A stretch of 21,841 nucleotides of DNA from a virus: the IMG/VR virus record IMGVR_UViG_3300050138_000249, positions 1 to 21,841 of that record; one strand, 5' to 3'. Below, in pieces: positions 1 through 21,841 of the stretch; positions within the stretch are counted from its first letter, which is position 1, and each line of letters starts with the position of its first letter. The notes below the pieces were generated by a model. That model ran no database searches. It was given only the letters and a program-made list of their open reading frames with translations, and was not told the DNA's origin. Both the position numbers and the translations under genes were made by a program.

Positions 1-161
1 AACTCGCGGGTCGTGGGCGGCCGGCCCAGGCGCTTGCCGGCGTCCCTTCCGGCCAAGGCGTCCGCCATCTCCCCCTCACGGCGCTTTTGTAGATTTTTAA
101 GGGCCTCCGCAGCCTCAGCCGGGGGGAGGCCTTTACCCAATGATTTGTTGGGTTTTATCAC
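1..161 (-). CDS. Leftward gene, N-terminal part only, function unknown
   Basis: An open frame on the minus strand starts with GTG at 161-159 and continues without a stop to the left edge, giving 53 residues. An AGAGGT ribosome binding site lies six bases before the GTG; an in-frame ATG at 68 is a weaker alternative. The visible protein is charged and Ala/Leu/Lys-rich (begins MIKPNKSLGKGLPPAEAAEA, ends near KRLGRPPTTRE), with no signal peptide or membrane segment. The final GRPPT stretch is reminiscent of DNA-binding proteins, but that is not enough for a call. It is divergent from the late operon, so it may belong to a regulatory or early block lying to the left. The reading frame and ribosome site are seen; the role is unknown. 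Confidence 0.55.
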   Translation of the reverse strand, partial: MIKPNKSLGKGLPPAEAAEALKNLQKRREGEMADALAGRDAGKRLGRPPTTRE

Positions 162-497
162 TTTTTTACCTCTGTGGGAGGGGGAGTAGATGGTCACTAC
201 AGATACAGTGAAATCCGGCAAACATCTCTGATTTGTATTAATTTAATTCCTTTCTCTATCTTCTTACTACTACTTCTCTTTTTAGTAAAGAAGAAAAAGA
301 AGTATATTTGTAGTTATTACACACAAAACCCCCATTTTTATTGGGTTACGGTCACCTACAGAGGTTAAAAATAATGCGGCTTTGCCAATAGATTGTGTAG
401 AACGGCCCATTCACAGCCCACGGCCCATAAAAAGAGGGGTGTCTGGTCTAAGCTACGACTGACCAACAAAAGAACAGTCCCCCGCTTGGAGGTAGGC
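162..497. promoter_or_regulatory. Divergent A+T-rich control region
   Basis: This 336-base gap separates the leftward gene from the rightward late genes. The part at about 200-380 is strikingly A+T-rich and contains pyrimidine and purine tracts, a weak hairpin (TACTTCT 271-277 pairing with AGAAGTA 298-304) and several T/A-rich hexamers, none of which makes a convincing promoter on its own. Both ends carry the same leader in opposite orientation (ACAGAGGT followed by an A run). A direct repeat ACGGCCCAT occurs at 402-410 and 420-428. A short frame at 174-368 has no ribosome site and a composition typical of noncoding DNA. Divergent promoters are expected here by position; the exact elements are inference. 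Confidence 0.55.
374..391 (+). other. Possible five-codon leader ORF
   Basis: ATG at 374 is preceded by ACAGAGGT with eight bases of spacing and followed by four codons and a TAG (peptide MRLCQ). It lies 106 bases before the HTH gene start. It could be a leader peptide or a chance ATG after a ribosome-site-like sequence. Confidence 0.2.
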
Positions 498-725
498 GTG
501 ACCTCATCGCTTGACAACGTGGCTGAAAACGTGAAGGTCCTGCGCATCAAAAGAAAGATGACGCAGACAGGCTTGGCGGAACTTTCCAAAGTCAGCATCA
601 ACACCATCTGCGTGTTGGAGCAGAAGCGCGGCCACCCATCTTGGACCACAATTTGTTTGTTGGCCGACGCGCTCGGCGTCGAACCCATCACGCTCATCAA
701 ACGCCCCGCCCATGCCGCCGCCTAA
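498..725 (+). CDS. Small Cro/C1 (XRE)-type HTH regulator
   Basis: The product is 75 residues and is almost entirely one helix-turn-helix domain of the Cro/C1 family (about residues 8-62). KVLRIKRKMTQTGLAELSKV is the first helix pair, SINTICVLEQKRGHPSWTT the recognition helix and turn, and ICLLADALGVEPITLI the closing helices. Such proteins bind DNA operators as dimers and usually control phage promoters. The GTG at 498 was chosen because a strong GGAGGT lies at 488-493; upstream in-frame starts back to 393 have no ribosome site and would add a tail unlike the family. The gene overlaps the next one by 14 bases, so it is probably translated with the terminase genes. Its targets could include the palindrome at 4426-4449 or the divergent region, but this is inference. 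Confidence 0.85.
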   Translation: MTSSLDNVAENVKVLRIKRKMTQTGLAELSKVSINTICVLEQKRGHPSWTTICLLADALGVEPITLIKRPAHAAA

Positions 726-1347
726 AGGGGTTCGCCAACGCAGGGACTATGCAGATCTGAAGGAGCGGTGGATGGCCCGCGAGTGGGTCACGCTCCAGCA
801 GATGGGTGAAGAAGAGGGAATTACAGAGAACACCTTGCGCCAAGCCACGCGCGGTTGGGACACGGAGCGCCGCGCTGCTGATGCGGCTGCCGAGCCCATC
901 AAGAATGAAATCTTCATCAACGACTACGCCCAGATGCGCGCGGACATGATGAAGCGGCAGATGGCGATGGCCTTGGCGCTGCAAGCGAAGGGCATCAACC
1001 ATTTGCTGGGCAAGGTGCGCGACAAGAAGACCGGCCGGCTTGTTGAGCGGCCCTTCACATCCGAGAGCATCGCGCTCGGCGCCGCCAGGCTTGGCATCAG
1101 CGTTGAGCAAAGCCTGCTCCGCTCCGCGGGCCTGCCCACGGCCGGGATGGCCGGCGCGCTCGGCCCCATCATCGACGTGGACGGCACCGACGACAGCTAC
1201 CGCACCCAGCTCCGCACCATCACGGACCCACAACAACTTCTGCAATATCTGAAATCCTTGGATGATGATGCTGACGACGAGCCAGAAGAGAAAAATAATA
1301 AGGGAAGAGGTGGAAGAGCGGGCGGCGGCAAGAACAAGCGTAGCTAA
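712..1347 (+). CDS. Probable terminase small subunit
   Basis: This 211-residue protein sits directly before the large terminase, the standard place for the DNA-recognition subunit of the packaging motor. Residues 12-50 look like a helix-turn-helix (YADLKERWMAREWVTLQQMG, then EEEGITENTLRQATRGWD). The middle is helical and could form the oligomerisation core, with repeated Met/Ala/Leu (MRADMMKRQMAMALALQAKG). The C-terminus is acidic then very basic and Gly-rich (DDDADDEPEEKNNKGRGG), probably disordered. No ribosome site is obvious, fitting coupling to the overlapping HTH gene. It overlaps the large subunit frame by 86 bases if that gene starts at 1262. Function is called from position and the N-terminal HTH; the family itself was not recognised with certainty. 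Confidence 0.7.
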   Translation: MPPPKGVRQRRDYADLKERWMAREWVTLQQMGEEEGITENTLRQATRGWDTERRAADAAAEPIKNEIFINDYAQMRADMMKRQMAMALALQAKGINHLLGKVRDKKTGRLVERPFTSESIALGAARLGISVEQSLLRSAGLPTAGMAGALGPIIDVDGTDDSYRTQLRTITDPQQLLQYLKSLDDDADDEPEEKNNKGRGGRAGGGKNKRS

Positions 1348-2749
1348 GCTCTACAACCGCATCTTCCCACAGTGGCAACTGGGCGCGTTCCATCACAAGA
1401 TGGCCGTGCCCATTGACGGCTTCATTCAAGGCAAAGTCAAACGCCTCATCATCAACCTGCCCCCCGGCCACATCAAAAGCCTGTTCGCGTCCCAGCTCGC
1501 GCCCGCGGCCTTCGTAGGCCTAGAGCCGGCCGGCAAGATCGTGGCGGGCTCCTACAACACCGACCTAGCCAAGATGTTTGGCCGTGAGACGCGCAACATC
1601 GTGGCCAGTCCCGACTACGCCGCGGTGTACCCAGGGACTTGGCTTCGCAAGGACTCTAAGAGCGCGGGGCGGTGGAACACGAACAGGGGCGGCGCCTATG
1701 TGAGCGCGGCCGTGGGCAAGCCGGTCACCGGCATGCGCGCCAACCGGCTGATCATCGACGACCCCCACGCGGACTTCCAAAGTGGTAACGACCTGCGCCA
1801 GACGGAAAAGGATTGGGCTTGGTTCCGTTCGCTGTACACGCGGCTCATGCCCGGCAACGGCGTGGCGCTTATTATGCAGCGGATGTCCACCCACGACCTG
1901 ACCCAACGTGTGCTGGACCTGGCCAAGAAGAAGGGCGAGTTTTGGGAGGTGCTGTGCCTGCCGGCCATCGCCGATCCAAAGACCGGTGCACCCATCCGCT
2001 ACGACGGCACCAAGAAGGGCCTGGCCCAGCTCGCCAAGGGCGTGGTGCTGTGGCCCGAATTCTTCAACCTCGAAATGCTGCTCGACATGGCCGAGACCCT
2101 GGGCGCGGCCGAGTTCAACAGCCAGTACCAGCAGATCCCCGACGCACGCAGCGGCCAGATTATCCGTGAGGCGTGGATCAGATATTGGAGCGACCGGGAG
2201 ACACGCCAGGAAATGCGCGAGCCTGTGCCTGAGACCCGCAACTGGGATCTGGTGCTGCAGAGCTGGGATCTTCGATTCAAGGGCGACAGCAAAAACGACC
2301 CGCGCACCAGCTTTGTGGTGGGCCAGGTCTGGGGCTTCAAGGATGCCCAAGCCTTCCTCTTGGACCAGTCTCGCGCCCAACTGGGTTTTGATGATAGCAT
2401 TTCGGCCATAAAGGCCCTAAGTTCCAAATGGCCCCAAGCCCGCCTCAAGCTCATCGAGAACAAAGCCAACGGGCCCGCGGCCGAGACCCAGCTCCGCAAG
2501 CACCTCAGCGGTGTCAGGCTCGTTGATCCCCTGGGCGGCGATAAAGAGTCCAGGCTGCGTGCCTGTGAAACCGAGTTCGCGGCCGGCAATGTCCACTTCC
2601 CGCCTCCTGAGCGCTACGATTGGGTGGCGGGCTACGTGCAGCGCTTGCTCAGCTTCCCGGCCATGCCCAACGACGAGGGTGACACCACCAGCCAGGCGCT
2701 CAACTGGTACTACATGAAGCGCAACAAACTGAAGGAGCTCAACCAATGA
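1262..2749 (+). CDS. terL: Terminase large subunit (packaging ATPase/nuclease)
   Basis: The 495-residue product is the DNA-packaging motor that pumps DNA into the procapsid through the portal and cuts the concatemer. The ATPase half has an adenine-motif-like QWQLGAFHHK (37-46), a Walker A variant LPPGHIKS (66-73) and Walker B NRLIIDD (161-167). The nuclease half shows the expected acidic residues: D336 in LQSWDLRFK, E399 in KLIENKANG, and D471/D474 in NDEGDTTSQAL. Length is normal for the family. The start is uncertain: ATG 1262 lies inside the preceding gene, and GTG 1310, with a purine-rich AAGGGAAGAG before it, is a credible alternative losing 16 residues. The end overlaps the portal start in an ATGA. 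Confidence 0.95.
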   Translation: MMMLTTSQKRKIIREEVEERAAARTSVAKLYNRIFPQWQLGAFHHKMAVPIDGFIQGKVKRLIINLPPGHIKSLFASQLAPAAFVGLEPAGKIVAGSYNTDLAKMFGRETRNIVASPDYAAVYPGTWLRKDSKSAGRWNTNRGGAYVSAAVGKPVTGMRANRLIIDDPHADFQSGNDLRQTEKDWAWFRSLYTRLMPGNGVALIMQRMSTHDLTQRVLDLAKKKGEFWEVLCLPAIADPKTGAPIRYDGTKKGLAQLAKGVVLWPEFFNLEMLLDMAETLGAAEFNSQYQQIPDARSGQIIREAWIRYWSDRETRQEMREPVPETRNWDLVLQSWDLRFKGDSKNDPRTSFVVGQVWGFKDAQAFLLDQSRAQLGFDDSISAIKALSSKWPQARLKLIENKANGPAAETQLRKHLSGVRLVDPLGGDKESRLRACETEFAAGNVHFPPPERYDWVAGYVQRLLSFPAMPNDEGDTTSQALNWYYMKRNKLKELNQ

Positions 2750-4425
2750 AGAAGGCCAAAGCCTCGGCGCTGATCAGCCTGCGCCGCTTCCCGCAGATGC
2801 GCTCTGATGACGCCGGCAAGTCGCCCCTCCCCGCGCCGCCGCCCATGGCGCCAGGCCTGGCCAAGATGATCGCCAAGGGCGAGGCCCAGGTCCGCATGGA
2901 CGGCTGGCAGAATATCATTAGCGGCGCGGGCGTGGCCGGCCGGGACAAGCGCCTGGGCGCCACGGTCAGTTGGGACGGCATCATGCCCGAGGCCCGGGCG
3001 GAGCAAATCTATTCCGGCTCCAAGCTGGCCCGGCGCATCGCCGAGATCGTGCCGCAGGAGTGCCTCAAGAACGGCATCAAGTTCGAGGGCCTGGAGGAGA
3101 TGACCGAGCCCGTGGAAGAAGAGATGGACCGGCTGAAGTGGGAGGAGCGGTTTTTTGAGGCCGCGGTCTGGGGCAACATCTACGGCGGCAGCGCCATCTT
3201 CATGGCCACGGGCGAAGACCCGGACGACTTCAAGCTGCCGCTGGACCCGCGCAACTTCGACAAGGTGGAAAGCTTGGTGCTCTTCAACCGTTGGGAGCTG
3301 ATGGTACGCTCCACGGACCTGGAGACCGATATCAACGATCCCAACTATGGGCAGCCGAAATACTACTGGCTCACCCCGCGCAAGGGCAACATCTCCACGC
3401 TCTTCACCGTCCGCATCCACCACAGTCGGCTGATCCGCTTCGGCGGCGCGCCCCTGCCCCTGCGCCTAAAGGTCTTCAACCGCTATTGGGACGACTCCAT
3501 CTACACGGGTTGCATCGAGGCCATGAATGACCACGCGCTCAGCCACAGCTCTATCGCCAGCGTGCTACAGGAATACCGCCAGGTTATTTACAAGATCAAG
3601 GAGCTGACCGACGGCCTGAGCTCGGTGGACAGCGCCGCGCTCATGCAACGCCTGGCCACGCTCAACGCCGTGCGGTCCGTGTACGGCGCCTTCTTCCTCG
3701 ACATGGACGAGGAGATGGAGATCAAGAGCGACACGTTCGCAGGCGTGGGCGACATGCTCCAAGCCCTGAAGGAGCGCCTGCAGACCGAGACCGACATCCC
3801 CCACACGGTGCTTTTCAACGAGAGCGGCGGCTCGGCCAAGGGCGGCGGCCTCAGCTCGCCGGGCCAGGATCCCAACGCTAAGACCTGGCTCAGTTTCCTC
3901 AAGGGTAAGCAGCGGAACTACTTCAAGCCGAAGATCGAGCAGCTCCTCGCCGCGATGCTCCAAGCGCCGGCCGGTCCCACCCAGGGCCAGGAGCCCGAGG
4001 GTTGGAAGTGGGACTTCAACAATATCCAGGACATGGACGAGGGCGAGACCGAAGACCTGAAGACGAAGAAGCTGAGCAACGCCCAGAGCTCGCAGGACTT
4101 GGGGATCGACAGCCCGCTGGACACGATGAAGGATCTAAGGCCTGAGAAGTACAGGCAGATGATGCAGGGCACGAGCCCCGACGTTGAGCTGCAGGCCACG
4201 ATGCAGCAGCTCGTGCGCAGCGAGGTGGAGAAGTTCGGCGATCCGTCGATGGCGCCCACCGGCAAGCCTGGCGGCGTGACCATCCCCACCCCGGCCCAGC
4301 CCCTCGTGCGCGAGCGCGACAAGGTGGTCGTGCAGCCGCGTGCAGCCAGCAACAAGGCCATCGCCGGGATGGCGAAGCGCAAGGCCCAGGCCGATGCGAA
4401 GGCGGAGAAAAAGCCCAAGAAATAA
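2746..4425 (+). CDS. Portal protein (DUF1073 / Phage_portal_3 type)
   Basis: The 559-residue protein is expected to form the dodecameric ring at one capsid vertex through which DNA is packaged and ejected. Recognisable segments are SGSKLARRIAEIVPQECLKN (about 91-110), AVWGNIYGGSAIFM, TGCIEAMNDHALSHSSIASV, TVLFNESGGSAKGGGLSSPG and a helix FLKGKQRNYFKPKIEQLLAA, all typical of this portal family. The tail after about residue 430 is variable and ends in a Lys/Ala-rich stretch (KRKAQADAKAEKKPKK), probably disordered. Some relatives carry a C-terminal Acb1-like (anti-CBASS) domain; no HxT pair is visible here. AAGGAG at 2732-2737 precedes the ATG, which overlaps the terminase stop. Confidence 0.9.
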   Translation: MKKAKASALISLRRFPQMRSDDAGKSPLPAPPPMAPGLAKMIAKGEAQVRMDGWQNIISGAGVAGRDKRLGATVSWDGIMPEARAEQIYSGSKLARRIAEIVPQECLKNGIKFEGLEEMTEPVEEEMDRLKWEERFFEAAVWGNIYGGSAIFMATGEDPDDFKLPLDPRNFDKVESLVLFNRWELMVRSTDLETDINDPNYGQPKYYWLTPRKGNISTLFTVRIHHSRLIRFGGAPLPLRLKVFNRYWDDSIYTGCIEAMNDHALSHSSIASVLQEYRQVIYKIKELTDGLSSVDSAALMQRLATLNAVRSVYGAFFLDMDEEMEIKSDTFAGVGDMLQALKERLQTETDIPHTVLFNESGGSAKGGGLSSPGQDPNAKTWLSFLKGKQRNYFKPKIEQLLAAMLQAPAGPTQGQEPEGWKWDFNNIQDMDEGETEDLKTKKLSNAQSSQDLGIDSPLDTMKDLRPEKYRQMMQGTSPDVELQATMQQLVRSEVEKFGDPSMAPTGKPGGVTIPTPAQPLVRERDKVVVQPRAASNKAIAGMAKRKAQADAKAEKKPKK

Positions 4426-4449
4426 CTCTGTAAATAGCTATTTACAGAG
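4426..4449. promoter_or_regulatory. Perfect 24-bp palindrome, probable operator
   Basis: CTCTGTAAATAG is followed immediately by its exact reverse complement, with the centre between 4437 and 4438. It begins right after the portal stop codon and covers the -35 element of the promoter at 4441-4468, the usual geometry for repression. With no loop and no T tract it does not look like a terminator. The binding protein is unknown; the HTH protein at 498-725 is one candidate. Confidence 0.75.
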
Positions 4450-4468
4450 GCCTGGAATCTGGTAGTAT
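4441..4468 (+). promoter_or_regulatory. Sigma-70-like promoter with extended -10
   Basis: TTTACA (4441-4446) matches the -35 consensus at five of six positions. A 16-base spacer follows, then TAGTAT (4463-4468), matching four of six -10 positions, preceded by TG plus one base (extended -10). GGAGGT (4475-4480) and ATG 4486 follow directly, so the transcript leader would be very short. The promoter lies inside an otherwise tightly packed late operon. Confidence 0.65.
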
Positions 4469-4485
4469 CTACGTGGAGGTGCGAC

Positions 4486-5547
4486 ATGGCGAAATCAGCA
4501 GTGCTACAGCGCGTGGCTGTCCGGGCCGAGAAGGTGCGCCTGGACTTCAACGAGAACCACGATGAGCGGGGACGCTTCAGCTCCGGCGCGGTCGGCAGCA
4601 GCTCGTCCACCATCATGGCCAGCAACCACGCCACCAAGATGGGGGCAGAGGCACACGCCATGAAAGAAAGCGCCAGGCACAACGGCCTACACACGGTTTA
4701 CGACAACAAGACCAAGGCTTATGTGAGCTCTTTCCGTGGCGGCAAGGTCGTGCCGGTGAACGCCCAGGAGATGAAGGACCGGGCTAGCCACGCCGGCCTC
4801 ATGCAGATGGAACGCGCGGGCCGGACCAAAGATCGCACGGAGTTCCCCACCAATTTGGCGACGGGTCAACGGGCGCAGGGAAAGTACGGCGCGTCGAAGG
4901 CGACACTGGCGAAAGTCCCGCCCGGCACCAATGCCGCCCAGGGCCGCGCGCGCATCGCCGAGGCCGCGAAGCTCAGCCCGGAGACGCTGGCCAAAGAGCC
5001 GTGGCGCGCCAAGGGCATTCCCACGCTGGGGCATGAGGCGGCGAAGAGCGCAGCGACCACCCCGGCGTCGGGCAAGGGTGGCCGCATCAACCCCACGCCC
5101 GACGAGTTCGCTAAGCACGTCCACGAGAGCAACTTCTCCGTGCTCACGGCCGCCAATCCCGCGAGCCAGACCACGGACAGCGCCACGAACTCCCGGCGCA
5201 TGATGCAAATCTACCACGAGCTGAAGGAACGCGGCGCCACCTACATCCCCACCGTGGGCAAGTACGGCAACAAAGAACCGTCCGTGATGGTGATGCACGA
5301 CGCCAATTTCACCAAAGAACACGCCGAGGAGATGGGGGCCAAATATGGCCAGACTTCGGTGATGCACAGTCTCGCGGGCCAGGGTATCATGCACTACACG
5401 ACCGGCCCGCGCGCCGGCAAGGAGTGGAGCAGCCTGGGCAAGCCCAGTTTCGACCCCAGCAAGACAGACTTTTACACCGGCCACCAAGGGAATCGTTTCA
5501 GTTACGACTTCCCCGACGAGGCCTTCCCCAACGAGAAAGGTGAGTGA
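4486..5547 (+). CDS. HDERGRF-motif protein with DUF3293-like C-terminal domain
   Basis: The 353-residue protein has a short basic helix (1-16) and then KVRLDFNENHDERGRFSSG (16-34), a motif repeated in the MuF protein encoded downstream. A Ser/Ala/Lys-rich low-complexity middle (about 35-205) follows. The compact C-terminal domain (about 205-345) has FSVLTAANPAS (217-227), N235, YIPTVGKYGNKEPSVMV (253-269) and GAKYGQTSVMHS (284-295). This order (TA.NP, N, P.vG, E.S, fGQ..v) matches my memory of DUF3293-type domains, whose biochemical role is not established. A strong GGAGGT precedes the ATG, and the gene has its own promoter and operator. It lies between portal and MuF, where accessory or effector genes are often found. 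The reading frame is solid; the domain call is tentative, and the activity (nuclease, toxin or other) is unknown. Confidence 0.6.
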   Translation: MAKSAVLQRVAVRAEKVRLDFNENHDERGRFSSGAVGSSSSTIMASNHATKMGAEAHAMKESARHNGLHTVYDNKTKAYVSSFRGGKVVPVNAQEMKDRASHAGLMQMERAGRTKDRTEFPTNLATGQRAQGKYGASKATLAKVPPGTNAAQGRARIAEAAKLSPETLAKEPWRAKGIPTLGHEAAKSAATTPASGKGGRINPTPDEFAKHVHESNFSVLTAANPASQTTDSATNSRRMMQIYHELKERGATYIPTVGKYGNKEPSVMVMHDANFTKEHAEEMGAKYGQTSVMHSLAGQGIMHYTTGPRAGKEWSSLGKPSFDPSKTDFYTGHQGNRFSYDFPDEAFPNEKGE

Positions 5548-5551
5548 CGTC

Positions 5552-5719
5552 ATGGCCGACAAAACTCAGGTCCACGAGCACGCCGATATGGCGAACCCCG
5601 AGCACCGCAAGGCGCACGGACTGAAGCTGGAGGGCCGCAAACTCGTTATCGACGACGGGAGCGGCGTGGAGATCGGCGAGCTCAGCGACGACGAGGCGAA
5701 GCGCGCTGGAGTGAAATGA
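5552..5719 (+). CDS. Small acidic/basic 55-residue protein, unknown
   Basis: A short frame begins at ATG 5552, four bases after the previous stop, with AAAGGTGAG upstream, and ends in TGA 5717-5719, overlapping the ATG of the MuF gene in an ATGA. The protein starts MADKTQVHEHADMANPEHRK and continues HGLKLEGRKLVIDDGSGVEI. It is hydrophilic, with no cysteine, signal or membrane segment. Its position between two motif-sharing proteins, and its tight coupling to both, suggest a partner of one of them (an immunity protein or an assembly factor). That is inference from context only. No family was recognised. Confidence 0.75.
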   Translation: MADKTQVHEHADMANPEHRKAHGLKLEGRKLVIDDGSGVEIGELSDDEAKRAGVK

Positions 5720-7104
5720 AAATCCACGATCTAGTCAGGCACGCCAAGCTCAGCCTAGGCCGGAAGCACCGCATCAGAAAACCGACGCGGTTGCAGCCGG
5801 CCTTGGCTATTGAGCTGGCCTACGCCGCGGCCATCCAGCGCCGACGCGATAAGCTCCTGGCCATCATGCAGCGGGCCGTGGGGGCGCGCCTGGAGCAGAT
5901 CAGCAAGTCGGCAGGCATCCGGCTGGACTTTAATGACGCGCATGATGAACGCGGCAGGTTCACTACGTCCGACCATGAGGCGGTAGCGGCGCGATTTGGC
6001 ATCCCCGCTAAGGCCGTGCGCGAAGTGGCGGAGCTTTCAGTGGACCAGCTCCGCGCTAGGTACAAAGAACAGGACCATACTAATAACGGCCAGGCACCGG
6101 AGCCCTTTGTGAGGCACGAGCTTGGCGCGGCGTCCTTACCAGATTGGGGTGACCCGCAAAATGCTTATCTCGAATATCTGCGTGAGATGGACCCCAAAGC
6201 TCTAAAGCTGTCAGAGGGTGCGAACGGCATCCGGCAACATCCCACTTACGAGCGCTATAAGGCCTGGGCCGCAAGTGGCAGCGAGGCACCCTATATCTCC
6301 GTGGGAGAGACGGAAAAAGGCAGCTGGGTGTCGAGCAATCGACGCCGTACACTTGTGGCTCAAGATCTCGGACAGCCCAGCATCAAAGGATGGTTCGGCC
6401 CACACAACAAAGAGACCGGGCTGCCATTGAAGTATGGTGACGTAATGAGGGCGCTCAATGAGCGCGTGCGCCATGACTCTTACGCTTGGGACGAGGAGCT
6501 TGACCGCGCCATCCAGATGGCCCGCGCCCAGTTCAACGGCGTGGAGCCGCCCGAGGACATCTTCAACCTGGCCACGGAGTACGCCCAGCAAACCGGCACG
6601 TTCCAAACGCGCCAGCTCCAGCGCAGCCTGGGCAAGGCCATCGGCGTCAACGTCTTCCTGGACAAGACCGCGCTCCTCAAGCGCATGGGCGCCCACGTCA
6701 AGCAGAACGTGGACCTGATCAGCAGCATTGACGAGGATTATTTTGACGACATCCGCAAGCGCCTGACCACGGGCATCCGGGCCGGCGACCGGGTGGAGAC
6801 GATGCGCGACATGATCGAAGAGCGCTACGATGTGACCCGCTCGCGGGCCGCGCTCATCGCCTGCGACCAGACCATGAAGTTCTACGGCGAGCTTAACCGC
6901 GAGCAGCAAACGGGCCTGGGCATTGACGATTATGTGTGGAACGGCATGTTGGACAATGCCGAACGCGAGATGCACCTCGACCTGGAAGGCGAGCAGTTCA
7001 AGTGGGGCGACCCGCCCGTGACCAACCCCCAGGGTGATTTGAATGAGCCAGGCGGCGACTACCGATGCCGCTGCACAGCGTCTCCGGTACTCCCCCGCTT
7101 CTGA
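5716..7104 (+). CDS. MuF-type minor head protein with internal inserted domain
   Basis: The 462-residue protein is a phage head morphogenesis (Mu gpF / SPP1 gp7-like) protein, a minor component near the portal that assists capsid assembly or is ejected with DNA. Residues 25-62 form an N-terminal helix; the core runs from about 255 to 462. Family signs in the core are DYFDDIRKRLTTGIRAGDRV, SRAALIACDQTMKFYGELNR, NAEREMHLDLEGEQFKWGDP and the terminal GGDYRCRCTASPVLP. The two parts are split by about 190 residues. That insert opens with GIRLDFNDAHDERGRFTTS (67-85) and later has HPTYERYKAWAASGSEAPYI and SNRRRTLVAQDLGQPSIKGW (207-226). This pattern recalls a ParB/sulfiredoxin-fold domain with NRRR in place of the usual GHHR/GRHR. 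The insert DNA (about 5970-6470) looks less G+C-biased than the core. The MuF call is strong; the ParB-like call is tentative. Confidence 0.88.
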   Translation: MKIHDLVRHAKLSLGRKHRIRKPTRLQPALAIELAYAAAIQRRRDKLLAIMQRAVGARLEQISKSAGIRLDFNDAHDERGRFTTSDHEAVAARFGIPAKAVREVAELSVDQLRARYKEQDHTNNGQAPEPFVRHELGAASLPDWGDPQNAYLEYLREMDPKALKLSEGANGIRQHPTYERYKAWAASGSEAPYISVGETEKGSWVSSNRRRTLVAQDLGQPSIKGWFGPHNKETGLPLKYGDVMRALNERVRHDSYAWDEELDRAIQMARAQFNGVEPPEDIFNLATEYAQQTGTFQTRQLQRSLGKAIGVNVFLDKTALLKRMGAHVKQNVDLISSIDEDYFDDIRKRLTTGIRAGDRVETMRDMIEERYDVTRSRAALIACDQTMKFYGELNREQQTGLGIDDYVWNGMLDNAEREMHLDLEGEQFKWGDPPVTNPQGDLNEPGGDYRCRCTASPVLPRF

Positions 7105-7161
7105 CCGCTACCTAGTTATTGATAATTTACGCTTAGGGTATTTAGGACGTAACTTCGTTTC
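7105..7161 (+). promoter_or_regulatory. A+T-rich gap, possible weak promoter
   Basis: These 57 bases are clearly A+T-richer than their flanks. They contain GATAAT (7121-7126, five of six to the -10 consensus) with only a poor -35 counterpart. No good ribosome site precedes ATG 7162. A promoter for the protease-capsid block is possible but not well supported. Confidence 0.25.
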
Positions 7162-8355
7162 ATGCCCGACGAGAAGATCCGCCTCGACTCCCTGGTCCTA
7201 CTGAAGCCAGAGCGCACACCGGAGGGCTTTCTCAAAGTGCCCGCCACGGTGACGCGCGCCGGCATCTTTGAGTACCGCAACCCGGACGGCTCCATGCGGC
7301 GTGAACTGCGCCGGCCTGAGCAGGTCTTCCGCGCGGACAGCATGGCCAGCCTGCAGGGCAAGCCCTTCGTGGACGGCCACCCTTACGCCTACGGCGGCGT
7401 GGTCACCCCCCACAACTCTCGCCGCCTCATCCGCGGCTTCACGGCCGGCACCGCCTACAAGGAAGGCAACACCCTCAACGTGGATTTCATCATCACGGAC
7501 GAGGAAGCCATCCAAGCGGCCGAGGCCGGCAAGGTCGCCCTGAGCGCGGGCTACCGCTGCAAGTTCACCGGAGTGCCGGGCGAGTGGGAAGGCCAGCGCT
7601 ACGACGACGAGCAGGTGGACATCAACTACAACCACGTAGCCCTCGTCAAAAAGGGCCGGGCCGGCGAAATGGCCAAGCTCAGGCTCGACGAGAATCTCAA
7701 CGAACTGCCAACCCCCGAGGAGACAGCCATGGATCTGGTGACCATCAAGCTCGACGACGGCCGCGACGTGCAGGTGGCTTCCGACATCGCCGCCGCCTTC
7801 GTTCGCCAGAGCGGGGCCGTCACCCGCGAGAAGCTGCGCGCCGACGAGGCCGAAGAGCTCTTCGCCACGACCCACAAGCAACTGGAGACCGTCACCGGCG
7901 AGCGCGACGGCATGAAGACCCGCCTCGACGGCCTGGACAAGGAGATCGCCGGCCGCGTGAAGACGCGCACCGCCCTGCTGACCCAGGCCGTGGCCATCCT
8001 GCCCAAGGCCGAGCACGTCAAGCTGGATGAGATGACCGAGACCCAGATCATGGCCAGCGTCATCCGCTGCGCCGCTGGCGACCCGGCCCTGAAGCTGGAC
8101 GAGGCCAAGACCGACTACATCCAGGGCCGCTACGAGGCCGTGGTGGCCGGTAGCCTGAAGAAGGCTGTGCAGGCCGGCCGCACCCTGGGCGCCCAGATCA
8201 TCGCCACGCGCACGGACGGCGTGGACCCCGAGGACGGCAAGGACGCGGGTGGCTTCAAGACCCCCGAAGAGCTGCGCGAGGCCAAGAAACAGAAGCTCAC
8301 GAGCCGCTACAAGAGGCCCATCGGCTCGAAGAAGAAGGACAAGGACGACGAATAA
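7162..8355 (+). CDS. Prohead protease-scaffold fusion (DUF2213)
   Basis: The 397-residue protein joins a DUF2213 maturation protease (about 1-170) to a charged, coiled-coil-rich scaffold (about 190-397). The protease half shows a herpesvirus-assemblin-like His-Ser-His set: H73 in KPFVDGHP, S128 in KVALSAGYRC and H158 in INYNHVALVKKGRAG. The scaffold would fill the procapsid and be removed by the protease before packaging. The C-terminus is strongly basic (YKRPIGSKKKDKDDE), suited to bind capsid or core proteins. ATG 7162 is the first start after an in-frame stop at 7150 but lacks a clear ribosome site. A nested start at 7729 could produce free scaffold. The fold and order are seen; catalysis is inferred from the family. 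Confidence 0.88.
   Translation: MPDEKIRLDSLVLLKPERTPEGFLKVPATVTRAGIFEYRNPDGSMRRELRRPEQVFRADSMASLQGKPFVDGHPYAYGGVVTPHNSRRLIRGFTAGTAYKEGNTLNVDFIITDEEAIQAAEAGKVALSAGYRCKFTGVPGEWEGQRYDDEQVDINYNHVALVKKGRAGEMAKLRLDENLNELPTPEETAMDLVTIKLDDGRDVQVASDIAAAFVRQSGAVTREKLRADEAEELFATTHKQLETVTGERDGMKTRLDGLDKEIAGRVKTRTALLTQAVAILPKAEHVKLDEMTETQIMASVIRCAAGDPALKLDEAKTDYIQGRYEAVVAGSLKKAVQAGRTLGAQIIATRTDGVDPEDGKDAGGFKTPEELREAKKQKLTSRYKRPIGSKKKDKDDE
7729..8355 (+). CDS. Possible nested scaffold protein (internal start)
   Basis: Met190 of the protease-scaffold frame has GAGGAG at 7717-7722 with six bases of spacing, better than the site of the full-length gene. It falls exactly at the junction after the protease domain (linker NELPTPEET) and would yield 208 residues of scaffold alone. 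Nested in-frame scaffold genes are known from lambda (C/Nu3). GAG GAG here also encodes Glu-Glu, so the ribosome-site match may be accidental. Confidence 0.4.
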   Translation: MDLVTIKLDDGRDVQVASDIAAAFVRQSGAVTREKLRADEAEELFATTHKQLETVTGERDGMKTRLDGLDKEIAGRVKTRTALLTQAVAILPKAEHVKLDEMTETQIMASVIRCAAGDPALKLDEAKTDYIQGRYEAVVAGSLKKAVQAGRTLGAQIIATRTDGVDPEDGKDAGGFKTPEELREAKKQKLTSRYKRPIGSKKKDKDDE

Positions 8356-8398
8356 GCACGGCGCCGTCCCCCATCTACCCCACGACCAGGAGCACGTC

Positions 8399-8929
8399 AT
8401 GGCCCAGACCGCCTACAACTTCTTCCCTCCCATCTCCCTTGCGGGCGAGTTCTACGACAGCGCCCCGCATGACATCGTGACGCGGACCTGCGCCACCCTG
8501 GCCGTGGGCTTCGGCACGTTCCTGGTGAAGGACGCGGGCGACGGCAACGTGCTGCCCCCGAGCGCGGCTGCCAGCTCGTCCAGCGTGATCGAGGGCGTGG
8601 TCGCCTACAGCCAATTCATCGAGTCGGGGCTGAGCGGCGACGGCAAGACGCCCGCCTCCCCGGCCGGCAAGCCCATCAACTGCTTGCAGCGCGGCCGCAT
8701 CTACGTGGTCTGCGAGACGGCCTTCAACCCGGACAGCGACACCCTGTTCGTGCGCTTCACCGCCAACGGCGCCGGCAAGCTCGTGGGCCAGGTCCGCAAC
8801 GACAACGACGGCGGCAAGGCCGACGAGCTGGGCGTGAACGGCTACAACGTGAACTACAAGGCGCTCAACACCCTGACCGCGGCCGGCCTGCTGGCCCTGG
8901 ACATCAACCTTCCCGGCCAGGTGCGCTAA
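8399..8929 (+). CDS. Capsid cement/decoration protein (Gp24-like)
   Basis: The 176-residue protein lies between scaffold and major capsid genes. It has the layout of phage structural cement proteins: an N-terminal arm (MAQTAYNFFPPISLAGEFYD), a beta-rich body (VGFGTFLVKDAGDGNVLPPS, IEGVVAYSQFIE, LQRGRIYVVCETAF), and a long glycine/asparagine linker leading to a hydrophobic end (LTAAGLLALDINLPGQVR). Such proteins bind the outside of the expanded shell and lock neighbouring capsomers together. ATG 8399 was chosen because AGGAG stands at 8388-8392; a longer frame from 8249 would run through the end of the scaffold gene. Family assignment rests on position and pattern. Confidence 0.75.
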   Translation: MAQTAYNFFPPISLAGEFYDSAPHDIVTRTCATLAVGFGTFLVKDAGDGNVLPPSAAASSSSVIEGVVAYSQFIESGLSGDGKTPASPAGKPINCLQRGRIYVVCETAFNPDSDTLFVRFTANGAGKLVGQVRNDNDGGKADELGVNGYNVNYKALNTLTAAGLLALDINLPGQVR

Positions 8930-8971
8930 GACCCGGCTTTCATCTTCGGCTTTCACCCAAGGAGCTCCCCC

Positions 8972-9991
8972 ATGAAGACCAAGATTCGGCTCGACGAGGA
9001 AGTGGTCCAGCGCCACGCCGCCCGGCTGCTGGCCGCGGCCGAAGCCGCTGGCATGCGCTTCGACGAAGGCGAGTCCGTCTTCTTCGCCCGCCAGCTCGAA
9101 CACATCATCGCGCAGGAGTTCGACATCGATCGCCCGGAGCTCCGGGCGCGCGCGGTCATCCCCATCACGATGGAAGGCGACCCCGCCGACCAGACCATCA
9201 CCTACCGCGAGTACGACCGTGTGGGCTTCGCCAAGCTCATCACGGACTACTCGATGGACCTGCCGCGAGTCGATATCACCGGCAAGGAAGTCACCGCCAA
9301 GTACCGCACCTTGGGCGACTCCTACGGCTATAATATCGACGAAGTGGCCGCATCCGCCAAGACGGGCCGGGACCTGGAAGGCCGCCGCGCGGAGATGGCG
9401 CGCGAGGCGCTGCTGCGGCAGGAGAACTACATCCTGCTCAACGGCGACTCCACCCACAACCTGGCCGGCTTCATGAATTTCGCCAGCGTGCCGTTCTACC
9501 TGGCGTCCACGCTGGGCACGGGTGGCAGCCGGGCCTTCACCGCGAAGACCCCGGACCAGATCCTGGCCGACCTCAACGGCTTCGTGAACAGCATCGCGGA
9601 ACTGACCTACGGGATCGAGCAGCCGGACACCCTGCTCACCACCCGCGCGGTCCGTCACCGCGCTTCCACGGCCCGCATCGGCCGGGACTCCAACATGACC
9701 GTGTTGAAGTTCTTCGTGGAGAACAACGACTACATCACCAGCAAGGACGATGTGGAAGTGCTCAACGAGCTGGAGAGCGCGGGCCTGATCGCCGCGGGCT
9801 CGGGCAATAAGAGCACGCGCTCCATCGCCTACCGGCGCGACCCCCTGAAGCTGCGCGCGGACATCCCGCTGGACTTCGACAGCCTGCCGGCCCAGCCCAA
9901 GGGCTTCGAGTGGGTGATCCCCTGCCGCTCCAAGCTGTCCGGTGTGATCTGGACCAAGCCCCTGAGCGCTTGCTACATGGACGGCGTGTAA
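8972..9991 (+). CDS. Major capsid protein (DUF2184, HK97 fold)
   Basis: The 339-residue protein forms the icosahedral shell. The N-terminal 34 residues are helical and charged (MKTKIRLDEEVVQRHAARLL) and could be a scaffold-contacting delta segment. The body has the DUF2184 signature stretches RARAVIPITMEGDPADQTI, YGYNIDEVAASAKTGRDLEG, NYILLNGDSTHNLAGFMNFA and the C-terminal domain LKLRADIPLDFDSLPAQPKG ... GVIWTKPLSACYMDGV. AAGGAG (8959-8964) lies seven bases before the ATG. Codon use is strongly biased to G/C-ending codons, fitting the most abundant virion protein. A strong terminator follows within about 110 bases. Confidence 0.92.
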   Translation: MKTKIRLDEEVVQRHAARLLAAAEAAGMRFDEGESVFFARQLEHIIAQEFDIDRPELRARAVIPITMEGDPADQTITYREYDRVGFAKLITDYSMDLPRVDITGKEVTAKYRTLGDSYGYNIDEVAASAKTGRDLEGRRAEMAREALLRQENYILLNGDSTHNLAGFMNFASVPFYLASTLGTGGSRAFTAKTPDQILADLNGFVNSIAELTYGIEQPDTLLTTRAVRHRASTARIGRDSNMTVLKFFVENNDYITSKDDVEVLNELESAGLIAAGSGNKSTRSIAYRRDPLKLRADIPLDFDSLPAQPKGFEWVIPCRSKLSGVIWTKPLSACYMDGV

Positions 9992-10006
9992 AGAAAACCC
10001 GCACTA

Positions 10007-10078
10007 CCAGGCGATGGCCCCGCCTGGAGCTCCCGGACCTCGAACGTCTACTTCCCGGCCATGGGCGGTGGAACACCG
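10007..10078 (+). other. Structured 3' leader: two hairpins
   Basis: CCAGGCG (10007-10013) pairs with CGCCTGG (10021-10027) across a seven-base loop. CGGTG (10066-10070) pairs with CACCG (10074-10078) across GAA. Neither is followed by a T tract. They stand between the capsid stop and the terminator and might stabilise the capsid mRNA. There is no gene in 9992-10144. Confidence 0.35.
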
Positions 10079-10097
10079 GGGAAGAGCGGTGTGAGGT

Positions 10098-10134
10098 GCG
10101 GCGGGGCTCTCCTTCCCCGCCGCTTTTCTTTTCT
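10098..10134 (+). terminator. Intrinsic terminator after the capsid gene
   Basis: GCGGCGGGG (10098-10106) pairs perfectly with CCCCGCCGC (10115-10123) across an eight-base loop and is followed by TTTTCTTTTCT. This is a textbook rho-independent terminator. The next gene starts only 11 bases later with no room for a promoter, so downstream genes must depend on partial readthrough or antitermination. Confidence 0.85.
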
Positions 10135-10144
10135 GGAGCACCAC

Positions 10145-10750
10145 ATGGCCCCGAAAGCGAAGATCAAACCCAAGGTCAAGGCGCCGGCCAAGAAGGCCAC
10201 CCCGAAGGTGAAAGCCCCCGCCCCGAAGGTGAAAGCCCCCGCCCCGAAGGTGGCGCCGCCTGAGCCTGAGCAGCTCCCCGGTGCGGGCGAGCCCGCCATC
10301 GGCCCCACGCTGCCCGAAAGCGCGCCCAACGTCATCGTGGTGAGCGACCTGGCATCCCCCGTCACGATCAGCCACTCCACGGACCGCAAGAAGGCCGACG
10401 ATACCCAGATCAAGCTGGCCTTGATCCCCGGCGCCAACTTCTTCGACAAGGAAGACGCCAAGACTTGGCTGGCCATCAAGACCGGCAACCGCACGGTGAT
10501 CGAGATGCTGGAGGAGGGGACGCTGCGCGAGCTGATCACCAACAGCCCCAACGCCGTCCCCGAAAGCCTGGCCGAGTTCGACGCCAAGATGGCCGTGGAC
10601 GTGGTGCGCGGCACGGCCAGCGCCGAAGTCCTGAAGAAGTGGATCGACGAAGAGGACCGCCAGACGGTGATCAAGCCGCTGCAGGCGCAGCTCAAGATCA
10701 TCATCGCGGTGGACGAGCGCCGGGCCAAAGCCCAGAAGAAAGCGGAGTAG
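10145..10750 (+). CDS. Lys/Pro/Ala-rich N-terminus virion-associated protein, unknown
   Basis: The 201-residue protein starts at ATG 10145 with GGAG at 10135-10138. Residues 1-40 are a basic, unstructured tail made of Lys-Pro-Ala repeats (PKVKAPA repeated), resembling histone-H1-like tails that bind DNA or capsid. The rest is a compact alpha/beta region (NVIVVSDLASPVTISHSTD, LALIPGANFFDKEDAKTWLA) and a helical end (WIDEEDRQTVIKPLQAQLKI ... RRAKAQKKAE). No family was recognised. Position right after the capsid gene and before the DUF4054 neck gene suggests a head or neck component. The repeat is also visible in DNA as two 21-base units (10201-10242). Confidence 0.8.
   Translation: MAPKAKIKPKVKAPAKKATPKVKAPAPKVKAPAPKVAPPEPEQLPGAGEPAIGPTLPESAPNVIVVSDLASPVTISHSTDRKKADDTQIKLALIPGANFFDKEDAKTWLAIKTGNRTVIEMLEEGTLRELITNSPNAVPESLAEFDAKMAVDVVRGTASAEVLKKWIDEEDRQTVIKPLQAQLKIIIAVDERRAKAQKKAE
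10201..10252 (+). repeat. 21-bp tandem repeat within coding sequence
   Basis: CCCGAAGGTGAAAGCCCCCGC occurs twice exactly (10201-10221, 10222-10242), followed by a ten-base partial third copy. Each unit encodes PKVKAPA. The exact identity suggests recent slippage duplication. Confidence 0.85.
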
Positions 10751-10753
10751 GCC

Positions 10754-11146
10754 ATGGCCGACCCCTTCACCTCGGCGCAGTTCATCGCCATCTTCCCGGA
10801 GTTCGGCGCCTTGCCGACTCCCGATGTGACTGTGCCGTTGGTGTTGGAGTTCCTGTCCAGCGACGTGGACCCTGGGAAATTCGGTGCCGACTACGTGCGA
10901 GCCCTGATGCTGATGACGGCCCACTTCCTCACCATCTCCGCGCGCCGCGGCAAAGGGGCCATCACCAGCACGCGCGTGGGCGACTTGAGCACGTCCTATT
11001 CTCCCGGTGAGATCAAGCGGGAGCTGGACGCCACGGAGTACGGGCGCCTGTTCCTGCGCCTGGCACGGCGCAAGGTGGGCGGCCCGCAGTTCGTGGGGGA
11101 AAGCTACCCGCGCCACTTGGGCCGACCTTCGCCGATGGGCTTCTGA
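10754..11146 (+). CDS. Head-tail adaptor (DUF4054 family)
   Basis: The 130-residue protein matches DUF4054 neck proteins. It has an N-terminal FTSAQFIAIFPEFGALPTPD, helices around FGADYVRALMLMTAHFLTIS, the loop RRGKGAITSTRVGDLSTSYS and the conserved TEYGRLFLRLARRKVGGPQF. These adaptors attach beneath the portal and continue the DNA channel toward the tail, in the manner of HK97 gp6 or SPP1 gp15. Length is normal. It begins three bases after the previous stop, with CGGAG upstream, and its TGA overlaps the next ATG by one base. Confidence 0.85.
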   Translation: MADPFTSAQFIAIFPEFGALPTPDVTVPLVLEFLSSDVDPGKFGADYVRALMLMTAHFLTISARRGKGAITSTRVGDLSTSYSPGEIKRELDATEYGRLFLRLARRKVGGPQFVGESYPRHLGRPSPMGF

Positions 11147-11703
11147 TGAGCCGCAAGCCGACCGGGACCGAAGATCACTTCACCTCGGCCGGCCGGATAC
11201 TGATGGCTCAGATCATGGCCATCAAGACGAAGCCCCACGTCAAGATCGGGGTGCTGCAAGAGGATTTCGGCAAGGAGAAAGAGACGCCCACCGGCGTGGA
11301 GAAGGACGCCACCCTGGGTGAGGTCGCCGTCTACAACGAGTTTGGCACCCTCCCGCCAAACGGCGGTGTCGGCAAGCACGGCCCGGTCCACGGCACCCCC
11401 GAGCGCAGCTTCATCCGCTCCACGGCCGACGAGAACAGGAAATACGACTGGCCCGCCTACGCCGACGAGCTGCGCAAAGAAGTGGTGGCTGGGCGCATGA
11501 CCACGGACCGGATGCTGGGTCTCATGGGGCAGCGGATCAAGAAGGACATCCAGATGAAGATCCGCAGCAACGTGCCGCCGCCCAACGCTCCATCCACCAT
11601 CGCAGCCAAGGGCGGCAAGGACAAGACGCTGATCAACACGGGGCAGCTCTTGAACAGCATCAACTACGAAGTAGTCAGGACCGGGGAGCGGCCACATGAA
11701 TGA
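11146..11703 (+). CDS. Neck/tail-completion protein (HK97 gp10-like)
   Basis: The 185-residue protein shows the pattern of phage gp10-like/virion morphogenesis proteins. It has VKIGVLQEDFG, then EVAVYNEFGTLPPNGGVG (a typical Ala-x-x-Asn-Glu-Phe-Gly-Thr signature), HGTPERSFIRSTADEN, a basic helix, and the closing APSTIAAKGGKDKTLINTGQ followed by LLNSINYEV. In this family these proteins sit at the tail terminus or neck and help join head and tail. The start overlaps the previous stop, with no separate ribosome site, so translation is coupled. The end overlaps the next gene by eight bases. Confidence 0.75.
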   Translation: MSRKPTGTEDHFTSAGRILMAQIMAIKTKPHVKIGVLQEDFGKEKETPTGVEKDATLGEVAVYNEFGTLPPNGGVGKHGPVHGTPERSFIRSTADENRKYDWPAYADELRKEVVAGRMTTDRMLGLMGQRIKKDIQMKIRSNVPPPNAPSTIAAKGGKDKTLINTGQLLNSINYEVVRTGERPHE

Positions 11704-12061
11704 GGCCCTGGCGGACTACGCCAAGCAGTACAGCTTCCTGCGCTACACGGTGCCGGTGGGCGCCAAGGGGCAGCAAGTAACGCCCACGGCCACTCCCATG
11801 ACGATGTGGGCTTCGATCCAATCCATGCGCGACTTCGAGCTTCTGGCGCTGCCCGAGCTCTTCCGCAGCCAGGACGGGATCAAGATTTACGCGGACCGCG
11901 CCATGCAGATGGGCGATGACTCCAAGGGGCTTTACGGCGACCGAATCCTTTACCACGGCTACTACTACGAAGTGAAGATGGTGGCGGACTGGCAAGATAA
12001 CGATCTTGTCCATTTCCGCTACAAGGCCTTCAAGATCCAACAAAACAGGAGCGCGGCATGA
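11696..12061 (+). CDS. Head-closure/neck protein, small
   Basis: The 121-residue protein has a beta-rich pattern: FLRYTVPVGAKGQQVTPTAT, then MTMWASIQSMRDFELLALPE, KIYADRAMQMGDDSKGLYGD and YYYEVKMVADWQDNDLVHFR. It has the size and gene position of a head-closure or tail-completion protein between the gp10-like gene and the tail genes. GGGGAG (11683-11688) with seven bases of spacing supports ATG 11696. The exact family was not identified; the role is inferred from synteny in related myophages. Confidence 0.65.
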   Translation: MNEALADYAKQYSFLRYTVPVGAKGQQVTPTATPMTMWASIQSMRDFELLALPELFRSQDGIKIYADRAMQMGDDSKGLYGDRILYHGYYYEVKMVADWQDNDLVHFRYKAFKIQQNRSAA

Positions 12062-13359
12062 GCAGCACAGTGGTCCCGAAGGAATACGACATCACAGTCA
12101 ACCCGACCGCGGCCCTAGCTTTGGCGGCGAATCCCGCGCGCGCCTACCTGCAGATCTTCAACAAGTCCGCGGGGAAGGTGACCTACAAGTTCGGCCCCTT
12201 CATCCCGGCCGCCAGCGCCGTCCAGGTCATCGCCTTCAGCGCCGTCCCCACGGCCGGGACCTGGACCGCCACGATCCTGGGGCAGACCGCCAGCTTCAAC
12301 TACAACGACAACGCCGCCACGATCCAGACCGGGTTGCAGACCCTCACGAACGTGGGCGCCAACAACATCACGGTGAGCGGCGACTATACGGTGGGATTCA
12401 CCGTGACCTTTGCCGGCAACCTGGGCAACATCCAACAGGCCGCCATCGTCGTGAACCCGGCCGGCCTGAGCAACAACCTCGTGCAGTCCAGCGCGGTCCA
12501 GGCCATCAACTTCGACCAGCCGCCCACGGCCGGTAACATCACCCTGGGCTTCAAGGGCCAGAACACGCCCAGCCTGCCCTTCGACGTGTCAGCCGGGGCT
12601 TTGCAGACCGCGCTCAACGCGCTGGATACGATGTCCCCCACGGGCGTTAGCGCCCTGGCCCAGGACGGCACCACCAAGGACTTCTCCGTCACCATGGGCG
12701 GCGCGCCCCTGCTCGACGCCGCGCAGCCGCTCATCCAGGTGGTGGTCAGCACCCTGACCGGGACCGTGGCCCAGGCCACGCAGAGCGTGACGCTGCAGGC
12801 GACCCCCAAGCCTATCGCCGGGACCTTCCAGCTCAGCAACGGCACGGACACCACGCTGCCCATGCAATGGAATGCGGACGCCGGTACGATCCAGAACTTC
12901 TTGGCCGTGCTGCCGTCCATCGGCGTGGGCAACGTGGCTGTGACCGGAAGCTGGGCGGCGGGCTTCACCATCATCTACCAGGGCACTTTGGTGAACAGCA
13001 AGCAGCCGGTGATCTTCCTCACCAACAAGTTGCTCGTGGGCGACACCCTCAACGATGACGACGAGACCACGGGCCTGGATGACATCGACTACGACAGCGT
13101 GAAGTGGGCCGTGGTGGTCAACACCCTGGGGCATGGCGCCGACACCGTGGCCGTGACCGTGGCGACCACGGCGGCCGGCGCGGTGCCGGGCCCTGTGACC
13201 GCCAGCGTGGTGGTGAACGTCGCCGGCACGCCCGGCGAGTCGGGGGTGGACATCCTGGCGGCGGCCGAGCCCGTGCTCATGGACGCGGAAGTGCCCATCG
13301 ACGCCATTTACATGGAGTCCGCGCTTTCGAACAGCGCGGTCGTGATCCTGGAGGGCTAG
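12058..13359 (+). CDS. Neck/decoration protein with three tandem beta-domain repeats
   Basis: The 433-residue protein starts with a small beta domain (1-54; NPARAYLQIFNKSAGKVTYK) of the kind found in phage head-fibre or decoration proteins. Three tandem repeats of about 80 residues follow: 55-134, 147-228 and 244-322. Each has the order V(T/I)-x-F, (P/A)-x-AGT, G-x-T, (Y/F/W)(N/D)-x-(D/S)A-(A/G), a helix with L..L..L, then GxxxxxV and a (F/Y)(T/S)(V/I)-x-(F/Y/M) strand. This type of repeat is common in large surface and phage structural proteins. A final segment (323-433) is acidic (DDDETTGLDDIDYDS) and then Ala/Val-rich. It begins in an ATGA overlap and lies among neck genes, so an external neck or head ornament is likely. 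Function is inferred. Confidence 0.65.
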   Translation: MSSTVVPKEYDITVNPTAALALAANPARAYLQIFNKSAGKVTYKFGPFIPAASAVQVIAFSAVPTAGTWTATILGQTASFNYNDNAATIQTGLQTLTNVGANNITVSGDYTVGFTVTFAGNLGNIQQAAIVVNPAGLSNNLVQSSAVQAINFDQPPTAGNITLGFKGQNTPSLPFDVSAGALQTALNALDTMSPTGVSALAQDGTTKDFSVTMGGAPLLDAAQPLIQVVVSTLTGTVAQATQSVTLQATPKPIAGTFQLSNGTDTTLPMQWNADAGTIQNFLAVLPSIGVGNVAVTGSWAAGFTIIYQGTLVNSKQPVIFLTNKLLVGDTLNDDDETTGLDDIDYDSVKWAVVVNTLGHGADTVAVTVATTAAGAVPGPVTASVVVNVAGTPGESGVDILAAAEPVLMDAEVPIDAIYMESALSNSAVVILEG

Positions 13360-14397
13360 GTGGACTTCACCGCCGCCCCCACGGGGAGCACGAGCGCCCG
13401 GCTGATCTGGGACCTGACCCAGCAGCCGGCCGGGACGTTCACGGTCTACCGCTCTTTGACCGCGGCGCCTTCCAGCATGGCTCCCGTCAGCGGGGTCTTG
13501 GATGTCAGCGACAGCGTCTACAACGACTATGGCCTGACTCCTTCAGTCCAGTATTTCTACTGGCTCGTGGACCAGAACGGGGCCCAGAACGGCCCGCAGC
13601 TTTGCCCCATGGCCGACGCCATCGTCACCACGGACGCCTTGGACGAAGCCCAGTACGACGCCCTGTATGACTGGGCGTTTGGGGCTCTGGGGGGCCTCTA
13701 TCCGGTGAGCTGGCGCTACCAGGCCATGCCGGCGCCCATCAAACCGCGGGTGGTGCTCAACGTCACCAGCCTGCGCAAGGCAGGGTTCTCGGACGGCCAG
13801 GGGGATGAAGGCGAGTCACTTATCGAACCTCGCATCGGAACGGTGAGCGTGGCGGTCTACACGGAGCCCCAGAGCCAGCTCCGGGGCTTTGTGAGCGTGA
13901 AGACCGTGGCGGCAGGCACTTACACGATCACGGCAGACGGCACCCCTTACAGCGTGGTCTACGGCTCAGCGCCGGCCAGCGCCACGCAGGTGATGTTGGA
14001 CCTGCAGGCTCAACTCGAAACAGGCGGGTTTGCTACCTACCTAAATGGAGTTGATCCCGACAACCAAGGGCTTATTCTGGTGTCACCGGACCCGCGGGAC
14101 GCTTTGACGGTGACCTCGACCGGGAATCTTTTGGTGTCGGTCTACAAGCCCGGCAAGGCCATGACTTTGGCCCAACGGCTGCAAAGCTCGCTGGAAGACC
14201 CCAACCTGCGTGAAGATCTGTATGCCGCAGGGATCGGGGTGGGTACGGTGAATGATGTGAACGACATCTCGGCCATGCTGGACACCGAGGCCGAGCTCAC
14301 CGCCCAGTTCGACTTTTACATCAATCTGGCCGCGGTCTATGCCAGGAACGTGCCGGTCATCGACGCCATCGCGGATGTGGACGGCGTTTTAACCTAG
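13360..14397 (+). CDS. Neck terminator protein (LIC_12616-like) with added Ig-like domains
   Basis: The 345-residue protein carries the LIC_12616-type tail/neck terminator core: YDALYDWAFGALGGLYPVSW, IKPRVVLNVTSLRKAGFSD, LREDLYAAGIGVGTVNDVND and YARNVPVIDAIADVDG at the end. Terminators cap the tail tube and sheath and join them to the head. Two additions are visible. Residues 1-95 look like a fibronectin-III-type domain (TSARLIWDLTQQPAGTFTVY, YGLTPSVQYFYWLVDQNG). Residues about 175-262 are an inserted beta domain (GTYTITADGTPYSVVYGSAP ... LILVSPDPRDALTVTS) splitting the core. The GTG start follows GGAGGG (13349-13354) directly after the previous TAG. Confidence 0.78.
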   Translation: MDFTAAPTGSTSARLIWDLTQQPAGTFTVYRSLTAAPSSMAPVSGVLDVSDSVYNDYGLTPSVQYFYWLVDQNGAQNGPQLCPMADAIVTTDALDEAQYDALYDWAFGALGGLYPVSWRYQAMPAPIKPRVVLNVTSLRKAGFSDGQGDEGESLIEPRIGTVSVAVYTEPQSQLRGFVSVKTVAAGTYTITADGTPYSVVYGSAPASATQVMLDLQAQLETGGFATYLNGVDPDNQGLILVSPDPRDALTVTSTGNLLVSVYKPGKAMTLAQRLQSSLEDPNLREDLYAAGIGVGTVNDVNDISAMLDTEAELTAQFDFYINLAAVYARNVPVIDAIADVDGVLT

Positions 14398-14406
14398 GAG
14401 AATTTC

Positions 14407-15726
14407 ATGGCCCTGACACTGGACTCCATCATCGCGGTAGACATCAGCTTGGGCGCAATCTCCGTCCAGCAGAAGGGCTTTGGCCGCGGGCTGATCCTGG
14501 GTGGCTCCAACCGCTTCACGGGTGGCGTACTCTCCAAGATCTACTCCAGCGCCGCCGCCATGCTGGCCGACACCTTCACCACGTCGGACGTGGAGTACAA
14601 GGCGGCCGTCGCCTACTTCGCGCAGACTCCCGCGCCCTCGGATGTGATGGTGGGCTACGCGCCCACGGATGTGGCCCAGGTGGAGACGATCACCCCCACC
14701 AACCAAGACAACTTCTCCTACACCGTGACCATCAATGGCGTGGTCTCGACCTTCACCACGACCACGGGGGGCACCCCCACCAGCATCACAACCGGCCTGG
14801 CCGCCGCCATCAACGCCCAGGTGCCTGCGCTTCCCGTGGTGACCAGCGGCACCACAACCCTGATCCTCACCGCTGCCACGGCCGGCGTGGCTTTCACCAT
14901 TGGCGTGAGCGCCCATTTGGCCCTGGCCCACACTACACCTGACACGGGCGTGGATACGGCCCTGGCCAACATCGTGGCGGCCGGGGGCAAGTCCTGGTAT
15001 GGCCTGATCTTGACGGGCCGCGGCCAAGCCGACATCCAGGTCGCCGCCGCTTGGATCGAGGCCCAGGCCTACGATTACATCTTCATGAGCTGCAGCCAGG
15101 ATTCGGCTGTACTCACGGCCGTGGCCACGGATGTGGCCAGCGTGCTGCAGGCGAAGGCTTACCTGCGCACGGCCTACCTGTGGAGCGACGATCAGGCCGA
15201 TTTCCCTGACGCGGCTTGGCTGGGCGAGGAGTTCCCCAAGCAGCCGGGCAGCTCGAACTACGCTTACAAGCTCCTGGCGGGTATTACCCCCACGGCCGAC
15301 TCCGTGATGACCGACTCCAAGTTGGCCATCCTGGAGGGCAAGAACGGCAATTACTACGTCACCGTGGGGGTCAACAACATCACCCGCACCGGCAAGATGG
15401 CGGGTGGCCAGTGGATCGACGTGGTGGTGGGGCGCGATTGGATCAAGGCCCAGATCCAGCAGCGGATTTTCCAGGAGATGATCAGCAACCCCAAGATCAG
15501 CTTCGACGACCCCGGCATTGGCATCCTGGCCAACGTCATCCGTGGCGTGCTCCAGGACGCCGAGAACTTCAACATCATCACGCCGGGTTGGAGCATCACG
15601 GTCCCGCGCGCGGCCAGCTTCACCTCGGCCCAGCGCGGCCTGCGCATCCTGCCGGGCATCCCGTGGAGCGCCAACCTGAAGGGGGCCATCAACGGCCTCA
15701 CCGTCACCGGCACCCTCGTCCCCTAA
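14407..15726 (+). CDS. Contractile tail sheath protein (DUF3383 type)
   Basis: The 439-residue protein is the sheath subunit that surrounds the tube and contracts during infection. Signature parts are SIIAVDISLGAISVQQKGFG, IYSSAAAMLADTFTTSDVEY, KAAVAYFAQTPAPSDVMVGY, GKSWYGLILTGRGQADIQVA, NGNYYVTVGVNNITRTGKMA, GQWIDVVVGRDWIKAQIQQR and the C-terminal GIPWSANLKGAINGLTVTGT. Residues about 95-172 (FSYTVTINGVVSTFTTTTGG ... LILTAATAGVAFTIGVSA) form an inserted domain that would project outside the sheath. AGGAG precedes the ATG. Codon use is strongly G/C-ending, as in the capsid gene, consistent with a high-copy protein. Confidence 0.9.
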   Translation: MALTLDSIIAVDISLGAISVQQKGFGRGLILGGSNRFTGGVLSKIYSSAAAMLADTFTTSDVEYKAAVAYFAQTPAPSDVMVGYAPTDVAQVETITPTNQDNFSYTVTINGVVSTFTTTTGGTPTSITTGLAAAINAQVPALPVVTSGTTTLILTAATAGVAFTIGVSAHLALAHTTPDTGVDTALANIVAAGGKSWYGLILTGRGQADIQVAAAWIEAQAYDYIFMSCSQDSAVLTAVATDVASVLQAKAYLRTAYLWSDDQADFPDAAWLGEEFPKQPGSSNYAYKLLAGITPTADSVMTDSKLAILEGKNGNYYVTVGVNNITRTGKMAGGQWIDVVVGRDWIKAQIQQRIFQEMISNPKISFDDPGIGILANVIRGVLQDAENFNIITPGWSITVPRAASFTSAQRGLRILPGIPWSANLKGAINGLTVTGTLVP

Positions 15727-15738
15727 AGGAGCTTGCAC

Positions 15739-16185
15739 ATGAGCCAGCTACACCAAGTCGATCCGGGGAAGATGATCTTCTCTGTGGGTACCCTGGGGGT
15801 CCCGGTCACCGGCTACGCCAAGGGGACCTTCCTGGAGTTCTCCCGCGACGTGGACGCCTTCGTCAAGTCCGTGGGATCGGACGGGGAGGTCACGCGCGTG
15901 CGCAACCGCAACCGCGCCGGCTCCGTCAAGGTGACGCTCCAGCAGGGCAGCCAGACCAACGCCGCCTTCTCGGCCCTGGCCATCCTGGACGAGCAGAGCG
16001 GCTTGGGCGTCGTGCCCTGCACCTTCATGGACATGAGCGGCCTGCCGGGCCAGGAGACGGTCGCCGCATCCACCACCGGTTGGATCCGCAAGATGCCCGA
16101 CACCACCATGAGCGGCGAAGGCGAAGAGCACCGGGTCTGGATCTTCGATCTGGCCGTCATGCCCATGTTTGTCGGGGGCAACTAA
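15739..16185 (+). CDS. Tail tube protein (DUF3277 family)
   Basis: The 148-residue protein matches the DUF3277 tail tube family in length and pattern: an opening close to FSVGTLGVPVTGYAKGTFLE, then VTRVRNRNRAGSVKVTLQQG, NAAFSALAILDEQSGLGVVP and WIRKMPDTTMSGEGEEHRVW, ending in DLAVMPMFVGGN. It forms the hexameric rings inside the sheath through which DNA passes. ATG 15739 was chosen over the TTG at 15733 because AAAGGAG ends at 15731, seven bases before it. It follows the sheath gene directly and its TAA overlaps the next ATG. Confidence 0.88.
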   Translation: MSQLHQVDPGKMIFSVGTLGVPVTGYAKGTFLEFSRDVDAFVKSVGSDGEVTRVRNRNRAGSVKVTLQQGSQTNAAFSALAILDEQSGLGVVPCTFMDMSGLPGQETVAASTTGWIRKMPDTTMSGEGEEHRVWIFDLAVMPMFVGGN

Positions 16186-16661
16186 TGGCGCGCGGGATGG
16201 TCACCGCGCAGATCGACGGCGAAACCTACCACATCGGCTACCTGCTCACGTCCGAAGCCGTGAAGCTTGCCCTAGAGGTGGCCAAGCGCGCCGCCCCCAT
16301 CATGGGTTCGGGCGCCAAGGGGGTCCTGACGAACCTGGGCGAGGGCGGTGCTGAAAATCTGATGGCGTCCAACGTGAACGACTTCATCAAGAAGCTGGAC
16401 TTGGAAGGCCTGGGCGTGATGGTGGCTGCGGCCATTGAGCCGGCCGAGTTGGAGGCCATCATCCAAAAGCTATGCAGCGTGGCCGTCCCCCATGGCGAGG
16501 GAAACACGACCTATGACGCCTGGTATCAGGGCCGGCCAGGCCACGCGCTCAAAGTGGCGGTCAAGAGCTTCGAGGTGAACTGCAGCGATTTTTTCGCCAG
16601 CGCCGTAAGCCTCGGTGGACTCCTGAAGAAAAAAATTACAACCCCGGCAAAAACTCCGTAA
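16185..16661 (+). CDS. Tail assembly chaperone, zero-frame product
   Basis: This 158-residue protein lies between tube and tape measure, the invariable place of tail assembly chaperones (lambda gpG, P2 gpE). It begins MARGMVTAQIDGETYHIGYL, has a helical middle (SEAVKLALEVAKRAAPIMGS; EPAELEAIIQKLCSVAVPHG) and contains FEVNCSDFFASAVSLGGLLK near the end, which recalls the related family segment where these genes shift frame. It starts in a one-base overlap with the tube stop. Chaperones coat the tape measure while the tube polymerises and are absent from virions. A -1 frame continues openly past its stop (see 16589-16813). Confidence 0.82.
   Translation: MARGMVTAQIDGETYHIGYLLTSEAVKLALEVAKRAAPIMGSGAKGVLTNLGEGGAENLMASNVNDFIKKLDLEGLGVMVAAAIEPAELEAIIQKLCSVAVPHGEGNTTYDAWYQGRPGHALKVAVKSFEVNCSDFFASAVSLGGLLKKKITTPAKTP
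16589..16595 (+). other. Probable -1 ribosomal frameshift site T TTT TTC
   Basis: In the zero frame the codons are GAT TTT TTC, so the heptamer has the canonical X XXY YYZ form and both tRNAs can re-pair after slipping back one base. The -1 frame is open from here to TAG 16811-16813. A run of seven A at 16629-16635 is a second, less regular candidate in the same overlap. Confidence 0.7.
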
Positions 16662-16813
16662 ATTGGTTTATTTGGCGTTTGGTCCGAGCCAATCTGGCCA
16701 CCAAAACGGAGGTTGAGGAGCATTGGACTATTGCCGATGTCTGGGAGGCTCATGAGCTGCTCGACATAGAGAGGGAGAGCCAGGAGTGGCACGAGAAGCA
16801 CCCCAAGAAGTAG
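16595..16813 (+). CDS. Tail assembly chaperone, -1 frame extension
   Basis: The -1 frame adds 72 residues to the first 137 of the chaperone, giving a 209-residue fusion comparable to lambda gpG-T. The added part includes YNPGKNSVNWFIWRLVRANL, then EEHWTIADVWEAHELLDIER and ends WHEKHPKK. Trp/Glu/His-rich helices of this kind (WT..DV.EAHE.LD) are usual in the T-like halves that bind the tape measure. No ribosome site or plausible independent start is visible, so frameshifting is the best explanation. It ends eleven bases before the tape measure start. It has not been shown which slippery site is used. Confidence 0.75.
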   Translation, partial: RQRRKPRWTPEEKNYNPGKNSVNWFIWRLVRANLATKTEVEEHWTIADVWEAHELLDIERESQEWHEKHPKK

Positions 16814-16823
16814 GAGATTTCAC

Positions 16824-18134
16824 TTGACGGTCAGGGAGCTCGTTACAACCTGGGGTTTCGACATCGACACAAAACCCCTCCAAGAACTTGAACACCATAT
16901 TTCTGGTGTTAGGGATACCATACGCCATTTAGGCGAGTTGATTTTAGGTGAGGGCGCGTCCCTCTTTGGGCTCGCTGAAACGACAACCAACGCCGCCGTA
17001 GAATTCAAAAAGACAGCCGAGGGTGTAGGCACTACGGCCACCCGCATCCAAGAGTTGGTGTGGGCCGGCAAGAAGTGGGACATCCAAGCCAGCTCCATAA
17101 CTATGAGCCTACGTCGTCTTTCCACTGGGGCGGTGGAAGCCAGCCGCGGGTCCGCGCAGGCCGCCCGCACGCTCATGGAGGCGGGCGTCCATGACATGTA
17201 CAACGACAAGGGGGGGCTGCTCCGGTCAGACCAATTGCTCCTCCAGGTCGCCCAAAAGTTCCGCACGATGGGGTCCGACGCACTGAAGGCTGGCCTTGCT
17301 CAGCAAGTCTTTGGGCGCAGCAGCTCCGAGATTATCACGCTGCTGAATCGTCTTGGCACAGAGGGGTTTGAGAAGGCGGCGGCCGAGGCCCACAAGTTTG
17401 GCGGCGTCATGGACGAAGAAGCCATCAAAAAGAGCGAAGCCTTCAAGGAGTCGATCAACACCCTTCGGGCCATGATCACGGGCCTTCGTAACACCATCGG
17501 GTTGGCACTGATGCCGGCCATTGAAGCTATGGTGGACGATGTGAAGGCTTGGTACATCGCCAATGAGTCCATGATAAGGTCGGACATCGTGCAATTCGCC
17601 AAAGAGCTGAGCGCCGCGGTGGAGGGTATCGCCAAATTCATGGTCCACACCGTGGACGTGGCCCTGCGTCTGACCAGCGCCTTCGGGGGATTGGGTGAGG
17701 TTATGAAGATCATCACGGCCGGCTTCACCGCCTGGGCGGCGTTGGGCGTGGTGTCATCGCTAACGGAGATCATAAAGATTGTCATCTTGGCGGCCAAGGC
17801 TATGTGGGCCCTGGCCACGGGCGAAGCCGCGGTGTCGGGAGGCCTCAGCGCCATTGCGCAGATCGCGGCGGCGGCGGCGGTGGGCGGCACCGCGCTATAT
17901 ATGATGCGCGACCAAGGCGTTTTGTCCGCGCCTGCCCAGGACATCAATGGCGGGTTCTCCCACTCGTCGATGACCAACAACAGCAAGACCGTGAATCTCA
18001 GCCTTACCAGCGAAATACACCTGGGCTCCGGAACGTCCCAGCAGCAGGCGGCTGAAATAGCGGCGGCCCACCACAAGCTGATAGAGAGCGGCCTTCGGAC
18101 CGCGACGGCCGGCGTTACAGGTGGGGGTCACTGA
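16824..18134 (+). CDS. Tape measure protein
   Basis: The 436-residue protein sets tail length and is ejected ahead of DNA. It starts at TTG 16824 with AGGAG at 16812-16816. The N-terminus (MTVRELVTTWGFDIDTKPLQ) is the usual tape-measure opening, followed by helices (TRIQELVWAGKKWDIQASSI; FGRSSSEIITLLNRLGTEGF; NTLRAMITGLRNTIGLALMP). Hydrophobic stretches around 285-360 (ITAGFTAWAALGVVSSLTEI; AAAAAVGGTALYMM) may enter the host membrane. The C-terminus is polar, with many Asn/Ser/Thr. At about 1.5 angstrom per residue, the family rule, the tail would be about 65 nm. Codon use is less G/C-biased than in the sheath and capsid genes, with frequent ATA. Confidence 0.88.
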   Translation: MTVRELVTTWGFDIDTKPLQELEHHISGVRDTIRHLGELILGEGASLFGLAETTTNAAVEFKKTAEGVGTTATRIQELVWAGKKWDIQASSITMSLRRLSTGAVEASRGSAQAARTLMEAGVHDMYNDKGGLLRSDQLLLQVAQKFRTMGSDALKAGLAQQVFGRSSSEIITLLNRLGTEGFEKAAAEAHKFGGVMDEEAIKKSEAFKESINTLRAMITGLRNTIGLALMPAIEAMVDDVKAWYIANESMIRSDIVQFAKELSAAVEGIAKFMVHTVDVALRLTSAFGGLGEVMKIITAGFTAWAALGVVSSLTEIIKIVILAAKAMWALATGEAAVSGGLSAIAQIAAAAAVGGTALYMMRDQGVLSAPAQDINGGFSHSSMTNNSKTVNLSLTSEIHLGSGTSQQQAAEIAAAHHKLIESGLRTATAGVTGGGH

Positions 18135-18787
18135 TGAGCCTTTCAGGCGCCTTCGGCATCTTCCCCAAGCGCGGTTTTGTAGCGCCGGCAGACTCGGGGA
18201 AGTCTGGCTACGCGGCTGCGTATGAGCCTGTCCATCTGGTGCTGGACGCCATGATTTCAGAAGTGCCTGAGTACACGGCCACCCCCACGCAGAGCCAGGT
18301 GGAGACGGGCGGCACGATCTCGGATCACGTCACTCAAAAGCCGTTGAAGCTGATGGTGCAGGGAATCGTCACGGATACGCCCATAGGCTACGGGCGTGAG
18401 TTCACGAGCGCGTTCTCGGGGTCGCTGCCGTCCACGAAGGCCTTTACCTTCTTGGAAGACCTCTATCTTTCCAGGCAGCCGTTCGACTTCGTGGGGGGCT
18501 TTCGCACCTACAGGTCCATGGTGATAACGCATTTCTCCCCCACGCGGAACGCGGAGACGGGGGATGCGCTGCGCTTCACATGCACGATGGAGCAGGTGAC
18601 TATCGTCTCTAGCGTGACCCTGCTCCAGGTGAAGTCAGCCCAGCCAAAAACATCCCACGGGTCCCAGCCCACGGCGGCGGCGACCCCGGTCCAGCAGGAA
18701 GCCCTGCCTAAGCTGATGACATTTAGCGATACGTTCTCGGCGGGCGCCACTCTGACTAATCTTAGCACCCTGTTTGGGCCGCTATGA
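18134..18787 (+). CDS. Dit-like tail/baseplate protein
   Basis: The 217-residue protein resembles Dit-like phage tail proteins, which form the ring joining tube and baseplate hub. It has VHLVLDAMISEVPEYTATPT, TGGTISDHVTQKPLKLMVQG, DLYLSRQPFDFVGGFRTYRS, MVITHFSPTRNAETGDALRF and TCTMEQVTIV, the order typical of the family. The C-terminal 50 residues are Pro/Thr/Ala-rich and variable. It starts in a one-base overlap with the tape measure stop (TGATG), preceded by a G-rich AGGTGGGGG that can serve as ribosome site. It ends in an ATGA overlap with the plug gene. Confidence 0.82.
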   Translation: MSLSGAFGIFPKRGFVAPADSGKSGYAAAYEPVHLVLDAMISEVPEYTATPTQSQVETGGTISDHVTQKPLKLMVQGIVTDTPIGYGREFTSAFSGSLPSTKAFTFLEDLYLSRQPFDFVGGFRTYRSMVITHFSPTRNAETGDALRFTCTMEQVTIVSSVTLLQVKSAQPKTSHGSQPTAAATPVQQEALPKLMTFSDTFSAGATLTNLSTLFGPL

Positions 18788-19089
18788 GCAACCCTACAGA
18801 CGGGTTTTTCAGCCAACGCACCGTGTTCAACGGCGTTGTCTACGGCCTAAACTTCCGCTACAACGCGCGGATGGATCGCTGGCTTGTGGACGTTCTTGAC
18901 GCTAACCAAAACATGCTTCTGGCGGGGCAGCCCCTCCTTGGTGGGTGGGACGTGCTGCATCGGTTTCAGGGGGTCGTCAATGTCCCGGCCGGTATCCTTC
19001 TGCCTGTGGACATGAGTGGGCAGGGGCGTGACCCGCAAGAGTTCACCCTGGGCTCAGACGTGCAGCTCTTTTTCCTACCGCTGCCATGA
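18784..19089 (+). CDS. Baseplate plug protein (Pam3 gp18-like)
   Basis: The 101-residue protein is similar in length and pattern to the baseplate plug protein described in cyanophage Pam3: an opening NGVVYGLNFRYNARMDRWLV, then DVLDANQNMLLAGQPLLGGW and the final GRDPQEFTLGSDVQLFFLPL. It is beta-rich and would fill the hub-tube junction. It overlaps its upstream and downstream neighbours by four bases each, as expected for a tightly coupled baseplate set. The assignment is by remembered pattern, not by search. Confidence 0.75.
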   Translation: MSNPTDGFFSQRTVFNGVVYGLNFRYNARMDRWLVDVLDANQNMLLAGQPLLGGWDVLHRFQGVVNVPAGILLPVDMSGQGRDPQEFTLGSDVQLFFLPLP

Positions 19090-19928
19090 TGCAGTTTGAC
19101 AGGACGCTATCCCTGGTTCTAGGCGACGAGCTGCTTGGGCTGCGCGTGCAGTTCAACATCGAAAAAGAAATGACGGCTCAGGGGGCGTCGAAGGCCGACA
19201 TAAAAATATTCAATCTGTCCCCCACGCACCAGGCCCAGATAGAATCTGGCAGTAAAGGGCAGCAGATCCGGCTATCCGTGGGGTACGGCGGCGAGAATAA
19301 AGTGCTCTACCAGGGCCCGGTGTTTTTCGCCAGCCTGGAGAAGCAGGGCGCTGATGTCATCACCACCTGCCAAATGTGGCAAGGGGTCTTTACGGACAGG
19401 AAGGCCTTCGTCCAGTTGGAGAATGTTTCCGACGACTACGAGATTTTAAAGGCCTGCTTGACGGCGTTAAAGCCCTATGGCGTGGCCCGCGGCCATGTCT
19501 CGGATATGTCGATCCAGGCTTTGCGAAACAACCGCCACAGCGCAGGATTTTCCGGCTTGGGCCCTACGTCAAAGTTCCTGACCATGGTCACCAAAGCGGC
19601 TGGGCTGCGGTGGGCCAACCACAACCAAGAGATAAACATCTTCGGGCCTGACGAGTACGAACTGCCCGAGCTCATCGAGCTGTCGGCCACAAGCGGGATG
19701 ATCGGCGTCCCCAGCAAGGCGGAAGACAATGCCTACAAGGTCCGCGCCCTCCTTAACCCCGACCTGGCGCCGGGGCGCTGCGTGCGCATAAAAAGCACCG
19801 TCTTCCCCATGCATGGAGACCTGAAGATCATCAAGGGGGCCTATGTCGGCGACAGCCTGGAGGGGGATTGGTACTGCGACCTGGAGGGTGTGGTGATCCG
19901 TACCCTTCCCGGCTTCGTGGAGGTTTGA
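19086..19928 (+). CDS. Baseplate hub protein (Mu gp44 / gpD-like)
   Basis: The 280-residue protein has the three-part pattern of central hub proteins. An N-terminal beta domain (VQFNIEKEMTAQGASKADIK, IFNLSPTHQAQIESGSKGQQ, IRLSVGYGGENKVLYQGPVF) is followed by a middle segment (FTDRKAFVQLENVSDDYEIL; GPTSKFLTMVTKAAGLRWAN) and a C-terminal beta part (KAEDNAYKVRALLNPDLAPG, IIKGAYVGDSLEGDWYCDLE). Hubs form the trimer that carries the spike. Two consecutive ATG codons (19086, 19089) give a one-residue uncertainty. It lies between plug and spike genes, which supports the call. Confidence 0.82.
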   Translation: MMQFDRTLSLVLGDELLGLRVQFNIEKEMTAQGASKADIKIFNLSPTHQAQIESGSKGQQIRLSVGYGGENKVLYQGPVFFASLEKQGADVITTCQMWQGVFTDRKAFVQLENVSDDYEILKACLTALKPYGVARGHVSDMSIQALRNNRHSAGFSGLGPTSKFLTMVTKAAGLRWANHNQEINIFGPDEYELPELIELSATSGMIGVPSKAEDNAYKVRALLNPDLAPGRCVRIKSTVFPMHGDLKIIKGAYVGDSLEGDWYCDLEGVVIRTLPGFVEV

Positions 19929-19929
19929 C

Positions 19930-20610
19930 GTGGCTTTTCCAGCATCCAACTCGCCGGGGTATTGGGAGTTCGTGGACCTGGCCGTCGACCGCTTCATGTG
20001 CGAGGTCCACACCTGCGCACCGGGGACTGTGGTGTCATACGACGCGGCCAAGCAGACGGCCACGATTCAGCCCAGCTTCCAACGGGTCTACGATGGGCAA
20101 GCGCCCATGACGTACCCGAAAATCTACAACGTTCCGGTGATCTTTCCGCGCACGGCCAACGCCTGGATTCGGGTGCCTGTGGCGGCCGGCGACAACGTGA
20201 TGCTCCACTTCTCGGAGCGGTCCCTGGACAAGTGGCTCACCCAGGGCGGCGGTATCATGGACCCTGGAATGCCTCATAAGTTCCAGGAGACCGACGCCAT
20301 AGCGACCCCCGGCCTTTACCCACAGAGCGGAGCCTTCACCCCCAAGGGTGCGGACACGTCCATCGAGGTAACCAACGGATTGGGGTGGCTAGAGGTCACG
20401 CAGGATGGGAAGTTCAAGCTGAGCAATGGCTCGGGCGACCTGTTGACCACGATCCAGGCCATCTCCACAGACCTAAAAGCGTTGGTCTTGGATCTGGCCG
20501 CTTTCACAGCTCCACCGGGGGGTGGGCCCTTGATCCCGAATGTGACCTACCCAACTGACCTGATCCAATTGACCACGGATTTGGCGAAGCTGACAGGGTT
20601 CTTACCATGA
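19930..20610 (+). CDS. Membrane-puncturing spike (Gp138-type)
   Basis: The 226-residue protein begins at GTG 19930, with GGAGG at 19919-19923. It matches Gp138-type central spikes: an N-terminal OB-like domain (HTCAPGTVVSYDAAKQTATI, QPSFQRVYDGQAPMTYPKIY, VPVIFPRTANAWIRVPVAAG, VMLHFSERSLDKWLTQGGG), then a Pro/Gly segment and a short beta tip (SIEVTNGLGWLEVTQDGKFK) and a final helix. Spikes pierce the outer membrane when the sheath contracts. The C-terminal helix with repeated Leu/Thr (DLLTTIQAISTDLKALVLDL) is common in these proteins. An outer membrane target suggests, but does not prove, a Gram-negative host. Confidence 0.85.
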   Translation: MAFPASNSPGYWEFVDLAVDRFMCEVHTCAPGTVVSYDAAKQTATIQPSFQRVYDGQAPMTYPKIYNVPVIFPRTANAWIRVPVAAGDNVMLHFSERSLDKWLTQGGGIMDPGMPHKFQETDAIATPGLYPQSGAFTPKGADTSIEVTNGLGWLEVTQDGKFKLSNGSGDLLTTIQAISTDLKALVLDLAAFTAPPGGGPLIPNVTYPTDLIQLTTDLAKLTGFLP

Positions 20611-20990
20611 GCATCTTCCTGTGCCAGGCGAACGGGGATTTCGCCATCGTGAGCAACCAACTTTGGCTGACGGACAACTCCGTTTCAGCCCAAGCGCCGT
20701 CGCCCGGCCAGGAGACCCTCCAGCTCATCCGCAACAACCTGCGCATGTTTCTGGGTGAGGAGCCGCTGGACCCGACCCTGGGCGTGCCCTACTTCCAGCA
20801 GGTCTTGGACAAGTCCACGCCGGCCGACATCGCCCAGTCCATCATCTATCAGGTCATCCAGGACACGGACGGGGTGGAAGCAGTGCTCGGCTTTGACATG
20901 ACGGTCAACTCCCTGACTCGCGAAGTCACGGCGACCTTCACCGTCACCACGTCTGACGGCCCCGTCACTTCCACGGAGACCTTCCCATGA
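20607..20990 (+). CDS. Baseplate wedge protein (gp25/DUF2634-like)
   Basis: The 127-residue protein shows the gp25-like pattern: GDFAIVSNQLWLTDNSVS, the conserved ETLQLIRNNLRMFLGEEPLD, GVPYFQQVLDKSTPADIAQS, IIYQVIQDTDGVEAVLGFDM and a last beta pair (VTATFTVTTSDGPVTSTETF). These lysozyme-free gp25 relatives attach the first sheath ring to the baseplate. It overlaps the spike gene and the next gene by four bases each (ATGA), the usual wedge gene arrangement before gpJ. Confidence 0.88.
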   Translation: MSIFLCQANGDFAIVSNQLWLTDNSVSAQAPSPGQETLQLIRNNLRMFLGEEPLDPTLGVPYFQQVLDKSTPADIAQSIIYQVIQDTDGVEAVLGFDMTVNSLTREVTATFTVTTSDGPVTSTETFP

Positions 20991-21841
20991 TCGGATCTTT
21001 TGGCGTTCTCAGCACGGGCTTCGTCCCGAAGCGACTGACGGACATCATCGCCCAGTGGGATGCATCACTGACCGGGGATCTGGGTGCGGCGTTCCAATTG
21101 CTCAGCCAGACGCCCGAGGGGCAGCTCGTCAACCGCGGATCGGAACAGGTCTCGGATCTGTGGGAGGGGTTGGAGGCGGTCTACAACAGCTTCTTTCCGT
21201 CCACGGCCAGCGGTGTGAGCTTGGACAACGCCCGCAGCCTGGAGAATATCCCGCGCATCCCGGCGACCGCCAGCGTGGTCAATGGCGAAGTCCTGACCGG
21301 CACGCCCGGCACCGTGATCCCCAACACCCTGCAGCTCTCCGTGGCCGGCAACCCGGGCGCCACGTTCACCATCACAGCGGCTACGGTCATCGGTGGGGGC
21401 GGCACGGTGACGGCCGCTTTTGTGGCCGATCAGACTGGGCCGATCCCGGCCGCAGCGGCCACCCTCACCACCATCGTCACAGCCGTGGCGGGCCTGACCA
21501 GCGTGAGCAACCCCACGGCGGCCCAGGTCGGGACCTACGCCGAAACGGATATGGCCTACCGCCTGCGCTCGGCCCAGGAGCTCAGCGCGTTCGGCACGGG
21601 CACCTTCAGCGGCCTGCTTCAGGCGGTGCAGGCGGTGCCCAACGTGTCCCAGGCGTGGGAGTTCGTCAACGACACCGACACCACGGACGCCAACGACAAC
21701 CTGCCCCACTCGGTGCTTTTGGTGGTCGTGGGTGGCGTGGACCAGGACATCCTCAACGCCATCTTCGCGGCCAAGGCCGCCGGCATCAACACCAACGGCA
21801 CCACGGCCGGAACGGTCACGGACAGCCAGGGCATCGCCCAC
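20987..21841 (+). CDS. Baseplate wedge protein J (gp47-like), N-terminal part
   Basis: The frame opens at ATG 20987 in an ATGA overlap and stays open to the right edge, giving 285 residues. The protein begins MIGSFGVLSTGFVPKRLTDI and has the gpJ-type helical N-terminus (QVSDLWEGLEAVYNSFFPST, VSLDNARSLENIPRIPATAS). A beta domain follows (VVNGEVLTGTPGTVIPNTLQ; VTAAFVADQTGPIPAAAATL), then the characteristic ETDMAYRLRSAQELSAFGTG and LQAVQAVPNVSQAWEFVNDT. It forms the triangular wedge of the baseplate. Typical members are longer, so perhaps 50-200 residues lie outside the window. Confidence 0.9.
   Translation, partial: MIGSFGVLSTGFVPKRLTDIIAQWDASLTGDLGAAFQLLSQTPEGQLVNRGSEQVSDLWEGLEAVYNSFFPSTASGVSLDNARSLENIPRIPATASVVNGEVLTGTPGTVIPNTLQLSVAGNPGATFTITAATVIGGGGTVTAAFVADQTGPIPAAAATLTTIVTAVAGLTSVSNPTAAQVGTYAETDMAYRLRSAQELSAFGTGTFSGLLQAVQAVPNVSQAWEFVNDTDTTDANDNLPHSVLLVVVGGVDQDILNAIFAAKAAGINTNGTTAGTVTDSQGIAH

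Follow-up and report, generated by a model that had tools for sequence, protein, structure and literature searches.

The window analyzed here, the whole 21,841-base contig of an uncultured phage, carries a perfect 24-bp palindrome directly behind the portal gene, and the right arm of this palindrome contains the -35 hexamer of the best promoter match in the contig. We moderately favor reading positions 4426 to 4485 as an internal, repressible promoter of sigma70 type in the late region, whose -35 element is covered by a symmetric operator. The contig, part of a longer virus record, derives from a contractile-tail phage and encodes a terminase, a Phage_portal_3 portal, MuF, a DUF2213 protease, a cement protein, the capsid, a sheath and a baseplate. 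Genes were annotated with two profile libraries, and some tail genes were not scanned in both. Among the tail genes, a tail assembly chaperone (TAC_15) at 16169-16823 is followed by an open out-of-frame extension that reaches the tape measure gene, an arrangement as for programmed frameshifting.

A symmetric palindrome covers the -35 element of a predicted promoter

The palindrome, CTCTGTAAATAGCTATTTACAGAG, consists of two 12-base arms that are 100% complementary with zero spacer, and its first base is the next base after the TAA stop codon of the portal gene. Its core (4429-4446) reads TGTAAA-N6-TTTACA, with AGCT at the centre. It is the top-scoring dyad of the contig: perfect 12-bp arms are expected 0.003 times per window from composition, and an arm length of 12 was reached in one of 200 Markov-1 and one of 300 Markov-2 simulated genomes. 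The palindrome occupies one of few intergenic gaps, and the G+C content around it and the promoter match falls locally from about 62% to 46%. Many repressors act via several operator copies; no further copy with three or fewer mismatches was detected anywhere else in the window. In RNA form, the palindrome folds into a 10-bp stem with an AGCU loop (-9.8 to -11.4 kcal/mol; z, -3.5 to -5.9), the 101-nt local fold around it is unremarkable (z, -1.4), no U-run follows it on the + strand, and Rfam and tRNA scans returned no matches. A zero-spacer centre is unnecessary for an RNA hairpin and suggests a DNA-bound protein dimer.

The -35 hexamer matches the sigma70 consensus at five of six positions, and the -10 hexamer TAGTAT (4463-4468), extended by a TG at 4460-4461, matches at only four of six (Table 1). 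The earlier note had described both the palindrome directly past the portal stop and the use of its right half as the -35 element, followed by a 16-bp spacer, TG-n-TAGTAT, GGAGGT and gene 4486, and both descriptions are accurate. Weighted scoring of both strands ranks 4441-4468 as the best sigma70-like site of the contig. An equal or better site arose in 28 of 300 simulated genomes (mean, 0.10 per genome), and given the -35 hexamer, 0.2% of + strand positions have an equally good -10 at an allowed spacing, as do 0.5% of the sequences obtained by shuffling the downstream gap; the weights were picked post hoc, with the site already seen, so these promoter-score figures serve as a guide. Promoter-like sites with 9 of 12 matches occur by chance about three times per 20 kb of shuffled sequence. 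The predicted transcription start overlaps the Shine-Dalgarno sequence, so the leader would be just 10 to 13 nt long, which is a weakness of the promoter reading.

Table 1. Features of the predicted operator-promoter and its putative transcription unit
Feature	Position	Strand	Basis
Perfect 24-bp palindrome, proposed operator	4426-4449	.	Dyad scan and simulations
-35 hexamer TTTACA, within right arm of palindrome	4441-4446	+	Sigma70 scoring
Extended -10, TGG TAGTAT, 16-bp spacer	4460-4468	+	Sigma70 scoring
Predicted transcription start (G4473, G4475 or G4476)	4473-4476	+	Position relative to -10
Shine-Dalgarno GGAGGT, 5 nt ahead of ATG 4486	4475-4480	+	Sequence
Gene 4486: 353-aa protein, N-terminal DFNENHDERGRF motif, C-terminal DUF3293 (Pfam E 2.8e-11)	4486-5547	+	Profile search
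59-aa ORF, overlaps gene 4486 and MuF gene	5540-5719	+	ORF list
MuF/SPP1 gp7-like minor head protein, motif RLDFNDAHDERGRF	5716-7104	+	Profile search and motif
Major capsid protein, last gene of proposed transcription unit	8972-9991	+	Profile search
Strong intrinsic terminator, 9-pair G+C-only stem plus TTTTCTTTTC	10098-10133	+	Terminator scan

The predicted transcript would extend through the capsid module

From gene 4486 through the capsid gene, no terminator-like site was found on the + strand; GCGGCGGGGCTCTCCTTCCCCGCCGCTTTTCTTTTC, the first strong terminator, is situated downstream of the major capsid gene. Since no terminator precedes 10098 and the ORFs overlap (ORF 5540 with gene 4486, and the MuF gene with ORF 5540), transcription from a promoter at 4441 would take in the entire capsid module. 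The earlier proposal that gene 4486 is a repressible moron with a private promoter survives in part: the operator-over-minus-35 layout and the addition of a gene at this junction are supported, while the terms "private" and "moron" are, for the same reasons, unsupported. Nor are the late genes otherwise all packed by overlap, as had been stated, for there are gaps of 57 nt (7105-7161), 42 nt (8930-8971) and about 150 nt (9992-10144), the last of which contains the terminator. The ORF listed from 10061 probably has its true start at ATG 10145. The gap at 7105-7161 is a second A+T-rich interval, ahead of the DUF2213 protease gene, that has TTATTGATAATTTACGC but is without a dyad; it possibly holds a further promoter.

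Taken as a mechanism, a dimeric helix-turn-helix (HTH) regulator, encoded by either the host or the phage, would bind the palindrome and keep RNA polymerase off. Once the regulator leaves, transcription would begin at about 4475, and the transcript would cover gene 4486, ORF 5540 and the MuF, protease, cement and major capsid genes before ending at 10098-10133. The promoter probably arrived together with gene 4486, a putative tagged virion-cargo gene, between portal and MuF. Promoter activity, its repression and the regulator are what we infer from this arrangement.

Protein 4486 shares an N-terminal motif with MuF

The N-terminus of protein 4486 (EKVRLDFNENHDERGRFSSG) and that of the MuF protein of the same phage (GIRLDFNDAHDERGRFTTS) have the motif DFNxxHDERGRF in common. 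The motif recurs in the viral contig L002, as DFNENHDEHGRF in the gene after MuF (4974-5411) and, in the small gene that separates portal from MuF (3586-3780), as DFNENHAHMD. We read this motif as marking head-associated cargo; it is perhaps a head-targeting tag. Because it is common to the phage's own MuF, a virion-associated protein 4486 becomes likelier, and we infer that it is probably a cargo protein located in the virion. The contrary suggestion, that gene 4486 is something other than a simple virion gene, fits poorly with a motif found both in MuF and in the L002 gene beside MuF. DUF3293, a domain of unknown function whose profile proved too divergent for scanning viral contigs, is present in 34 of 398 Pseudomonadota genomes. 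A single-sequence structure model of the DUF3293 part of protein 4486 was poor (pLDDT, 47), no solved structure of a relative was found, and our literature search found no paper naming DUF3293 or DERGRF.

The portal/MuF junction differs among distant relatives

Searches for close relatives with the portal, gene 4486, TerL and major capsid protein gave either nothing or full-length matches with at most 37% identity. We compared 13 relatives, all of them distant: L057-L066 are ten regions from named phages, and L002, L015 and L018 are viral contigs. Twelve of these are without a motif-bearing gene at the portal/MuF junction. The exception is L002, whose tagged gene there encodes 64 aa, lacks DUF3293 and is much shorter than gene 4486, and L015 carries an unrelated 118-aa GSGNF gene in this position. 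The portal stop is overlapped by the next structural gene in L057, L059, L060, L064 and L065, and in SEN34 (L066) that gene begins 16 bases past the stop. In six of the 13, therefore, the portal stop and the next structural gene either overlap or are no more than about 20 bases apart, and in five of the six that gene has a head or minor capsid name. The MuF frame of L018 starts about 170 bases past the portal gene; at the junction, the annotation of PEi21 (L062), a Vibrio phage (L063) and L061 shows genes on the reverse strand, and L058 is unannotated in this interval. The differing genes indicate that the portal/MuF junction accepts variable insertions, and the promoter together with gene 4486 looks like one such insertion.

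The search for the palindrome in related phages, which the earlier note had recommended as a check, found it in none of these 13 relatives, all distant, and none has a dyad with 10-bp arms after the portal gene. FZ14 (L058) has 9-bp arms with a 6-nt loop spanning the portal stop, L063 combines 8-bp arms with a loop of 5 nt, and L002 has a 7-bp dyad within an ORF. Beyond the relatives, an exact 20-mer of the palindrome has no match in viral contigs, and the exact 18-bp core occurs once in 2.9 million viral contigs, in L068, a phage contig with 30% G+C. The core in L068 sits between two divergent promoters, and each arm supplies the -35 box of one of them, giving TTTACA-17-TGGTATAAT on either side, the same layout as in our contig. 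One chance copy of the core is unsurprising in so A+T-rich a contig, yet its arrangement is operator-like. The divergent promoters of this A+T-rich phage contig (1444-1507) are perfectly symmetric around TGTAAATAGCTATTTACA.

A relaxed form of the 24-mer has one match in viral contigs, a terminator, and a search of 85,000 genomes found the arms CTCTGTAAA/TTTACAGAG 17 times, mostly as terminator hairpins. One of the 17 lies immediately upstream of bchE in Roseivivax. CTGTAAA-N6-TTTACAG is rare, being present in 9 of 398 Pseudomonadota genomes, compared with 2 for a reversed-pattern control, and such sites also precede genes for a methionine gamma-lyase and an E1-alpha dehydrogenase. A BLASTN search of plasmids and phages with the promoter region returned nothing convincing.

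Candidate regulators and alternative readings

The protein encoded at 498-725, which had been put forward as the binder, is a plain XRE-type HTH domain, and no second operator copy lies near or upstream of its gene: the best core in positions 1 to 500 has 4 mismatches in 12 bases. Its role as the repressor is therefore unsupported. In the region upstream of this gene, a 17-nt inverted repeat (88%; 162-178/355-371) with ACAGAGGT flanks an A+T-rich interval at 180-354. LexA and CRP/FNR sites were rejected for the palindrome on account of their different spacing.

The palindrome might instead work as RNA: in a polycistronic late mRNA, its hairpin behind the portal stop would insulate translation or protect an RNA end, and the promoter match would be accidental. 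Such a role is consistent with the stable fold of the palindrome, with its start at the base next to the stop codon, and with the relaxed matches in other genomes, which are mostly 3' (terminator) hairpins; but symmetry through the centre is superfluous for a hairpin, the + strand is without a U-run, the wider fold is unremarkable, and the contig's best promoter match falls exactly on the palindrome. We consider this reading unlikely. That palindrome and hexamers came together by chance, without function, is highly improbable given the joint rarity of the dyad, the best promoter match and the gap location, even if the dyad was found in none of the relatives, all of them distant.

It is quite unlikely that gene 4486 is a moron that is expressed by itself, either early or in the lysogen, with the 498-725 protein as its phage repressor. 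Its rarity at the junction in the distant relatives, its candidate own promoter with the best consensus match of the contig, and the presence of an XRE-type HTH gene would agree with a moron, yet gene 4486 has no terminator behind it, the downstream ORFs overlap, no operator copy lies near the HTH gene, its base composition resembles that of its neighbors, and the annotated parts of the fragment include no lysogeny gene. The virion-type motif common to MuF likewise argues against a prophage-expressed, virion-dispensable gene. We also regard it as decidedly unlikely that the operator serves a Fis-type HTH regulator of the host (TyrR/PhhR if this is a gammaproteobacterium, PpsR/CrtJ if it is a phototrophic proteobacterium), which would tie late phage genes to the amino-acid or light/oxygen state of the host. 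The core matches the TyrR consensus at all 12 positions (PMC4374768) and fits TGT-N12-ACA (PMC5362033), and the sites before bchE and the two Pseudomonadota genes point the same way; against this, the consensus is short and known operators are many, so a chance match is plausible, and the second CrtJ palindrome over the -10 is missing. No report of TyrR or PpsR control of a phage was found in the titles and abstracts searched. We consider it very unlikely that a TyrR- or PpsR-type metabolic or light/oxygen repressor of the host directly gates the capsid module via an operator that fits its consensus perfectly; if it does, virion assembly would be tied to host physiology.

Phages carry switches of this general kind, and judged from its sequence the operator-promoter at 4426-4485 is a good candidate for an ordinary one. 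If real, it would amount to a promoter midway through a head-gene operon that came in along with a cargo gene and can be switched on its own, and expression of the capsid module could be uncoupled from that of the packaging and portal genes. The identity of the regulator would tell whether late timing follows the phage or the host.

Comparison with known systems

Lambdoid morons are extra genes with their own promoters between late genes. Gene 4486 resembles them as an extra gene with a candidate own promoter among late genes but differs in having no terminator and in carrying a head-protein motif. The late promoters of P2-type phages are bound by Ogr/Delta, which activate from a TGT-N12-ACA dyad near -55. 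A TGT-N12-ACA dyad in a phage late region is common to both, whereas the dyad here would be centred near -37, on the -35 element. Activation of the Ogr type was rejected, because transcription starting 55 bp past the dyad centre would begin inside gene 4486.

TyrR boxes follow the consensus TGTAAA-N6-TTTACA (PMC4374768), and we required at least 10 of 12 matches. The core at 4429-4446 has all 12 consensus bases and the same spacing as a strong box; unlike a strong box, the phage symmetry extends to 24 bp, and no TyrR or aromatic amino-acid gene is known here. Repression from an operator that lies over the promoter is exemplified by CrtJ, whose upper palindrome at bchC, TGT-N12-ACA, spans -47 to -30 (PMC5362033). 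In bchC, a second palindrome covers the -10 element, whereas TGT-N12-ACA occurs in a single instance in our whole window, and the genes concerned here are phage late genes. The core nevertheless resembles the upper bchC palindrome: it fits the CrtJ/PpsR pattern, spans the -35 element and, at about -46 to -29, lies at the same distance from its predicted start.

Follow-up and report, generated by a model that had tools for sequence, protein, structure and literature searches.

The window, by which we mean the whole 21,841-base stretch of a virus record analysed here, encodes the morphogenesis cluster of a contractile-tailed phage, with profile matches to portal (PF06381), major capsid (PF09950), tail terminator, sheath (DUF3383), tube (PF11681), chaperone, tape measure, Dit-like and baseplate genes. 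The tail assembly chaperone (TAC) gene (16185-16661) lies where a TAC is expected, between the tail tube gene on its 5' side (15733-16185; PF11681 KPP10_Orf10, E 1.1e-5; phrog_280) and the tape measure gene on its 3' side (16824-18134; TIGR01760; phrog_8462, E 2.9e-27). These three genes, and all the signals discussed below, are on the + strand. The tape measure start at 16824 seems to be a TTG; the IMG/VR relative L002 has an ATG at the equivalent residue. Elsewhere in the window, a gene of 353 residues (4486-5547), flanked by the portal on one side and a Mu-F-like head protein on the other, carries a DUF3293 domain (E 2.8e-11) and matches no PHROG, and a gene of 433 residues (12058-13359) that precedes the tail terminator gives weak partial matches to the sheath and major tail protein families.

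Overlapping frames at the chaperone gene

The zero frame of the chaperone gene runs from an ATG at 16185 to a TAA at 16659-16661 and encodes 158 residues. In the Pfam scan this product scored 42.6 bits against PF21822 Phage_TAC_15 (cut-off 22; E 1.1e-10), which places it in that family, and it also matches phrog_1613 (E 1.3e-7); PF21822 is likewise matched by all 11 aligned family members. With E values up to 1 allowed, the scan returned PF21822 as the only match of the chaperone and left the -1 segment described below without one, and the P2 GpE model gave no match. The best solved-structure match of the predicted chaperone model (window 16185-16658) is 5ir0 (Z 8.5, 95 residues aligned), the ORF19 protein from a PICI-like element of Vibrio cholerae, which might be chaperone-like; helical folds match easily, and the fold search, with 5ir0 as its only notable match, was uninformative on function.

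Near the 3' end of this frame, 63 nt before the zero-frame stop, is the heptamer T_TTT_TTC (16589-16595), in a phase that fits tandem -1 slippage: the zero frame reads GAT TTT TTC GCC and the -1 frame TTT TTT CGC CAG. The -1 frame is open over 16517-16813, from just after a TGA at 16514-16516 to a terminal TAG at 16811-16813. The window thus has an X_XXY_YYZ heptamer near the 3' end of the gene and a -1 frame open past the zero-frame stop, the arrangement of G/GT-type frameshifting, which is described as widespread in tailed phages (PMC5009743). Taken alone, the heptamer of the window is not significant (P 0.083 by synonymous codon choice). A shift at this site would give, by arithmetic from the coordinates, 137 + 72 = 209 residues with the junction ...SDFF-RQRR...; the peptide SFEVNCSDFFR is predicted to be specific for the fusion junction, and SFEVNCSDFFASAVSLGGLLK for the short form.

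The -1-frame extension (16595-16813; 72 codons plus TAG, DFF-RQRRKPRW...HPKK) appears to consist of a basic linker followed by a three-helix domain, as indicated by the open frame, its match to phrog_4364 and its predicted structure. AlphaFold2 modelled a 74-residue segment counted from 16589 with a mean pLDDT of 88 and helices at residues 26-33, 39-45 and 48-70, the basic linker being of lower confidence and the three helices having a block pLDDT near 97. Among solved structures, none matched the -1 segment by sequence and nothing convincing matched by fold. The phrog_4364 profile is matched by the window (E 0.0039) and by all 11 aligned members (best 3.8e-18), whereas DUF6889 (PF21829) is matched by 3 of the 11 (best 7.8e-9) and not by the window segment. 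No ATG or GTG occurs in the -1 frame of the window; its sole TTG, at 16679, lacks a Shine-Dalgarno (SD) sequence and falls inside a conserved NWFIWR segment. An earlier sequence-only reading of this DNA had ended the zero frame at 16661, found the -1 frame open from the heptamer to 16813, and described a family-like, Trp/Glu-rich segment with no ribosome site of its own; each of these points agrees with what is reported here.

Conservation of the slip site and of the -1 segment

As a direct query, the window chaperone found no relative in phages or viral_contigs. The -1 segment was the more productive query, and the corresponding segment of Pam3 (L003) then opened the family and brought in phages of Rhizobium, Aminobacter, Shewanella and Aeromonas; scanning viral_contigs with an 11-member alignment added 75 further IMG/VR loci. 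The total of 100 loci is made up of the window with 12 other first loci, these 75, two genome loci (Desulfosarcina widdelii and a Zixiibacteriota MAG) and 10 further named phages (seven Chaseviridae, two Rosemountvirus and pOW20-A). The loci were collected by their -1 segment and not by their heptamer; because relatives were sought with the -1 segment only, the heptamer was not selected for. Matches to Microbacterium primases in the search with the Pam3 segment, and to retrons in a later search, were dismissed as chance.

A T_TTT_TTN heptamer occupies the same place, with the same phase, in 81 of the 100 loci, a count that probably includes one prophage twice, because L091 and L015 have the same -1 segment. 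It is present in phase in all 13 first loci, the window among them, in 57 of the 75 IMG/VR loci, in both genome loci (as T_TTT_TTC) and in nine of the 10 further named phages. Some loci that lack T6 carry another canonical heptamer at the identical place: A_AAT_TTT in three IMG/VR loci and G_GGA_AAG in two, the distant relatives L059 and L063. The latter heptamer is that of lambda itself. Among the first 88 loci, 13 (all from IMG/VR) are without a canonical heptamer: nine have GTT TTT C, three have no recognisable site and one is cut off at the contig start.

The nine GTT TTT C loci (L057, L064-L070 and L085), eight of them near-identical, have GTT TTT CAA at the end of the zero frame and a conserved -1 segment, and the motif resembles the GTTTTT of the Adele paper discussed below. 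The exception among the named phages, pOW20-A (L098), has a non-canonical GGT TTT ATA near 901, again with a conserved -1 segment. L061, L073 and L074 keep a conserved -1 extension in an open frame with no recognisable slip site (L074:1985-2010, AAC TTC GGC CCT TCC).

For the substitution, codon, SD and RNA-structure statistics we excluded the 13 loci without a canonical heptamer and the 12 later loci (two genome loci and 10 named phages), and near-duplicates among the remaining 75 were thinned to 66. T6 is present in 61 thinned loci, among which synonymous choice would give 13.5; of 333 other F[FL] pairs taken from long open reading frames of the same loci, just 17 have it. We define the permitted interval for the shift as running from the last upstream -1 stop to the zero-frame stop; at its smallest among 75 loci it spans 40 nt. 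Of the 75 loci, 23 have their -1-frame stop no more than 9 nt from the heptamer; in 12 the two adjoin, so that there the shift cannot lie upstream. Another in-phase X_XXY_YYZ occurs inside the permitted interval in 27 of 75 loci, the window and Pam3 not being among them. Over the aligned sheath-to-tape-measure region, in which the window and L002 are 59.7% identical, the longest identical DNA run is 34 nt, starting at 16585 and covering the slip site. The sequence-only reading had proposed a programmed -1 frameshift at T TTT TTC in the tail chaperone, to be checked by alignment with homologues; the comparison strongly supports this, the slip site being conserved in relatives as in G/GT-type programmed -1 frameshifts.

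The same reading had drawn attention to a second run, the A7 at 16629-16635, 34 bases downstream of the heptamer, as making this a useful case. A shift at, or aided by, this run is extremely unlikely. It does fall within the permitted interval, but it is out of slippery phase, because it is read AAG AAA AAA ATT and not as X_XXY_YYZ in the zero frame; six or more A between the heptamer and the zero-frame stop occur in only 4 of 75 loci and not in L002, and the 34-nt identity with L002 stops short of the run. On grounds of conservation and phase we judge the A7 to lie outside the signal, and the emphasis placed on it does not stand.

The conservation of the -1 segment supports its being a coding sequence. 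It is 53% identical between the window and L002, six of its positions are invariant among 11 diverse members, and FFR.R is conserved in the -1 frame directly after the heptamer. In eight close pairs, which are not all independent, substitutions past the zero-frame stop fall at -1 codon positions 1, 2 and 3 in the numbers 51, 34 and 160 (160 of 245 at the third position). Such a segment could in principle be a small gene in its own right, translated from a start of its own, and this is how 7 of 21 named phage records annotate it, as a hypothetical gene (L093:841-1062, L096:1018-1176, L097:964-1077, L101:1081-1194, L005:1642-1755, L012:1567-1659 and L013:1615-1764); the remaining named records, Pam3 among them, give the -1 part no gene of its own, and in the stretch displayed none of the 21 has a joined chaperone gene. 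We consider a separate gene very unlikely nonetheless, given the single SD-less TTG of the window within a conserved motif, the conservation of FFR.R in the -1 frame right after the heptamer, and the lack of any ATG, GTG or TTG from the slip site to the conserved motif in 42 of 66 loci; only six have a start codon preceded by 4 nt or more of SD match.

Two other accounts bear on the same alignment. RNA polymerase might slip on the T run to give mixed mRNAs, and most loci do have a homopolymer run at the site. A run of six T is short for polymerase slippage, however, and of the 70 T-run loci 62 have exactly six T, seven have seven and one has eight; moreover, A_AAT_TTT and G_GGA_AAG substitute at the same place, a replacement that agrees with tandem slippage of tRNAs but not with slippage of the polymerase. 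We regard transcriptional slippage as highly improbable. That a sequencing error or pseudogene has broken one gene into two frames would account for two overlapping frames that encode parts belonging together, but about 100 loci, drawn from many phages, share this frame relation, with an in-frame fusion in none of those examined, and the chance of such an artefact is negligible.

A Shine-Dalgarno-like sequence upstream of the heptamer

SD sequences are known to stimulate frameshifting in dnaX and serve as a feature in frameshift prediction, according to the portions available of two papers (PMC10885494; PMC3711429). The window has an SD-like GAGGTGA (16572-16578), 12 nt upstream of the heptamer counted from the end of GGAGGT, which we propose as a stimulator on the basis of its sequence and of a family-wide excess. 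In the 66 thinned loci, the longest upstream stretch that agrees with the SD string has a mean length of 4.91 nt, against 3.86 after synonymous redraw (sd 0.14, maximum 4.29 of 500), and matches of at least 6 nt occur in 30 loci where 9.8 are expected (no more than 18 in any of 500 draws). In eight control windows taken farther 5' in these genes, the SD matches showed no clear excess. In 37 loci with an SD match of at least 5 nt, the distance from the end of GGAGGT to the heptamer is 12 nt in 24 and 9 nt in 10. At the site, 30 of 31 loci encode the Glu of the Glu-Val pair by GAG, whereas over the rest of these genes GAG makes up 168 of 313 Glu codons; this excess keeps its direction when the set is thinned to 59, 43 and 30 loci (p 3e-6, 0.006 and 0.007). 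Because the SD-like element lies upstream of the slip, double coding cannot explain either excess.

At the level of the family, then, an SD-like sequence at a set distance appears to be kept beyond the constraint of the protein, as in a dnaX-type signal, and suggests that the upstream GGAGGT stimulates the slip in the dnaX manner. The element is not significant in the window alone, where 34% of synonymous draws score as high, and it is missing from most of the Chaseviridae members examined. Downstream of the heptamer, the window shows no structure (z +0.1 to +2.0) and hence no dnaX-type stem-loop. Across the family, downstream structure is at best weak, with a mean of -0.76 against a control of -0.31 at 50 nt and little difference at 80 or 100 nt.

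Proposed mechanism and comparison with known systems

The best explanation of these observations is very probably that one gene specifies two proteins through a -1 frameshift at T_TTT_TTC; comparative sequence evidence supports the shift, its direction and its place. Most ribosomes would terminate at 16661 and release the 158-residue chaperone. A minority would slip back one base at U_UUU_UUC, with both Phe tRNAs re-pairing, and make the 209-residue fusion, in which 137 zero-frame residues ending in ...SDFF are followed by 72 -1-frame residues from RQRR onward, with the three-helix domain last. By analogy with the lambda G/GT model, the tape measure protein may be coated by the short form, and the extra domain may allow the long form to recruit tail-tube subunits. 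Pairing of the SD-like GGAGGT with 16S rRNA would aid the slip, as in dnaX, in many relatives and possibly in the window; on present evidence a downstream structure would not be needed.

We infer a real and conserved programmed -1 frameshift that is ordinary in kind. What appears to be new is an SD-like element kept in many lineages, together with exchange of the heptamer at a fixed place. A broader reading, to which we give an even chance, is that in a large share of this chaperone family a conserved internal SD about 12 (or 9) nt upstream sets the frameshift rate with no downstream structure, the heptamer being replaceable (T_TTT_TTN, A_AAT_TTT, G_GGA_AAG, GTT_TTT_C) while its position is fixed, as are the -1 domain and, for many lineages, the SD-like element. 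If so, pairing with rRNA would tune the ratio of the two chaperone forms, and the element could offer a simple, testable account of that ratio that does not involve RNA structure. The frameshift corrects the annotation of a broad set of contractile-tailed phages. We found no publication that reports a fusion protein from this phage, and recognised no account of this frameshift in Chaseviridae, Kleczkowskavirus or Pam3 in a literature coverage that is partial and leaves most subscription journals outside.

The nearest published case is a December 2025 paper that, in its available text, proposes -1 frameshifting at GTTTTT in the chaperones of Vandenendeviridae and Andersonviridae, including Pseudomonas phage Adele, from a slip-site analysis of 56 alleles from 159 Vandenendeviridae genomes and 231 Andersonviridae phages (PMC12846349). 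The present family resembles the Adele-type TAC in having a -1 shift near the 3' end of the chaperone gene, the tape measure gene next to it, a T-rich site and a conserved -1 extension, and the tail-tube tree of that paper is rooted on RHEph04 and Erebus, both of which are among the relatives found here (PMC12846349). Unlike the Adele type, the site here is dominated by T_TTT_TTN; an SD element is not mentioned in the part of the paper available (PMC12846349), and the present set spans Pam3, Kleczkowskavirus, Erebus, Chaseviridae, Rosemountvirus and IMG/VR contigs.

In P2 and its relatives, the accessible account describes a -1 shift at TTTTTTG that yields E and E+E', with no downstream hairpin found (PMC3091744). 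The window shares with P2 a T6 heptamer, the -1 direction, a gene between the major tail protein and the tape measure, and the lack of a hairpin (PMC3091744), and differs from it in a heptamer that ends in C and in having no match to GpE. The Phe-Phe site, which the sequence-only reading had singled out, is thus not unusual, TTTTTTG being the site of P2 and P2-like phages (PMC3091744). As with lambda G and GT in the available description, there would be a short and a frameshift-extended chaperone with a presumed division of labour (PMC5009743); the window heptamer differs from that of lambda, and no sequence relation between the two is shown. A reporter study measured frameshifting of 6 and 7% for two genes whose cluster resembles an HK97 protein (PMC3711429). 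With Escherichia coli dnaX the window shares an SD-like sequence 5' of a slippery heptamer (PMC3711429; PMC10885494). In dnaX, as described in the same papers, a hairpin follows downstream, the heptamer is another one and the function differs, and it is by likeness to dnaX that the SD-like sequence here would be expected to act on the slip (PMC3711429; PMC10885494).
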